Shown: piece by piece, positions 1 to 64,000 of the stretch
Position numbering within the stretch: the stretch's first letter is position 1
Layout of the letters: each line of letters begins with the position of its first letter
NCBI GenBank assembly: GCA_014377045.1
Contig: JACMQI010000014.1
Span: forward strand, 1-64,000
DNA length: 64,000 nucleotides
From: a candidate division SR1 bacterium
Lineage (GTDB): Bacteria; Patescibacteriota; JACMRA01
Reading direction: 5' to 3'
Translations under genes and position numbers: made by a program
The notes under the pieces: model-generated
Told to the model about the DNA's origin: nothing
The model's database searches: none
Seen by the model: only the letters and a program-made list of their open reading frames with translations

Positions 1-1
1 T

Positions 2-1129
2 ACTGCAGGTAATAATCCAACAACAATAGCTATAGATCCTGCTGGTAATATTTACACTGCAAATTATGGTAGTAACAATGTATCTAAAATCACACCTGCT
101 GGTGTTTCTAGTATTATTAGTATCAGTGTTGGTACATCTTACGGATTCGCGGTTGATACAATTGGAAATGTATATATTACAAGTGGAAGCAATGATAGAG
201 TAACCAAAATCTCGCCTGCTGGTGAATCTAGTACTATTCCTATTACTATTTTTAGTATTAATGGTAGCGTGTCTGATATCGCTGTTGATACATCTGGAAA
301 TATATATATTGTTAATTCTGGTAGTAATAATATAACTAAGCTAAGCCCAAATTTTGCTGGTATCAAAGCCCTAGGAGGTGACTACAACGAAGCTTCCACT
401 TTTACAGATAATACTGTAACAATTGCCAATATTTCTACTACCTTACAATTATCTGTTTTACTATCAGGGGCTAAAGACATAATAGGTATGAGATCTGACC
501 TAAGAGCAGCTAACCTCATCCCTGCCTCACAACCCTACAATACACCCGCCTTTGGTTATGCAGGTACAGAAACAATACCTGGAGGAATAGATGCAATACC
601 TTCAAATTTTGTAGACTGGATATTGGTAGAAATCAAGACTCCAAACGGTGTAAGCGAGCTCAAAAAAGCAGTTCTTCTCGATAATAAAGGAAGAGCACAT
701 GACGCTGCTACTCCAACAGTAGATCGTATCGACCTTGGAACTAACGTGACTGCTGGTGCTTTATACAACGTCATCATTCGACACTTTAATCACATCGCTA
801 TTTCAACAAATACTCCAATTACTATAACCACGGATAATTCAGGTAACAATACTCTAGACTTTACGATAAACAATAATGTAAAAGCAGACAATCAACAACT
901 CACGTATACTATCCCTGCAGGACAGATAGGAGCTGGGAATTATTATGGTCTTAAACAAGGAAATACAAACGGAGACGATGTTATCGACAGTATAGATCGC
1001 GCTCAAGTACGTATTGCTCCAGAAGCTTCAATATATTCACCAAGCGATCTCAACTTAGATGGTGTGATCGATGGTATAGATAAAACTACTGTAAGAACTG
1101 CTATTGAAGTCGGAGAGGTTATCAATTAA
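2..1129 (+). CDS. Secreted beta-propeller protein with dockerin-like C-terminus (5' partial)
   Basis: The frame is open from the window edge, so the true start lies upstream; a GTG at 269 is only an internal codon. In the visible 375 residues, blade-like repeats with a D-x-x-G-N-[IV]-Y core begin near residues 12, 52 and 96 (period 40-44), as in NHL/SBBP beta-propellers. Residues ~147-275 resemble a beta-rich domain common in secreted bacterial proteins (NLIPASQPYN, VDWILVE, NVIIRHFNHIAI). Residues 320-331 and 350-361 are two dockerin-like calcium loops with the pattern [ND]-x-N-x-D-x-V-I-D-x-I-D. Inferred role: an exported protein that binds a partner at the cell surface. The next gene follows after 38 bases with no terminator, so the two are probably co-transcribed. 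The partner and ligand are unknown. Confidence 0.8.
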   Translation, partial: TAGNNPTTIAIDPAGNIYTANYGSNNVSKITPAGVSSIISISVGTSYGFAVDTIGNVYITSGSNDRVTKISPAGESSTIPITIFSINGSVSDIAVDTSGNIYIVNSGSNNITKLSPNFAGIKALGGDYNEASTFTDNTVTIANISTTLQLSVLLSGAKDIIGMRSDLRAANLIPASQPYNTPAFGYAGTETIPGGIDAIPSNFVDWILVEIKTPNGVSELKKAVLLDNKGRAHDAATPTVDRIDLGTNVTAGALYNVIIRHFNHIAISTNTPITITTDNSGNNTLDFTINNNVKADNQQLTYTIPAGQIGAGNYYGLKQGNTNGDDVIDSIDRAQVRIAPEASIYSPSDLNLDGVIDGIDKTTVRTAIEVGEVIN

Positions 1130-1167
1130 AACAATATTAATATAAATACTAAAATAAAAAATATTAT

Positions 1168-2706
1168 ATGTCCACTAAAAATATTCACTTCTTCAAACGC
1201 AATCTTGTCAAAGGCTTTGTATTTTCTACTCTTTTATTTGCCTTAAGTTTTAGTTTCATGAACTTCGTAAGTCAAGTCACCAAGCCAACTAGCAAATCTA
1301 CTGCTGCTGGTAGCAATACAGCTAATTTATTGGTAGGTAGAGTTGATACTGGAAATGCTATAGAAATCTTTGCATGTTTGCAAAATACTGGTGATAGTAT
1401 TCGCTTGACAGACTCCAGTTTGTGGCTAAATTTTGACAATTCTCAACTCACACCAAACTCTACATTCATTGAGCAAGGTGTCTTTAAATCACCTACTCCA
1501 GGATACGCTGGTATGGGATTTGCACAAGTTGCTCCTGCTCCAACCCCTCCTGCAACTAGTGAAACTTGGAGTATGCGTACTAATTTTTTAGGTACTGTTA
1601 CCCCTCCAACTCCCGAACCAGCTGGAGCTTTCATTCCTAACACTCCGACTTTAGTAGGAAAAGTGAGTTTTACTAAAATAGGAAGTCCAACAAATCCAAG
1701 CATCACTATTATAAGAAGTAAATATTTAATTGTTAAATACGGAATAACTCCTATCACATTGACCATTATTAACCAAAATACTGACTGCAATATACCTCCG
1801 CCTTGTACTAATGGAGCTGCTAATCCACCATCATGTAATCTATGTCCTGTTGGTCAGTACTACAATACAACAACAAGTTCATGTACAACATGTCCTAGTG
1901 GTTCATCATGTCCTAGAGGATTAAGCCCTCAAGGTAAACCAGTTCAACCAATAGTGTGTGTTGCTGGAACTTATTCAGGAAGTGGCGAAAGTAGTTGTAC
2001 TCAATGTCCTAATGGCACCACTTCATCTACACAAGCAACTTCAATTTCAAGTTGTACTGATAATGTATTACCAGAAACTACAATTACAAGTAACCCAACC
2101 AATTTATCAACACTAACAGTATCAAATTTCATATTTACAAGTAATGAACTAAATTCAACTTTTGAATGTAAGATTGATAACGAAAACTTCATGTCATGCA
2201 CTTCCCCTAAGACTTATACCAATTTATCTCTAGGTTCACACGCTTTCCAAGTACGATCAATTGACATATCTGGAAATATAGACTTGACCCCTGCAATCTA
2301 CATATGGAGCATAACAACAACTACTCTTCCTGTATGTAGTAACGGAGCATCAAGTTCATCTAACTGTATTTCATGTCCAGCAGGTCAATATTATAATACT
2401 ACATCTTCAAACTCATTCACTGCATGTCCAAGTGGAACCTATTCAAAAGAATCTTCTACAAGTTGCACTTTATGTCCTATAAACACATACTGCGCAGCAA
2501 CAAATACAACTACTCCAACACCTTGTCCTACTGGAAAAGTAGTAAATAAAAAAGGATCAAAGACACTTGATGAATGTGTTAGTCAAACAAACACTACAGT
2601 AACTCCACGAACAGGAGGAGCTGATATCTTAACTATTATTGTTACCACTATATTAGCTGCTCTTATTGGTATTTGTACAAACTATTATTTGAATAAGAAA
2701 AAATAA
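1168..2706 (+). CDS. Membrane-anchored mosaic surface protein (cohesin-like, Cys-rich repeats, Ig-like domain)
   Basis: 512 residues from ATG. Residues ~14-34 form a signal peptide or N-terminal membrane segment. Residues ~53-205 look like a beta-sandwich (LLVGRVDTG, SLWLNFDNSQLTP, TLVGKVSFTK) comparable in strand order to cohesin-type folds. Cys-rich segments at 213-296 and 390-470 carry repeated C-P-x-G-x-Y and C-x-x-C patterns like the GCC2/GCC3 (ephrin-receptor-like) family. Residues ~303-382 are an Ig-like repeat (FECKIDNENFMSC, GSHAFQVRSIDISGN) common in bacterial exoproteins. A C-terminal membrane helix (~486-508) followed by KKK anchors it with the bulk outside. It lies just downstream of a dockerin-like protein, which makes a scaffold or receptor role plausible but unproven. 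Confidence 0.75.
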   Translation: MSTKNIHFFKRNLVKGFVFSTLLFALSFSFMNFVSQVTKPTSKSTAAGSNTANLLVGRVDTGNAIEIFACLQNTGDSIRLTDSSLWLNFDNSQLTPNSTFIEQGVFKSPTPGYAGMGFAQVAPAPTPPATSETWSMRTNFLGTVTPPTPEPAGAFIPNTPTLVGKVSFTKIGSPTNPSITIIRSKYLIVKYGITPITLTIINQNTDCNIPPPCTNGAANPPSCNLCPVGQYYNTTTSSCTTCPSGSSCPRGLSPQGKPVQPIVCVAGTYSGSGESSCTQCPNGTTSSTQATSISSCTDNVLPETTITSNPTNLSTLTVSNFIFTSNELNSTFECKIDNENFMSCTSPKTYTNLSLGSHAFQVRSIDISGNIDLTPAIYIWSITTTTLPVCSNGASSSSNCISCPAGQYYNTTSSNSFTACPSGTYSKESSTSCTLCPINTYCAATNTTTPTPCPTGKVVNKKGSKTLDECVSQTNTTVTPRTGGADILTIIVTTILAALIGICTNYYLNKKK

Positions 2707-2737
2707 AACACATATTTGTAAAAAAAGACTAATATAG

Positions 2738-2768
2738 GCACTCTACTTCCCACAGTAGAGTGCTTTTT
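2738..2768 (+). terminator. Rho-independent terminator
   Basis: Stem GCACTCTAC / GTAGAGTGC (2738-2746 with 2755-2763), 8-base loop, then TTTTT. It ends the surface-protein operon 31 bases after its last stop codon. Confidence 0.93.
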
Positions 2769-2919
2769 GATTTAATCAAATAATCTATAAAATTAGTTTT
2801 GATATAGGAGGTCGAAAAAGATTATAGACTCTATAACAAATAATCAATTATTATTTCGGTAAACAAAATAAGTATCAATCACCTGTATCTTAATATACAA
2901 AAACTTACCTATATTTTAG

Positions 2920-3630
2920 TTAATTTTTCTCCAGCCACTTCTTCTTATACAATTCCGCTGTGAGTTTATACTTACCATGCTCTACCCGAATCAATCTCTG
3001 AACTGTATAACCATAATATTCTGTCATTTTTCTAATTTGATTATTTCTACCTTCTGTCAAAGTAAACGTGTACCAATTGAAACTAGGCTGCAACCGTAAA
3101 TAGTCGAATTTATCACCTTCATATTTTTCAACTTCTACGGGATTCAGGTTATACTTTTCTATTACAATTCCTTTTCCCATCTCTTCAATCTCTTTTAGTT
3201 TAAATGATCCCTTGATACCGACTAAATAAACTTTCTTGCTTTCATTACTTGGATGAGTCAAATTATAGATTAGATCACCATCATTACTAAGTACTAGCAA
3301 TCCTTCACTCATATAATCTAGACGACCAGCTGATTTAAGTTCCAGAAAACTCTTCGGCAAAAAATGATATATTGTTTTTCTCTTAACCTCATCATCCCGG
3401 GTAGTCACACAAAATATCTGCTTGTACATAACCACTGTTCGCGCACTACTTAGGCTACCGAGTGTTATCCACTTTCCATGCTCTATATATTCGACCTTAT
3501 CTTTATTTTCTACCGTAGTAAACAATTTCGCTATTTCTCCGTTTACCTTCACCTCATTAATCACAACTAAAGACTCAGCATTTCTGCGAGACAAACCAAG
3601 TGATTGTGCTAAAAATTTATTGATTCTCAT
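2920..3630 (-). CDS. RsuA/RluB-family rRNA pseudouridine synthase
   Basis: 236 residues. Residues 1-45 are an S4 RNA-binding domain (MRINKFLAQSLGLSRRNAE). The catalytic motif GRLDYMSEGLLVLSNDG starts at residue 102; Asp105 is the expected catalytic residue. NNQIRKM near the C-terminus is also typical. Members isomerise a single uridine in 16S rRNA (RsuA) or 23S rRNA (RluB/E/F); the exact target cannot be told from sequence. Length fits RsuA-type enzymes. It sits alone on the minus strand, facing away from the FtsB-like gene whose promoter begins 29 bases beyond its start. Confidence 0.9.
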   Translation of the reverse strand: MRINKFLAQSLGLSRRNAESLVVINEVKVNGEIAKLFTTVENKDKVEYIEHGKWITLGSLSSARTVVMYKQIFCVTTRDDEVKRKTIYHFLPKSFLELKSAGRLDYMSEGLLVLSNDGDLIYNLTHPSNESKKVYLVGIKGSFKLKEIEEMGKGIVIEKYNLNPVEVEKYEGDKFDYLRLQPSFNWYTFTLTEGRNNQIRKMTEYYGYTVQRLIRVEHGKYKLTAELYKKKWLEKN

Positions 3631-3658
3631 TATCTATGTATAACACTAAAATAGAATC

Positions 3659-3687
3659 TTGACAATAGATTTTATTGATATTACTTC
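3659..3687 (+). promoter_or_regulatory. Promoter of the FtsB-like gene
   Basis: TTGACA at 3659-3664 and a weak -10 (TACTTC) after 17 bases. The ATG at 3695 is 36 bases from the first base of the -35, so the transcript is probably leaderless. Confidence 0.55.
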
Positions 3688-3694
3688 TTTAAAC

Positions 3695-4036
3695 ATGAGT
3701 ATTGAGATACGCCCACCTATTCGATTGATATTACTAAGTGGAGTATTCTTTATTATTTTTTTTAGTTTTATAGCTAGTTTAAACAATATTTCTAGCCTTA
3801 GTGCTTACAAAGACTCGATTCAAGAACTACAAAACAAACAACGAACACAAAAATCAGATCATCTTGAAACAGTAACTAAAAATTTAAATCAAGAATTAAA
3901 TCAAAATAGTGCAGCTGAAACCCTCTTAAAAGTGAAGCCAAACGAGATGAAAAGACTTCAAATACAAAATAGTAATATGCCAAACGAGTCGGAAACTCAA
4001 AAAGCTACTCCGCAAAAAGTATTTATAACAAGATAG
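3695..4036 (+). CDS. FtsB/DivIC-like single-pass membrane coiled-coil protein
   Basis: 113 residues from ATG 3695. An in-frame TTG at 3659 was rejected because it is the first triplet of the TTGACA -35 box. A short basic N-terminus is followed by one membrane helix (~10-29) and a polar, Gln/Asn/Lys-rich helical region with coiled-coil character (~33-75); the C-terminus is probably disordered. This layout and size fit the septum-formation initiator family (FtsB/DivIC), which links FtsL and FtsQ in the divisome, but there is no diagnostic motif, so the assignment rests on architecture. Neighbours (RsuA-type enzyme, PrxQ) do not help. Confidence 0.6.
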   Translation: MSIEIRPPIRLILLSGVFFIIFFSFIASLNNISSLSAYKDSIQELQNKQRTQKSDHLETVTKNLNQELNQNSAAETLLKVKPNEMKRLQIQNSNMPNESETQKATPQKVFITR

Positions 4037-4099
4037 CTACTTGACAAACTATTATAAAAACTGTCATCATTTTTTATAATAAAACTTCATTTTAACACT

Positions 4100-4567
4100 A
4101 TGAGCGAAAGCACTAAAATTAAACTCAAAATTGGTGATATAGCCCCAGATTTTGCTACAGTAACGCAAAATGGTGAAAAAATCGATCTCTATAGTATTTT
4201 AGACTCAGGTAAAAAGATACTTCTTGTCTTTTATCCAGCTGATTCTACTCCTGGATGTACTACACAGTTATGTGGGATTCGTGACCTTTATAAAGAATAT
4301 TCTGACCTAAACGTTACAATATTAGGTGTCAATCCTGGCAACGCTGAGTCACATATCAAGTTTATTGAAAAATATAATTACCAATTTGATATTGTCATAG
4401 ATGAAGACCGTCAAATCATAGAAAAATATGGAGCAAAAGGATTTTTATACGGCAGACCACGAATTATGAGAGGTGTTTTCCTTATAGGATCAAACAAAAA
4501 AATTATTTACCGCTTTTGGGGTCAACAAGATAATCAAAAAATTATAAATATATTAAAAGAATTATAA
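4100..4567 (+). CDS. bcp: Thiol peroxidase, PrxQ/BCP type
   Basis: 155 residues of the AhpC/TSA family with a thioredoxin fold. The active site PADSTPGCTTQLC holds the peroxidatic Cys53 and, five residues on, Cys58, the resolving Cys expected of atypical 2-Cys PrxQ enzymes. It reduces H2O2 and organic hydroperoxides using thioredoxin-like donors. Length matches the family. The Hsp20 gene starts 15 bases downstream on the same strand, so the two probably form a stress operon. TATAAT at 4075-4080 may be its -10 box; a TTGACA at 4041-4046 is too far from it to be its partner. Confidence 0.93.
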   Translation: MSESTKIKLKIGDIAPDFATVTQNGEKIDLYSILDSGKKILLVFYPADSTPGCTTQLCGIRDLYKEYSDLNVTILGVNPGNAESHIKFIEKYNYQFDIVIDEDRQIIEKYGAKGFLYGRPRIMRGVFLIGSNKKIIYRFWGQQDNQKIINILKEL

Positions 4568-4582
4568 ATTAATAACACTATT

Positions 4583-4963
4583 ATGTCTGAAGAATTAAAT
4601 ATAACACAATCAACTGAATGGACACCTGACGAAGTGCCTCAACTAACTGTAGATGTATATAAACAAGATGATACTATATTTGTAGTTTCAACCGTAGCTG
4701 GAGTAAACCCACAAGATTTAGATATCTCAGTAGAAAACCAAACCCTTTCTATCAAAGGAATGCGTCGCAAACCCTATGATGCTCCTGCGGGAAGTGTATT
4801 ACTAGAGGAGTGTTTTTGGGGAGAGTTTTATAGAGAACTTACCATAAACGAAAGTTTAGATGTAGACAATATTAAAGCAAATCTTAAACAAGGTGTTCTT
4901 AAAATTACAATTCCTATTATTGTAACAAAGTCTCAGCGAAAAATCGAAGTTAGTTTTGAATAA
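4583..4963 (+). CDS. Small heat-shock protein, Hsp20/alpha-crystallin family
   Basis: 126 residues, about the usual length. The alpha-crystallin domain spans ~18-115: PQLTVDVYKQDDTIFVVSTV, then the hallmark ANLKQGVLKITIP near residues 100-112. N- and C-terminal arms are short. It is an ATP-independent holdase that keeps unfolded proteins soluble. It follows the PrxQ gene by 15 bases and is probably co-transcribed with it. Confidence 0.92.
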   Translation: MSEELNITQSTEWTPDEVPQLTVDVYKQDDTIFVVSTVAGVNPQDLDISVENQTLSIKGMRRKPYDAPAGSVLLEECFWGEFYRELTINESLDVDNIKANLKQGVLKITIPIIVTKSQRKIEVSFE

Positions 4964-4985
4964 TAATACAGTTCGAGATACTACA

Positions 4986-5296
4986 ATGGTCTCAAAGAAA
5001 GAACCTGTAAAATCTTTAAAGGAAACTTTTTTTGGAAAAAAATTCTACCTAGAAGTGTGGTAGCGTATAGCATGGTCGCAAAAGAATTATGCTTAATTGT
5101 TCGGACTGTAGGTTAAATAATAGCTAGCTTACCAGAAGAAGATATGATCAATATACGTTAGCAACGTTTTGTAGGCGCTATCCCTGTTTTTATATACAGA
5201 CTTTGAGAAAATTAACAAATAAGAAGACTTGAGGAGGCGCCTTTAATCTGGAATAAAAATAAGTTATTACAAATAAAATCAGCAATTTATACATAA
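4986..5296 (+). pseudogene. Decayed four-helix-bundle (S23/IVP-like) gene
   Basis: A 350-base stretch without an intact gene. Two frames together resemble the four-helix-bundle family encoded in 23S intervening sequences and found widely as stand-alone genes. Frame one (ATG 4986) gives ...FYLEVW then TAG at 5061. Frame two (from 5072) gives MVAKELCLIVRTVG, SLPEEDMINIR, QRFVGAIPVFIYRL, broken by TAA 5114, TAG 5159, TGA 5204 and TAA 5213. These blocks line up in order with the family's Y-x-D-L-x-V-W, A-K-E-[IL]-Y, F-P-x-E-E and S-I-P-x-N-I-A-E-G signatures. The match is by eye and divergent; a non-coding origin is the alternative. Confidence 0.45.
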
Positions 5297-5314
5297 CTAG
5301 AGAAAGTCACCGGC

Positions 5315-5698
5315 TTAATACTTTTTCAAAAAACCTTTATTTCTAGCAAATTCTTCTGTTGCAAAACATAGTTGAGGAGTTACTTTTGCATAATTTTTAT
5401 TGTCAGGTGAATAAAAGATACCACTATTGGTATTATTAAACTTTGCTTTAATTTTATGTGTTTCTGGACAATCTGGCTTTTGACCAGGTGTTATCCAAAA
5501 CACCCCTTCCACTTCTTTAGTTACAATTTTATCTTGACTTGATAAAGAGCTATCTGCAAGAGCTTTTATGTCTGATTTAGTTGCTGTTAAATTCGTAACT
5601 TGAGATTGCGAAGTTTTGAATCCAAAGTAAAATCCAGAACCAAAAAGGATGCAAAAAACAAAGAAAAACCCAAAATACTTGAGTATTTGATTAGTCAT
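5315..5698 (-). CDS. Membrane-anchored sunset-domain protein
   Basis: 127 residues: an N-terminal membrane helix (~7-28), a polar linker (~30-62) and a compact C-terminal domain (~63-127) with one Cys in PGQKPDCPETHKIKA and a second in TPQLCFATEEFARNKGF. The pattern IFYSPDNKNYAKVTPQLCF is typical of the small 'sunset' domain seen on exported proteins. The domain's biochemical role is not known. Its start is 15 bases after the rpmB stop, so it is probably co-transcribed with rpmB. Confidence 0.65.
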   Translation of the reverse strand: MTNQILKYFGFFFVFCILFGSGFYFGFKTSQSQVTNLTATKSDIKALADSSLSSQDKIVTKEVEGVFWITPGQKPDCPETHKIKAKFNNTNSGIFYSPDNKNYAKVTPQLCFATEEFARNKGFLKKY

Positions 5699-5713
5699 AT
5701 AAAGAAGTAAATT

Positions 5714-5896
5714 TTAGGCTGTTTTAAAAGCTTTTTTCATAGTACGAAGTGCTCTGGTTGAGATTTTAATTCGCTTATTACCAATTTTAATTTTCTGTAA
5801 GTTTGGCTTTACTTTCGTAAGAGTACCTTGCATAGACTTACTTCTTTTTCTTACCATTCTGTATGTTGTTCCGGTGATCGCGCAAAAAGCAGGCAT
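5714..5896 (-). CDS. rpmB: 50S ribosomal protein bL28
   Basis: 60 residues. The start MPAFCAITGTTYRMVRKRS corresponds to the C-x-x-T-G-K region of bL28, and VKPNLQKIKI...RISTRALRTMKK to its conserved core (PNLQ, L-x-V-S-x-x-x-L-R-x-I). There is a single N-terminal Cys, so no zinc knuckle. A TATAAT at 5912-5907 (minus strand) lies 10 bases before the start codon, which suggests a very short leader. A sunset-domain gene follows. Confidence 0.87.
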   Translation of the reverse strand: MPAFCAITGTTYRMVRKRSKSMQGTLTKVKPNLQKIKIGNKRIKISTRALRTMKKAFKTA

Positions 5897-6079
5897 AATA
5901 ATTTTGATTATACTTTATATTTCAGTATTTTTATTATATTGTCAAGCAACAAAAAACAAAAAAAGATTATCACTTGCTTACCAAAGTTCTAATCACAACC
6001 ATAAAGTATACAAAAGCCTGTTTTCAATTTTCTTATTACCCTATCTTAATATTTGAATAATAAAAATTAATGTTAGAAA

Positions 6080-7861
6080 TCATTTATTCGGAGAAATCTT
6101 ATTTTTTAAATTTGAAAGCATGGTACTTTGTTTAAGCTTTGTAAGTTGACTGATAGAAGTAGATTGGCTTTGTTGTTTAGTGTCTTGTTTAAAATTTTCA
6201 GAAGGTTTACTAGTTTGATTCTTATAGGAATTACCTCTATCATCCCGTGTTGGTTGCAAAAAAGGATTGTGCTTTTTCTTTTTTTGCTTACTTTCTTCAT
6301 TGTTATCTTTTGCATAGGGTTGGGCAGCGTTTGGTTTATTATAATTAGGGTTTTGGTTATGATAATTAGTACCTTGTCCAGAATTTTGAGCCTGTGGTCT
6401 ATTATTAAAATTACTTGACTGCTTCGGATTTTGCTTATTTTGTTGCCACTGACCTTGGGGTTTTCCTTGACCCGAGTTTGAGTTTTGATTTGCAGATGTT
6501 GCAATTTCCTCACCAAAATCGTCACCTAGCCAGCGATTTATTTTTTCTTTTACTTCAGCTTTTGGACGAGTATTTCTTTCACGAGAAATACTTACTATTG
6601 TATCCAATCTTCCTCCTAAATCTGCAAAAATAGGAGGTAATGTACTAGCAATAAAAGGCATGCATGGCTTACCTCCAATAGACATTTTAAGTGCTACTTG
6701 TCTTGCATTCAAATTTATCAATTGCTGACTTTGAAATACTGGTTCAAACTCTTTTTCTAAAACAGCGCCATCATCAGAGCCTACCCTAAAAGATAACATA
6801 GTACCAACATTTCCAAAAATAGCATTACGGATTTTTTCGTTTCCCGATTCTGTTAATTGTGAAATATATTGATGAGCAAGGATTAAATTTAATCTGTATT
6901 TTCGAGCTTCTGACAAAATAGTAGCAAATGAATCAGAAGTAAAGTTTTGAAACTCATCGACATAAAGATAAAAATCAGCACGAACAGACTCTGGTATATC
7001 TACTCTGCTCATAGCAGCTAATTGTAACTTGGTAACGATAAGCGAGCCTAGAAGGTTTGAATTATCTTCCCCTAGTCGACCTTTAGACAAATTAACAATA
7101 AAAATTTTACGATTATCCATGATATCTCTCATATCTATAGTACTCTTTGGTTGACCCAAAATGTTACGAACCAAGTCTGTAGAAAAAAACTGGCCGATTT
7201 TATTTAGGATCGGTGCAATCGCTTCCGTTCTATACTTATCATTAAAGCCTGCAAACTCTTTATTCCAAAAATTTTTAACCAATGGGTCTGTTACATTACC
7301 TACTATTTTTTTGCGAAAATCATTATCTGTTAAAAGTCGAACAACAGCTAATAGTGTATTTCCTGGAGTTTCTAGAAGTGCAAGTAAGGTATTATTTAAA
7401 ATATATTCCATACGTGAGGACCACATTCCAGCCCAAATACGACTAAAAACTGCCATCATACCCGAGGCAATTAAAAAGGCCTCTTCACCACGATTACTTT
7501 CTAACATATTGAGCCCAATTGGGAAATCAGTATCAGAAGGGTTTACATAAATTACATCGTTTTGCCTAAAGGAAGGTATTCTATCTAAAATATATGTAGC
7601 TGAGTCTCCATGAGGATCTAGAAAACACACACCGTGACCATTATATATGTCTTGTAATATCATATTTTCGAGGAGTGTAGACTTACCCATACCAGATTTT
7701 CCAAGTATGTACATATGTCTTCGCCTGTCATCTTGTAAAATTCCAAAGTTTTTAGATACTCCTCGATCGCTAACATTACCAAAATAACAGATATCTGGTC
7801 TTAAGTTTAGACCTATATTATATTTATCCATACTGGCTTCTGGTATCGCAACTTCGTTCAT
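6080..7861 (-). CDS. Type IV coupling protein/VirB4-like ATPase
   Basis: 593 residues. Walker A GKSGMGKST is at 54-62 and Walker B with the catalytic acid (FYLYVDEFQNF) at 297-307, followed by a sensor-like ARKYRLNLILAHQY segment. This is the FtsK/HerA-superfamily ATPase type annotated as 'type IV secretion DNA-binding domain' (TraD/TraG-like). There is no N-terminal membrane helix. From ~455 the tail is Gln/Asn/Lys-rich low complexity, probably disordered. No other secretion gene is adjacent. The stop is TGA, one of only two in this window. Transcribed alone from a consensus promoter (7895-7923). The substrate, DNA or protein, cannot be inferred. Confidence 0.8.
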   Translation of the reverse strand: MNEVAIPEASMDKYNIGLNLRPDICYFGNVSDRGVSKNFGILQDDRRRHMYILGKSGMGKSTLLENMILQDIYNGHGVCFLDPHGDSATYILDRIPSFRQNDVIYVNPSDTDFPIGLNMLESNRGEEAFLIASGMMAVFSRIWAGMWSSRMEYILNNTLLALLETPGNTLLAVVRLLTDNDFRKKIVGNVTDPLVKNFWNKEFAGFNDKYRTEAIAPILNKIGQFFSTDLVRNILGQPKSTIDMRDIMDNRKIFIVNLSKGRLGEDNSNLLGSLIVTKLQLAAMSRVDIPESVRADFYLYVDEFQNFTSDSFATILSEARKYRLNLILAHQYISQLTESGNEKIRNAIFGNVGTMLSFRVGSDDGAVLEKEFEPVFQSQQLINLNARQVALKMSIGGKPCMPFIASTLPPIFADLGGRLDTIVSISRERNTRPKAEVKEKINRWLGDDFGEEIATSANQNSNSGQGKPQGQWQQNKQNPKQSSNFNNRPQAQNSGQGTNYHNQNPNYNKPNAAQPYAKDNNEESKQKKKKHNPFLQPTRDDRGNSYKNQTSKPSENFKQDTKQQSQSTSISQLTKLKQSTMLSNLKNKISPNK

Positions 7862-7894
7862 TATAACTTACAATAAGTGGGTTGATTTTCATAT

Positions 7895-7923
7895 ATTATA
7901 TCCAATAAAAATTGTTATGTCAA
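7895..7923 (-). promoter_or_regulatory. Consensus promoter of the coupling-type ATPase gene
   Basis: On the minus strand, TTGACA (7923-7918), 17 bases, TATAAT (7900-7895): a perfect sigma-70 consensus. The start codon is at 7861. Confidence 0.9.
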
Positions 7924-7993
7924 AATTATCGATTAACATTCAAATAGATGCTAATTAAAAGACTAAGCAGATATACAATAAAAAAAATTATTA

Positions 7994-8022
7994 AATTGTT
8001 TATAACATATTTATAAACAATT
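7994..8022. repeat. Perfect 12-bp inverted repeat
   Basis: AATTGTTTATAA (7994-8005) and TTATAAACAATT (8011-8022) with a 5-base spacer. Read on the minus strand the hairpin is followed by a T-rich run, but no minus-strand gene ends here. It lies between two divergent transcription units and could be an operator or a bidirectional stop signal. Confidence 0.6.
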
Positions 8023-8119
8023 ACCATATATAAGCCACTATAAAGATTGATTTCGCTAACTCTAAACTAATTTACTTTGACATGACATTAAAACTAAATT
8101 AAAGTTTATTTTATAGTAT

Positions 8120-8536
8120 ATGAATACTCCTAATATCCCTAAAAATCTATCAAACTCACCTGTAAACAATTCCAGCTTACCAAATCAAAATAACATAGCT
8201 GGAAATAGAACTGAACAGATAAATAATACCTTTTCAAATAGTGTTCAAAGAAGTAAAACAATAAAAAAAGTAACAACCAATATTATATCGAGCCGTGGAG
8301 ATTTCGTCGTGTATCTAAGAAAAAGCCGATTAGATTTACTTACCTCTGCTGTTATTTTTCAAGATACTGGAGATTTTATCCTTAGTAGCTATGTTGTATA
8401 TCTTGATCATAATAACGCCAAAGAACCACTTGATTCATTTTTACAAAGATATCCTAATTTGGTTGAGCCAATCCAAAAAATCAACGATAGTTTAAAACCA
8501 TTACAATCAAATTTAAAAATTATATCTAGCTCATAG
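8120..8536 (+). CDS. Unknown protein with an Asn/Ser-rich N-terminus
   Basis: 138 residues, not recognised. Residues 1-45 are Asn/Ser/Pro-rich and probably disordered; residues ~50-138 look folded (GDFVVYLRKSRLDLL, GDFILSSYVVYLDH), with alternating beta and helical segments. No signal peptide, membrane helix or Cys. A TTGACA at 8077-8082 with TAAAGT after 17 bases precedes it; the ATG is 43 bases from the -35. The next gene, frr, has its own promoter. Confidence 0.65.
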   Translation: MNTPNIPKNLSNSPVNNSSLPNQNNIAGNRTEQINNTFSNSVQRSKTIKKVTTNIISSRGDFVVYLRKSRLDLLTSAVIFQDTGDFILSSYVVYLDHNNAKEPLDSFLQRYPNLVEPIQKINDSLKPLQSNLKIISSS

Positions 8537-8625
8537 GATATAAATTTTTAAATGAACATTGGCAAAACTACTATTTTAGGAAAATACATTACCTAAATAT
8601 TTATTTTTATACAAAGGCTTTCTTA

Positions 8626-8654
8626 TTGACAAACCAAAAGAATATTAGTATACA
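8626..8654 (+). promoter_or_regulatory. Promoter of frr
   Basis: TTGACA 8626-8631, 17 bases, TATACA 8649-8654. The ATG at 8665 is 39 bases from the first base of the -35, giving a leader of only a few bases. Confidence 0.8.
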
Positions 8655-8664
8655 TTTATATATT

Positions 8665-9207
8665 ATGTCATATATTATGTTACAAGGTGCTAAAGTACTA
8701 GAAAGTCTTAAAACTAAACTATCCTCAATAAGAACAGGACAAGTAAATGCAAGAGTTCTTGATAATATCTTAGTAGAGGCATATGGAAGTCATTTACATA
8801 TAAATGAACTAGCAACTATAACTATTCCCGAGCCAGGTCAAATTCTTATTACTCCATTTGATAAAACTATAGTTTCAGCTATTGAAAAAGCATTAGTTGA
8901 TAGTAATATAGGGGCAAATCCAAATAATAATGGTGCTGGAATTCGTCTAATTTTTCCTCCCCTCACCCAAGAAACACGGATTTTAAAAACTAAAGAGATA
9001 CACAAAATCTTAGAAGAGTTAAAAATAAATGTAAGAACTATAAGGCAAGATTTATTAAAACACGAAAAGCGCGAATTTGATGAAAATAAAATTTCTGAGG
9101 ACGAGCTAAAAAGATATGAAGCTAATCTTCAAAAAGAAGTTGACCAATTGAACAAAGATTTAGAAAATGCTGCAAAATCAAAAGAAGAAGAAATTCTAAA
9201 AATTTAA
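8665..9207 (+). CDS. frr: Ribosome recycling factor
   Basis: 180 residues from ATG 8665; a TTG at 8626 is the -35 box and was rejected. The RRF signature is clear: LSSIRTGQVNARVLDNILVE, ATITIPEPGQILITPFDK, IEKALVDSNIGANPNNNGAG and IRLIFPPLTQETR, then a long C-terminal helix. With EF-G it splits post-termination ribosomes. Length is normal (~185). pyrH, its usual partner, is absent; a J-domain gene follows after 22 bases and is probably co-transcribed. Confidence 0.95.
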   Translation: MSYIMLQGAKVLESLKTKLSSIRTGQVNARVLDNILVEAYGSHLHINELATITIPEPGQILITPFDKTIVSAIEKALVDSNIGANPNNNGAGIRLIFPPLTQETRILKTKEIHKILEELKINVRTIRQDLLKHEKREFDENKISEDELKRYEANLQKEVDQLNKDLENAAKSKEEEILKI

Positions 9208-9229
9208 AATCAATATTAAAACATACTTT

Positions 9230-9895
9230 ATGAATTATTCCGAAGCACTAAAAGTATTTGGCCTTAACTCTATAAACGGAATAACCGAAGAGGAGTTTAA
9301 AATTATGTATAGGAAACTTGCTCGCGAGAGGCATCCAGATACAAATAATGGAAGTTCTAAAGATTTTGTCATTCTTAAAGAAGCTTTTGATTATTTGCGT
9401 GAATATGGATCATTTCACGAAAAAAGAAAATCAAAGAAAAAAGAAAAAAACATTAACATTAGCGATATTACGACTATTGAAACTTTAAGTAGAGATGAAG
9501 TCGTACGTAGATACAAAGAAGACAGAAAGGTTTTAGAAAATCAACTTGAAGTGTTTGAGCAATCTATTAACGCTCAAGAAGATACAATGCTTGAAATAAA
9601 GAATGTTGTAGAGAAACTGATGAGTGATTATGAAAATGAAAAAGGAAAGCTTCAAATTACACTAGATGAGCAAATTCAAGAATTAGAAAGTAAGTATAAA
9701 CCAAGTTTTTTTAAACAGTTGTTGTTTTTTTTACCTCGAATGTCTAAAAAAGAATTTTGGAATAAATATAATGAGTCAGTTTCTCAGTATACTTTAAAAT
9801 ACGAATCCCTCAATCTATCTTTTTTTAAGATTATGGTGGCAACTTACGGTGAAGGCCTCAATAAAATATCGCAAAACTTAGAACATAAAAATTAA
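9230..9895 (+). CDS. J-domain (DnaJ-like) coiled-coil protein
   Basis: 221 residues. Residues ~1-62 form a J domain with the HPD motif at 35-37 (ARERHPDTNN), which would stimulate a DnaK-type Hsp70. A basic stretch (KKRKSKKKEKN-like, ~64-75) and a Glu/Lys-rich coiled coil (~90-160) follow. The C-terminal part is helical (FFKQLLFFLPRMSKKEFW). It lacks the Gly/Phe, zinc-finger and CTD parts of true DnaJ, so it is a specialised co-chaperone. It lies downstream of frr in the same direction. Confidence 0.82.
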   Translation: MNYSEALKVFGLNSINGITEEEFKIMYRKLARERHPDTNNGSSKDFVILKEAFDYLREYGSFHEKRKSKKKEKNINISDITTIETLSRDEVVRRYKEDRKVLENQLEVFEQSINAQEDTMLEIKNVVEKLMSDYENEKGKLQITLDEQIQELESKYKPSFFKQLLFFLPRMSKKEFWNKYNESVSQYTLKYESLNLSFFKIMVATYGEGLNKISQNLEHKN

Positions 9896-9950
9896 TTTAT
9901 TGTTTATTTAAGTCTATCTAGTCTTAATATATCTATTATAAATCATTAGC

Positions 9951-9981
9951 TTAAAAAAATAAAATTACCTAAATTAGGTAA
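9951..9981 (-). terminator. Terminator of the greA-rpsL operon
   Basis: Read on the minus strand: stem TTACCT / AGGTAA (9981-9976 with 9970-9965) followed by TTTTATTTTTTT. It lies about 30 bases after the rpsL stop. Confidence 0.82.
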
Positions 9982-10009
9982 CAATATTATAAAGTATTGG
10001 AATTTTAAA

Positions 10010-10423
10010 CTACGATTTAGGTCTTTTTGCACCGTACTTAGATCTTGATTGCTTTCTGTTTGCTACACCAGCAGCATCAAGTTTACCACGAACTATATGG
10101 TATCTAACACCAGGTAAATCTTTTACACGACCGCCTCTAATCATTACCACAGAGTGTTCTTGTAGGTTATGTCCCATTCCTGGAATGTATGCAATTACCT
10201 CCATTTTATTAGATAGTTTTACTTTTGCAACTTTCCGAACAGCAGAGTTAGGTTTTTTTGGAGTAGTAGTATAAACCTTAGTACAAACCCCTCTTTTAAA
10301 AGGATTTTTAGCACTTAAAGTCTTTTTTTGAAGACCATTCCAGTTTACTGCTAAAGCGGGAGATTTAGTTTTTTTGATAACTTTTTTTCTTGGTTTACGT
10401 ACAAGTTGGTTAATAGTAGGCAT
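10010..10423 (-). CDS. rpsL: 30S ribosomal protein uS12
   Basis: 137 residues. [19 protein letters not shown] is the conserved decoding-centre loop; the lysines targeted in streptomycin resistance are wild type. [18 protein letters not shown] and [11 protein letters not shown] form the second conserved block. A ~12-residue insertion before KRGVC matches the longer form seen in Gram-positives. It is last in greA-rplU-rplQ-rplM-rpsL; the usual rpsG-fusA neighbours are absent. Confidence 0.96.
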
Positions 10424-10441
10424 ATATGATCTAATTCTTAA

Positions 10442-10888
10442 TTAATTGGCAGGTGTTAATTTTTGTGCAACGTTGTGGTCACCTTTAAAAATATGAACCA
10501 TATTGTTCATACGCAAGTCCTGATGTCTATTTTTTGGAAGCATATTTTTTATAGCTTTATAGATAGGTACAGTAGAGTCTAAAGCATTTTGTTCCTCAAA
10601 AGATCTAATTTTTAAACTTCCAATTCTACCAGAGTGTCTAAAGTAATTCTTTTTTTGTCTCTTTTGACCAGTTAAGACTATTTGATCGCTATTGATAACT
10701 ACTACTACTCCTCCCATATTTACGTCAGGTGCAAAGTCAGCCCTATTTTTCCCCATCAAAATAGTTGCAGCTTTAGTTGCCAATCTTCCCAATGGTTCTT
10801 TTGAGGCATCTAAAATATACCAATCTCTTTGTAATCCGACTTTAGTAGGTCTGGTTGATTTTGTTGCTTTTAAAATTGATTGTGACAT
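10442..10888 (-). CDS. rplM: 50S ribosomal protein uL13
   Basis: 148 residues. RDWYILDASKEPLGRLATKA and the ILMGKNRADFAP block are uL13 signatures; LTGQKRQKKNYFRHSG and MLPKNRHQDLRMNNM follow as expected. Length is normal (~142). It usually pairs with rpsI, but here rpsI is 9 kb away in another operon. It lies between rplQ (9 bases) and rpsL (18 bases). Confidence 0.95.
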   Translation of the reverse strand: MSQSILKATKSTRPTKVGLQRDWYILDASKEPLGRLATKAATILMGKNRADFAPDVNMGGVVVVINSDQIVLTGQKRQKKNYFRHSGRIGSLKIRSFEEQNALDSTVPIYKAIKNMLPKNRHQDLRMNNMVHIFKGDHNVAQKLTPAN

Positions 10889-10897
10889 ATTTATATT

Positions 10898-11254
10898 TTA
10901 TTCAGTAATTAATACAATGCTTTTGTCTTTGGTATTAAAATCTTTATCAAGTTTTAAGATTCTAACGTAGCCTCCGTTTCTGTTTTCTAGCTTAGGCACG
11001 ATGCTATCAATCATTTTACGGGAATCAGTTTCTGATAAATAGACTCTAAGCCTTCTAAAAGCAAGTGCTTTATCGTCACCAGATTTTTTTACATGAGTTA
11101 CTAATCGTTCAAACTTAGGTGCAAACCATTTAGCTCTAGCAGTAAAAGTTTCTATTTTACCGCTTTTGATTAAACCACTACAAAGATCAATCCAAAGTCT
11201 TTTTCTTTCTTCTTCTGTTCGTTTAAATTTTTTTGTTGATTTAAGATGTCTCAT
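10898..11254 (-). CDS. rplQ: 50S ribosomal protein bL17
   Basis: 118 residues. The N-terminus MRHLKSTKKFKRTEEERKR matches bL17 (MRHxxxxxxLxRxxxhR), with ARAKWFAPKFERLVTHVKK and YVRILKLDK further on. bL17 normally sits after rpoA; here it follows rplU by 7 bases. Confidence 0.93.
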   Translation of the reverse strand: MRHLKSTKKFKRTEEERKRLWIDLCSGLIKSGKIETFTARAKWFAPKFERLVTHVKKSGDDKALAFRRLRVYLSETDSRKMIDSIVPKLENRNGGYVRILKLDKDFNTKDKSIVLITE

Positions 11255-11261
11255 ATCTAGA

Positions 11262-11537
11262 TTATTTGATTATTTCTAATATTGTTTCAGATTGTCTTGG
11301 TCCGTACTGTTTGTGATAATTTGATTTTGATTTATATTTTACAACTCTCAATTTTACTCCTTTTTGGTGTTTAATAACTTTTGCAGCTACAGACTTAACT
11401 TCTTTATCGTCACCAAAAGTATATAATACTTCAAGATTTATATTTTCATTTTCTGGAATATCAAGCTTATTGACTATGATTTTTTGACCATAATTTACAA
11501 TATACTGTCTTGATCCTGATTTTACTACTAAAGCCAT
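11262..11537 (-). CDS. rplU: 50S ribosomal protein bL21
   Basis: 91 residues. VVKSGSRQYIVNYGQKIIVN is the bL21 start; VKSVAAKVIKHQKGVKLRVVKYKSKSNYHKQYGPRQ matches the conserved K-x-K-x-Y-x-[RK]-x-x-G-H-R-Q end in form, with PRQ kept. It is slightly short (usual 100-105). bL27 (rpmA), its usual partner, is in another operon. It follows greA by 10 bases. Confidence 0.92.
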   Translation of the reverse strand: MALVVKSGSRQYIVNYGQKIIVNKLDIPENENINLEVLYTFGDDKEVKSVAAKVIKHQKGVKLRVVKYKSKSNYHKQYGPRQSETILEIIK

Positions 11538-11547
11538 ATATTTATTA

Positions 11548-12018
11548 TTATAATATTATTTCAATGATTTTTATTTCGATAACTCTGTCTTTGATTTTAA
11601 ACTCGGATTTATCACCTTCTTTCTTGCCTAAAATAGCTACAGCAAGTGGAGATTCATTGCTAATTTTTCCATCAACAGCATCAGATTCGCTACTACCAAC
11701 AATCTTAAGGTTAAATATTGAGTTATCAAATAAGTACTGAACTTTGATTTCACCTCCAATTTGCACTGTTTTGGATGGCTTCCCAGTATGTTCCTCAATG
11801 ATTTTAAAGTCATTTAAGATTATAGAAATCTCCAACTCTCTTGCTAATAGTTTATCTCTTTCAAGCTTAGCTGAGTCCAAAGCCGAATTTTCTTTTATAT
11901 CACCTTCTGCTAATGCATTATTAATAGAGCTAATAGCTTCTGGCATAACAACGTCTTTTATCTGCGTCAATTCTTTCCTCAGTTCTATTAAACCCTCGTT
12001 TGTAATATAATTAGTCAT
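11548..12018 (-). CDS. greA: Transcription elongation factor GreA
   Basis: 156 residues, normal length. Residues ~1-75 form the antiparallel coiled coil with the acidic tip (GDIKENSALDSAKLER) that enters the RNA polymerase channel and stimulates transcript cleavage. Residues ~80-156 form the FKBP-like domain (LKIVGSSESDAVDGKISNES, SPLAVAILGKKEGD). It leads an operon of four ribosomal protein genes from the promoter at 12041-12069. Confidence 0.95.
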   Translation of the reverse strand: MTNYITNEGLIELRKELTQIKDVVMPEAISSINNALAEGDIKENSALDSAKLERDKLLARELEISIILNDFKIIEEHTGKPSKTVQIGGEIKVQYLFDNSIFNLKIVGSSESDAVDGKISNESPLAVAILGKKEGDKSEFKIKDRVIEIKIIEIIL

Positions 12019-12040
12019 CTTTAGTGGTTAAGCTTTATCA

Positions 12041-12069
12041 ATATAACAAAACTTTTCTTATTTTGTCAA
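12041..12069 (-). promoter_or_regulatory. Promoter of greA-rplU-rplQ-rplM-rpsL
   Basis: Minus strand TTGACA (12069-12064), 17 bases, TTATAT (12046-12041). The greA ATG follows after 22 bases. Confidence 0.85.
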
Positions 12070-12132
12070 GTATAGTTAGTTTATAGTATTGGAACTGATA
12101 TTTAAATAGGACATGTTTCCAAGTAAAAACTC

Positions 12133-12161
12133 TTGACAGAACACTACAGATTAATTAGGTA
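12133..12161 (+). promoter_or_regulatory. Promoter of the HolA-like gene and trmD
   Basis: TTGACA 12133-12138, 17 bases, TAGGTA 12156-12161. The ATG at 12169 is exactly 36 bases from the first base of the -35. Confidence 0.65.
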
Positions 12162-12168
12162 TCAATCA

Positions 12169-12966
12169 ATGCTATCATACTTCAACATGACTCAATTATA
12201 CCAAGTTTATGAAACATACTCAGCTATTCACAAGCTAAATTTAGTTGATACTATATCGAAAAAAGCTATTGTTGTCGTTAAGCTTGAATCGTGGAACCAA
12301 TTTTTAGAATCCAATCAAACAGATTTACTCTTTTCTCCACAAGAAAATATTGCAATAATTTATGACATCAAAGGACTTGGTTTAAATGATGACATATTAA
12401 ATCAGATTTCAACTAACCAAGATATTTATATTTATGATAGCGAAGTAAAACTACTTGCAACGGGGAAAAAACTTATCTCTCAGCATAAAGGAGTCGTCAT
12501 TGAGCCAAGCATTCTTTCTAAATCTGATATTGAAAATTTTGCAAATGAATACCTCTCTCATAATAATTACACCTTATCCAAAGCTGACCTATCTCTTTTA
12601 TTCCATCTAACAGTGGATTTATTTGAAATAATTGATATTATTGATTTTGCTTTTCTTTCTAACGATCCACATACTGCATTAGCGTCATTAATCCAAAAGG
12701 ATATACCCCCTATCTTTGTGCTACCTTTGAGAGCAAATAATATGATAGATGATTTACCAAAGTGGGTACCCTATATTAAGAACGATGATAGTCAGTTAAT
12801 TTTGAGTATACTTTTTACAAAACTTAGTAAACATAATAACGAGGTATCAAACTCGTTATTAAAATCATTGATAAATATAGATAACTTGTTGAAATCACAA
12901 ACACGATTAAGCTCTGTTTTATTGATAAAACTGTTTATTTGGAATACTAAGAACCAAAATTTGTAA
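12169..12966 (+). CDS. Putative DNA polymerase III delta subunit (HolA-like)
   Basis: 265 residues from ATG 12169; an in-frame TTG at 12133 is the -35 box. The order of segments recalls HolA: an N-terminal alpha/beta region, SKSDIENFANEYLS, then a helical part DLFEIIDIIDFAFLSN, a stretch IPPIFVLPLRANNM like the clamp-loader collar (PPIFVLxxLxR), and LINIDNLLKSQTRL like the terminal helix. HolA opens the sliding clamp during replication. There is no Walker motif, as expected for delta. Similarity is weak and family-level; another helical protein remains possible. It overlaps transcriptionally with trmD (1-base gap). Confidence 0.45.
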   Translation: MLSYFNMTQLYQVYETYSAIHKLNLVDTISKKAIVVVKLESWNQFLESNQTDLLFSPQENIAIIYDIKGLGLNDDILNQISTNQDIYIYDSEVKLLATGKKLISQHKGVVIEPSILSKSDIENFANEYLSHNNYTLSKADLSLLFHLTVDLFEIIDIIDFAFLSNDPHTALASLIQKDIPPIFVLPLRANNMIDDLPKWVPYIKNDDSQLILSILFTKLSKHNNEVSNSLLKSLINIDNLLKSQTRLSSVLLIKLFIWNTKNQNL

Positions 12967-12967
12967 T

Positions 12968-13837
12968 ATGCATTATACTGTATTCACTTTACAGCCAAAT
13001 ATTTTTGATTCATTTTTATCAAACAGTCTTATTGCTAGAGGTATTAGTAATAATATTATTTCAGTAAACAGGGTTAATTGGAGAGAAAAATATGGAATCG
13101 GTGGGTATAAACAAATCGATGATAAGCCTTTTGGTGGTGGTCACGGTATGGTACTACAACCCGATCCTATTTTTCAAGCCCTAAATGATGCTAATTTAGT
13201 AAGTACCTTATATGAAAAATCAAATAAAATCATAAATCATAATCGAATAGTTCCAAATAATTCTAATTTTTATCAAAATTGGCAGTCAAATGAAAAAAAA
13301 GTTGGAAAAGTAACTATTTCATTGACACCGAGAGGTTTTCCTATAAACCAACAACTTGTGGAGTGGCTATCATCTAATTTTTATGAGCTAGGTATTTTGT
13401 GTGGAAGATATGAAGGTTTCGACCACCGTATCAACGAATTTGTTGATTTAGAACTATCGCTGGGAGATTTTGTCTTAAATGGTGGAGAAGTTGCGGCGAT
13501 GGCACTTATAGAAAGTGTTTCACGTCTTTTACCTGGATTTGTAACTAAGTCTGAAAATGTAATGCACGACTCTTTTTCAAGCCAATTAAATCACTATGTA
13601 GAGCAAGAAGAGTATGTGATAGGTAAAAATAAGTTTCAAAACTATGAAAGAATACCTAAAAATAATACTAATTTACAACTATTTGATGATAATAAATGGA
13701 AAACTAATGTACTAACAAAAATAGAGCATCCTCAATATTCAAGGCCAGAAATATGGAATAATCTTCAAGTTCCAGAAATTTTATTAAGTGGTAATCATAA
13801 AAAAATTCAAAATTGGAGACTAAACTGGTGGAAATAA
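12968..13837 (+). CDS. trmD: tRNA (guanine-37-N1)-methyltransferase TrmD
   Basis: 289 residues. The trefoil-knot SPOUT signatures are present: KPFGGGHGMVLQPDP, LGILCGRYEGFDHRINEF and LSLGDFVLNGGEVAAMALIE. The C-terminal PQYSRPEIW and NHKKIQNWR are also typical. It methylates G37 of tRNAs reading CNN/CCN/CGG to prevent frameshifting. It is ~40 residues longer than usual because of an insertion at ~75-110 (Asn/Lys-rich). It follows the HolA-like gene with 1 base between stop and ATG. Confidence 0.95.
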   Translation: MHYTVFTLQPNIFDSFLSNSLIARGISNNIISVNRVNWREKYGIGGYKQIDDKPFGGGHGMVLQPDPIFQALNDANLVSTLYEKSNKIINHNRIVPNNSNFYQNWQSNEKKVGKVTISLTPRGFPINQQLVEWLSSNFYELGILCGRYEGFDHRINEFVDLELSLGDFVLNGGEVAAMALIESVSRLLPGFVTKSENVMHDSFSSQLNHYVEQEEYVIGKNKFQNYERIPKNNTNLQLFDDNKWKTNVLTKIEHPQYSRPEIWNNLQVPEILLSGNHKKIQNWRLNWWK

Positions 13838-13990
13838 ATATTATACTTTATACCAAACTATAATATTTTCTATCCATTTTGTAATTTTAAGCTATTTATT
13901 TTTAGAATAACTTTACCAAGATATAGTATAATTAGCTAGTTATCTTTTTAAAATTTAAATAGTATTCTTATTCAATACTTTATCTACCAA

Positions 13991-14018
13991 CAAAAATCAC
14001 CCTTATTATTAGGGTGAT
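13991..14018 (-). terminator. Terminator of rpoC (possibly bidirectional)
   Basis: Perfect 8-bp stem ATCACCCT / AGGGTGAT (13996-14003 with 14011-14018). On the minus strand it is followed at once by TTTTTG, ending rpoC. On the plus strand a T8 run starts a few bases later, so it may also stop trmD transcripts. Confidence 0.88.
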
Positions 14019-14050
14019 AGTTGATATTTTTTTTATTAATATTATATATA

Positions 14051-17000
14051 TTAGAATGAAATTTCTGATGGTTCTGGTTCCAATGCCGGAACTTCATCAA
14101 ATTCTTCTTGTACCACATTCGCTAAATTCATTTTTGAAGTACTGAATCCAGTTCCTGCAGGAATAAGCTGACCAAGAATTACATTTTCTTTAAGACCCAA
14201 CAAGTAATCTTTTCTACCGCTAATAACAGCCTCTACAAGTACACGAGCAGTTTCTTGGAATGATGCAGCAGATAAGAACGAGTCGGTTGAAAGCGAGGCT
14301 CTAGAAATTCCAATGATAGTTGGTTTGAAACTTACAGCATTTTTATGTTCATTTTTTAGTTGCTGATTTATAGTTCTTATAAGGGATAACGAGATAGTAT
14401 CACCAGTTGTCAAGTCAGAACTTCCAGGGTCGACTACACTTACCTTTGAACACATTTGCTTGACTATTACTTCAATATGTTTCTCATTTACCGAAATACC
14501 ATTTGCTACATAGATATCATTTAATTGATTAATAATGTACTCTTGTACAGCATCAATACCTGATACGTTCATTATTTCTTGCAGATCTGCTGACCCCTCA
14601 GCTAATAGCTGACCTCGTTTTACTTTTTGACCAACTGTCAAATTAACTCCAACTCCAGGTAATATCTTAAATTCTTTTACAATTGGACTATTTTGGATCA
14701 AAACAATTTGATTTTGTTTCTTTTGAAGGATTCCAGAAAGACCACTAACTACAATTTCCCCATTTGATTTTATATAGAGACCGTCGTCATAATCAACTTG
14801 AGCACCCTCTTCAAGAAGTAATCTATCATTTTCAGTGTCATAATTTATAATATGCTCTCCTTGCTTTGCTGCAATCGTAATTGTGAAACCTGTATCCACA
14901 CTACCTTCAAGCTTTTCAATGACCCCATTGATAGTGTTTATTGGTATTGAATACTTAGGCATTCTAGCTTCAAACAATTCTTCTACACGAGGTAAACCTG
15001 CAGTAATATCAGCTTTAGCAAGTACACCTCCACTTCTTTTCGCATCCATGGTAAGTTGAGTTGAATTTTCTCCCATTGATTGAGCTCCGATGATACCAAC
15101 AGGTACACCAAGTTTTACTGGAAGATGATTTGAAAAGTCTACACCATAACAAAGCTTACAAATTCCTCTTGCTAAAGCACATTTAGTAGATGATCTTGCA
15201 TAAAATTCTGAAACATTAGCTTTTTTAAGCTCAGCAAGTTTATTAATGCTGATAAATTCGCCAGATACTGCAATAGTTTTACCGTCTATCACCACATCTT
15301 TCGCTAAATATCTACCATACAAACGATCCCATATAGTTTTATTCATTCGAGATGAATTTTCTTCATTTATAAGTATACTTTCCTTAGTTTCGCAGTCTTC
15401 GGACATTACAATTAGATTTTGTGCAACGTCAACTAATCTGCGAGTTAAGTAACCTGCATCTGCAGTTTTCAATGAGAGATCGGCCTGAGCTTTTCTTTGA
15501 CCTTTCATACCAATAAAATATTCCAAACCTGAAAGACCTTCTATATACCCGTGTTGAGCAGGAAGCTCAATAATATGGCCTGAAGCTGTTACAGATAACC
15601 CACGAATACCTACCATCTGGTTTAAAAGTGAGTTATTTCCTCTTGCACCAGAAGTTAACATCATTCCGATATTATTATTACGATCTAGTTGTTCTTGAGT
15701 CATTACGGATATTGCCTCTGATGTTGATCTCCAAGTATTTACTACTTGTTTATATCTTTCCTCATTAGTCATCATACCAATTTCAAAGAACTGCTGAATT
15801 TGCTGAACCCTATCACGTGTTTCATTTAGTAGCTCATGTTTACCAGTTGGACTGTTCAAGTCAGCAAAAGAAATTGAAATTCCCGACTCAGTTACGTACT
15901 TAAAAGTTATATATTTTAAAGTATCTAAAATTTTTGGTAAACTATCTGGACCTAAACTATGGTAAGAAGTATTTAAGATATTTTCAAAGGCTTTCTTGTC
16001 TACAGTGTAGTTATAATATTCGTTTTCTTCAGGAAAACAAGAGTTAAAGATAATTCTTCCTACAGTTGTTTCCTTTATTTCACCTTTGCTTCCATTATTA
16101 AAACGAACTTTAATGAGCTCACCAATATCAATATTTTTTTGATCAAATGCTGACAAAGCTTCATTTTTAGATGAATAAGCTTTGATTGTGTTTTCAACTG
16201 GAGTTTTGGTAACATTTGTTAAATAGTATCCACCTAGAATCATGTCTTGATGAGCACCCATAATAAGATCGCCACTAGCAGGTTTCAATAAATTTTTAGA
16301 TGCTACCATCAAGTTTTTAGCCTCTTCTTGACCTCTAACTGTTATCGGAAGGTGAACTGCCATTTGATCTCCGTCAAAGTCAGCGTTGAAAGCACGACAA
16401 ACAAGTGGATGAAGTTGAATAGCCTTGCCTTCACTAAGAACAGGTTTAAAAGCTAAAAATGATAGTCTATGAAGGGTCGGGGCGCGATTTAAAAGAACAT
16501 ACTTATCTTTAATAACCTCATCTAGAATATCATAAACAACTGATTTCTTGGACTCTATTAGCCTTCGTGCAGAGTGTACATTGAAAGCCTGACCTTCATC
16601 ATTTAGTAAGCCGGCTTCTGATTTAACAATGATCTTGCCAATTAAGAAAGGTTTAAATAGTTCTAATGCCATTTCTTTTGGAATACCACACTGATCAAGC
16701 TTAAGATGTGGCCCGATAATAATTACACTACGACCCGAATAGTCAACACGCTTACCAAGCAAATTTTGACGGAAACGGCCTTGCTTACCCTTAAGGATAT
16801 CAGTAAGGGATTTTAATGGCCTCTTAACACCTGCAGATGCCATAACCTGACGTCCTGATTTTGCAGAGTTATCAATAAGTGCTTCTACTGCTTCTTGCAA
16901 CATTCTTTTTTCATTACGTAAAATAACTTCAGGAGCACCAATTTGAATCAATTTTCGTAGACGATTATTTCTATTTATTAGTCTTCTGTATAGTTCGTTC

Positions 17001-18028
17001 AGATCAGAAGCAGCAAATCTACCACCATCAAGTTGAAGCATTGGTCGTAGCTCAGGAGGTAAAACCATTACACACCTTAAGACCATCCACTCAGGGCGAG
17101 TATTATTATTTAAAAAGTACTTACTTAATTTTAATCTTTTTGCAATTTTCTTTTTGTTTTGACCTTTTGCTACTTCAATTTTTTGTTTAAGTACTTCATC
17201 TTCTTTGCTAAGATCGATATTTCTTAATAATGTTTCGATAGCTTCCGCACCAATTCCAGCTTTGAAAACAGGACCAAATTTTAGTGCAAGTTCTTGATAC
17301 ACTACCTCAGTAATAACATCTTTATATTGCAATGCAGCAAGTTCTTTTTTTGCAACTTCTGAAATAGTCTCAATACGAGCATGCATTTCTGTTTGCTGAT
17401 TTTTTAATAACTCTTTATCAACTTCGTATTTTGACTTGAGTATATCTGAATCGTATTTTCCAGAAGATTTATCTATTTGATACTGACGGGAAAGGTCCTC
17501 AAATTTTTTATCGTAATCATTTTTAGACATTTTGACACGAGCAATAGATTCTCTTTCAATTTTAGCCAAATACTCTTGTCTAATATCTTCATTAATTTCA
17601 GTAATTACATATGCTGAGAAATATGTTACACGACTAATGTCGATTGTCTTCATATCTAGCATAAGACTTATTCTTGAAGAAATAATTCTCAAAAACCATG
17701 GATGAACACAAGAGGCTGCAAGTGCAATATGACCCATTCTTTCTCTTCTTACTGAAGAATGTGTTACCATAACACCACATTTATCACAAATAACACCTGC
17801 GTAACGGTACCTTTTATATTTTCCACAAGCACATTCCCAGTCTTTAATTGGACCAAAAATTGCTTGGCAAAAGAGACCATTCATTTGAGGTGTACCACTT
17901 CTATAGTTTATAGTTTCTGCGGTAAGTACTTCTCCATAACTCATGTTTTTCATTTCTTCTGGAGACATAAGCTCTAAGCTTACAGAATCTACATTTTTTA
18001 ATTGACTTGGAATAGCTACGTATGGCAT
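14051..18028 (-). CDS. rpoC: RNA polymerase beta' subunit
   Basis: 1325 residues. The N-terminal zinc site uses Cys66, 68, 81 and 84 (CACGKYKRYRYAGVICDKC). The catalytic NADFDGDQM is at 548-556. The second zinc cluster lies in KCALARGICKLCYG; MGENSTQLTMDAKRSGGV in the trigger-loop region corresponds to the conserved G-E-P-G-T-Q-L-T-M-x-T-F-H-x-G-G segment but is altered. An acidic tail ends the protein. Unusually rpoB is not upstream: the gene has its own promoter and is followed by a terminator, so beta' is made from a monocistronic transcript. Confidence 0.97.
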   Translation of the reverse strand: MPYVAIPSQLKNVDSVSLELMSPEEMKNMSYGEVLTAETINYRSGTPQMNGLFCQAIFGPIKDWECACGKYKRYRYAGVICDKCGVMVTHSSVRRERMGHIALAASCVHPWFLRIISSRISLMLDMKTIDISRVTYFSAYVITEINEDIRQEYLAKIERESIARVKMSKNDYDKKFEDLSRQYQIDKSSGKYDSDILKSKYEVDKELLKNQQTEMHARIETISEVAKKELAALQYKDVITEVVYQELALKFGPVFKAGIGAEAIETLLRNIDLSKEDEVLKQKIEVAKGQNKKKIAKRLKLSKYFLNNNTRPEWMVLRCVMVLPPELRPMLQLDGGRFAASDLNELYRRLINRNNRLRKLIQIGAPEVILRNEKRMLQEAVEALIDNSAKSGRQVMASAGVKRPLKSLTDILKGKQGRFRQNLLGKRVDYSGRSVIIIGPHLKLDQCGIPKEMALELFKPFLIGKIIVKSEAGLLNDEGQAFNVHSARRLIESKKSVVYDILDEVIKDKYVLLNRAPTLHRLSFLAFKPVLSEGKAIQLHPLVCRAFNADFDGDQMAVHLPITVRGQEEAKNLMVASKNLLKPASGDLIMGAHQDMILGGYYLTNVTKTPVENTIKAYSSKNEALSAFDQKNIDIGELIKVRFNNGSKGEIKETTVGRIIFNSCFPEENEYYNYTVDKKAFENILNTSYHSLGPDSLPKILDTLKYITFKYVTESGISISFADLNSPTGKHELLNETRDRVQQIQQFFEIGMMTNEERYKQVVNTWRSTSEAISVMTQEQLDRNNNIGMMLTSGARGNNSLLNQMVGIRGLSVTASGHIIELPAQHGYIEGLSGLEYFIGMKGQRKAQADLSLKTADAGYLTRRLVDVAQNLIVMSEDCETKESILINEENSSRMNKTIWDRLYGRYLAKDVVIDGKTIAVSGEFISINKLAELKKANVSEFYARSSTKCALARGICKLCYGVDFSNHLPVKLGVPVGIIGAQSMGENSTQLTMDAKRSGGVLAKADITAGLPRVEELFEARMPKYSIPINTINGVIEKLEGSVDTGFTITIAAKQGEHIINYDTENDRLLLEEGAQVDYDDGLYIKSNGEIVVSGLSGILQKKQNQIVLIQNSPIVKEFKILPGVGVNLTVGQKVKRGQLLAEGSADLQEIMNVSGIDAVQEYIINQLNDIYVANGISVNEKHIEVIVKQMCSKVSVVDPGSSDLTTGDTISLSLIRTINQQLKNEHKNAVSFKPTIIGISRASLSTDSFLSAASFQETARVLVEAVISGRKDYLLGLKENVILGQLIPAGTGFSTSKMNLANVVQEEFDEVPALEPEPSEISF

Positions 18029-18124
18029 AATAATGAATAAATATTTATAAACAACAAATTACCCTAGAAACAGGGAACTTTAAAAAACAATATGACTAGT
18101 CAAATCTTTCATTTGCTGTATTAA

Positions 18125-18153
18125 TCAATAACATATCTTACTTGCCTTGTCAA
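18125..18153 (-). promoter_or_regulatory. Promoter of rpoC
   Basis: Minus strand TTGACA (18153-18148), 17 bases, TATTGA (18130-18125). It leaves a leader of about 90 bases containing a small CCCT/AGGG hairpin (18062-18075). Confidence 0.75.
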
Positions 18154-18202
18154 CCTATTTTATTTCAAAAAGTTTTACACTTTTATTTATTGTATATCTT
18201 TT

Positions 18203-18772
18203 TTAAAAAATTGCATCTACCTCCTCTTCGAATTTAATAGTTCCTAAAATAGGAGAATCTAAAAATATATCTTTAGTATCTAATAAATCGATATACTTAA
18301 GCGGCTTTTTGTCCATAGCTAGTAAAAATAATTCGTTTGTCAACTTAACATCGTTCATACAATAATCAATCAAAGGCTCCCAATTTTTTTCTTTATGATA
18401 ATGTTTATACACCTCGTAAGAATCAGTTTTTTTAGAACCAAGAGTTGCTTTGCACACATCATCAAGTTTTACTTTAAAACCGATTTTTTTTTCAATTTCT
18501 ATTAAAAGATCGTAACTTGGCAACTTCTTTAGGTCAAAATCTGCATACTTTTGTAATACTGGTAAATCAAACCAAAGATGATTATAACCAATTACTAAAT
18601 CAGTTTTTTTTAAGATTTTAAGAAATGCTTGGACATCCTTTTCCATAAATGCAATATATTCATCTATCCAGCTTATATAAGCACCAACTACTGATGTTCT
18701 AAACTCAGTTACATCTATTTTATTAAGATCTGATGGACTGTAGGTTTCGATATCAAAAGTTATGAAATTCAT
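18203..18772 (-). CDS. DEDD-type 3'-5' exonuclease (RNase H-like)
   Basis: 189 residues from ATG 18772; an ATG at 18781 overlaps the predicted -10 box and was rejected. FITFDIET carries the first D and E, VIGYNHLWFDLPVL the second block with D, and YCMNDVKLTNELF the last D in a Y-x-x-x-D setting. This matches the predicted 3'-5' exonuclease/RNase_H_2 group related to DnaQ and the proofreading domains. It lies between the nusB operon and rpoC with its own promoter. Its substrate is unknown; tRNA/RNA trimming or repair are possible. Confidence 0.75.
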   Translation of the reverse strand: MNFITFDIETYSPSDLNKIDVTEFRTSVVGAYISWIDEYIAFMEKDVQAFLKILKKTDLVIGYNHLWFDLPVLQKYADFDLKKLPSYDLLIEIEKKIGFKVKLDDVCKATLGSKKTDSYEVYKHYHKEKNWEPLIDYCMNDVKLTNELFLLAMDKKPLKYIDLLDTKDIFLDSPILGTIKFEEEVDAIF

Positions 18773-18778
18773 ATTTAA

Positions 18779-18807
18779 CATCTAATCAAATAAATAAATA
18801 ATGTCAA
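18779..18807 (-). promoter_or_regulatory. Promoter of the DEDD exonuclease gene
   Basis: Minus strand TTGACA (18807-18802), 17 bases, TAGATG (18784-18779). The ATG at 18772 is 35 bases from the first base of the -35, so the mRNA is probably leaderless. Confidence 0.65.
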
Positions 18808-18899
18808 AACAATTGACAATCATGATAACTATTATAAAAAATAGTTATATGAAATATAAAAGATATATTCAGTAATTGATGATTAATCTACAAAAAAGT

Positions 18900-19310
18900 C
18901 TAGGCACTTTCTTCAATCATCTTACTGATAACAGCATGTACCAAGGCTGGGTTTTCTCCTCCTGCAAAATCTTGAGCAAATTTTATATAGTGACCTACTA
19001 ATTTGGCTTCTTTATCTTCGTTCAAGTTACTTTCAAGTAAAAATACGATAAGACAAGCTTTAATAATATCAAAAGTTTTGTCCCATTTGTTTATATGCTT
19101 TATAATTTGATCAATATAAATTTCTTTGTTAGATAAATAAATATTATAAACTTTAATAAGGTCGCTTTCTGTAAACTCAATATCTTCGTTCTTAATTTCA
19201 TTTATCAATACTGTCCAGTCTGGAATGTATTCACTACCATTAAAAGAATCCCAAAATAAATTTTGGTATACAGAAGCTATTACGCACTTTCGAAAGTTTT
19301 TAGGCCACAT
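18900..19310 (-). CDS. nusB: Transcription antitermination factor NusB-like
   Basis: 136 residues, all-helical, normal NusB length. The C-terminal KLVGHYIKFAQDFAGGENPALVHAV matches the most conserved NusB stretch (L-V-N-x-Y-V-E-x-A-K-x-F-[SG]-x-x-x-x-x-x-F-V-N-G-V-L). Its N-terminus FRKCVIASVYQNLFWD fits the R-x-x-A-x-Q-x-L-Y-Q helix loosely. It binds boxA with S10 in rRNA antitermination. Last gene of rpsI-rpmA-rpmF-nusB. Confidence 0.78.
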   Translation of the reverse strand: MWPKNFRKCVIASVYQNLFWDSFNGSEYIPDWTVLINEIKNEDIEFTESDLIKVYNIYLSNKEIYIDQIIKHINKWDKTFDIIKACLIVFLLESNLNEDKEAKLVGHYIKFAQDFAGGENPALVHAVISKMIEESA

Positions 19311-19314
19311 GATA

Positions 19315-19500
19315 CTAAATCAATTTTGCTATAATTTTTTTACCTTTGTAAAAACCACAATTAGAGCAAACCACATGCGGTTTTACTTGGTAACCGCAAT
19401 TAGAACAGCTAGCCATTTGCTTAATTTCGATTTTTCCATGACCTTGGCTTCTACGATTTCCCTGTCTTCTTTTCGTCGTTTTTTTCTTTGGAACTGCCAT
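19315..19500 (-). CDS. rpmF: 50S ribosomal protein bL32
   Basis: 61 residues. MAVPKKKTTKRRQGNRRSQG is the bL32 start. CSNCGYQVKPHVVCSNCGFYKGK holds two C-x-x-C pairs that would bind zinc. Stop is 4 bases before the nusB start. Confidence 0.95.
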   Translation of the reverse strand: MAVPKKKTTKRRQGNRRSQGHGKIEIKQMASCSNCGYQVKPHVVCSNCGFYKGKKIIAKLI

Positions 19501-19509
19501 AAATAAATA

Positions 19510-19926
19510 TTAAATTAATTTTTCTTTAATCGTTTTTTTCTTAGCTATAGTCTTTTCTTTAGCCACTTTAGGTAATGTTTTTTTTGATGAAACAGTCTTT
19601 AGTTTATCCTCAGTTTTTGTTTTAACCTTGACTTCTTTTTTTTCAAGGGAAGGAATAACGATATTTAAGTATGTTCTTTTGGTTAGATTTCCATTGAATC
19701 CTATTACTTTCTTTTTTACAAACTCTAAAATACCATCAGTTAAAGAAATCAAAGAATCATCAGAAGCTCTTTTTACATTAACTCCTGGATGAAATTTAGT
19801 ACCTCTTTGTCTTACTAAAATTTCGCCTTTAATAACTTTTTCACTTCCAAAGACTTTAACTCCTAGTCTTTTTGATCTAGAATCTCTATTGTTTTTTACC
19901 GACCCTGCGGCTTTTTTATGTGCCAT
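19510..19926 (-). CDS. rpmA: 50S ribosomal protein bL27 with Lys-rich extension
   Basis: 138 residues; the standard protein is ~85-90. Residues 1-85 are bL27: [20 protein letters not shown] (the usual G-G-G-S-x-x-N-G-R-D-S-x-x-K-R), [30 protein letters not shown]. No Firmicute-type leader precedes the MAHKK. Residues ~88-138 are a Lys/Thr/Glu-rich extension, probably disordered and rRNA-binding. It follows rpsI, not rplU. Confidence 0.94.
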
Positions 19927-19965
19927 ATATTATAGTTAAATTAAATTATTTGTAAATACGATTTA

Positions 19966-20355
19966 TTAACGCTTCACCCACTGGCGTGCTTTTCTAGCTT
20001 TTTTGAGACCAGATCGCTTAGGTAAAACTTTACGATTATCAGTTGTAAGGTAGTTGAATAGCTTAAGGGTTGGCTTAATAGTTTCGTCTTTTTTTAATAA
20101 TGCTTTAGCAATAGCTAATCTAGCTGCTTCGCTCTGACCTGTAAGACCACCACCATTACTGAACAATGTAATTTTACCAGTTTTTAGACCAATATTGGTA
20201 AACATGGTTTGAAGAGTCTCATAATAGTAAGCTGTGAAATACTCTTTTGCATCTCGACCATTTGCAGTGACTTCCAAAGTTTCTGAGTCATAGTATTTTG
20301 CTCTAACTGAAGATCTTTTTCTTCTTCCTAATCCGTAATAATATTTTGTATTCAT
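19966..20355 (-). CDS. rpsI: 30S ribosomal protein uS9
   Basis: 129 residues from ATG 20355 (MNTKYYYGLGRRKRSSVRAK). A TTG at 20388 lies in the promoter. GGGLTGQSEAARLAIAKALL and the basic tail KKARKARQWVKR, which reaches the P site tRNA, are typical. It heads rpsI-rpmA-rpmF-nusB; rplM is in a different operon. Confidence 0.96.
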   Translation of the reverse strand: MNTKYYYGLGRRKRSSVRAKYYDSETLEVTANGRDAKEYFTAYYYETLQTMFTNIGLKTGKITLFSNGGGLTGQSEAARLAIAKALLKKDETIKPTLKLFNYLTTDNRKVLPKRSGLKKARKARQWVKR

Positions 20356-20377
20356 AAATAAATGGTATGCTGCTGTT

Positions 20378-20407
20378 ATAATAAACAATAAAATTAAGTT
20401 TTGTCAA
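20378..20407 (-). promoter_or_regulatory. Promoter of rpsI-rpmA-rpmF-nusB
   Basis: Minus strand TTGACA (20407-20402), 18 bases, TATTAT (20383-20378). The rpsI ATG is 22 bases after the -10 box. Confidence 0.85.
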
Positions 20408-20424
20408 GAAAAGTTTATATTTTT

Positions 20425-21567
20425 TTATTTGACCTCACAAAATCCTTCCCACCAGCTATCAAATTGATCTGATGAAATCTTATCTCGTATCAATTCTGTC
20501 AGATTTAAGTAGTACTCTAAATTATTTAGCGTTGCAAGTCTATATGCTAATAGCTCTTTAGACACAAAAAGATGCCTAAGATATGCCTTTGAGTAAGTAC
20601 GTAACTCTATAAATTTTGAATTTTCATTAATTGGACTAAAATCTGTTGCATTTTCGTTTTTTAGTATACGAAGCGTTCTATATTGACTATCTCCAACTCC
20701 TATAAATAGAGATCCATGTCTCGCATTTCTAGTTGGCATGACACAGTCGAACATGTCGATACCTCGCGCAACCATCTGAACAATATCTTTAGGCGTTCCG
20801 ACCCCTAACAAGTGCCTTGGTTTATACTCTTCAAGAATTTCTGTTTGAGATAACACTTGTGAATACATAGTTTCTTCTGGCTCACCTCCATTAGCTACAC
20901 CTCCAATAGAATAGCCAGAAAAATCTAACTCTTTTGTGAGTCGGGCGGATTCTCTTCGCAAAACTTCAAACTGAGCACCTTGAGGAATACCAAAAAGATT
21001 ATTATAATGATTTGTTTCTAGCCTCAGTTTTTCAAACTCATCTTTACTACGCTGGGCCCACCTAATTGTCCTTTCCATGGCTTTACGCGCCACCTCATAT
21101 GTTATCTCGGCAGGTAAGCACTCATCAAGGACCAAGGCAATATCCGAGCCAATAATCGTTTGAATACTAATCGATTTTTCTGGACTTAGAAAACGTTTTT
21201 CACCATTTAGGTGAGATCTAAATTCTACACCTTCTTCTGTAAATTTACTAATTTTTGTTAAACTAAAAGCTTGAAAACCTCCAGAATCAGTTAAGATAGG
21301 TCTTTTCCAAGAGCTAAAATTATGAAGACCACCTGCACTACTAAGCACATCTAAATCTGGTCTAAGCCATAAATGATAGGTATTTCCTAAAATAATCTGG
21401 GCATTAAGCTCTTCTAAATCGGTAAATGTCAGACTTTTAACAGTACCTTGAGTACCAATTGGCATAAAAATAGGAGTTAAGACATCACCATGAGATAAGC
21501 TTAATATGCCTGCCCTAGCTTTTGTTTTTTCTGATTTTTTTACAATTTTAAATAGATCTCTTTTCAT
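20425..21567 (-). CDS. tgt: tRNA-guanine transglycosylase (Tgt) lacking its zinc site
   Basis: 380 residues, normal length. Core motifs are intact: LTDSGGFQAFSL with the general acid/base Asp, FDCVMPTRNARHG with the nucleophilic Asp, and the HLLGVGTPKDIVQMVARGID block. Tgt swaps guanine 34 for preQ1 in GUN-anticodon tRNAs. The C-terminal Zn site (C-x-C-x-x-C ... H) is replaced by Ser317, Phe319, Leu322 and Asn348, although flanking SPINEN, YSKAYLRHLF and NLEYYL align without gaps. The substrate loop reads IGGVANGGEP instead of IGG-LAVGE-P, with one extra residue. It is last in HIT-murC-tgt. No preQ1 synthesis gene is nearby. Confidence 0.93.
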   Translation of the reverse strand: MKRDLFKIVKKSEKTKARAGILSLSHGDVLTPIFMPIGTQGTVKSLTFTDLEELNAQIILGNTYHLWLRPDLDVLSSAGGLHNFSSWKRPILTDSGGFQAFSLTKISKFTEEGVEFRSHLNGEKRFLSPEKSISIQTIIGSDIALVLDECLPAEITYEVARKAMERTIRWAQRSKDEFEKLRLETNHYNNLFGIPQGAQFEVLRRESARLTKELDFSGYSIGGVANGGEPEETMYSQVLSQTEILEEYKPRHLLGVGTPKDIVQMVARGIDMFDCVMPTRNARHGSLFIGVGDSQYRTLRILKNENATDFSPINENSKFIELRTYSKAYLRHLFVSKELLAYRLATLNNLEYYLNLTELIRDKISSDQFDSWWEGFCEVK

Positions 21568-21574
21568 AATATTT

Positions 21575-22831
21575 CTAAAAATTTGTATTACTCCTCATCC
21601 ATTGATCTATCGATCCCGCGCCCATACCTATTATCAGATCACCTTCGGAATGATTTTTTTGTAAATTTTGTTTAAGAGTATCATCTAATAAGCTCTCAAT
21701 AATCTTTTCTGGATTATTCACAAAGAATATAAGTTCTTGGGGTGTTAGAACAGCTAATTGAGGGTTTTCCCTACTTAAATAAGTTGGAAGCCAGTAAACT
21801 TTTGTAGCCAAAGTAAAACAATTTTTATATAAAGCCTTGATTTCATGTTGTCTAATATTTTGGTGTGGTTGGTAAACTACTACTACTTTATCACTTAGCT
21901 CGCTTGCAAGCTGCAAAGTAGCTGCTATTTCTGTTGGGTGATGAGCATAATCAGAATATACATTTTCGCTTATCTTCTCAAATCTACGCTGTGTACCAGG
22001 AAATAAATTCGCAATTTCGAGCATTTCAGTATAATTATGCAGATCTCCAAATACGTATTGCATAAGACTAAGCGCTAAAGTCATATTAGATCTATTGTGA
22101 GCTCCAACAAGATTTATTTCACTATCAAGACTTCTTTCTAAAAAGTTAATCCGATTTGTATTTTTAATTTTAGAATCTTCATTTTTCCACGTAATGACAT
22201 ACTTACTTTGAGAAGCAAATTGATCAAAAGCCTTGTAATAATCATCTTTAACTGGATAAGTATCAGGATGATCGTAGTCAATGTTTGTAATAATAGAAAT
22301 AAATGGGTTATAATGTAAAAAATTTTTATCAAATTCATCAGCTTCGTATATAAAATATTCACTTTCCTCTTGATAATGGGATGCAGGTCCAAAAGAAATA
22401 TTTGAGCCTATCAGATAACTAATAGGAATATTTTGTTGTTTAAAAAGCCAGACAGCCATTGCTGTGGTAGTTGTTTTACCATGAGTTCCAGCTACTGCCA
22501 GCATTTTAAGTTTTTTTTGTTCTACAAAAGTATTAATAAAAGAATCTCTCTTTCCAAAAGGTATATTATTTATCTTTGCAAACAGCAACTCAGTATCGTC
22601 TGGTTTGCATGCTGCCGTATAAACTACATAATCCACTGGTTTTTCTCTATGAAGTTTTTCTAAATAGTCGCAATCTTCATGATAATTGACACTTACATTT
22701 CTCTTCTCAACAGCATCAGTACCAAAACTATGCTGTAAATCTGATCCAGAAACTTCATAACCACAATCTAAAGCCAATTGTGCTAGCGGTGAAAGTCCTG
22801 TCCCTCCTATTCCTACAAAATATATATGCAT
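21575..22831 (-). CDS. murC: UDP-N-acetylmuramate-L-alanine ligase
   Basis: 418 residues (family ~430-480). The N-terminal Rossmann domain starts MHIYFVGIGGTGLSPLAQLA; the P-loop is AGTHGKTTTT; YEADEFDKNF, NIDYDHPDTYP and LVGAHNRSN are Mur ligase signatures; DYAHHPTEI opens the C-terminal domain. It adds L-Ala to UDP-MurNAc in peptidoglycan synthesis. A recycling Mpl enzyme is less likely given GGTGLSPLA. Middle gene of HIT-murC-tgt, with gaps of 5 and 7 bases. Confidence 0.92.
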   Translation of the reverse strand: MHIYFVGIGGTGLSPLAQLALDCGYEVSGSDLQHSFGTDAVEKRNVSVNYHEDCDYLEKLHREKPVDYVVYTAACKPDDTELLFAKINNIPFGKRDSFINTFVEQKKLKMLAVAGTHGKTTTTAMAVWLFKQQNIPISYLIGSNISFGPASHYQEESEYFIYEADEFDKNFLHYNPFISIITNIDYDHPDTYPVKDDYYKAFDQFASQSKYVITWKNEDSKIKNTNRINFLERSLDSEINLVGAHNRSNMTLALSLMQYVFGDLHNYTEMLEIANLFPGTQRRFEKISENVYSDYAHHPTEIAATLQLASELSDKVVVVYQPHQNIRQHEIKALYKNCFTLATKVYWLPTYLSRENPQLAVLTPQELIFFVNNPEKIIESLLDDTLKQNLQKNHSEGDLIIGMGAGSIDQWMRSNTNF

Positions 22832-22836
22832 ACTGT

Positions 22837-23235
22837 TTACTGTGATAAATTACTAATGATTGTTTGCTGCATAATCTTAAGCTCATCTTCTGACTGAAAT
22901 ATAGCTTTTTTTGACCAAAATTCTCCTTTAGCGCTAAAAATTGGGCAAAGATGATAATGCGCGTGAGCAACAGAAAAACCTTCAACCCAAGCACAAACCC
23001 TAAGACAGTTAGTTGATTTAATTATAGCTGTCGCTATCATTTTACTATTCTCAAAAATTTTAGTGTAATATGGCTCAGGAACTTGCCAGATCTCATCAAT
23101 TTCAATTTTTGGGACAATTAAAATATGACCTGGATTAATAGGGTGAATATCTAAAAAAGCAAAAGTTAAACTATCTTCAAAAACCTTGTAACTAGGAATT
23201 TTCCCATTTATAATTTTAGCAAATAGCGTTGACAC
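22837..23235 (-). CDS. HIT-family nucleotide hydrolase
   Basis: 132 residues from GTG 23235 (then STLFAKIINGKIPSYKVFED), chosen because the GTG is 36 bases from the -35 box and the text from here is the standard HIT start. FLDIHPINPGHILIVPK and the catalytic VAHAHYHLCP (H-x-H-x-H) are clear. Such proteins hydrolyse adenosine 5'-phosphoramidate or dinucleoside polyphosphates. The HIT signature is normally H-x-H-x-H-x-x with the middle His as nucleophile, all kept. First gene of HIT-murC-tgt. Confidence 0.9.
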   Translation of the reverse strand: MSTLFAKIINGKIPSYKVFEDSLTFAFLDIHPINPGHILIVPKIEIDEIWQVPEPYYTKIFENSKMIATAIIKSTNCLRVCAWVEGFSVAHAHYHLCPIFSAKGEFWSKKAIFQSEDELKIMQQTIISNLSQ

Positions 23236-23242
23236 GGTTTTT

Positions 23243-23271
23243 ATATTAATGTATAACCAAGATTTAGTCAA
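23243..23271 (-). promoter_or_regulatory. Promoter of HIT-murC-tgt
   Basis: Minus strand TTGACT (23271-23266), 17 bases, TAATAT (23248-23243). The GTG start at 23235 is 36 bases from the first base of the -35. Confidence 0.75.
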
Positions 23272-23292
23272 ATAACTGATAACAAGGTATTG

Positions 23293-23321
23293 GTTGACAT
23301 AATTTTTGATATATAGTATAT
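23293..23321 (+). promoter_or_regulatory. Promoter of the membrane protein gene and xthA
   Basis: TTGACA 23293-23298, 17 bases, TATATC 23316-23321. The ATG at 23332 follows the -10 box by only 10 bases. Confidence 0.85.
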
Positions 23322-23331
23322 CTAAATCTAA

Positions 23332-24219
23332 ATGACACCACCACAACCAGTATCAAAAACTAGTATACGAAGTTTTCTGTTTGAAAATAAGGGTATTATT
23401 GCGGCATCCCTCCTTACTATTCTAGTAGTTTTTTTCTTTTTTGTTATAGGATTTCCCCAATTTTTTAGCTCTATAAGGTATTTTAGTCAGAGATGGTTTG
23501 GAATTGGAGTTGTTTGTGTATACTTAATTATTTCATTTTTTATATGTGCTTTACAGTGTTGGAGCCTACCAAGACTTTTCTCTACTTGGGTTCAAACTAA
23601 TATTTTATTTCTTTTTGCAATCGCTTACTTTATAAGACTAAATAATAGTTCGCTAAATTTTTCTACTTTTGAAATTTCTACCGAGCTAGTTTTTATACCA
23701 CTTTCGATTTTTATATTTTTTGTAAACAAAAATCTTTTTCAGTCCAACAAAACAAAAGTTCTTTATATACTTGGTCAGGTAATTCTTATATCTCTTTGTG
23801 TCTTTTCTTTAGTCTATTATATTGAGATTGATAATACTGCAAAACGAGCCTATTCCAATGACTTACTATTACAGCTATTCAAGCTTCCTTCGTATTTTTG
23901 GCTTGTATTAAGTGCCTTTACTATTAGCCTTATCTCTACACTTTCATTGAAACTGAAGGAATCTATCAATGCATTATCTATATTTATTTTTTTCTTTCTT
24001 ACAACTATCCAAACTGAAATTATATTAAGTAACCTAAATTTCGGATACTGGGCAAAAACCCTGGTACTAATTATTATATGGGACTACTTATTCAACGCAA
24101 TTTTAAGCTTTTTAAAATACCCTGAATACGATAAACATAGAGTAAAGCTGATTATATCAACCGTATATCATGTTGCTCTGCTTGTCATTATTTTTCTTTT
24201 CAATTATATTAGTATATAA
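23332..24219 (+). CDS. Unknown polytopic membrane protein
   Basis: 295 residues, not recognised. A short polar N-terminus is followed by about nine strongly hydrophobic segments (roughly 23-43, 57-77, 88-103, 115-131, 142-161, 178-195, 215-232, 240-262, 268-292). No Cys cluster, charged motif or repeat stands out. The gene starts 10 bases after its -10 box, so the mRNA is nearly leaderless. xthA follows after 2 bases and is co-transcribed, which does not explain its role. Confidence 0.75.
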   Translation: MTPPQPVSKTSIRSFLFENKGIIAASLLTILVVFFFFVIGFPQFFSSIRYFSQRWFGIGVVCVYLIISFFICALQCWSLPRLFSTWVQTNILFLFAIAYFIRLNNSSLNFSTFEISTELVFIPLSIFIFFVNKNLFQSNKTKVLYILGQVILISLCVFSLVYYIEIDNTAKRAYSNDLLLQLFKLPSYFWLVLSAFTISLISTLSLKLKESINALSIFIFFFLTTIQTEIILSNLNFGYWAKTLVLIIIWDYLFNAILSFLKYPEYDKHRVKLIISTVYHVALLVIIFLFNYISI

Positions 24220-24221
24220 AT

Positions 24222-25079
24222 ATGATTAGGTTAGTCTCGTGGAACGTAAATGGTATTAGAGCAAATATTAAAAAAGGATTTTGGGAAAGTATTGACACTC
24301 TAAAACTAGATATACTCGCTATTCAAGAAACAAAATCAGACGAAAGTATCATGTTGTCTGGTGTAACTGATAATCCTGTTTTTGATATGGTGTTTCACTC
24401 TTGCTCTATGAAAAAAGGATATAGTGGAGTTGCTACATTTCATTTAAAAGATGAAATTAAAGAATCAGTTTTTGAAAGTAAGAATGCTGACCGCAAGGCA
24501 TTATCAATGGAATTATATAGCAGCACTATCGGCATTGGAGACGAAAAATTCGATATTGAGGGTCGACTTGTGACAACCAAATACATAATATTAAATCCAA
24601 AAACTGACATTAAGCAAATCACGCTTATAAATGGATATTATCCGCAAGGTGGACGGGATGGAAGAGTACCATATAAAATAGAATTTTATCAAAAAGTGTA
24701 TCAATACGCAAAATCTCTTCGCCAGCAAGGTGAAAATGTTATTTTGTGTGGAGATTTGAATACAACAGTTAGTGATATTGATTTAGCAAGACCCAAAGAA
24801 AATCGTAAAACTACTGGATGCTTACCTGAAGAACGAGAAGCGCTCGATTGGTTTCTAAAAGATGGGTTCGTAGATAGTTTTAGACATTTTTACCCTGATA
24901 AAGAAGCGGCTTACTCATATTGGGACCAGATTACGAGAGCTAGAGATAGAAATGTAGGCTGGCGAATAGATTATTTTTTGGTTGATACTAAGCTTTTACC
25001 GTATCTTAAAGATGCTTATATTTGGCCTGAAATCATGGGAAGCGACCACTGCCCAGTAGGGATAGATCTAGATTTATAA
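24222..25079 (+). CDS. xthA: Exodeoxyribonuclease III (AP endonuclease)
   Basis: 285 residues. The order of motifs is that of ExoIII: LVSWNVNGIRA, LAIQETKSDE (metal-binding Glu), NGYYPQGGRDG, ILCGDLNTTVSDIDLA (catalytic Asp/Asn), RIDYFLVD and GSDHCPVGI (catalytic His). It cleaves DNA at abasic sites in base-excision repair. An insertion (~85-115) makes it slightly longer than E. coli Xth. Second gene after the membrane protein. Confidence 0.95.
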   Translation: MIRLVSWNVNGIRANIKKGFWESIDTLKLDILAIQETKSDESIMLSGVTDNPVFDMVFHSCSMKKGYSGVATFHLKDEIKESVFESKNADRKALSMELYSSTIGIGDEKFDIEGRLVTTKYIILNPKTDIKQITLINGYYPQGGRDGRVPYKIEFYQKVYQYAKSLRQQGENVILCGDLNTTVSDIDLARPKENRKTTGCLPEEREALDWFLKDGFVDSFRHFYPDKEAAYSYWDQITRARDRNVGWRIDYFLVDTKLLPYLKDAYIWPEIMGSDHCPVGIDLDL

Positions 25080-25220
25080 AAAATATAGTCTAATTGTAAG
25101 ATTAGATCGCATTTCATTTGTCTTTTTAAGTTTTTGAATTTATTATTTTTAATTTATTTAATTATTCAGCCAATTATATTACATCAATCACTTGAGATAC
25201 CTTTTCATCTAACAGTCTTA

Positions 25221-26699
25221 TTATTTTTTACTACCAAGACCATATCGCTTGAGAGCTTCTTCTCGAGCTTGTTTGTGATCCACTATTGGTTCATGGATAT
25301 TATAGTTTTTCGGTAGCCAAAAACGTATATATTCTTTATTGTTGTCATAGTTTTCTTGCTGTAAGTAAGGATTAAATATCCGTATAGGTTTTGGATCTGC
25401 ACCTACTGAAGCTGCCCACTGCCAGCCACCATTATTTGACGCTTCGTCTAAATCAAGTAAAACAGCACGGAAATAGTCCTGTCCCCATCGCCAATCAACA
25501 CCTAGATTTTTAGTTAATACACTAGCTACAATCATTCTAGACCTATTGTGCATCCAACCAGTGTTAGCTATTTGATGCATAGCGGCATCTACCACTTCAT
25601 AACCAGTTTCACCTTTTATCCATTTTTCAAATCGGTAAAGAGCGGTCTTATCATCCACCCACTTAATTTCATTATTTTGAAAACGCTTTTGAAATTCTAA
25701 ATCTAATACGCTAGGGTTATTATAAAGTATGTATTTATAAAATTCACGCCATATAATTTCTGAAATATAACTAAATACTCCTTCTTTTTCGAGACCGCCG
25801 TGCTGCCTGAGTACTATTTCTTTTATTGTTCTTGATGATATTAAACCCCATTTTAACGCAAGGCTCATTTTACTTGTCTGGCCATTACCCTGCAAATCAA
25901 GAGCTAAACTGTCTCTGTTTTCTTTATAATTCAGTATCTTATTTCTTACAAAATCTTCAAATTGTGCGATAGCTTCATCTTCTGAGGAATACCAGTTACT
26001 ATAATCTGGTCTATTCCATATAGCATCTAAGCTGATAGTTTGATCCTTGCCAAATCTAACTTGCCACTGCTTATTTATAAGGTTAAAGATTAATTGTTGA
26101 GATTTATCTATATTTTTTAATTCTAAATCGAGACTTGTAATATCGTAATTATCAAATGAAATATTTTGAGCATATTTGATATCATTAAGTTGAGGTTTTT
26201 GGAAAGTTACTGATTTTAGAAATCCTTGTAATACTGTGTTACGAAAAGGAGAAAATACAGTATAAAGGCTTCCTGATCCAGATATTGTATCTTTTGGTAC
26301 AGTGAGCTGATCTTTTGAGGCAAAAAACTTGTCGCTTCCAATCAAATCTGCAATTTCTTGATCTCGCTTTCGTGAATAGCTTTCAACATCATGATTTACA
26401 TAAATATAAATATCATAATGTTTAGATAATTCTCTAAAAATATCATTTGGAGTACCAGCAAGTACACTAAAACAATCAAACTTATTGATAAATTTTGACA
26501 ATATTTTACTTAAATAAAATCTTCTTGGATATCCTATATTTCCTTCATTTCCACCCAAAAGTGCATTATCAAGTATATAGATCGGTAAAAACAATACTTT
26601 CTCCTCTTTTGCCTTTTCTACAGCATTATATAAAGCAGGATTGTCTAGCAACCTAAAGTCTCTTCTCGACCAGTAAATGATTAATTTTTGCTTTGTCAT
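25221..26699 (-). CDS. phr: Deoxyribodipyrimidine photolyase
   Basis: 492 residues, class I CPD photolyase/cryptochrome size. The N-terminal antenna domain starts IIYWSRRDFRLLDNPAL. The FAD domain shows GYEVVDAAMHQIANTGWMHN, RMIVASVLTKNLGVDWRWG and DEASNNGGWQWAASVGADP, with the Trp residues of the electron-transfer path and the Asn near flavin N5. It splits UV-induced pyrimidine dimers with light. Last of ndk-unknown-phr; it implies exposure to light at some stage. Confidence 0.93.
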   Translation of the reverse strand: MTKQKLIIYWSRRDFRLLDNPALYNAVEKAKEEKVLFLPIYILDNALLGGNEGNIGYPRRFYLSKILSKFINKFDCFSVLAGTPNDIFRELSKHYDIYIYVNHDVESYSRKRDQEIADLIGSDKFFASKDQLTVPKDTISGSGSLYTVFSPFRNTVLQGFLKSVTFQKPQLNDIKYAQNISFDNYDITSLDLELKNIDKSQQLIFNLINKQWQVRFGKDQTISLDAIWNRPDYSNWYSSEDEAIAQFEDFVRNKILNYKENRDSLALDLQGNGQTSKMSLALKWGLISSRTIKEIVLRQHGGLEKEGVFSYISEIIWREFYKYILYNNPSVLDLEFQKRFQNNEIKWVDDKTALYRFEKWIKGETGYEVVDAAMHQIANTGWMHNRSRMIVASVLTKNLGVDWRWGQDYFRAVLLDLDEASNNGGWQWAASVGADPKPIRIFNPYLQQENYDNNKEYIRFWLPKNYNIHEPIVDHKQAREEALKRYGLGSKK

Positions 26700-26705
26700 A
26701 ATATT

Positions 26706-27653
26706 TTAGTCCAATAAATATTTAGATTTTAAAGTTTGTACTTGATTTTTTATTTTTTTCTCTTGATTTTCTAGTACGATAGCTTGATCTTGAAGCATTT
26801 TTTTGGGTTCCTGCACTGCTTTTTTAAAGTTCTCAGAATTAAAAAAGACTGGATTTTTATCTTTTAGTTCTAATAGCTGAGTAGAACCATTTTGTATTAA
26901 TTGACCATTATTTTTTACAAGACCTTCACTTATAGATTTTGTAGCATCTGCATATCGAGTATAAAGATCATTATCTTTTGTCAAATCATCTTTCATTGCT
27001 GGTAGTAAAAATTTGCTGTATTTATCGTTAAAACAGTCAGAAATGGACTTCGTGAGTAATATATTATCATTGATTTTTTTATTTGCAGTGTCGACTATAG
27101 CAGCTCTTTCTTGAGGGGTTAATTTTTCATCTAAATTTGAAAATTTTGTAAGTTGATCAGAAAATTGAGATATATTTTGATATTGGGATGATGAATTTTT
27201 TACCAAGCAAACTTCATATTTAACAAAATCACCTACTAGATCTAAAGTAGCTTTTTTAGTAGTTAAGCTTTCATTGAATAATGTGTAAATATTTTGAGAA
27301 TCACTATATATACCTTTTTCTAAATTTTGTGATGATTTATCAATATCTAAGGATAGAGTATTTATTTTTGGTATTTCTAGATCTAATTTACCTATATTTA
27401 CTTGTACTTTAGTATCATCTAAATTATTAAAATCCAATAAGTTTTTAAAGCTTATAAGTAGCTCTTTTGCTGGTTCGGTAGAGCTATTATATAAGTCAGT
27501 ATTTTTATTTAAGGTTGTCACAACCTCATTTCTCTTGTTGATGAACTTTTTTACCTCTACATATCCAAAATAACCTGCTACACTTAATATAATGATGATA
27601 TTAATAAGTGCTATAAGCTTAATATTGATAAATGTTTTACGATTATTGGACAT
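26706..27653 (-). CDS. Unknown membrane-anchored helical protein
   Basis: 315 residues, not recognised. One membrane helix (~11-29) near the N-terminus; the rest is polar and helical with long heptad-like stretches (Lys/Asn/Ser/Leu-rich), ending in a coiled coil (~275-315). Two cysteines (in YEVCLVKN and SISDCFND) may pair if exposed outside. Gap of 23 bases from ndk and 6 bases to phr, so it is in their operon. Confidence 0.7.
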   Translation of the reverse strand: MSNNRKTFINIKLIALINIIIILSVAGYFGYVEVKKFINKRNEVVTTLNKNTDLYNSSTEPAKELLISFKNLLDFNNLDDTKVQVNIGKLDLEIPKINTLSLDIDKSSQNLEKGIYSDSQNIYTLFNESLTTKKATLDLVGDFVKYEVCLVKNSSSQYQNISQFSDQLTKFSNLDEKLTPQERAAIVDTANKKINDNILLTKSISDCFNDKYSKFLLPAMKDDLTKDNDLYTRYADATKSISEGLVKNNGQLIQNGSTQLLELKDKNPVFFNSENFKKAVQEPKKMLQDQAIVLENQEKKIKNQVQTLKSKYLLD

Positions 27654-27676
27654 AACAAATTATATAATTAAGTTAA

Positions 27677-28306
27677 CTAATATGTTTTCGAGTACATTAT
27701 ATCCTCACCTGCTCGTGTATAGTTTATTTCGTTACTATCACTAAACCACAGATTAATTTCATTTTGCGCCTCTTGTATTGTCTCAGATGTATGAAAAAGA
27801 TTGTGAATAGCACGACCCTCAATATTTGCAACAACCGGAGAGTCTACGGAAAAATCGCCTCTTATTGTACCCATGTCAGCCTTGAATGGTAAAGTGTGGC
27901 CAGCAAGTTTTCTGACCATGTCAACAGCTTGTACACCTTCTACAATCATGCATACAATTGGAGCGCTTGTCATGTAGTCTACTAAAGCATCAGCAACTGA
28001 CTTACCAACCTCTGACTTATTATTCATTCCTAAGAATTCGTTAATGTCTAGATCTAAGTCAGAAAAGGTACTAAGACCTTTATCGCCCAGCTTATCTACC
28101 CAAGATTGATCAGAAACTGGATAATGTTTAAGAATCATATCTTTATTGGCTTTCACCATTTTTAGTGCTACTATTTTTAAGCCCGAAAGTTCTATTCTTC
28201 TTATGATTTCACCAGTTAGCCCTCTTACAACGCCATCGGGCTTAATCATGCAATAAGTTCTTTGGTTTTTTATACCTTTAATGACTAAATTATTTTGAGT
28301 GTTCAT
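27677..28306 (-). CDS. ndk: Nucleoside diphosphate kinase, long form
   Basis: 209 residues; the common form has ~140. TYCMIKPDGVVRGLTGEIIRR opens the fold; MGTIRGDFS and the RAIHNLFHTSE block with the phospho-accepting His are present, though the usual N-x-x-H-G-S-D is altered to HNLFHTSE. About 45-50 extra residues lie at ~58-105 (HYPVSDQSWVDKLGDKG...GMNNKSEVGKS), as seen in some archaeal and CPR enzymes. It balances NTP pools by ping-pong phosphate transfer. First gene of ndk-unknown-phr. Confidence 0.93.
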   Translation of the reverse strand: MNTQNNLVIKGIKNQRTYCMIKPDGVVRGLTGEIIRRIELSGLKIVALKMVKANKDMILKHYPVSDQSWVDKLGDKGLSTFSDLDLDINEFLGMNNKSEVGKSVADALVDYMTSAPIVCMIVEGVQAVDMVRKLAGHTLPFKADMGTIRGDFSVDSPVVANIEGRAIHNLFHTSETIQEAQNEINLWFSDSNEINYTRAGEDIMYSKTY

Positions 28307-28348
28307 ATATAAAATTATTTATTAATAAATTACCTGTACAATTTTTGA

Positions 28349-28378
28349 AGTATAGTCAAACTACAGAATAATTGTCAA
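28349..28378 (-). promoter_or_regulatory. Promoter of ndk operon
   Basis: Minus strand TTGACA (28378-28373), 18 bases, TATACT (28354-28349). Leader of roughly 35 bases to the ndk ATG. Confidence 0.82.
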
Positions 28379-28415
28379 TTTAACGAGTCGTGCATAATAT
28401 AAAATGTTTACCTTA

Positions 28416-30692
28416 TTACATAGAGTCAAGCATATCATCTTCAGGTAACACATAAACGTCGCGAGGCTTACTTCCATTTTGTGGTCCAATCAATCCCATT
28501 TCTTCCATTCTATTAATGATTTTAGCTGCCCTTGGATAACCTATACCCATCATTTGTTGCAAAAAAGATGTAGAAGCTTTCTGATATTGCACCACTATTC
28601 TTTTTGCTTCTCCAAAAACATCATCTTGAGATGATCCTACATCTTCACTATCGGTTGACATGCCTGGTACGTTTATACGAGTTTTTTGTACCTCTGTTAC
28701 AGCGTGATTTTTATTATCTTTACCTGTTTCTAAGGATTGACGCTTAAGATAAGATACATAATCTTTAATCTCATCATCCTCGACTAAAGCTCCCTGGAAA
28801 CGAATTGGCTTGATGGTTGTTGGACTCATAAATAAGCCATCACCTTGTCCAAGTAGTTTTTCAGCACCACCCACATCTAATATAACACGGCTATCTATTT
28901 GTGAAGCTACAGCAAATGAAATACGCGTAGGAATATTTGCTTTTATAAGCCCAGTAACTACGTGTGTATCAGGCCTTTGAGTACCAAGCACAATATGAAT
29001 ACCAACAGCTCGCGACATTTGTGTCAAACGCACGATTATCGGCTCCACTTCAGATTTAGCTAACATCATCAAATCGCCAAGCTCGTCTATAACAAAAACC
29101 AAATAAGGTAATTTTCTAGGTTTTTTTTCCTCACCATCTGGCCATTCTTTATCTCCAAGTGAATCAATCCAAGTATTAAAATCCTTAATATTTCTTTTTC
29201 CGTGAGTTTCTAAGGATGCATAACGCTTGTCCATCTCAAGTACTGTCCATTTGAGTGCGTTGATCGCCTTTTCTGCTTCAGTTATAACATTACACATAAG
29301 ATGAGGCACACCTTCGTACAGTTTAAGCTCCACTCTTTTCATGTCAACTAAAATTAGTTGGAGTTCATCTGGCGAGTACTTACTTAGCAAACTTAATAGG
29401 AGTCCGTTGATCCAAACTGATTTACCCGAACCTGTTGCCCCAGCAACTAACATATGAGGCATCTTAGCTAGCCCGTATAGTATTTTATTTCCTCTTACAT
29501 CCTTACCTATAACTACTGGTAAATCGTCATTTTTTTCAAAAGAAGGATCGGCTACTATATCATGCAGTCTTACTTGTGACTTTACTTTATTAGGTATTTC
29601 GACACCAACAAGACTCTGACCAGCAATTGGTGCCTCAACACGTATAGAAGTTGCTGCCAGAGAAAGTGCTAAATCACGTTGCAATCCATCAATCGCACTC
29701 AACCTAACTCCGTTATCCGGCTTTAGGGTATACTGAGTTACAGTCGGACCCACATATACATCACCCATAGTCACTTTTATACCAAAATGTTCTAGAGTAG
29801 TGCTAATAATAGTCTTATTTGCATCAATAGGACCTGGATCAGGTAAATTAAGATTTTCTCTCAGCATGGAAATTGGAGGCCTTTTCCAGTTCGAAGTTCC
29901 TGGTGAAATTGGCTCCATTTCCAAATTACCAGAATCATCACTAGCAGCTGCAGCAAATCTTTTTTTTGCTTTTTGAAACATGTTTGGAGTATCCAAAATA
30001 GATGAATACATCTTCTCTACTTTAGAGGATGGGATGGGTTTTTGGTCAATGTAGACTACAGACTCTTTAGTTTCAACATCTTCAGAATTATCTAAGTTTT
30101 CCACATTTTTAGTTTTCCACATTTTATTTATGCTTCCTATATAATCAAGGATAAAAAATGGGTTTTCCACAATCTTTCCACAGCTTATCCACATATCTTT
30201 ATAAAGTTCTGTAACCGTTTTTTGTGAGATAACAAGGATACCAAATATAAATACGCAGGACAATAAAATGAAAGCACCAAAGCCACCAAAAAATCTAAAA
30301 ATATATGGATAAAGTATATACCCTACAAGTCCGCCGCCACTTTCTATATCTGACAAAAACTGTACATTAGCAAATAAACTAGCAAATCCACAGACACTGG
30401 TAATAATCAAAAATACTCCCCAAAATAGTCGGTAATTAAACTCTTCTCGCACATGAGGTTGATTTTGTATCTGAATAAGCTTAAAACCAGCATAAAAGAA
30501 GCCTATTGGAATCAAGATTCTACATCTTCCTAAAAGTAGCCATAAGAAAGACGATACATATAAACTAAACTGACCAGCCATCTGAAAAATAGATAGCATA
30601 AGTAGAAGCCCAAGAGCAAAACAGCCTATTATAGCTAGTGTTAGCTTCGATCTTTCGTCTATTTTTGGGTACGAAACAGGAAGTTTTATCAT
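28416..30692 (-). CDS. ftsK: DNA translocase FtsK/SpoIIIE
   Basis: 758 residues. Four membrane helices (~17-36, 43-72, 88-110, 122-156) anchor it at the septum. A linker (~160-290) leads to the motor with Walker A AGATGSGKSV (417-426), Walker B LPYLVFVIDELGDLM and the C-terminal winged-helix gamma domain (STSFLQQMMGIGYPRAAKII, RDVYVLPED). It pumps the chromosome through the division septum and directs dimer resolution. The linker DNA at 30097-30193 holds five DnaA-box-like words. Promoter TTGCCA-17-TAAAAT at 30732-30704. Confidence 0.95.
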   Translation of the reverse strand: MIKLPVSYPKIDERSKLTLAIIGCFALGLLLMLSIFQMAGQFSLYVSSFLWLLLGRCRILIPIGFFYAGFKLIQIQNQPHVREEFNYRLFWGVFLIITSVCGFASLFANVQFLSDIESGGGLVGYILYPYIFRFFGGFGAFILLSCVFIFGILVISQKTVTELYKDMWISCGKIVENPFFILDYIGSINKMWKTKNVENLDNSEDVETKESVVYIDQKPIPSSKVEKMYSSILDTPNMFQKAKKRFAAAASDDSGNLEMEPISPGTSNWKRPPISMLRENLNLPDPGPIDANKTIISTTLEHFGIKVTMGDVYVGPTVTQYTLKPDNGVRLSAIDGLQRDLALSLAATSIRVEAPIAGQSLVGVEIPNKVKSQVRLHDIVADPSFEKNDDLPVVIGKDVRGNKILYGLAKMPHMLVAGATGSGKSVWINGLLLSLLSKYSPDELQLILVDMKRVELKLYEGVPHLMCNVITEAEKAINALKWTVLEMDKRYASLETHGKRNIKDFNTWIDSLGDKEWPDGEEKKPRKLPYLVFVIDELGDLMMLAKSEVEPIIVRLTQMSRAVGIHIVLGTQRPDTHVVTGLIKANIPTRISFAVASQIDSRVILDVGGAEKLLGQGDGLFMSPTTIKPIRFQGALVEDDEIKDYVSYLKRQSLETGKDNKNHAVTEVQKTRINVPGMSTDSEDVGSSQDDVFGEAKRIVVQYQKASTSFLQQMMGIGYPRAAKIINRMEEMGLIGPQNGSKPRDVYVLPEDDMLDSM

Positions 30693-30703
30693 AGTATATG
30701 AAA

Positions 30704-30756
30704 ATTTTAGAAAGAAAAATCATTTTTGGCAAGACTTATCCTTGCGTATTTATAAT
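30704..30756. promoter_or_regulatory. Overlapping divergent promoters of ftsK and prmC
   Basis: The 7-base word TTGGCAA (30726-30732) supplies both -35 boxes. Minus strand: TTGCCA, 17 bases, TAAAAT (30709-30704), with the ftsK ATG 40 bases from the -35. Plus strand: TTGGCA, 19 bases, TATAAT (30751-30756) toward prmC. The two polymerases should exclude each other. Confidence 0.6.
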
Positions 30757-30776
30757 AATTTATGTAGAAATATAAC

Positions 30777-31583
30777 ATGAAAACACCTATTAGACAACCA
30801 TTTTCACACACAGATATAGTTTTTTTGTCTCATATACTAAAGATATCTAAATCAAGTTTGTATTTAAATAGTATTGTACTAGATGTTAATCAGAAAAAAC
30901 AATTCCAAAAATATCGTAGATTATTTACTAAAAGTTATCCTATAGACTATATTATAGGTAAAATTGAGCTTTCAGGGCTTACGTTTAATTTAAATAAAAA
31001 TGTTTTGATACCGCGACCTGAGACAGAAATACTTATAAAATATATCTCTGATAACGCTGAATATACTGATTTATTACTGGACGTAGGTACTGGTAGTGGA
31101 CTAATTGGAATAACACTAAGTAATAAATTCTATCAAGTTATTCTTGCTGATATATCTCAAAAAGCTCTAAATATTGCTAAAAAAAATATCCTTGAAAATA
31201 AAATAAAAAATATTTTGACTACCAGATCTAATCTACTACAAAGCAATTCATTGCAAAAAACTATTCTAAATAAAGTAAACTGGACCTTAGTAGCCAATTT
31301 ACCCTATATTCCAAGTAGAGAAATAAAATATGCCAAAAAATACAATGTTTTCTATGAACCATCATTGGCTCTATATTCAGGAAAAGATGGACTGGACTGT
31401 TTTCGAGAACTAATAAATCAAATAAAAGTTTACAAAAATAAGCCAAAACAGTGCTTTTTTGAATTGGACCCGAGAAATATCCACCAAGCGAAACAAATCA
31501 TCGAAACAATAGGATATAATTGTAAAATTATCAAAGATGAAAATGATTTTGATAGATTTTTGATTGGAGAGATCATTGAATAG
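30777..31583 (+). CDS. prmC: Peptide release factor glutamine methyltransferase (PrmC/HemK)
   Basis: 268 residues. VLIPRPETEIL, the SAM-binding LLLDVGTGSGLIGI and the substrate-binding ANLPYIPS motif (N-L-P-Y in place of the usual N-P-P-Y) mark PrmC, as does FYEPSLALYSGKDGLDCFREL. It methylates the GGQ glutamine of release factors. It is the only clear translation-termination gene here. Prf genes are not in the window. Confidence 0.9.
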   Translation: MKTPIRQPFSHTDIVFLSHILKISKSSLYLNSIVLDVNQKKQFQKYRRLFTKSYPIDYIIGKIELSGLTFNLNKNVLIPRPETEILIKYISDNAEYTDLLLDVGTGSGLIGITLSNKFYQVILADISQKALNIAKKNILENKIKNILTTRSNLLQSNSLQKTILNKVNWTLVANLPYIPSREIKYAKKYNVFYEPSLALYSGKDGLDCFRELINQIKVYKNKPKQCFFELDPRNIHQAKQIIETIGYNCKIIKDENDFDRFLIGEIIE

Positions 31584-31604
31584 CTAGAAAATAGATATTA
31601 TACT
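31576..31604 (+). promoter_or_regulatory. Promoter of the interrupted RDD-like gene
   Basis: TTGAAT 31576-31581, 17 bases, TATACT 31599-31604, overlapping the prmC stop codon. The candidate TTG start is at 31607. Confidence 0.65.
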
Positions 31605-31606
31605 GC

Positions 31607-32095
31607 TTGTATAAATCCAAAAAAACTAATAAATATTTAATTCTAGTAGTAAAAAACTTAATATTTATATCATCCCTAACTTTAAATTTTTTTTGGTTTT
31701 TTGTAACTGCTTTAGCTTTATATGGAACAACCTTATACTCGTCTGTATTTTTGTTATTACAAACTATAGCTCTAATGTTAAAACCATGATTTACTTTCTC
31801 TATTTTGATTATTGTATTGAAAAATAACTCAATACAAGATTGGGTTTCAGGAATCAAATACAATGAAAATGTAAAATTTAAGCTTACTATTAGGACATTT
31901 TTAAAACATATTTGTGCGAGTCTTGTTTTTATATTTACGGGCGTTGTTGCCATGAACTACAGTTCAGTCAATTTTAGGATCGAGCTAATAGTGGGAATAC
32001 AAGCTTTGTTGTTTATTGTCATTGATACCGTAATAGTTATGAGGTCAAATACATATACTTCAGTGTTTAATATTATTACTGAAGTTAAAAAATAA
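31607..32095 (+). pseudogene. RDD-like membrane protein gene with an in-frame TGA
   Basis: Two open stretches, 31607-31786 and 31790-32095, are in the same frame and separated only by TGA 31787-31789. Joined, they give ~162 residues with four hydrophobic segments (about 11-31, 37-58, 60-74, 100-121, 128-148) and the stretch NNSIQDWVSGIKYNENVKF, which resembles the G-K-x-L-x-G-I-[KR]-V segment of RDD-family membrane proteins. A TGG-to-TGA change would restore ...MLKP-W-FTFS. No ATG begins the first part, TTG 31607 being the best start, and a good promoter precedes it. Either a recent nonsense mutant or a recoded stop; 31805 could also restart translation. Confidence 0.5.
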
Positions 32096-32173
32096 ATTAA
32101 CTACTATTTTAGTAAATACCCAAAAACTGTCGTAAAAGCCAACTGACTATTTTTTTCGTAAAAAGAGATTGAT

Positions 32174-32202
32174 TTGACAATATGAGCACACTTTACTTAT
32201 CT
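32174..32202 (+). promoter_or_regulatory. Promoter of jag/khpB
   Basis: TTGACA 32174-32179, 17 bases, TTATCT 32197-32202. Confidence 0.7.
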
Positions 32203-32228
32203 TAATAAACATAGTTATTGTGTATTTT

Positions 32229-32777
32229 ATGAAAGAGGAGTTTGAGCAACAATTGCATACTATTTTAAAGCTATTGATCGAGCCTATAGCTCCAGATCCT
32301 GTTATCAAAATTACACCTGAGGGTGATCAATGGAGAGTAAACATAAATTCAGATCACAATGACCTACTTGTAGGATACAAGGGGGAAAACGTCAAAGCAA
32401 TTCAGCATATCACTCGCGTCATCATTCACAAAAAATTTCCAGAAGACAAAACTCATTTTTTGATTGATATAGGTGAGTATAAACGAAGCCGCGAGCATAT
32501 TATCACTAGTAAAATAACGAATTTAGCGGAAAAAGAAGTCTATGAATTAGGTAAAACCCTCATACTTACTGGGCTTAGCGGGTATGAAAGAAAGATCATT
32601 CACGGTCTTTTAGGTGAATTAATTGGAATAGAGACTACTAGTGTAGGCGAAACAGATAATAGAAAGCTTTTAATACGTCCTACAAGTGGTGAAATGACTG
32701 CAGGAATGGGTATGGATAGCGCTATTGTTATCGATATAAATAAGCTCGAAAATGATGATCCATCAACAAGTATATAA
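32229..32777 (+). CDS. khpB: Jag/KhpB RNA-binding protein (KH and R3H domains)
   Basis: 182 residues from ATG 32229 (a GTG at 32220 is also in frame). Residues ~20-95 are a KH-II-like domain with LLVGYKGENVKAIQHI (the G-x-x-G loop reads GYKGEN) and residues ~118-182 an R3H domain (YERKIIHGLLGE, with R-x-x-x-H) that binds single-stranded nucleic acid. In other bacteria it acts in RNA control of cell division and wall growth and is often found next to yidC, which is absent here. The Jag-N domain is missing, as is common. Confidence 0.87.
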   Translation: MKEEFEQQLHTILKLLIEPIAPDPVIKITPEGDQWRVNINSDHNDLLVGYKGENVKAIQHITRVIIHKKFPEDKTHFLIDIGEYKRSREHIITSKITNLAEKEVYELGKTLILTGLSGYERKIIHGLLGELIGIETTSVGETDNRKLLIRPTSGEMTAGMGMDSAIVIDINKLENDDPSTSI

Positions 32778-32830
32778 AAATTTGTAAAACTATTGATTCT
32801 TTAATATAAAAAATATTTAATATTTGTCTT

Positions 32831-32918
32831 TGGAGGAGGCAGGGAGATTCGAACTCCCGATACCTTGCGATATACACGCTTTCCAAGCGTGCGCACTAGA
32901 CCACTATGCGATACCTCC
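32831..32918 (-). tRNA. tRNA-Ser (GGA)
   Basis: 88 bases including an encoded CCA. Acceptor GGAGGTA pairs TGCCTCC with one G-T pair; the T arm is GGGAG-TTCGAATC-TCCC-like. The anticodon loop reads CTTGGAAAG with GGA at 32884-32882. A variable arm of serine type (GTATATCGCAAGGTATC) is present. Promoter on the minus strand: TTGACG 32956-32951, 17 bases, TATTTT 32933-32928, inside the 3' end of polA. Confidence 0.95.
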
Positions 32919-32968
32919 TTTTGGTTAAAAATAAAAGCTTTTTACAGATTCGTCAAGCAATATATGTA

Positions 32969-34648
32969 TTATTTTAGTTCTGACCAATTATTACCAATCC
33001 CTACATCAACTTCCAGTGGTACATATAGCGGCTGACCCAGTTCCATTTCTTCTTTTAAAATTTTTTTAGCCATCTCTGCATCGTTTTTAAAAACCTCAAT
33101 CACAAGCTCATCATGTACCTGCAAAACCAGCTTATAATTTACTCCTTCTTGTTTGAATCGATTTTCAAGGCCAAGCATAGCAAGCTTGATAATGTCTGCA
33201 TTACTCCCCTGCAAAACAGCATTGAAGGCTGCTCTTTGATCTAAAGTTTTTAGAAAATAATTTGATGACTTAAGATTTGTAAAGTATCTTCTTCTCCCTG
33301 AATAAGTTTCCACGTAGCCATCATTTGCAGCTTTAAACAAAGTATCTTCTATAAATGGTTTCACCTTCGTAAATCGAGCAAAATATCTATCAATGAGTCC
33401 TTGAGCTTCTTTTACCGTAATTCCAAGTTGTTTAGCAGTTCCAAAAGTACCTTGTTGGTATAATAGTGCAAAGTTTAAGGTCTTTCCAACTCTTCTTTGT
33501 GATTTTGTAACCTCGGTTATTGCTACCTCAAATATCTCCGCAGCGGTACGAATATGAACATCCTGACCAGATTTAAAAATCTCTAAAAGCGTCTCGTCTT
33601 GCGTAAAATGCGCCAAAAATCTAAGCTCGGCTTGAGAATAATCAGCACCTACGAATAAATTTCCAGACTCTGCAGTAAAACAAGCTCGTATTTTTTTACC
33701 GTAAATATCGTTTTTGATTGGTATATTTTGAAGGTTTGGGCTATTTGAGGATATTCTTCCTGTTGGTACTATAGTCTGATCAAATGTAGTATGAATACGA
33801 CTCGTTTGCTTGTCTAAAAGATCTAAAATTGGTTTTACAAAACCACTATGTAGCTTTATATACGTACGGTGTTCTAAAATTTGTTTGATAAGACCTATTT
33901 CATCATCTTCAAGTAGTGTTTCTAAAATTGCACGGTCGGTAGATATATTTCCAGATTTACCCTTTTTACCTAGTTTATAGCCTTTTTGAATAAGAGCCTG
34001 ACCAAGCTGTTTAGTAGAATTTATATTTAAATCGGTTTTTAATAAGTCTAGAATAGATATTTCTAAAGTAATGATATTTTCACTTAATTCAGTTTGTATA
34101 TCTATAAGAGCTCTTTGATTAATGAATACTCCATTTAATTCAACTTTTGCCAAAATATACGTAAGTGGTGACTCAGTGCTTTGCCAAAGCATACTGATCC
34201 TCTCTGGCAAGGATTTTTCAAGTATATCTATCAATTCGCCAAAGGCCTGATTGTCGAAACTTTTTTGTATTTGCTGAGCAGTGCTTAGATCTGAAAGCGA
34301 CTTTGCCATAGAAATATCTAAAAAGTTTAAAGTTGAAGCTTCGATCATCTTATAGTTTTTTAGAATGATCTTGTATAAAATTTTAGCGTCAAAAACATAT
34401 ATTTTTCCAGTAAAAACAAGTAAAAAATCCAGTATTTCTACAAAGTTTTCTGTTGATTCTATTCTTATATTTAGAGAATTAAGGGTAATTTTCTCTAATA
34501 CTAAGTTATTATCATGCAATATTTCCACCACTAAATATTTGCAATTTTGTAGCGGGATTAGGCTCGACATAGTTTTACTAATAATAAGTATCTTTAAATT
34601 AGTCAAATTTAGCAGGTTGAGCTTTTTATGAAATATATTTTCCATCAA
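32969..34648 (-). CDS. polA: Family A DNA polymerase without 5' nuclease domain
   Basis: 559 residues; E. coli Pol I has 928. Only the polymerase half is clear: TGRISSNSPNLQNIP, motif A ADYSQAELRFLAH (~335-347), motif B RRVGKTLNFALLYQQG (385-400) and motif C LQVHDELVIEV. The first ~150 residues hold the place of the proofreading domain but lack its DEDD residues as far as can be seen. The O-helix keeps Arg, Lys, Phe and Tyr but the glycines after NF and Y are Ala and Gln. It overlaps the helicase gene stop by 23 bases, so translation is coupled. Likely fills repair gaps; RNA-primer removal would need a separate nuclease. Confidence 0.93.
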   Translation of the reverse strand: MMENIFHKKLNLLNLTNLKILIISKTMSSLIPLQNCKYLVVEILHDNNLVLEKITLNSLNIRIESTENFVEILDFLLVFTGKIYVFDAKILYKIILKNYKMIEASTLNFLDISMAKSLSDLSTAQQIQKSFDNQAFGELIDILEKSLPERISMLWQSTESPLTYILAKVELNGVFINQRALIDIQTELSENIITLEISILDLLKTDLNINSTKQLGQALIQKGYKLGKKGKSGNISTDRAILETLLEDDEIGLIKQILEHRTYIKLHSGFVKPILDLLDKQTSRIHTTFDQTIVPTGRISSNSPNLQNIPIKNDIYGKKIRACFTAESGNLFVGADYSQAELRFLAHFTQDETLLEIFKSGQDVHIRTAAEIFEVAITEVTKSQRRVGKTLNFALLYQQGTFGTAKQLGITVKEAQGLIDRYFARFTKVKPFIEDTLFKAANDGYVETYSGRRRYFTNLKSSNYFLKTLDQRAAFNAVLQGSNADIIKLAMLGLENRFKQEGVNYKLVLQVHDELVIEVFKNDAEMAKKILKEEMELGQPLYVPLEVDVGIGNNWSELK

Positions 34649-37600
34649 GCAAATCCTGTATAAACTGTTTGGTGCCTTTTATATCTTTACTATAGCTAGA
34701 TACATCAGGAAGATTTAAAGTTTTTATACATTTCCACACCGCGTCTATAAGATTTTCTAAATTTTTAACTTCGGATGAGGTTATTTCCATTTCTAAAATA
34801 TTGTGCTCAGGAGTACTACTTTTGCTTATAGACTCTATAAAGTCAATTTTACCAGTATTTACAGTATATCTACCACCAAAACGGCGTGACTTCTCGACTA
34901 ATATCTTATAAAAAATCAATTGTTGGCGATATTTTAGCCATTTCATAGGACTTTTTCTTTCAAGATCCTTCCAATTTTTTCCTCCTGACCCTGTTTTATA
35001 GTCTACAACTTCGCAAATACCAAATGTGCTCGTTTTAGGCCTACTTAAATAAACAATTTTATCTATATTTCCAGCTAATATAGCATCTCCAACCTTCACA
35101 TTTTCATAGCGAAACGGCACTTCTGTATCAATATCAACTTCAAGTAGAGCATTATCTAAGTAATACTCTAAATTTTCCAAGCCTTTTTTGATCAATAAGG
35201 TGTCATTATTTAGTCGTTCTTTTTTCATTCCCCACTTAAACCTTTCAAATACGTACTCTTTTGATGGAGTCTGATATGTTCGTGCTCTTTCTACATAAAA
35301 ATCGCGCAGCGCATTATGCATAGCCGTACCATATCCACTAGATGGATCTTTACTTTGCGGGAATCTCAACAAATTATTTTCTAAAAAGACTTCAGGACCA
35401 GCATGCTCTAAATCCAAAAAGTTATTTAAGTGAGTTACACTCATAATGTAGTTGTCTAGCTGATTCTGTAACACTGAGCGTAGCTCTACATAATTATATT
35501 TTTGATCTATTTGAGCCTGCATTAATTCTAAAGCCTGTCTTTGTGAATCATCATTTTTAGGGTGTTTAGCGCACTCATCAAAATGACCATCCTCAAAACC
35601 AGCCAAATATCGTATCTTTTTCATTTGTTTCCCTTTCGAGGTAGTATGACAAGTAATATAAAGTTGATTTTTAGCCCTTGTTATGGCTACGTAAAATAAC
35701 CTTAAAACGTCGTCTTCTTCATCCAACTCACTACCAATAGGCATATTTAAGGGAAAAGGTAGCTTAGTTTTATTTGAACCAGGTTTCCAAGTCTCTTCAC
35801 TTGCATTAACGATAAACACGTATTCAAACTCTAATCCTTTAGATTTATGCACAGTCATTAGGTTTACCGCGTTTGATTGTATCACAAAAGGTGAAGTATC
35901 TACTAAAGAAATGTTATTTTTTTGATACATTTCGATGACTTCTAGTACTTCTTGCACTTTTACCAACTTACTAGGATTGTATTCTCGGACCATAGTCACT
36001 AGCGATCTTAAACCGGAAAGCATACTAGTATACTCTTGCGAAACTAGTTTATCTTGATCCATTTTTATCTTTGGAAAATAATAACTTTTAAATGGTGAAA
36101 TGAAAATTTTTACTACAGTACTATTTAGATTGATATCATACTCTTCCTGCTCACTGTCCGCAATACTTTGACCTGCACTTCCCACTATTAAATCTATGAG
36201 GCGTTCAGCCGGCAGTTCAACCGAAGATACTCCTAAATAAAGTAAAAACTGCGCCACATCTTGCAACTTTTTACTATAATTATTCTTTAATTCTTCATTA
36301 GTTAAAATCTGCATCCATGTTTTACTCGTTTTACTCGACTCTAAAGACAAATCATATAGTTCAATAGGTGAAATTTTCCAAAAGTCAAATGAAAGAATAC
36401 TAGGTAAAAGGTCATCTTTTTCAAATCGAGTACTATCATTTATCCAGCTACCTATATACTTGAGAATTGTAACAAGTTGGGCAATATGAGGTTGCTTAAG
36501 AATATTCTGTCCCTTCTCATAATTTACGGGTATTTTGAATTGATAGGCGACATGCGCCAGCATTTCTAGTGATTTGTGAGTTCTTGCCAGCACTGCGATC
36601 TCTCCAGGGTTAATACCACTTTCTAACAGTATTTGAATCTCTTCGCCTACCCACACAAGCTCTTCTTCTACCGTGTTAAAGACTATATGATGAAGCCTGG
36701 AATGTCTTGTTTGCTCAAAAGCTCTTATTTGCTTAGAAATATTGAGAATACTCTGTAATTTTGAATTTCCTTGTGCAATGATTTGATGAGAGAAATCAAC
36801 TATTCTGGCAGGACTTCTATAATTTGTATCTAATACAATTAGCTCAACAGAGTTAAACATTTCATAAAAATAGCGAATATTATCTATGTTTGCACCTTGA
36901 AATCTATAAATAGCTTGATCATCATCCCCCACAACCATGATATTGGGACTTCCATCACTCAGTTCCATGTCTACCAAACCTTTAATCATACTTAATTGGG
37001 CTCCGTTAGTATCTTGAAATTCATCGACCAAAATGTATTGAAACTGCTCTTGCAAGTCATACCTAAATTCAGTATTATTTTGTAGTGCTTTATTTATTTC
37101 AACAATCATATCACTAAAATCAAATAGACCTTTGCTAAATAGCTGCTCTTGGTAAGATTCGTATATGTCACAGGTGCTTTTAAGATATTCGGTTTTTAAA
37201 AGATCCCTTAAAGCTAAAATATTTTGATCATTTTTTTTCATTACCCTGTCTTTGAATTCTGTAATAGCTTTAGTATTGTTTTTAGCTTTACATTCACTAT
37301 AAATACTGGTAATATCAACTAAAAGTGTTTTTTTATAAGAGTTTATCCTTGGTATATGTTGTGACTTGTACGGTATTTCGTTTATTTTTTCAATTATATT
37401 TGGAAGCAAATCAATAGTTTTTCTAGTTATTTTAGTCGAGAAAAGCTCTTGTAAATAGGGTTCAAGTTGCTGTAAAAAAGCTAGATTTTCCTTTAAAATA
37501 GAATTAAATTCATCCGGCAATATTCCTGCAGCTTTTAAGTCTTTTATCATGTTTTCTACATCTTTTTTATACACCCAGCCAAGTTCAGGATGCCTACTAG

Positions 37601-38021
37601 AAAGTTTATTTGTGTAATCTAGCTTTGAAAAAAGATTTTCAAGTATTTCTACTCTTGCGATTTCCTCAAGTGGTGTAAACTGAGCACCTAAAAAGAAAAC
37701 TTCAGGGTATTTACCGATTATATCTGTAGCAAAACTATGAAATGTGTGAATATTTATTTTAAATGCATCTATACCTATTATCTTTACAAGCCTTTCGAGC
37801 ATATTTTTTGCAGCAGCATCAGTAAATGTTAGGCAGAGTATGGATTGTGGCAAACTGTCTGTTTTCTGCAATATATTTGCCACTCGCATGGAAAGTATCT
37901 GAGTTTTACCACTACCCGGACCTGCGATAACTAAAAGAGGGCCTTCAATCTTGTCCACAGCCAGCTTTTGCTTATCATTTAATCTTTCATAATTTTTCAA
38001 AAAAATATTCTGATTTTGCAT
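34626..38021 (-). CDS. UvrD/PcrA-type helicase fused to a PD-(D/E)XK nuclease
   Basis: 1131 residues from ATG 38021; a TTG at 38057 is the -35 box. SF1A motifs in order: Q-motif LNDKQKLAV, Walker A AGPGSGKT (33-40), LVDEFQDTNGAQ (II), VVGDDDQAIYRFQGAN (III), LDTNYRSP (IV), NLMTVHKSKGLEFEYVF (V) and RLFYVAITRAK (VI). Residues ~880-1040 form a RecB/AddB-like nuclease: GTAMHNALRDFY, LAGNIDKI, EVVDYKTG (catalytic D...D-x-K) and RQQLIFYKIL. This layout is seen in AddA/AdnA-type end-processing enzymes and in CPR single-chain versions. Between uvrC and polA it suggests a repair operon. Confidence 0.93.
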   Translation of the reverse strand: MQNQNIFLKNYERLNDKQKLAVDKIEGPLLVIAGPGSGKTQILSMRVANILQKTDSLPQSILCLTFTDAAAKNMLERLVKIIGIDAFKINIHTFHSFATDIIGKYPEVFFLGAQFTPLEEIARVEILENLFSKLDYTNKLSSRHPELGWVYKKDVENMIKDLKAAGILPDEFNSILKENLAFLQQLEPYLQELFSTKITRKTIDLLPNIIEKINEIPYKSQHIPRINSYKKTLLVDITSIYSECKAKNNTKAITEFKDRVMKKNDQNILALRDLLKTEYLKSTCDIYESYQEQLFSKGLFDFSDMIVEINKALQNNTEFRYDLQEQFQYILVDEFQDTNGAQLSMIKGLVDMELSDGSPNIMVVGDDDQAIYRFQGANIDNIRYFYEMFNSVELIVLDTNYRSPARIVDFSHQIIAQGNSKLQSILNISKQIRAFEQTRHSRLHHIVFNTVEEELVWVGEEIQILLESGINPGEIAVLARTHKSLEMLAHVAYQFKIPVNYEKGQNILKQPHIAQLVTILKYIGSWINDSTRFEKDDLLPSILSFDFWKISPIELYDLSLESSKTSKTWMQILTNEELKNNYSKKLQDVAQFLLYLGVSSVELPAERLIDLIVGSAGQSIADSEQEEYDINLNSTVVKIFISPFKSYYFPKIKMDQDKLVSQEYTSMLSGLRSLVTMVREYNPSKLVKVQEVLEVIEMYQKNNISLVDTSPFVIQSNAVNLMTVHKSKGLEFEYVFIVNASEETWKPGSNKTKLPFPLNMPIGSELDEEDDVLRLFYVAITRAKNQLYITCHTTSKGKQMKKIRYLAGFEDGHFDECAKHPKNDDSQRQALELMQAQIDQKYNYVELRSVLQNQLDNYIMSVTHLNNFLDLEHAGPEVFLENNLLRFPQSKDPSSGYGTAMHNALRDFYVERARTYQTPSKEYVFERFKWGMKKERLNNDTLLIKKGLENLEYYLDNALLEVDIDTEVPFRYENVKVGDAILAGNIDKIVYLSRPKTSTFGICEVVDYKTGSGGKNWKDLERKSPMKWLKYRQQLIFYKILVEKSRRFGGRYTVNTGKIDFIESISKSSTPEHNILEMEITSSEVKNLENLIDAVWKCIKTLNLPDVSSYSKDIKGTKQFIQDLLDGKYIS

Positions 38022-38028
38022 AGTAGTG

Positions 38029-38057
38029 AAACTAATATTATTTATAATCAATGTCAA
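38029..38057 (-). promoter_or_regulatory. Promoter of the helicase-nuclease and polA genes
   Basis: Minus strand TTGACA (38057-38052), 17 bases, TAGTTT (38034-38029). The ATG at 38021 is exactly 36 bases from the first base of the -35. Confidence 0.75.
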
Positions 38058-38121
38058 AGAATTTTTTTTAAAGTATTTTCATCCAAATTTAAAGCTAAAC
38101 AACCATATAATTATTTATTTA

Positions 38122-38248
38122 TGTGGATAACATACCTACATATGTCTAAAGTAAAGTATTTTGAAGAAATATTGATATATGTTATCCACATGTTATCCAC
38201 ATATAAATTACTATTATGTGGAAAACTTTTCCACATAATTGGGGATAA
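38122..38248. other. Cluster of DnaA boxes between uvrC and the helicase gene
   Basis: Three perfect TTATCCACA boxes: 38130-38122 (minus), 38182-38190 and 38193-38201 (plus, 11 bases apart). A 9-bp palindrome TGTGGAAAA-C-TTTTCCACA at 38217-38235 and TGGGGATAA at 38240-38248 add three one-mismatch boxes. The 190-base gap is otherwise AT-rich. It could be a replication origin, a DnaA titration site or a regulatory site for the helicase promoter 65 bases away. dnaA and dnaN are not in the window. Confidence 0.75.
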
Positions 38249-38249
38249 C

Positions 38250-40145
38250 TTAGACTAAAAATTGTTTTTTAAGCTTTTTTGTTATATTCTCCCCCACTGT
38301 TTCTATTACTAATTCTTGGTTAGAATATAAGTTTTTAATAATATTTTCTTTCGACCTAAATACTTGAAGAAGTTTTTGCTTAGTTTTTTCACCAACCCCT
38401 GGTATACTATCCAACTCACTTACACTTATTTCTTTTAAGCGAGCATTACGATTATTTGTAATTGCAAATCTGTGCGCTTCATCACGTATACGCTGTATCA
38501 TAAAATGAGCATTACCAGAAAAAATATATGGTTCATTTTGATTGGGTACAAAAACTTCTTCCAGCTTCTTAGCCAATGAGCAAACATCAACATCAAACTT
38601 CAATCCTTTTGTTAAAAATAGCTGTCTATATTCGTCCATAATCTCCAAATCAGCTGAGAGCTGTCCCTTACCACCGTCTACAATAATTAGATCAGGCAAC
38701 TCCCATGGATTCTTATCTACTTTTGCAGGATGTTCATCATACCACTTTAAACACCGCTCAAATCTTCTCCGTAATACTTCTTTATGATTTTCAAAATCAT
38801 TATTTTGCTCTTTTGTCTTAAATAGACGATAATCTCGTTTACTTGGTCTCCCATCTATAAATACTACCATAGATCCATATACAAATTTTCCTGAAAGATG
38901 TGAAATATCATAACATTCTAGTCTTCGAGGTATTTTTTCTAGTTGCAAAGTTTTTTGAATATCTACTAATCCTATAAAAAGATTATTTTCTTCAAATATA
39001 TTAAGTTTTTGCCCTAATTCATTTCTTTGTAGATAAATAATCGCATTTTGCCTATTCATTTCCATTAATTCGCCTAGTTTATCTCTATTTATTTCAAATG
39101 TATTTTTGAAGTGTAGTTTTATACCATACTTACGTTCTAAAATAGCTTTTTCGAACACTAGTTTTTCTATTTTTTTAAATTCATTTACTCCAGTAAACAT
39201 TTGTACAAATACATCTATATTTGAATGTTGATTGTATGAATTAGATAAAAAACGGTCTAAAAATTTATATTCTATGTCTTCCTCTTCAGTGCCGGACAGT
39301 AAGAAATTGGCAACATTGATAACCTTTCCATCTCGTATGTTTTGAGTAAAAACACTTCCAATTTGTAGTCCAGTTTCACTTTCTTTAATAATTAGACTAA
39401 TCAAATCTACATCCTGGGGCTCCGCTAAAATAATCTTTTGTGAAGAAATAGTATCTTCAAGTATATGTTTTTTATCTCTCCATAGAGCAGCAAGCTCAAA
39501 ATTACTATTCTCAATAGAATCTATAATTTTTTGATTCAAATAGTTTTCCACACCAGCTGTTTTACCTCTTAGAACATTTTTTATCTGTTCTAATTTGTCT
39601 TTATATATATTTTTAGCTTCTAAACCAATGCAAATACCATCGCACTGTTTGATACTAACATAATTACAGGGTCTTTTTTGAGGAAATCGCTCTTGACAAT
39701 AAGGAAATATCGTTCTTAACGTACGCAAAACATTTATAATTCCAGCTTTTCTTGTGTAAGGCCCAAAATACTCACTTTTAGGATCATATTTTTTACGAGC
39801 AAAGAGAATACCTGGTATTGGATCATTGGTAAACCTTACATATAGGTAGCTTTTATCATCTTTTAATAATACATTATATTTAGGTTGTAAATTATTGATT
39901 AGGTTTGCCTCTAAAATCAAACTTTCTTTTTCAGACTCCACAACTGTATACTCTATTCTATCTATTTGCGATATCATTAACGTAAGTCGTTCATTTTTAG
40001 GTCGACCTTCCTGAAAATAGCTAGAAACTCGATTTTTGAGATCCTTAGCTTTTCCTACATATAATAATTCGTTATTTTTAGTATAGTATCGATATACCCC
40101 AGGTTTATGTGGTATTGATTTTATAACTTCTTTTTGAAGATTCAT
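38250..40145 (-). CDS. uvrC: UvrABC system protein C
   Basis: 631 residues from ATG 40145 (MNLQKEVIKSIPHKPGVY, the usual UvrC start); an ATG six codons earlier overlaps a possible -10 box. The GIY-YIG nuclease domain (PHKPGVYRYY, LLYVGKAKDLKNRV) makes the 3' cut, the UVR motif binds UvrB, and the RNase H-like part (YDISHLSGKFVYGSMVVF, DLIIVDGGKGQL) makes the 5' cut. Helix-hairpin-helix: LDSIPGVGEKTKQKLL. Length is normal. Its 3' end abuts the DnaA-box cluster. Confidence 0.96.
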   Translation of the reverse strand: MNLQKEVIKSIPHKPGVYRYYTKNNELLYVGKAKDLKNRVSSYFQEGRPKNERLTLMISQIDRIEYTVVESEKESLILEANLINNLQPKYNVLLKDDKSYLYVRFTNDPIPGILFARKKYDPKSEYFGPYTRKAGIINVLRTLRTIFPYCQERFPQKRPCNYVSIKQCDGICIGLEAKNIYKDKLEQIKNVLRGKTAGVENYLNQKIIDSIENSNFELAALWRDKKHILEDTISSQKIILAEPQDVDLISLIIKESETGLQIGSVFTQNIRDGKVINVANFLLSGTEEEDIEYKFLDRFLSNSYNQHSNIDVFVQMFTGVNEFKKIEKLVFEKAILERKYGIKLHFKNTFEINRDKLGELMEMNRQNAIIYLQRNELGQKLNIFEENNLFIGLVDIQKTLQLEKIPRRLECYDISHLSGKFVYGSMVVFIDGRPSKRDYRLFKTKEQNNDFENHKEVLRRRFERCLKWYDEHPAKVDKNPWELPDLIIVDGGKGQLSADLEIMDEYRQLFLTKGLKFDVDVCSLAKKLEEVFVPNQNEPYIFSGNAHFMIQRIRDEAHRFAITNNRNARLKEISVSELDSIPGVGEKTKQKLLQVFRSKENIIKNLYSNQELVIETVGENITKKLKKQFLV

Positions 40146-40224
40146 ATGCAAAGATCTTGACATTTTAGATTAAAAAAAGAAATATGTACAATGTATTAAA
40201 TAAAAATAATTAATAAAATAACAT

Positions 40225-41418
40225 TTGTCTAGAAATTTAATCTTGATATATATCTTAGTCGTAGTTGACTCGAGTATTGCCGCTATGGTATTGCCTATTC
40301 AGCCGCAAATATTCGCTGTTTTAGCCTTACCTACCTTTTGGGTACAAATATCCAATGCTCTTTTTAGGCTTACACAACTTTTTTCCGCCCCATTTTTAGG
40401 GTATTTAGCTGATAAATGGGGTCGTAAGCCTGTTTTTTTAATGGCTACAGGAGGTACTTTTTTTTCGTATTTGATAGTACTACCTTTAAACGTCCCTGCA
40501 ATGTTTGCAAATAGACTATTTGATGGAGCTTCAAACGGTTTTTATACTGCGGTTAGATCAGCAATAACAGATATATCCAAAAACTCCAAAGCTCTTGAAA
40601 GAAATTTGGGAATGCTATCGTCCCTTGCAGCAATAGGAATTATTATAGGTCCTGCATTAAGTGCAGTTTTTGGTTTATGGGATATTCAGTTTTTGCCAAG
40701 TAAAAACGTTACACTCATCGTCGCAGCTCTAATATTAGCACTTTTTAATATCGTTTTAGCCTCTGCAATTAAAGAAACAAAACCTATATTTACTGAAAAA
40801 CAACAACTATCAATCGTGTCTGAGCGTTTCAAATATAATGAGCTTATACCTAAATTTATAAAAATATGGAGAGAAAGGAGGCAGTTAGGCTTACTCATCG
40901 TCATGGAACTTTTGATGGTATCCTGTTTATCATACTATTTCTATTTTATAAATTTTGTGACATATTCAAATTTAAAATTTCAACCTATTGATATTTCATT
41001 TTTTATGATTTACTTTGGTTTGATGATAGGCTTAGTACATTTCTTATTTTTTAAGTATATTTCTCATAAATTAAACAAAAAAAAACTCTTATTATTTGGA
41101 TCACTTTTAGGATCAATCGCACTTTTTAGCTACGCATTTGTAAGTCAAAAATGGATGCTTTACGCCTTAGTGCCTTTTGATATAATTTCAGTATCACTTT
41201 TAGACGGTGTAATTCAAGGAATGATCGGTAAAAAATTATTAGAAAATGAAATAGGTTCAGTTAATGGCTTAGTTCAGGGGTTTTCTGGAATAGTTGCGTT
41301 TTTAAGTCCTGTTGTGGCTGCATTATTAAGCTTATTAGGAGTTGGTGTTCCATTTTTTTGGTTTGCAATCTGTCTTGCATCTATGTTTTTTATTACTTTG
41401 AAATTAGAAACGGTTTAA
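40225..41418 (+). CDS. Major facilitator superfamily transporter
   Basis: 397 residues with 12 predicted membrane helices. The loop between helices 2 and 3 carries GYLADKWGRKPVFL, the MFS motif A. Overall form is that of TetA-type drug:H+ antiporters, but the substrate cannot be told. An in-frame stop just upstream leaves TTG 40225 or TTG 40243 as start; an ATG at 40285 would cut helix 1. TTGACA at 40157 with a poor -10 might be its promoter. It overlaps the convergent aminotransferase gene by 26 bases at the 3' end. Confidence 0.85.
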   Translation: MSRNLILIYILVVVDSSIAAMVLPIQPQIFAVLALPTFWVQISNALFRLTQLFSAPFLGYLADKWGRKPVFLMATGGTFFSYLIVLPLNVPAMFANRLFDGASNGFYTAVRSAITDISKNSKALERNLGMLSSLAAIGIIIGPALSAVFGLWDIQFLPSKNVTLIVAALILALFNIVLASAIKETKPIFTEKQQLSIVSERFKYNELIPKFIKIWRERRQLGLLIVMELLMVSCLSYYFYFINFVTYSNLKFQPIDISFFMIYFGLMIGLVHFLFFKYISHKLNKKKLLLFGSLLGSIALFSYAFVSQKWMLYALVPFDIISVSLLDGVIQGMIGKKLLENEIGSVNGLVQGFSGIVAFLSPVVAALLSLLGVGVPFFWFAICLASMFFITLKLETV

Positions 41419-42649
41419 TAATACTAGCTATTTTTTTTGCATCTTTTTCAGTTACATGAATATTTGTTGGCAAGTTAAGCACCCTATTAGATACCAACTT
41501 TTCGCAAATAGGCAAATCGCCTAGATTATAACTAAGCTTTGAAAGATCTGCATCTGCTGGTATAAATATAGAGTTATACCAAGTTCCAACCAAGATATGA
41601 TTTTGCCTTAATATGCTTTTTATATTAGAATACGCACTACTAGGTACACAAACAGGAAATCTTAAGTAGTTATAATTTGTTACCGGTAAATCCAATTCAT
41701 TTGCATATATTTTAGAAATATTATCTCTATGAGCTTTATAAATACTGATTTTCTTTAACTGATTTTGCAATAAAATTGAAAGAGTTGCTGAATACTTTGA
41801 ATGATTTACAATCTCACTTGTCACTTTCTTCTCCTTAATACTATAAATTCCACCAATAAAATGCAATTTTCGAAAAATAAATAAAGCTAACTTACCTAGT
41901 CCATAGTGATAAAAAGGCCTTATGAGAAATACACATAAAATACAATAAATTAAAGATTGGTATTCTCTTAAAATGCTAATCTTAGGTAAATTTTGATATT
42001 CTTCGTGCAATCTAGTTTTATATAATTTAGAAGAATCATTGAGAATAACAGCGCCCCCAATTGTAGAAGATACTACTTTATCTCTACCAAAACTTAATAC
42101 AGAACCATAACCTAAAGATCCAACTTGTTTCTCTTTCCCATTTATTAAAATCGGATGGCTAAAAATATGAGCACAATCCTCTATTAAAATTAAATTATAT
42201 TTTTTACAGAATTCAACGACTTTGTTCATTTTGGGAATAATACCAAAAGAATATTGTACAATTAAAACACGTGTTTTATTGGTTATCTTCTTTTCTGCAT
42301 CAACTAAATCTAAATTATAATCAGTTTCATTTATGTCGCATAAAATTGGCACTAAATTCGACTGTAAAACGCTATTAGGTACAACAACACAAGAAAAGCC
42401 TTGAATAATTACCTCACTTTCCTTGTCTAACGATAGAGATCTCAATAACAACGTCATTGCTGTTCTCCCAGAATCAACGAACTGAATATATGAACTATCT
42501 GAAAAAATATTTTTTATAATTTTATCCTGATGTATTTGTTTTTTAAAAATATGATATATCGGTAATAAAACTAATAGCTTTAAAGCAATAACACCATCCT
42601 CTAATTGATAATTTGGGCCAATTTCACATGCTACTAATTTACGTTTCAC
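41393..42649 (-). CDS. DegT/DnrJ/EryC1-family PLP aminotransferase
   Basis: 418 residues if started at GTG 42649 (then KRKLVACEIGPN), which is 35 bases from a -35 box; TTG 42694 and ATG 42664 are in frame upstream. DSGRTAMTLLLRSL, LILIEDCAHIF and SFGRDKVVSSTIGGAV (Lys expected to bind PLP) mark the family, which makes amino sugars for surface glycans. The usual E-D-A-A-[QH] reads EDCAH. The insertion FLIRPFYHYGLGKLALFIFRKL (~205-230) is hydrophobic and unusual, suggesting membrane contact. It lies head to head with htrA. Confidence 0.85.
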   Translation of the reverse strand: MKRKLVACEIGPNYQLEDGVIALKLLVLLPIYHIFKKQIHQDKIIKNIFSDSSYIQFVDSGRTAMTLLLRSLSLDKESEVIIQGFSCVVVPNSVLQSNLVPILCDINETDYNLDLVDAEKKITNKTRVLIVQYSFGIIPKMNKVVEFCKKYNLILIEDCAHIFSHPILINGKEKQVGSLGYGSVLSFGRDKVVSSTIGGAVILNDSSKLYKTRLHEEYQNLPKISILREYQSLIYCILCVFLIRPFYHYGLGKLALFIFRKLHFIGGIYSIKEKKVTSEIVNHSKYSATLSILLQNQLKKISIYKAHRDNISKIYANELDLPVTNYNYLRFPVCVPSSAYSNIKSILRQNHILVGTWYNSIFIPADADLSKLSYNLGDLPICEKLVSNRVLNLPTNIHVTEKDAKKIASIIKPFLISK

Positions 42650-42655
42650 CGTTTT

Positions 42656-42716
42656 AAAATACATTAACTTTTTTAGAGTGTCAAATTTTGACAAAAATAC
42701 AGTTATCTTTTAATAT
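42656..42716. promoter_or_regulatory. Divergent promoters sharing a palindromic -35 region (DegT gene / htrA)
   Basis: TGTCAAA-T-TTTGACA (42679-42693) carries a -35 box on each strand. Plus: TTGACA 42688-42693, 17 bases, TAATAT 42711-42716 (htrA ATG 42756). Minus: TTGACA 42684-42679, 17 bases, TATTTT 42661-42656 (GTG 42649). Confidence 0.75.
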
Positions 42717-42755
42717 TTGTCTTGAAAATTATCAAATAATAACTAGTAATTCATT

Positions 42756-44087
42756 ATGACTAATAACAACTCTTTTAAAGAATCAAAATTTAGAAAAATA
42801 AGGCATTCAAGTAAAATAATTTTATATTTTGTTATATTATTATGTTTTCTACTATGTGGTATTTTTGCTTTTGTAATTGTAAATAAAGATAATAATCTTA
42901 GTAAATGGATTGTGGATAACTCTATACTAAAAAATTATATAAAACTTAATAATAAAGTAAATAACGATAATGAAAACAAACTATCGGCTAATAGCTTTTT
43001 TTCTTTAAACGATGAAAAAGATAAATACCGTTTCGCAACTATGGATAAATCACTTTCTTCTGTGGATTTAGTTGAAAAAGAAATACCATCAGTAGTTTCC
43101 ATAAATGTTACAAGTGAAGGTAACAAATCTTTTAGTCAGGAGCAAATTGCCGGAACAGGATATTTTGTAGATAAAAGTGGACTTATAGTCACTAATAAAC
43201 ATGTAATTTCCACCGAATGCAATCCTAAAAAGAAAGTTAAAGTAACAGCAGTTACTTATGATCAAAAGGTTTACGAATTACAATTGCTAAGTATCGATCC
43301 AGTCGAGGATATGGCTATTTTGAAAGTTATTAAACCAGATAAAGAGTTTTCGCCTGTTCAGTTTACAAATTCAAATAATTTGAAATTAGGAACAGAAGTT
43401 ATGGCAATAGGGAATGCACTGGGTGAATTACAAAATACCGTTACTAAAGGAATAATATCAGGGTTAAACAGAAACCTTAATCAGCCAATACAAGACGAGT
43501 GTACTGGTAAGGAAATTTTACCAGATAATCTTATTCAAACTGATGCAGCAATTAACAAAGGCAACTCAGGAGGCCCCTTGTTTGATAATACTGGACTTTT
43601 AATTGGTATGAATACTTATGGTACGGGTGGTGAAAATATTGGGCTAGCAATACCGAGTAATCGAATAATTAGCGGCTTAAATAGCTTCCAAACTAATGGA
43701 AAAATAATTAGACCTAAATTAGGAGTTTCTACTCAATCAATTTCAGCTGTGATTAAAGAAAATAATCCTTGGTTGCCTATTGATTATGGTGAGTTTATTT
43801 ATGCAAATGGAGCAAATCCTATAACTGCTGATTCCGCTGCAGATAAAGTAGGTCTTAAAGAAGGAGATATTATTTTAGAAGTTAACTCCACTAAACTTGT
43901 AAAATCAAGTAGTATATCATCTCCTTTAAAATCAATATTGCTAGGATTTGATGCAAATACAGAAATTGAATTAACAATTTTAAGAACTACCAAAATACAA
44001 ACTGAGTTTAAGTACGGTAATCCAGAAAAGATCAAAGTAAAACTTGGAGGTCAAAGTATAGATTTATCGACTCTTATCCTAAAGTAG
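42756..44087 (+). CDS. htrA: HtrA/DegP-like serine protease
   Basis: 443 residues. Membrane helix at ~21-42, then a trypsin-like domain with His149 (VTNKHVIS), Asp185 (DPVEDMAILKV) and Ser271 (NKGNSGGPLFD), and one C-terminal PDZ domain (~325-430, VGLKEGDIILEVNS). It is an envelope-stress protease anchored by an uncleaved N-terminal helix and facing outward. Length is normal for Gram-positive-type HtrA. It shares a palindromic promoter region with the divergent aminotransferase gene. Confidence 0.94.
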   Translation: MTNNNSFKESKFRKIRHSSKIILYFVILLCFLLCGIFAFVIVNKDNNLSKWIVDNSILKNYIKLNNKVNNDNENKLSANSFFSLNDEKDKYRFATMDKSLSSVDLVEKEIPSVVSINVTSEGNKSFSQEQIAGTGYFVDKSGLIVTNKHVISTECNPKKKVKVTAVTYDQKVYELQLLSIDPVEDMAILKVIKPDKEFSPVQFTNSNNLKLGTEVMAIGNALGELQNTVTKGIISGLNRNLNQPIQDECTGKEILPDNLIQTDAAINKGNSGGPLFDNTGLLIGMNTYGTGGENIGLAIPSNRIISGLNSFQTNGKIIRPKLGVSTQSISAVIKENNPWLPIDYGEFIYANGANPITADSAADKVGLKEGDIILEVNSTKLVKSSSISSPLKSILLGFDANTEIELTILRTTKIQTEFKYGNPEKIKVKLGGQSIDLSTLILK

Positions 44088-44090
44088 TCA

Positions 44091-45017
44091 TCATATCTTC
44101 TTTATTATTCTAAGTGTGGCACTTCTACTTCTTATATTATTTTGAATTTCTAAATCACTAGGAGTAATAGGTTTTTTCGTTATAATTTCGAAAAATTGTT
44201 CTGTGTTTCCAAAATCGTCAACAATGTCTTTCTTACTTGCATTTCTCATAAATTTAGTCACTATTTTATCTTCAAGACTATTAAAACATGTAACCATTAG
44301 CATTCCTGATGGTTTTAACTTATCAAGAGAAGTGACTAAAAAATTTTCTAAACTATCGAATTCGTTATTTACCCACACTCTTAATGCTTGCCAAACTCGT
44401 GACAAAATAGCGTTTCTTTTATGCATAAATTTTTTTGGTATAGAGGCTTCTATACTTTTTACAATTTCAGAAACATAAATAACTTGATTATTAGCACTTA
44501 TGAAAGCAAATAAATTTTTTCCTATTCTACTACTAAAGGTTTCTCCTGAGTACTGGAAAATTACTTTGGATAATTCTCGATCGGTTTTTAACAGTCTAAT
44601 TTTTTGATAAGCTGGTAAATCATCATCGGTATTATACCTCAAGTCTAGCACTTCATCGCCTTTTAAATAACTAAATCCCCTATTGCTAAAATCTAACTGA
44701 TTACTAGAGTATCCAAGATCAGCGACAATAATGTCAAAAAAAGATGAATTAAAAAATGAAATATAATCTTCAAAATTGCTTTTAACGAGTTGTAGTTTGT
44801 TACTTTTAGAATTATTTGATATATAATAATCTATTGCATTTTGATCTAAATCACATGCATAAATATGTACGTCTGTCTTAGATTTTAGGAAATAGTCACT
44901 ATAACCTCCTCCCCCAAAAGTGCCGTCGAAAATATTTGAACCATCACTTATTAAAGACTCATACTTGGAAATAGCTTCAAGTAAAACGGGTTTATGATTG
45001 TTAAAGGCAATATTCAT
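44091..45017 (-). CDS. rsmH: 16S rRNA (cytosine-1402-N4)-methyltransferase
   Basis: 308 residues. HKPVLLEAI, the SAM loop FDGTFGGGGYSDYFL, YACDLDQNAIDY, VADLGYSSNQLDFSNRGFSY and LDLRYN are RsmH signatures. It methylates C1402 in the decoding centre. The usual mraZ-ftsL neighbours are missing; tRNA-Arg lies just upstream in the same direction, probably in the same transcript. The stop is TGA (44093-44091), one of two TGA stops here, followed two codons later by TAG. Confidence 0.95.
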   Translation of the reverse strand: MNIAFNNHKPVLLEAISKYESLISDGSNIFDGTFGGGGYSDYFLKSKTDVHIYACDLDQNAIDYYISNNSKSNKLQLVKSNFEDYISFFNSSFFDIIVADLGYSSNQLDFSNRGFSYLKGDEVLDLRYNTDDDLPAYQKIRLLKTDRELSKVIFQYSGETFSSRIGKNLFAFISANNQVIYVSEIVKSIEASIPKKFMHKRNAILSRVWQALRVWVNNEFDSLENFLVTSLDKLKPSGMLMVTCFNSLEDKIVTKFMRNASKKDIVDDFGNTEQFFEIITKKPITPSDLEIQNNIRSRSATLRIIKKI

Positions 45018-45037
45018 TTCATAGTTTTGTTTTTATA

Positions 45038-45114
45038 TGGTGCAACCGGCAGGATTCGAACCTGCGACCTAAGGATTAGAAGTCCTTTGCTCTATCCAAC
45101 TGAGCTACGGTTGC
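45038..45114 (-). tRNA. tRNA-Arg (TCT)
   Basis: 77 bases with encoded CCA. Acceptor GCAACCG pairs CGGTTGC; D arm AGCTCAGTTGGATAGAGC; anticodon loop CTTCTAA with TCT at 45080-45078; T arm GCAGG-TTCGAAT-CCTGC. Promoter TTGACA (45155-45150) lies just upstream with a weak -10. rsmH follows. Confidence 0.97.
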
Positions 45115-45182
45115 AATAATATTGATATAATTGCATTTTTTGTTGATTTTGTCAACTTTAATTTATTTGAACACTCTTAGTT

Positions 45183-46682
45183 TTAAGGTAAAAATTGTAA
45201 TGGATCAGATTGCACACCGTTAACAACAACCTCAAAATGTAAATGAATTCCAGTAGCTTGCCCAGTTTGACCCATTATACCAAGCTGTTGACTTTGGGAC
45301 ACTTGCTGACCCTTAACTACATTAATCTCTCTCATATGAGCATATAAGGTTTTTAAACCATTACCGTGATCTATAACAACAGCTAGACCGTATCCAACGA
45401 CATCATAATAATATGTAGCCACAACAGTTCCAGACGCAGCAGCAACTATTGGTGGAGATGAAAAGTTTGCTATATCGCATGCTTTATGGTAAGATGAAAA
45501 ACATCGTGAAATAGTTCCCTTTGTAGGCCAGATAAAACCTAAATTTGATTTTTGCTGTATAGTATAACTATCTGAATTAGTTATATAATTACTAGAAACT
45601 GCTTGAGATTCTAATATTTCTTTTCTTTTTTGTTCTTCTTCTTGAAGTTTTTTTTCTGAGTCAGCTTTATTTTTAATATTCTCTAAAATTTTATTTATCT
45701 GAGTATAATCTTTAGTTGGAATTAAAACTAAAGTATCTTTTCTAAACTTATTTATTTCTGAGTTATAAATAGCAACGTTTTCATTATAAATGTTATCTTT
45801 TTCTATATTAAATAAGCTTGCCAAGTCATCAAGTGAAATATCAGCGACTGTCTTATATATGTATCCATCTACCCATGGAATAAATATTTTTTGACCCTGA
45901 ATTTTATCCGTATTTAAATTATTGTTATTTATATATAAGGTTTCTTTATTGAGTCCAAAAAATAATGCTATTTTATCAACAGTATCATTTTTTCTAATTT
46001 CATATTCCGTAATAATTTGAACACTTGCTGCATTAGCGCTAACATTTAACAAATTGAATTTTGATTGATTATTGATCGTATTGATTGAATTATTATATTG
46101 TGAATTATTTTTTACAAAATTAGATAAGAAGCTATTAGATTGTAGGTTTGGAATTGAATTTGAACCTGCTGATAATACTATTAAAGATATAAAAATTATA
46201 AACGTTAAATAACTCTTTTTTAATAAGTAATAAAAAGATTTATAAAGACTGAGATCTGCAGACAAAAAAGTTCTAATATCTAGCTTTAAATTTAAATACC
46301 AAAGATCTCTAGTATCAGAGAAAAAGATAGTTTGTAAATATTTTTTTAATGCGCAAGAAAATTTGTTAACAAAAATTGGAATATTTTTAATATGGCCAAT
46401 GAAAAGAAAAACTGTTCTATAGATTGAATACAGAACTGTATTTAGAGTATTTTGTAAAAATGAATAAAGTATCCAAGCAAAGGTCCAAATTATTAACAAG
46501 AATGAATGAAAAATATTTATAGTATTTTCTTTAAACCTAAAAATTACTGGATTATGGATAATTTGATCAGTCTGTTGTATTAGGTATTTTTTGCTATTAT
46601 TAATCAAAACAAAATTAGGAATATAAGATGTCTTATTTTTATTTAAAAATTTACTTTTCGATGATACGAGGTTAAATGTCAT
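45183..46682 (-). CDS. LysM-M23 cell-wall peptidase
   Basis: 499 residues. Hydrophobic segments at ~56-98 and 155-175 lie in an unusually long N-terminal part. Two LysM-like domains (~225-268 and 275-323) bind peptidoglycan, a coiled coil follows (~330-362), then an M23 endopeptidase domain (~382-499) with the zinc ligands His399 and Asp403 in H-x-x-x-D and His482 in H-L-H-F-E. It resembles EnvC/NlpD-type or lysostaphin-type enzymes, acting in wall remodelling. Single gene between tRNA-Arg and recA. Confidence 0.9.
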   Translation of the reverse strand: MTFNLVSSKSKFLNKNKTSYIPNFVLINNSKKYLIQQTDQIIHNPVIFRFKENTINIFHSFLLIIWTFAWILYSFLQNTLNTVLYSIYRTVFLFIGHIKNIPIFVNKFSCALKKYLQTIFFSDTRDLWYLNLKLDIRTFLSADLSLYKSFYYLLKKSYLTFIIFISLIVLSAGSNSIPNLQSNSFLSNFVKNNSQYNNSINTINNQSKFNLLNVSANAASVQIITEYEIRKNDTVDKIALFFGLNKETLYINNNNLNTDKIQGQKIFIPWVDGYIYKTVADISLDDLASLFNIEKDNIYNENVAIYNSEINKFRKDTLVLIPTKDYTQINKILENIKNKADSEKKLQEEEQKRKEILESQAVSSNYITNSDSYTIQQKSNLGFIWPTKGTISRCFSSYHKACDIANFSSPPIVAAASGTVVATYYYDVVGYGLAVVIDHGNGLKTLYAHMREINVVKGQQVSQSQQLGIMGQTGQATGIHLHFEVVVNGVQSDPLQFLP

Positions 46683-46953
46683 ATAATATTAAAAAGGCTC
46701 GCGTAATTATTTATTATAATAATTAAATTTAGCCAATTTTAAAGCTTCGTTATATAGGTATAAATAAACTAAATTAAAATTTATGTCAAATTTATTTCTA
46801 TTTATTGGGATAATCAATAGCGTTAATACATATTTAATTTAAAAGATGCAATAAACTATATTAATTATTATTAATAAGTATATATACTAAGTGCTTAAAG
46901 ATGATATGTATCTTTAATAAAATTTAAAAATATATAAATTTTAAAGTAGTGCG
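46683..46953. other. AT-rich intergenic stretch
   Basis: About 270 bases downstream of recA and upstream of the LysM-M23 gene. Only short open frames (under 20 codons) and no clear promoter or hairpin could be found. Confidence 0.6.
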
Positions 46954-46978
46954 GTAATTAAGCAATATGCTTAATTAC
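46954..46978. repeat. Perfect 11-bp inverted repeat across the recA stop codon
   Basis: GTAATTAAGCA (46954-46964), 3-base loop, TGCTTAATTAC (46968-46978). The recA TAA (46973-46971) lies in the stem. No T run follows, so it is a doubtful terminator and may protect the mRNA end. Confidence 0.55.
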
Positions 46979-48122
46979 TACCATCTCGTTCATCTTCTTC
47001 TTTAATATTATTATCAGTTAAATTTTCTATGTTGCTACTTGCACTGTTATAATTTTCTATTTCTATCTTTCCCTCTTTTAACCTCTTTTTAAAAACCTCT
47101 AAGATTTCCTTTTTAGCTTGCTCCATATCAGGTTTATGGTCGTATAAATATTTTTTAGCATTTTCTCTTCCAACACCAAGCTTAATTGGCTCTTTATCCT
47201 TTAAATTAAGAGTATATGTATTCCCTGTTTTTACTACTACATCATAACTCGATCCAATATCAATTATTTCTCCTGCTAATGAAAAAACACCTGGTTCGTT
47301 AAACATCATATCAAATTCAACAATTTTGAAAGGAGCTGCCATTTTATTTTTTACAACTTTTACTTTTACCCTTGTTCCAACATCTTCTATGCCGTTTTTT
47401 AACGTACCTGTCTTACGAATATCAAATCTTTGAGATGCAAAAAACTTTAATGCTTGACCTCCTGTAGTAGTTTCAGGGTTTCCAAACATAACTCCTATTT
47501 TAAGACGAATTTGGTTAATAAAAATAACTGTAGTTTTAGATTTAGATATCGCTCCAGTTAACTTCCTTAAAGCTTGAGACATTAATCTAGCCTGTACACC
47601 CATTTGTGCATCACCCATACTTCCTTCAATTTCAGATTTTGGAACAAGGGCAGCCACAGAATCAACAACTATGACATCAAAAGCATTGGACCTAACCAAA
47701 GTATCTACTATTTCTAATGCCTCTTCGCCATTACTTGGTTGTGACACGTAAAGATCGCTCAAATTTACACCTATTTTAGATGCCCACTCTGAATCTAGTG
47801 CATGTTCAGCATCAATAAAAGCAGCTATTCCTCCTTTTTTCTGTGCTTGAGAAACTGCAGATAATGCCAGAGAAGTTTTACCGCTTGATTCAGGTCCATA
47901 TATTTCTATAATCCTTCCTTCAGGGAAACCTCCAATACCTGTTGCTAAATCTAATCCTAAAGAACCTGTAGATATTACTTCTATATCATCTAGGGCAACT
48001 TCATTCATTTTCATAATTGAGCCTTGACCAAAGGTGCTTTTTATTTGACCTATTATTAGGTCAACCATTTTTCTTTTTTCTGTTACCTCAGCTTGGGTTA
48101 TGGAAGATGCTTTTTTAGTCAT
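46971..48122 (-). CDS. recA: Recombinase RecA
   Basis: 383 residues. Walker A GPESSGKT at 76-83; [36 protein letters not shown] and [21 protein letters not shown] are diagnostic (DNA-binding loops L1/L2). The C-terminus is acidic and Asn-rich. It drives strand exchange and SOS-type self-cleavage. No LexA-like box was recognised. The start codon lies 12 bases after the -10 box. Confidence 0.98.
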
Positions 48123-48134
48123 ACTATTACGTAA

Positions 48135-48163
48135 CTTATAGATGTATATTTTTATTTTGTCAA
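48135..48163 (-). promoter_or_regulatory. Promoter of recA
   Basis: Minus strand TTGACA (48163-48158), 17 bases, TATAAG (48140-48135). ATG 48122 is 41 bases from the first base of the -35. Confidence 0.88.
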
Positions 48164-48366
48164 ATCTATATTTTAAAATATAAATATAAAAAATAATAGT
48201 AATAAGGGGTGTGCAAAAATTAGATAAGATACTAGTATTCTCATCTCAATAAGTTTTTGTATGTTTATAAAATATGAATAACTACTAGATGAGTATGTTG
48301 ATAGTTACATCAAGCAGTGTTATATCCACACTTTATAAACACTAACTGTTGAAAAGTAAATAACTT

Positions 48367-48395
48367 TTGACAAGTTAATAAAATAATTATAATAT
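48367..48395 (+). promoter_or_regulatory. Promoter of the transglycosylase-like gene and comF
   Basis: TTGACA 48367-48372, 17 bases, TAATAT 48390-48395. A perfect DnaA box TTATCCACA lies at 48433-48441, two bases before the ATG. The 320-base gap between recA and this gene holds only these promoters and this box. Confidence 0.82.
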
Positions 48396-48443
48396 ACATA
48401 CACAAACTATCAACATAAAAGTTAATAACTAATTATCCACATT

Positions 48444-49436
48444 ATGAGAATATTTATAATCACTATCATAGCATTTTTAAGTATTTTCGGTGTGTCGCCA
48501 AGTGTATACGCCTTACCTTCATCGTTTGATAGAGAAATGGTTTTAACAGATCAAGATCTTTATAGCCTCCCTCTTGCATTTAGCTCAGCAGAAAAAATCC
48601 AATCGTATCTTGAATCACAAAATAGCGTACTTGCCTTAACAAAGGTAGATGTTGGATTTGTAGATAATGGTGAAAACGATATTACAAATACAGATGATTT
48701 AATTTTAGCAAGCTCAAACATAAACTTATTGGACAAATATAGTCCAAGAAAACAAGTTCAAGATCAATATGCAAATAAACAGCTAAGGCCAGCAGATATT
48801 ATCTGGAAAATAGCACAAGAGAATTTTGGAAATACTTGTAAACTAGATTACTCAACAGGTATTGTAAGGCCTGATACTTCAATATGTATAGATAATGAAT
48901 ATCGATCTATTAACCCTACTTTTATACTTTCAATGATTCAAAAAGAATCTAGTTTGGTCTACGGATCGTGTGCCAAACCTGATGCAGATTACAATTTAGC
49001 ATGTCAGTATAGTAATCCAAACAATATTAATAAACTTTCTTTTAGGATAGATAGGGCAATGGGATATGGATGTTATGAAATTATTGTAGAGAAAGATAAG
49101 GAAAAATCATGTTATGATGTTAATCTTGACTGGAAGTTTCAAAAAGGTTTTTTTCAACAAGTATATAAGGGTATAAGAATGTTAAGAATAAGAAGCGAGA
49201 TTTGTAATATTAGTAATTTCAATGGCTATAAAACTGGAGATATTAAATTAATAGATGGAATAAATGTGTTATTAAAGAACGGAATTACTTGCGCACTATA
49301 TATTTATACACCACATATTTCATATGATAAAATTAACATTTATAATAATTTAAAGTATTTTGGAGCAGATTATAATCTAATTAAAAATAATGGTTTGACT
49401 CCCGACTACAAACCTGAAAAAATAAAGAAATTTTAA
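48444..49436 (+). CDS. Exported lysozyme/transglycosylase-like protein
   Basis: 330 residues. A signal peptide (~1-23, cut after VYA) leads to a secreted protein. Residues ~150-300 resemble an SLT-type lysozyme-like fold seen in wall-lytic proteins: NPTFILSMIQKESSLVYG (Glu as likely catalytic acid), RAMGYGC, FFQQVYKGIRML and CALYIYTPHISYD. Five or more cysteines may form disulfides. Inferred role: peptidoglycan cleavage outside the cell. It overlaps comF by one base (TAATG). Confidence 0.72.
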   Translation: MRIFIITIIAFLSIFGVSPSVYALPSSFDREMVLTDQDLYSLPLAFSSAEKIQSYLESQNSVLALTKVDVGFVDNGENDITNTDDLILASSNINLLDKYSPRKQVQDQYANKQLRPADIIWKIAQENFGNTCKLDYSTGIVRPDTSICIDNEYRSINPTFILSMIQKESSLVYGSCAKPDADYNLACQYSNPNNINKLSFRIDRAMGYGCYEIIVEKDKEKSCYDVNLDWKFQKGFFQQVYKGIRMLRIRSEICNISNFNGYKTGDIKLIDGINVLLKNGITCALYIYTPHISYDKINIYNNLKYFGADYNLIKNNGLTPDYKPEKIKKF

Positions 49437-50092
49437 TGATTTTTAATAAATATCTCAATCTATTTTTTCCTCTACAAAATTATGATTTTACTAATATCGA
49501 TCGTTATCTTTCTGAAAAAGAAATACTCAACTGCCATTCTAGATTAAAAAAATTGACTATCGAGCAGAGTCGTTATCTCGAATCAATATACGTAATGTCG
49601 AATTATACAAATAAGATAGTGTTTGATCTTATAAAGCGGTCTAAATATAATAATGAATGGAAAATATGTGACGTTTTCGCTTATTCAATATACTATAAAA
49701 TATTTGTAAATGGTGAGATTTTTATACCTGATCCGCAAGTCTTGATACCGGTGCCTGCAGACTTTTCACGATTTATCCAAAGGGGATATAATGTACCAAG
49801 TTGTATATGTAAAGTTTTATCTAAAAAAATAAATATTCCTGTTATAGACATTTTTATCAAGAAAAGAAATACAATTTCGCAAAATAAGTTAGATAAAAAA
49901 TCAAGACTCAATAACTTAAATAATGTATTTAAGATTAATCAAGATATTAAATATAATTTTTCAAATATTGAAATTGTATGGATTGTTGATGATGTTTCTA
50001 CAACAGGTACTACTTTATTGGAATGCGCAAAAACTATCAAAAAGTCTTTTCCTTATTTAAAGATATATGGTATTGTAATATCCAGTAACTAA
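49436..50092 (+). CDS. comF: ComF-family phosphoribosyltransferase-like protein
   Basis: 218 residues. QVLIPVPADFSRFIQRGYNV and the PRPP-binding VWIVDDVSTTGTTL are the ComFC/GntX signature. The N-terminal Cys4 zinc finger of ComFC is absent. ComFC is needed for DNA uptake in competent bacteria. Its start overlaps the stop of the upstream gene, so the two are coupled. Confidence 0.85.
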   Translation: MIFNKYLNLFFPLQNYDFTNIDRYLSEKEILNCHSRLKKLTIEQSRYLESIYVMSNYTNKIVFDLIKRSKYNNEWKICDVFAYSIYYKIFVNGEIFIPDPQVLIPVPADFSRFIQRGYNVPSCICKVLSKKINIPVIDIFIKKRNTISQNKLDKKSRLNNLNNVFKINQDIKYNFSNIEIVWIVDDVSTTGTTLLECAKTIKKSFPYLKIYGIVISSN

Positions 50093-50928
50093 TTTATACA
50101 TATAAATTTTGACTTTCAAGTTATTTTTTATGCAAAATAGAATTTTAACTTTATAACTATTTTTTTAAATAATTAAATTATCTTCAACTTATTATTGGGT
50201 TTATATTGCAGTCTAATCTATCGTATTTTATTAAATATTTATTTGATAAAATCTTAAAGTTTATTATAACTACAGAATAAATAACAATTACTCATATTTA
50301 TCAATGTTTTCGTTTACTATGTAATAAAGAATTTTATTTATTACATATACAATCAGGATCGAATGTGTCAAAAACTAAAAGTAGAATAGCTAAATTTTTT
50401 AATTAAAAGTTATTTTATAAAGTTGAATTTGACATTTTTTATAATATTAATATTTACGATAAGGTAATCGATTATAATTAAATAATTTTTATTATTTAAT
50501 TGATTTTTATAATACTATTTTTTTAATAAAATAAAAAATCTTTAATTGTCATAACTACTAATAAATTTTAAATAATATTTTTTAAAGTCTATAATTTTTT
50601 TTATTATTAGTTGATACACTATATTTAATATCTATTATAAAATTTATCGCTAAGTAAACGTACTTAGCGATAAATTAAAGACCTTTTTGTAATTGTAATA
50701 CGAAATAACATAATGAGAATAAAAATCTCTAATTATCGAAATAAAGTATACTTATTAAATGAGTGTAATATACATTAAAGATATAAATATTTTTAGGGCT
50801 GTATTTGTATAAAAAAAATAGTACAATATGCATATAAGATTTATTAAAGTACATATTATTAACTTTATTTATTTATAGTTATATACACTATAAATAATCT
50901 TTATTTAATAATAAAAAATTATGATATA
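50093..50928. other. Long AT-rich non-coding region
   Basis: About 840 bases of extreme AT content between comF and the 16S 3' processing stem. No gene, tRNA, 23S or 5S rRNA was found; open frames are below 20 codons. The only strong structure is the palindrome at 50641-50676. Confidence 0.8.
50641..50676. repeat. Perfect 16-bp inverted repeat
   Basis: AATTTATCGCTAAGTA (50641-50656), 4-base loop AACG, TACTTAGCGATAAATT (50661-50676). On the plus strand AAAGACCTTTTTG follows. It may stop transcripts from either side or bind a protein. Confidence 0.85.
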
Positions 50929-50959
50929 TTTAAAAGAAAGTAACAAAATCAGAAAACTT
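50929..50959 (-). ncRNA. 16S precursor processing stem, 3' strand
   Basis: This sequence is the inverted copy of 52621-52651 (29 of 31 bases; both differences form G-U pairs in RNA). Base-paired, they enclose the whole 16S rRNA, as RNase III stems do. On the minus strand a T6 run follows soon after, probably ending the transcript. Confidence 0.85.
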
Positions 50960-51104
50960 ACCTATAACACTTAATAGGATTTTTTCAAATATGTTGTGCA
51001 TAACGCAGTCAATCTTAAATAATAGTTTTCAAAACACATGTTTTAACATACATTTTCCTATAAAATAGGTACAAACAAGTAGAAAAAAATTACTGTTTCT
51101 CCTT

Positions 51105-52617
<1,513 letters not shown>

Positions 52618-52620
52618 AAA

Positions 52621-52651
52621 AAGTTTCCTGACTTTGTTACTTTCTTTTAAA
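52621..52651 (-). ncRNA. 16S precursor processing stem, 5' strand
   Basis: Partner of 50929-50959; the pair forms a 31-bp helix starting 4 bases before the mature 16S 5' end. Confidence 0.85.
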
Positions 52652-52717
52652 TATAAATTTCCAGATTTGAAATAGGATCTATTTAAAACAATTAAATGAA
52701 CTAAATACCTGTTGGTA

Positions 52718-52746
52718 ACACTATAATAAAATTTCATTCTTGTCAA
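52718..52746 (-). promoter_or_regulatory. Promoter of the 16S rRNA gene
   Basis: Minus strand TTGACA (52746-52741) with TAGTGT at 17 bases or TATAGT at 15 bases. Leader of about 95 bases to the mature 5' end. No boxA was recognised. Confidence 0.75.
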
Positions 52747-52849
52747 GTATTTTTTACTTAAGAACACTAAATTAAGAAAAATTCGCCAAAAATTGAAATA
52801 TATGATATACTAATCTTGTAAGAAATACAAATATACAAATTTCTAATTT

Positions 52850-54130
52850 ATGTCACAAAATACGTATCCTGATGGATTTCCATTAACACCCCTAGAATCA
52901 ATTGATTTTTCATATACATTTTCTAACGAAGAAAAAAATGAGTGGAGGGAATGGGTGAAAACTGCAACAGCTGAGCAACAACAAGAGTTAGTAGATACTT
53001 TACATTCTATTTGGATTGAAAACCTAAAAGAAGTTGTTCCTAATGGATTTGTTAAAACAGAAAATGTAATAAACGAGGCTGTTACTGAATTAGTAGAACC
53101 AAAGATTAATAACGAAAATAAAGAACTTGTATCGCAAGTACCCTTAAATAATCCAAAATTAGCCTCCTCTGAATTACAAAAACCTATATATTCTGAAAAA
53201 ATAAAACAAGAAGCTCGTCCTATTGTTCCAATGGAACCAATAAAAAAAGAGTTTGTTTTTAATGAAAAATCGAATTTGCAGGGATCGCAGGATACTAAAT
53301 CGAATGAAAAAACTATAACGCAATCTTTACCCCAAGTACAAAGAAATCAACAAAGTAATCAGAATAACAATCGTAGTCAAAATATCACACAACAGACAAA
53401 CAGTCATAAATTGGAACAAAAAGGAGAATTAACTGAAGAAAAAAAAGAAATGAGTTTTTTTGACTTTGCAAGAGTAAGAGAGTCTTCAACTCGAAATCAA
53501 TTAGAAAAGCTTCAAAAAGAATTTATTATTGCTAGACAGAAGAAGTATGAGGTGGAACAAATGTATACTAGTCAAATTTCTAAGCTATCCAATGAATTAG
53601 ACCAGAAACAACAAATTCTATTTGATAAAGTTGTTCAAATAACTCTAGGTTTTGAAAACGTTGCAGATTATTTACAATCAATGACAGAAAAATTATTGAA
53701 GACTAATGAAAGTAATATTATTTTAGAGCAAAAAGTTCGATCACTTGAAATTTTGTTAGATGAAAAAATTAAAAACCTTTCTTATGACAAGGAAAATACT
53801 CAGTATGATATAGATAGACTGTTTAGGGAGAGTAGAGAAGTTAGAGAAAATCTTAGAGGTGAAATACTAGATATTAAAAGAACAAGTTCTGTTAGTACAG
53901 TTGATAGCTTCGGTAGCGACGGGTTGAAAATTAAATTGGATATTTTATCAAATAAACTTGCAATCCTTGAAGGTAATATCCGGAATCAGACTAATCAAAA
54001 CAAACAACAGATACAGACTTCAAAACCTAACACAAAAGAATTATTAAGTGATAAAAAAAATGAAAATGCTAAGGTGGTACCTGAGATAATAAGTCATGAT
54101 GGAGTTTTAGATATCAGTGATATCGTGTAG
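52850..54130 (+). CDS. Unknown coiled-coil protein
   Basis: 426 residues, not recognised. Residues 1-65 look like a small helical domain (FSYTFSNEEKNEWREWVK, Trp-rich). Residues ~70-195 are Gln/Asn/Pro-rich and disordered. Residues ~197-375 form a long coiled coil (FFDFARVRESSTRNQLEKLQ...). The tail is polar. No signal peptide or membrane helix. It may be a scaffold in the cytoplasm. TATACT at 52806-52811 may be its -10 box. Confidence 0.7.
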   Translation: MSQNTYPDGFPLTPLESIDFSYTFSNEEKNEWREWVKTATAEQQQELVDTLHSIWIENLKEVVPNGFVKTENVINEAVTELVEPKINNENKELVSQVPLNNPKLASSELQKPIYSEKIKQEARPIVPMEPIKKEFVFNEKSNLQGSQDTKSNEKTITQSLPQVQRNQQSNQNNNRSQNITQQTNSHKLEQKGELTEEKKEMSFFDFARVRESSTRNQLEKLQKEFIIARQKKYEVEQMYTSQISKLSNELDQKQQILFDKVVQITLGFENVADYLQSMTEKLLKTNESNIILEQKVRSLEILLDEKIKNLSYDKENTQYDIDRLFRESREVRENLRGEILDIKRTSSVSTVDSFGSDGLKIKLDILSNKLAILEGNIRNQTNQNKQQIQTSKPNTKELLSDKKNENAKVVPEIISHDGVLDISDIV

Positions 54131-54140
54131 TATAGGACGC

Positions 54141-54169
54141 TTGACTAAAACGCCGAATAAAAATATTCA
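54141..54169 (+). promoter_or_regulatory. Promoter of the glycosyltransferase gene
   Basis: TTGACT 54141-54146, 17 bases, TATTCA 54164-54169. ATG 54179 is 38 bases from the first base of the -35. Confidence 0.65.
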
Positions 54170-54178
54170 TCATACAGT

Positions 54179-55348
54179 ATGATGAAAACAAAACAAATCG
54201 GTGGTAAAGAAACGAAAATTGCAGTGCTACATGCTTTCTTTGTGCCAAAAGGTGGTGGAGAAAAACTCGTTTTCAGTATTAGAAATTACTATAATTCAGA
54301 TTTATTCACTGGGGCAATAGATTTTAACGTATGGGATAAGACAAAAATAAAAGAAGATAGTTTTGTTAAAGAATTATATGACGACAATTTTGGGTTTGTT
54401 TATCTTCATAGGGATATAAAAATTCCATACATTAAAAAAATTGTTAGACAGTTTCAATTTCGGTATAATCCTAAAATCAAATTGCTAAATAATTATGATG
54501 TTGTTATATTTAGCGGTAATATAGCTGGAGTAGCAGGTAGAATAACAAATCCAAATACAAAAAAAATCATGTATTGTCATACTCCACCCAGACCTTTTAC
54601 TGACCAATTTGAAAATAATATAGCAAAATTTCCTTTTTATACAAGGCCTTTTTTAAGAGTTTTTCGTAATTGGGTACTTTTAGAATACAAAAAAGAGTTA
54701 CAATACATGGATGCAGTAGTGGCGAACTCATATAATATTCAAAAAAGACTAAATACTTACATAGGGCTCAGCTCAGAAGTTATCCAACCAGCAACTAATA
54801 CTGCGAAGTTCCAGTATTTACAACAAGACGATTATTATCTGTCATACGCTAGGTTGGAAGATCTAAAAAGGATACCTTTAATAGTTGAGGCTTTTAAAAA
54901 AATGCCAGAAAAAAAACTTATTATATGTTCTTCTGGCCCTCTTAAAGATTGGCTTATTAAAGAGATAAAAAATTACCCTAATATAATTTATGAAGGGTTG
55001 GTAACTGATGAGCGATTGGCAATATTGATCGGATGCTGTATAGCTGGAATATACATACCTGTAGAAGAAGATTTTGGTATTATACAGTGTGAACTTATGG
55101 CTGCAGGAAAACCAGTTATAGGAGTAAAAGAGGGCGGATTACTGGAAACAGTTATTGATAATAAAACTGGGTATCTTATAAAAAGTAATCCTGAGGTGAA
55201 TGATGTTATTGACTCAGTAAATAAAATGACTGCCACTAAGGCGTTAGAAATGAAAAATTATTGTATTGAACAATCTAAAAAATTTGATTCTAGTATTTTT
55301 TTCAGCAAGTTTGACAGTCTTATTGAGAGGTTACAAAATAATAATTAA
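54179..55348 (+). CDS. GT4-family glycosyltransferase
   Basis: 389 residues (two ATGs in tandem at 54179 and 54182). GT-B fold: N-terminal VLHAFFVPKGGGEKLVFSI, MYCHTPPRPFTDQF, then YLSYARLEDLKRIPLIVEAF and EEDFGIIQCELMAAGKPV, the E-x7-E nucleotide-sugar motif, followed by GGLLETV. Probably transfers mannose or a related sugar to a surface glycan or lipid. A cupin and a CofD-like gene follow on the same strand, suggesting a sugar-nucleotide theme. Confidence 0.92.
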   Translation: MMKTKQIGGKETKIAVLHAFFVPKGGGEKLVFSIRNYYNSDLFTGAIDFNVWDKTKIKEDSFVKELYDDNFGFVYLHRDIKIPYIKKIVRQFQFRYNPKIKLLNNYDVVIFSGNIAGVAGRITNPNTKKIMYCHTPPRPFTDQFENNIAKFPFYTRPFLRVFRNWVLLEYKKELQYMDAVVANSYNIQKRLNTYIGLSSEVIQPATNTAKFQYLQQDDYYLSYARLEDLKRIPLIVEAFKKMPEKKLIICSSGPLKDWLIKEIKNYPNIIYEGLVTDERLAILIGCCIAGIYIPVEEDFGIIQCELMAAGKPVIGVKEGGLLETVIDNKTGYLIKSNPEVNDVIDSVNKMTATKALEMKNYCIEQSKKFDSSIFFSKFDSLIERLQNNN

Positions 55349-55379
55349 TTTGACAACAAGATATTTGAAGTCATACAAT
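55349..55379 (+). promoter_or_regulatory. Possible promoter of the cupin gene
   Basis: TTGACA 55349-55354 and TACAAT 55374-55379, 19 bases apart. Confidence 0.55.
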
Positions 55380-55412
55380 GATTATCATACTTTCAAGTTT
55401 AAATGAAAATAT

Positions 55413-55853
55413 ATGATAATAGGTAACACAAAGACTACAGATCAAATTATAATCGACAACATACCAGCTGAAATAAGAGAAGATAATTATCTAGAAGTAG
55501 GTGTAAGGCCTTGGGGGGTTTATTACGTTTTAGAAGATAAGCCAACTTTCAAAGTTAAAAAAATAGTTGTGAATTCTAACAACAGACTTAGTCTGCAGTC
55601 TCATATGCACAGATCAGAACACTGGATTGTTGTTTCTGGTATTGCAACAGTTGAAGTAAGGAATGATGCTAATGAATCTAATTGGATTTGTGACTTAGCG
55701 CCAAATCAAAGTACATATATACCAGTTAGCTGTAAGCATAGACTAGCCAATTATGGAAAAATTCCTTTAGTAATAGTAGAAGTTCAAGTCGGAGAGTATA
55801 CAGGAGAAGATGATATTGAGAGGTTTGAAGACGATTATAACAGAGGTAATTAA
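55413..55853 (+). CDS. Mannose-6-phosphate isomerase type II-like cupin
   Basis: 146 residues. Signature of the C-terminal cupin of ManC/AlgA as a stand-alone protein: RPWGVYYVLED, RLSLQSHMHRSEHWIVVSG, STYIPVSCKHRLANYGKIPL and VEVQVGEYTGEDDIER. The metal ligands (H-x-H ... E ... H) are kept. It would interconvert fructose-6-P and mannose-6-P. No nucleotidyltransferase part is present. It lies between a GT4 enzyme and a CofD-like gene. Confidence 0.88.
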   Translation: MIIGNTKTTDQIIIDNIPAEIREDNYLEVGVRPWGVYYVLEDKPTFKVKKIVVNSNNRLSLQSHMHRSEHWIVVSGIATVEVRNDANESNWICDLAPNQSTYIPVSCKHRLANYGKIPLVIVEVQVGEYTGEDDIERFEDDYNRGN

Positions 55854-55887
55854 ATATTTAAAAAAAGTAAATGTTATCTTTAGTAGT

Positions 55888-57102
55888 ATGCTTAAACAAA
55901 AAAATTTGTCTATATTAGGTAGTGGAGGTCATGGTTGGGAATCCATAAAGCACGTCATTGATTCATACGATGGATTAGTTACCATATATATGCTACCAGT
56001 AGACTGGGGAGGTTCAACTGGAACAATTGGAAGACTTCTGAAGCTTAGAAATGGAGAATTGAATAAGTTGCTACACAATGATTTAAATTATCCTATATTA
56101 CCTTTTGGCGATTTAAATAAATTTATAGCTACTTATGTTGAACAAGCTTGCGGTAATCATGTTCTTATCGAGTACAAAGAAAAAGTAATCAATTGTTTAG
56201 AATTTAGATCTGATAGTTATCTTGCATTGTTGAGAGTTTTTACAAAGATTATTTGTTGTTTAAAGCTTGATGTCGTTATTGTAGAAAAATTTGAAATTTA
56301 TTTAAAAACTTACCTAGAATACTATTTAGAGTTCAAAGACTATTTAGTACACTCAAAAACAACATCTTTAGGAAATTTATGGCATTCTTTTTTATTTTAT
56401 GAGTTTGGTAGTATAAAAGGTCTTGTAAATTTTTATCAAAAAAATAATATGCTTCCGCAAAATTTTTCCATTGAGTTTACCAGTGAAAATCGAGAAATAC
56501 TCAAAGGTACTTATTTTAATGAGCATAATCATAGTTTCGAGCTTAATGGAGAAGATTTGATTGATGCTTCAGACTATCCAATTGATCCCACTAGTTTTGA
56601 ACTGCTCACTATTGAAAAAAATCAGCCTAAAGTAAATAGTCAATTTTTAGAAAACCTCAAAAAATCGTCCACTATAATAATTCCTAATGGATCTTTAGCT
56701 AATTGGATACCCCTTATAAAAATTAATAATATTACAAAAATTTTGAGAGAAAAAGCTACAAATGGTCAATTAATTTGGGTGATGAATTTATTTCATAGTA
56801 AGAATGAGTATCCTTTTGATGTATATTATCATTACATTTCTACACTTGAGATAACTCCTATTATATTAGGTCCTTTGTCTATACCAACTGAATATTACGT
56901 ATCATTTCTAAAAGAATATCAAAAAGAAGGAAAGACGTTAAACTATAATCTTAATACTCAGGCTCATGATGGGAAAAACCTCAAAGTAGGATTTAATAAT
57001 TGCTTAGAGGTAATTAGTCACCTCGAGGACGAGCGAATTGAAGGAATTAAATATAGAAAGGAGTGTATTAAAAATATTATAATCCAACACTTATCTTTAT
57101 AA
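55888..57102 (+). CDS. CofD/YvcK-family protein
   Basis: 404 residues from ATG 55888; the longer frame from 55810 would overlap the cupin gene by 44 bases. SILGSGGHGWESIKHVI resembles the G-G-G-x-G start, LPVDWGGSTGTIGRLL the A-D-D-G-G-S-[ST]-G loop, FGDLNKFIA the [PL]-G-D-[IL]-[RN] block and IIPNGSLANWIPLI the later G-P-G-S-L-Y-T-S loop. CofD makes F420 precursors; YvcK (GlmR) binds UDP-GlcNAc and steers carbon to cell wall. The second is more likely here, but the Asp-rich loop differs. Confidence 0.65.
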   Translation: MLKQKNLSILGSGGHGWESIKHVIDSYDGLVTIYMLPVDWGGSTGTIGRLLKLRNGELNKLLHNDLNYPILPFGDLNKFIATYVEQACGNHVLIEYKEKVINCLEFRSDSYLALLRVFTKIICCLKLDVVIVEKFEIYLKTYLEYYLEFKDYLVHSKTTSLGNLWHSFLFYEFGSIKGLVNFYQKNNMLPQNFSIEFTSENREILKGTYFNEHNHSFELNGEDLIDASDYPIDPTSFELLTIEKNQPKVNSQFLENLKKSSTIIIPNGSLANWIPLIKINNITKILREKATNGQLIWVMNLFHSKNEYPFDVYYHYISTLEITPIILGPLSIPTEYYVSFLKEYQKEGKTLNYNLNTQAHDGKNLKVGFNNCLEVISHLEDERIEGIKYRKECIKNIIIQHLSL

Positions 57103-57147
57103 TTATAAATTTACTCATAATTTAGAAGTGATTGTGTGAAGTACTAA

Positions 57148-57855
57148 TTAATTTTCATCCTCAAAGCTTTCAAGAATAGTTACATTTGGATGACAAAGTA
57201 AAAACTTAGCGGGAAATTCAATAGACTCTTTCTTTCCTTCTAATATTTCGGGTACAATATGCCTCTTTCTTTCTCCAGTCAATAAAATTAACAGCATACT
57301 ACTTTTTAATATGCTATTAAGTGAAAGTGTAATTCTTTCTTTAATATCAAATTTTGAAGTACTTGTAAAATGAACGTTTGGCTGAAAATCATTTAGGTAA
57401 TTTCCTTTTGGAAATAGCGAAGCTATATGTCCGTCTTCACCAATTCCTAGTATAGTTAGATCAAATAATGGAGCATCTAAACTTTCAATAATTTCATTGT
57501 ATTGAAGTACGGCGTCGTTTGTTGGTAGTTTTGTATTAATAAAATTTACCTCTTTAAAATAATTTACATTTTCTCCTAAACAACTATTTATATTTAATTG
57601 ATTTGATTGAGGTAAATCGCTACTAATGTATCTTTCATCTGTCTGAAATAGTTCAATTAACTCAGGCTCTATAAATGGATTTGAAAAAAGTTTTTTGTAG
57701 AGTGGTAATGGTGTGCTTCCGCCACTAAGTGCGATACGCGCAAGGCCATTTTCACTAATAGAATCAAGAATTTGATTTATAGCTAAAGCTGTAGCTGACT
57801 CGTACATGCTTGCATTTGTTTCAAATGTAGTAATAACTGGCTTGTAAAATTCCAT
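57148..57855 (-). CDS. pgl: 6-phosphogluconolactonase
   Basis: 235 residues, usual length. RIALSGGSTPLPLYKKL, FQTDERYI, QSNQLNIN and LTILGIGEDGHIASLFP distinguish it from NagB-type deaminases of the same superfamily. It hydrolyses 6-phosphogluconolactone in the oxidative pentose phosphate pathway. zwf and gnd are not in the window. It follows tRNA-Lys in the same direction with a 32-base gap. Confidence 0.9.
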   Translation of the reverse strand: MEFYKPVITTFETNASMYESATALAINQILDSISENGLARIALSGGSTPLPLYKKLFSNPFIEPELIELFQTDERYISSDLPQSNQLNINSCLGENVNYFKEVNFINTKLPTNDAVLQYNEIIESLDAPLFDLTILGIGEDGHIASLFPKGNYLNDFQPNVHFTSTSKFDIKERITLSLNSILKSSMLLILLTGERKRHIVPEILEGKKESIEFPAKFLLCHPNVTILESFEDEN

Positions 57856-57887
57856 AGATATATTTTATATAAAAGCATTTTTTGCTT

Positions 57888-57963
57888 TGGTGGACCCGAT
57901 GGGATTCGAACCCATGACCAGAGGATTAAGAGTCCTTTGCTCTACCAACTGAGCTACAGATCC
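57888..57963 (-). tRNA. tRNA-Lys (CTT)
   Basis: 76 bases with encoded CCA. Acceptor GGATCTG pairs CGGGTCC (two G-T pairs); anticodon loop CTCTTAA with CTT at 57930-57928; T arm ATGGG-TTCGAAT-CCCAT. Promoter TTGACA (58001-57996), 17 bases, CATTAA (57978-57973), places the transcript start at about the mature 5' end. Confidence 0.96.
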
Positions 57964-58067
57964 AATTACCTTTTAATGTTCACCTTTTATATTTTTGTCA
58001 AGATTTGAATATTAAATAAAAATCTCATTAGTGAAGTAGGAAAAAGATTAAAATTGCTAAGCTTATA

Positions 58068-59993
58068 TTAAGCAGCTTCAATATGACTTGTCAGAGCTTT
58101 AAATTCTTCATATTCTAAAACCTCATTATCTACTAAAGACTGTGCAATTTTATCTAGGTCAGCGCGATATTTGGTGATAATTTTTTTACAATTAGTATAG
58201 CATTCAAATAATATTTTCTGTATTTCTTGATCTATTGACATTGCCGAATTTTCGCTATAATGTTTACCCTCAACCATATCTTTGCCCAAGAAACTTAAGC
58301 CTTTACTTTCCTCATAAGAAATAGGTCCTAGCTCACTCATACCATATTTAGTAACCATATTTCTTGCAATTTCAGTAGCTTTTGATAAATCATTGCTAGC
58401 ACCTGTCGAAACTTCTCCAAAAACTAATTTTTCAACTGTATATCCACCAAAAAGAACAGTAATATCAGCTAAGAATTCACTCCTTTTTCTTGTTATAGGA
58501 TCTTGCTCTCCTTGATCTGAGAACGTATATCCTGCAGCTCTTCCACGGGGAATTATGGTAATTTTTTGAACTTTGTTTGCTCCAGGAGTCACTGTAGATA
58601 CTAAAGCATGGCCTGCTTCATGATATGCAGTAAGCTTTTTTTGTTCTTCTGTTATAACTTTTGTTTTCAAAGATGGCCCTAATATCACTTTTTCTATTGC
58701 TTCTCGCAGTATATTATTAGTTATATTTAAGCTTTTTTCTCTAACAGCCAAAATAGCCGCCTCATTTAATACATTTGCTAAGTCTGCACCTGAAAAACCT
58801 GCTGTACGTTTCGCTACAATTGTTAAATCAATATCATCTGCAAATTTTTTATTTTTGCTATGAACTTTTAGAATTTGCTCTCTTTCCTGTCTATCTGGTG
58901 CTGTTACTGTAACTTGTCTGTCAAACCTTCCAGGTCTTAGTAACGCAGGATCAAGTACATCTGGCCTATTAGTAGCCCCAATTACGATTACAGCTGATGT
59001 TGGTTCAAATCCATCCATTTCAACTAATATTTGGTTTAAAGTTTGTTCTCTTTCGTCATTTCCGCCACCAAGTCCTGCTCCACTCTGTCTTCCTACTGCA
59101 TCAATCTCATCAATAAAAATAACACAGGGAGATTTCTTTTTAGCCTTTTTAAACAGATCTCGAACTCTACCAGCTCCAACACCAACAAACATTTCTACGA
59201 ATTCTGATCCTGAAACAAACAAAAAGGGTACGTCAGCTTCACCTGCAACAGCTTTTGCCATGAGTGTTTTACCATTTCCAGGCTGACCAATTAATAATAC
59301 ACCTTTGGGAATTTTTGCACCCATTTTCTCATACTCTTCAGGTCTTTTAAGAAAATCAATTACTTCGGTAAGCTCGAGTTTTGCTTCTTCGTTTCCAGCA
59401 ACATCAGCAAAAGTTATTTTTTCTTTTGTATCTATATTATCATAAGTTTTGGCTCTTGTACTACCAAATGATATTGATTTATTATTCGCATCGCTTAATC
59501 TTCTAATAATAAATAAGGCAATAACTCCAAAAATGGCAAATTGAATGAAGAATTGGAATAACGGGTTACTAAACAATTTGTTGAAAGAAGATTCGGGGAC
59601 TAAAACATATTGAATTTGTTTTTTTCCATCTCCAAGTTCTATTTTCTGATCTCCTAACCCAATATTGATATATTCAAGTATAGACTTACCTTTCCCTGAT
59701 GATACATTTTGAGTATATTTTGCTTCAACATTATTTTTGTCTTGATTTGAATCTTTATAAACTTCAACCTTAATTTGATCGCTACCTTCAGATTCTTGTA
59801 TCTTACTGACCTTGCCGTCTCGAATATAAGAAATTAGTTGAGTAAAATCTATTTTATCATTTGTATTTAGTTGCGAAGTTGAGCTTGTAGAAAATATTAA
59901 TCCAACAAACAAACACGTTATAAGTAATAAATATACTAAGTTTACGATTATTTTATTATGATTCTTGTTTTTATTTGCAGGTTTTTTATCCAT
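58068..59993 (-). CDS. ftsH: ATP-dependent zinc metalloprotease FtsH
   Basis: 641 residues. Two membrane helices (~15-35 and 146-163) flank an extracytoplasmic domain. AAA+ module: Walker A GQPGNGKT (236-243), Walker B FIDEIDAV, and the second region of homology [18 protein letters not shown]. The zinc site H-E-A-G-H is at 458-462, with a later Asp in the peptidase domain. Degrades membrane and regulatory proteins. Monocistronic from the promoter at 60021-60049. Confidence 0.97.
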
Positions 59994-60020
59994 AAAACTA
60001 TTATTTATAATTTGCTAAAT

Positions 60021-60049
60021 AAATTATTCACATAGCTTACTTTTGTCAA
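60021..60049 (-). promoter_or_regulatory. Promoter of ftsH
   Basis: Minus strand TTGACA (60049-60044), 17 bases, TAATTT (60026-60021). Confidence 0.78.
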
Positions 60050-60091
60050 GAAAGATATTACCTTGCTAAAACGTGATTTATAAAAACCAAC

Positions 60092-60120
60092 TTGACAAGA
60101 ATCATAAATATTATTACATA
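60092..60120 (+). promoter_or_regulatory. Promoter of the rplJ operon
   Basis: TTGACA 60092-60097, 17 bases, TACATA 60115-60120. The start of transcription would fall just before the L10 leader. Confidence 0.82.
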
Positions 60121-60138
60121 ATATAACTAGGTCTAAAA

Positions 60139-60196
60139 ACAACCGGTATGTAATTCTAAATTAAAATGTAGTTTAGATTACAAGAAAACCTGTTGT
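60139..60196 (+). promoter_or_regulatory. L10 leader (ribosomal autoregulatory element)
   Basis: A long hairpin: ACAACCGGT (60139-60147) pairs ACCTGTTGT (60188-60196) and TGTAATTCTAAA pairs TTTAGATTACA with one bulge; the side loop AGAAA precedes ACCTGTTGT. This arm with its AGAAA-ACC kink-turn-like junction matches the L10 leader that the L10(L12)4 complex binds to repress its own operon. 30 bases remain to the rplJ ATG. Confidence 0.78.
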
Positions 60197-60230
60197 AGGA
60201 AGTAAGATCTATTTTATCAAAAATTTACTT

Positions 60231-60764
60231 ATGGCTATTTCACGACAACAAAAGACTGTGATATTAGACAAACTAAATAACAACGTAGCTACACAAAAAT
60301 CAGTATTATTGTTAACTTCAAATAACGTTGCTAAAAGTCTAAATTCTGAGCTTACCTTCAAAATTAGAAAACAAGCGCATGATTTAGGAATAGAAATTAA
60401 AGTAGTTAAAAACACTTTAATTCAAAAAACCTTTTCAGAAGTACCACAATTAATAGGACCAACTTACTTAGCATATCTTTTAGACAAAGTTAACTCTGAC
60501 GAAATTACTGTTTCAAAAGAAATTGTAAATTTAGTTAAAAAAGAGTTTAGCGAAAATCTATATATACTGGGTAGTGTAATAAACGGAAGTTACTTAGATG
60601 CAGAACAAACTAAAGTTTTGTCTAAAACACCGTCTAAACAAGATTCAATCGCAATGATTGCTGGATTATTAAATCAGTTCACAATTAAAATTGCATTAAC
60701 TATTAAAGAAATACCGTCTCAAGTGAGTAGGGGTGTATCAGAATACAGCAAAACATTACATTAA
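60231..60764 (+). CDS. rplJ: 50S ribosomal protein uL10
   Basis: 177 residues. SRQQKTVILDKLNNNVA, LRKQAHDLGIEIKVVKNTL-type helix (here FKIRKQAHDLGIEIKVVKN), YILGSVINGSYLD and the helical tail that carries L7/L12 dimers fit uL10. Order rplJ-rplL-rpsB-rpmG-rpmI-rplT is unusual: rplK-rplA and rpoBC are absent from both sides. Confidence 0.93.
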   Translation: MAISRQQKTVILDKLNNNVATQKSVLLLTSNNVAKSLNSELTFKIRKQAHDLGIEIKVVKNTLIQKTFSEVPQLIGPTYLAYLLDKVNSDEITVSKEIVNLVKKEFSENLYILGSVINGSYLDAEQTKVLSKTPSKQDSIAMIAGLLNQFTIKIALTIKEIPSQVSRGVSEYSKTLH

Positions 60765-60792
60765 AAAAATTATAAATTTAAAATTATATATT

Positions 60793-61173
60793 ATGTCAAA
60801 AGTAGAAAAAATTATCGACGAATTAAAAACATTAACTTTAATGGAAGCGTCCGAGTTAGTAAAATCCATTGAAGAGACATTTGGTGTTTCAGCTGCAGCT
60901 CCTGTTGCAATTGCTGCAGCTCCATCTGGCGCCTCTGAAGTAGCAGCTGTTGAAGAAAAGACAGAATTTGACGTAAAAGTAACGCAAGTCCCTGCAGATA
61001 AAAAGATTTCTGTAATTAAAGAGGTCAAAAATATCCTTAATATTGGTTTGGCTGAAGCTAAAACTAAAGTTGAAAGTGCGCCATTTATTCTAATTGAAAA
61101 AGCCAATAAAGATGACGCTAACAAGTATAAAGATCTTCTATCAGCAGCAGGTGCTACTGTAACCCTTGAATAA
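60793..61173 (+). CDS. rplL: 50S ribosomal protein bL12 (L7/L12)
   Basis: 126 residues from ATG 60793. The N-terminal dimer domain (IIDELKTLTLMEASELVKSI), the Ala/Pro-rich hinge (~36-55) and the C-terminal factor-binding domain (TEFDVKVTQVPADKKISVIK, GLAEAKTKVE) are all present. It recruits translational GTPases. Confidence 0.97.
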   Translation: MSKVEKIIDELKTLTLMEASELVKSIEETFGVSAAAPVAIAAAPSGASEVAAVEEKTEFDVKVTQVPADKKISVIKEVKNILNIGLAEAKTKVESAPFILIEKANKDDANKYKDLLSAAGATVTLE

Positions 61174-61196
61174 ATTGATACCTAATTTAAGTATAT

Positions 61197-61949
61197 ATGA
61201 GCAATCCAAACATTAATCAACTTAGCTTAATGAGCCTATTTCAGGTAGGTACTCATCGAGGAAATAAAAAATCAAAACTAAACCCAAGATTGAAGTCTAA
61301 AGTTTTTGGTTATGATAAAGGCTTGTGTTTAATTAATTTAGTAGACACTAAAGATTCTTTAGATACAGCTTCACAATTATTGTACAGGCTTGGACAGAAA
61401 AATAAACAGCTTTTAATTGTTGGAACATCCAAACACCTTAAAGATTTAACAGTAAGTTTTGCAAAAAGCTTTACCTCTGCAATGCCATATGTAGATACAA
61501 GATGGCCAGGAGGAACTTTAACTAATTACATAACTATTAAAAAAACACTTAAAGCTTTAGAAAAACTACAGAACATAGAATCAAATGCTGAATTTTTTGA
61601 TAAAATTAGTAAGAATCAACAATTAGAAATAGTAAGAGAAAAAGAAAAGAAAGAAAAAATTTTCAGTGGTTTAGTTAATTTGAAAAATAATCGTCCAGGA
61701 GCTGTCATTGTTCTTGATGCTTCTGAAAATTCAATTGCAATTAAAGAAGCAGAGGCTGTAGGTATTCCTGTTTTAGCCTTAACTAATACAAGTACGGTAA
61801 CACTACCAAAAAATCTTGATTATACTATTCTTTGTAATATTCACTCAATCGACGCTATAAAATTAATTCTTGGAGAATTAACAAACAGTTATAACAAAGG
61901 ATCAGCTGTAATTATTGATTCCGCTGAAGAAAATAAAGAAATTAAGTAG
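61197..61949 (+). CDS. rpsB: 30S ribosomal protein uS2
   Basis: 250 residues. SLFQVGTHRGNKKSKLNPRL, YVDTRWPGGTLTNYITI and the NNRPGAVIVLDASENSIAIK / VGIPVLALTNT blocks are uS2 signatures. tsf, its usual partner, is not here; bL33 follows after 4 bases. The usual G-[TS]-N-[TS]-W-R-x-G variant reads DTRWPGG. Confidence 0.96.
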   Translation: MSNPNINQLSLMSLFQVGTHRGNKKSKLNPRLKSKVFGYDKGLCLINLVDTKDSLDTASQLLYRLGQKNKQLLIVGTSKHLKDLTVSFAKSFTSAMPYVDTRWPGGTLTNYITIKKTLKALEKLQNIESNAEFFDKISKNQQLEIVREKEKKEKIFSGLVNLKNNRPGAVIVLDASENSIAIKEAEAVGIPVLALTNTSTVTLPKNLDYTILCNIHSIDAIKLILGELTNSYNKGSAVIIDSAEENKEIK

Positions 61950-61953
61950 TTAT

Positions 61954-62145
61954 ATGGCTTGGCAAAAAAATAAAATATTGTTAATAAGCGTAGATATCGA
62001 TGAAAGTGGTAAAAAAGTTATCCATAGATATGTAAAAAATAAATCAAAAGGTAAGGGTAAACCTTCGACAGGAAAACTGGTAATTAAAAAATATAACCCT
62101 ATTTTAAGAAAACACACCACTTATACTGAAAGTAAATATAAATAA
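61954..62145 (+). CDS. rpmG: 50S ribosomal protein bL33
   Basis: 63 residues from ATG 61954 (MAWQKNKILLISVD). The C-terminal KLVIKKYNPILRKHTTYTESK is the bL33 core (L-x-L-[KR]-K-[YF]-[CDN]-P-x-x-x-[KR]-H-[TV]). No C-x-x-C pairs, so it is the zinc-free type. The N-terminal half is divergent (GKGKPSTG linker). Confidence 0.88.
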   Translation: MAWQKNKILLISVDIDESGKKVIHRYVKNKSKGKGKPSTGKLVIKKYNPILRKHTTYTESKYK

Positions 62146-62165
62146 CACTTTTATAACATTAATGT

Positions 62166-62378
62166 ATGAAGATAAAAAAAATGAAACCTAAGACACGAAA
62201 AGGAGCGGTTAAGAGAATCAAGGTAACAAATGGTGGTGATCTTTCAAAAGGAAAATTACTAGTTAATAGAACAAATGATAACCATAGGTTAATTAAAAAA
62301 CAAAGAGAACGAATGCTTAAATCTAAGAAAGCTGGAGAATTAAGCTCAATTTTTAACAAATTGAAAGCAATAATGTAA
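62166..62378 (+). CDS. rpmI: 50S ribosomal protein bL35
   Basis: 70 residues. MKPKTRKGAVKRIKVTNGG corresponds to the bL35 start (K-x-K-T-x-x-x-A-x-K-R-F-K-x-T-x-x-G); LLVNRTNDNHRLIKKQRERM to its NH-x-L-x-K-K-x-x-x-R core. bL20 follows after 3 bases, the usual pair. infC, normally first in this set, is absent. Confidence 0.92.
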   Translation: MKIKKMKPKTRKGAVKRIKVTNGGDLSKGKLLVNRTNDNHRLIKKQRERMLKSKKAGELSSIFNKLKAIM

Positions 62379-62381
62379 AAT

Positions 62382-62735
62382 ATGTCTAGAGTTAAGAAAG
62401 GTTTGGCAGCACACAAACATAAAAAATATTTATTAAAAAGAGCGAAAGGTTTCCTAAATGGTGCAAGTACAAAGTTTAGACTAGCAAAAGAAAGATTATT
62501 AAAGGCAGATAGTAATGCTTATAAATCTAGAAGGTTGTTAAAACGTGATTTTAGAAGATTATGGATCGTTCGTATTAATGGAGCTTTAGATCAAATTGGA
62601 AGTGAACTTAATTATAGTAGATTTATTAACTTATTAAATAAGTCAGAAATTAATTTAGATCGAAAATCTTTATCAGAAATTGCTATTAGAGATATTGTTT
62701 CTTTTAAGGATATTGTAGAAAAAATTTCTAAGTAA
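62382..62735 (+). CDS. rplT: 50S ribosomal protein bL20
   Basis: 117 residues, usual length. MSRVKKGLAAHKHKKYLLKR, AKGFLNGASTKFRLAKE, KRDFRRLWIVRINGALDQI and YSRFINLLNK-like core are bL20. Needed early in 50S assembly. Last gene of the rplJ operon. Confidence 0.97.
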   Translation: MSRVKKGLAAHKHKKYLLKRAKGFLNGASTKFRLAKERLLKADSNAYKSRRLLKRDFRRLWIVRINGALDQIGSELNYSRFINLLNKSEINLDRKSLSEIAIRDIVSFKDIVEKISK

Positions 62736-62756
62736 TTTAGTTAATTTTTTATTAAT

Positions 62757-62779
62757 TAACTCGAAAGGGTTATTTTTTT
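62757..62779 (+). terminator. Terminator of the rplJ-rplT operon
   Basis: Stem TAACTC / GGGTTA with a GAAA tetraloop (62757-62772, one G-U pair), followed by TTTTTTT. It lies 22 bases after the rplT stop. Confidence 0.85.
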
Positions 62780-63287
62780 AACTTATTTTTAAATCAATGT
62801 TCTAGATTATTTTATTTAACTTGAAATTTGTTAAGCAATTAAAATAACAAGATTAAGCATAATAAGAAACTAATTACCAATATTAAAATATTTTAGGTTT
62901 GATTAACTTTAGTCCAAACTAACTTTTAGACTAGTACTAATCTAAGTAGTAAAGAATAAATAATAATGTTATATTTTAGTTTTTAGTAAAAAAAATATCG
63001 ATAAAAAACTATATAAAATATAATACCTACTATAGGATAGTTAAATAAAATGATTATAAAAGACTGTACTAGTGTTAGAAATAAAGAATATTAAATATTT
63101 AAAATTTTAGCTTGGTTTATTAATCTTAAAGTGAATAATAAAACATTGCGGATCTAACTTTAAAAATAGTCGTCTAATGCTACTTTATAAGTTTTAAGCA
63201 ATAACAAGATTTTATATGGGAATAATATAAAAAGCATTCCCTGTAAAATTTGATTGTATCTTATAAAGAATTGTAGCTAGGTAAATT
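62780..63287. other. AT-rich intergenic stretch
   Basis: About 500 bases between convergent transcripts. No open frame above ~20 codons, tRNA or clear hairpin was found. Confidence 0.65.
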
Positions 63288-64000
63288 TTATTGAGAATTC
63301 AAGTCGATCTTAAGATCACTGGATATGTCACTCAATTTTCTATATGACCACATTATTTCAACTCCCATTTTTTTACTTCTATTTCGAAAATCTTTACTTT
63401 CTGTTTTTTTCTCTGATATTCCTTCTATTCTTAAATCCAATAATTGAATAATTTTATCAAAAAAGAATATATAAGCTCTATGCAATTCTACAAATCTTTC
63501 GGGGACATAGGTATTTTTTAACTCTTCATTCTTATCAAGATATTTTTTCTTAACATTTTTAATTTCATCTATTTTCGTACTTTGATATAATTCTGAAAAC
63601 AGTCCAACTTCACTTTCATCTATTATATTTTGTAATAATTTAGCTCGAAAACTTATATAATTAACAATATTAACTCTATCATTGGATTGTGTTAAAGCAC
63701 TGATTTTTTTGTATTCATCATTTAAATCTATAGTTTTACTAAGCTGATATAACGTTGGAAAATCAACACCTTCTTTAGCAGCATTTTCAAACGAATCTTG
63801 AATACGATTTAATATAGCATAGTCTTGTTTCTTAATTTTAACTTTATCGTAACTATCAAGAGTTAGTCCCGTTAGGGGACTTATACCTGCATCGACATTT
63901 TGTTTGTCATTGTTACCATTGCACCCTTTTTCTTCTTTTGAACCATTACACAGCGTATCCTTATTAACAGGGCTGGAAGCGTAAAAATACTCTTCTTTAT
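63288..64000 (-). CDS. Unknown helical protein (5' end outside window)
   Basis: The frame is open from the window edge to TAA at 63290-63288, giving 236 visible residues; a TTG at 63485 is only an internal codon. Near the visible N-terminus two Cys lie in LCNGS and GCNGN, followed by ISPLTGL; the rest is helical, charged and Lys/Asp/Ser-rich, ending SSDLKIDLNSQ. The paired Cys and the Asn/Ser-rich start suggest an extracytoplasmic protein whose signal or membrane segment lies outside the window. Not recognised. Confidence 0.7.
   Translation of the reverse strand, partial: KEEYFYASSPVNKDTLCNGSKEEKGCNGNNDKQNVDAGISPLTGLTLDSYDKVKIKKQDYAILNRIQDSFENAAKEGVDFPTLYQLSKTIDLNDEYKKISALTQSNDRVNIVNYISFRAKLLQNIIDESEVGLFSELYQSTKIDEIKNVKKKYLDKNEELKNTYVPERFVELHRAYIFFFDKIIQLLDLRIEGISEKKTESKDFRNRSKKMGVEIMWSYRKLSDISSDLKIDLNSQ

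Follow-up and report, generated by a model that had tools for sequence, protein, structure and literature searches.

Can a bacterial tRNA-guanine transglycosylase (Tgt) do its work after losing every ligand of its zinc site, and how far does such a loss extend? The question is raised by a gene in the window, the whole 64,000-nucleotide stretch of DNA from a candidate division SR1 bacterium that was analysed here. The genome that contains the window is 1.04 Mb and 86% complete, and its class comprised six genomes of one family. The gene and its former zinc site are as follows.

20425 to 21567, minus strand: tgt, tRNA-guanine(34) transglycosylase of 380 aa without zinc ligands (ORF with Pfam and NCBIfam profile matches)
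20602 to 20619, minus strand: former C-x-C-x-x-C segment, now S317-K-F319-I-E-L322 (alignment)
20619 to 20617, 20613 to 20611, 20604 to 20602 and 20526 to 20524, minus strand: codons of S317, F319, L322 and N348, respectively (alignment on E. coli Tgt)
20524 to 20526, minus strand: position of the lost zinc His, occupied by Asn348; the other class members have Asn, Gln or His there (alignment)

Identity and fold of the protein

The protein scored 438 bits against Pfam TGT, over the curated cut-off, and was a full-length match to NCBIfam TIGR00430 (423 bits; cut-off 306.75). Archaeosine TgtA was excluded by a TIGR00432 score of 111 bits against a cut-off of 350. The AlphaFold2 model showed the Tgt TIM-barrel fold with a mean pLDDT of 89.7, and the fold is predicted with confidence. 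Solved relatives include E. coli, Zymomonas and other Tgts, the best structural match being Zymomonas Tgt 1ozm (TM-score 0.91). In the C-terminal region residues 311-350 had a block pLDDT of 92-96, with a helix layout equal to that of a zinc-bearing control whose model came from one shared sequence set; AlphaFold2 places no metal, and this agreement shows only that sequence and fold are compatible.

The former zinc site

Ligand positions were read from an alignment with E. coli Tgt as its anchor. C302, C304, C307 and H333 of the E. coli enzyme aligned gap-free to S317, F319, L322 and N348. The replacement of all four ligands was therefore found exactly where the original prediction had placed it. 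Its claim that the surroundings are kept also held, as the flanking motifs YSKAYLRHLF and NLEYYL and both catalytic residues, D94 and D274, were present. Segment 311-350 contains no Cys, and its sole His is the dimer residue His332.

The class shares the loss. Tgt was found in five of the six genomes (the genome without it is 68% complete), and the three zinc Cys were missing in all five proteins, the other four being 57-74% identical to that of the window. Loss shared among relatives had been proposed as a check, and no class member had intact Cys. Sequencing error was ruled out as the loss is common to five assemblies. The ligand positions read SFLN, SFLN, SILQ, SILQ and SFLH. The replacement pattern S-x-[F/I]-x-E-L-R was conserved, with Ser317 and Glu-Leu-Arg (including the third ligand position) invariant and the middle residue Phe or Ile. 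The expectation of hydrophobic replacement was thus borne out in part, for the Phe/Ile and Leu of S-x-[F/I]-x-x-L and not for its Ser. The His position varied, being His in G002 and Gln in G003 and G005. Because the G002 protein still has the His, it is suggested that the Cys were lost before the His in this class. No second, zinc-bearing Tgt was found in the window's genome, which gave one match only.

The tgt frames were intact in four of the five class members. In G001, the nearest relative, an apparent frameshift was seen near residue 33 at a T run (L256:9811-10000), where error and decay are indistinguishable. A conserved tgt-murC-HIT operon was considered and rejected, as the unit was not kept across the class: murC and HIT lie about 1 kb from tgt in G001, and neither was within the stretch examined in G002, G003 and G005.

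Zinc ligands were kept elsewhere in the cell. In the window, L32 retained two CxxC pairs and RpoC the clusters CxC...CxxC and CxxC. The suggestion that the lineage had dispensed with zinc therefore applies to Tgt and not to the cell, and among the proteins examined only Tgt had lost its site.

Recurrence of the loss across bacteria

A survey was made of 237 Tgts, each at least 330 aa. Three zinc Cys were present in 179 of these, none or one in 58, and two in none. Such sharply bimodal counts would be expected where partial sites are not retained. CxCxxC and His are usual in bacterial Tgt (TIGR00430); given the 58 of 237 sampled members without the Cys, the zinc site was not treated as defining this family.

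A tree was inferred without the zinc columns, using quick searches and SH-aLRT support only, so that the number of losses is approximate. The fewest changes were about 11, of which about 9 fell inside the window's phylum, compared with about 52 for shuffled labels. Among the zinc-less clades were one of 29 Bacteroidota (support 98), the window's class (100), several other families of its phylum and two Verrucomicrobia. The full site was kept in four Bacteroidetes-titled sequences (L090, L092, L095 and L097) and in Ignavibacteriales L096, which L090 joined on the tree. The original prediction had pointed to a change special to one lineage. Judged from the alignment and the tree, the site has been lost repeatedly and is missing more widely than was first thought. 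Among the named genomes 31 of 81 (E. coli included) were zinc-less, a biased frequency given sampling by similarity to a zinc-less query.

The sister clade of the window's class, a clade of its own phylum, is zinc-bearing (SH-aLRT 96-98, zinc columns excluded). The loss in the class was therefore independent of that in Bacteroidota, and horizontal transfer of a Bacteroidota Tgt is not favoured. The zinc-less Bacteroidota proteins (for example L086, L123, L134 and L144) resemble that of the window in lacking the three Cys and in being the sole Tgt of a genome with QueA; their own genomes mostly have QueG too. Unlike the window's protein, they mostly keep the His, have Asp or Ser at the third Cys position where the window has Leu, carry a canonical GGLSVGEP loop and have a separate origin on the tree.

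Catalytic, dimer and loop residues

Four further features were located by alignment.

20746 to 20748, minus strand: catalytic nucleophile Asp274 (Zymomonas Asp280)
21286 to 21288, minus strand: catalytic Asp94 (Zymomonas Asp102)
20572 to 20595, minus strand: Y325, Y329 and H332, retained, corresponding to dimer hot spot residues W326, Y330 and H333 of Zymomonas
20881 to 20904, minus strand: substrate loop G222-GVANGG-E229, one residue over GGLAVGE (block pLDDT 67)

The equivalents of Zymomonas Asp102, Asp280, Asp156, Gln203 and Gly230 were all retained as D94, D274, D148, Q196 and G223, and C150 corresponds to Cys158. The catalytic residues were invariant across the class Tgts, and the D102, D156, Q203, G230 and D280 equivalents were found in 59 of 59 zinc-less Tgts. 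The homodimer hot spot of Zymomonas Tgt consists of Phe92, Trp326, Tyr330 and His333 (PMC5395182). The window has F84, Y325, Y329 and H332 at these positions and all are invariant in the class, so the altered dimer contact that had been suggested is unlikely.

The extra residue described in the substrate loop was confirmed (GGVANGGE compared to GGLAVGE in E. coli). A link between this residue and the zinc loss was rejected. Two zinc-bearing Tgts of the neighbouring clade, L008 and L229, have this loop as well, and the zinc-less Bacteroidota have the canonical one; the insertion is therefore a separate trait, unlinked to the loss.

Queuosine pathway around zinc-less Tgts

In 14 Bacteroidota/Verrucomicrobiota genomes the zinc-less Tgt was the only TGT-family protein. 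QueA was present in all 14 and QueG was above the cut-off in 11, so the pathway around the zinc-less Tgt has been maintained. Some Bacteroides species are typically able to synthesise queuosine (PMC11130926). The sole Tgt, QueA and QueG, the catalytic residues kept in every zinc-less Tgt and queuosine synthesis in Bacteroides together argue that zinc-less Tgt is functional, as far as sequences can indicate. In nine Bacteroidota genomes (L086, L087, L091, L099, L123, L134, L142, L143 and L152) a second QueA-family protein, from frames of about 390-436 aa, was seen beside the usual protein of about 355 aa.

Fewer pathway genes were seen in the window's class. The window's genome encodes QueA (G000 C5:22135-23163; L255:9906-10970), and none was seen in the five remaining genomes of the class, whose assemblies are 68-86% complete overall. 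Searches of all six (68-86% complete) gave no QueG, QueH or QueT and no credible QueC. A QueC match in G002 was not counted: it was partial, spanning 77 of the 210 positions within a frame of 681 aa, and is probably another PP-loop enzyme. No known transporter was detected in the window's genome at 86% completeness, and QPTR/YhhQ was found only in G002 among the class genomes. The queuosine pathway of the window's genome looks truncated. With QueA but without QueG or QueH it may end at epoxyqueuosine or rely on an unknown reductase, or the gene may be outside the assembled part of the genome. For the class, salvage of preQ1 that goes no further than preQ1- or oQ-tRNA is likely.

Explanation of the zinc-less Tgt

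The window's protein is a known enzyme in a natural form that lacks the zinc site, and not a new kind of system. It shares with canonical Tgt (Zymomonas 1pud/1ozm and E. coli) the fold, the catalytic and base-recognition residues, the hot spot and TIGR00430 membership. It differs in lacking CxCxxC..H, in the extra loop residue and in having Leu at the Met260 position. From the sequence evidence it is quite probably an active preQ1-type Tgt in which the structural zinc has been replaced by side-chain packing and the fold kept. For the window's protein itself we infer that no zinc is bound, that it is active and that preQ1 is the base. By the normal Asp94/Asp274 mechanism a 7-deazaguanine base, most probably preQ1, would take the place of G34 in tRNAs with a GUN anticodon. 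The canonical zinc would act as a structural brace of the C-terminal subdomain at the dimer interface, helping to hold the tRNA. The class ancestor would have lost the three Cys, and most members would then have lost the His. The brace would be taken over by packing of the small and hydrophobic Ser317, Phe/Ile319, Leu322 and Asn/Gln348, with the dimer hot spot kept.

A Tgt with changed base specificity, for queuine or another deazaguanine, with the zinc loss as part of the change, is unlikely. The queuine switch in Tgt needs both Val233 to Gly, which opens the pocket to queuine, and Cys158 to Val (PMC6165067, PMC4425180). The loop GGVANGGE does place Asn/Gly where Zymomonas has Val233, Leu occupies the Met260 position throughout the class, and a finished base could be salvaged in the five class genomes where QueA was not found. 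However, the second substitution was not seen, as the Cys158 position is Cys in four of the five class members and Leu in the fifth, and many zinc-bearing Tgts (56 of 179) likewise have Leu at the Met260 position. The lack of linkage between loop and zinc loss also counts against it, as does QueA in the window's genome, whose substrate is preQ1-tRNA. Eukaryotic QTRT1 belongs to the same enzyme class and has a loop Gly where Zymomonas has Val, a possible parallel, but its Cys3-His zinc site is intact and its Cys158 position is Val (PMC6165067), neither of which applies to the window's protein. The window's Tgt did not show the pair of substitutions of the queuine (QTRT1-like) type, its loop being altered and C150 retained. 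The changed base substrate that had been proposed is not supported for the window, where the Cys158 equivalent and QueA are both present; no QueA was seen in the other class members. For those QueA-less members it is quite unlikely that the Tgt, with its widened loop and no zinc brace, inserts some different base in place of preQ1, for instance queuine obtained by salvage from cells nearby, and so acts as a zinc-free enzyme of queuine salvage.

It is very unlikely that the gene is decaying or its product catalytically inactive, kept for example merely as a tRNA-binding protein. The absence of QueG and QueH from the class genomes searched, QueA in one of six and the apparent frameshift in G001 would fit decay, but the catalytic residues are invariant at 57-74% identity, four of five frames are intact, the replacing residues are conserved and TIGR00430 is matched far above its cut-off. 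That zinc is still bound through other nearby residues is barely credible: in Bacteroidota the third Cys is often Asp with the His kept (GSDH, SLDH), a potential metal holder in principle, but the window has Ser, Phe, Leu and Asn at these positions and, in 311-350, no Cys and no His beyond the dimer His332.

An active preQ1-type Tgt with a replaced structural zinc would have parallels in other translation-related proteins that occur naturally with and without zinc ligands. A zinc-free domain of GluRS is natural and experimentally tested (PMC4381286), and ribosomal protein S4 exists in zinc and non-zinc forms (PMC3087516). These belong to different families, and GluRS has been shown by experiment whereas zinc-less Tgt is known from sequence. 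Zinc-free GluRS serves as an experimental precedent for a domain that naturally lacks its zinc.

A statement in PMC9508795, citing Chong et al. 1995, holds that TGT requires zinc for activity. The literature searched yielded no structure, biochemistry or report of a Tgt naturally without its zinc site, and prior mention elsewhere is possible. Zinc in Tgt looks like a replaceable brace and not a requirement, and zinc-less Tgt offers a testable challenge to the statement above. If whole bacterial groups, a large Bacteroidota clade among them, do run the queuosine pathway with a Cys-less Tgt, the zinc would be a dispensable structural brace, and Tgt could not be the route by which zinc supply and queuosine are linked in these groups. 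The proteins would also form a natural replacement series for probing the role of the metal in dimer stability and tRNA binding.

Non-canonical loops (such as GGWP, GGFV, GGSF or GGETIGY) were also observed in 77 of 129 zinc-bearing Tgts of the phylum, for example L027, L030, L037, L046 and L048. These may reflect altered base specificity.
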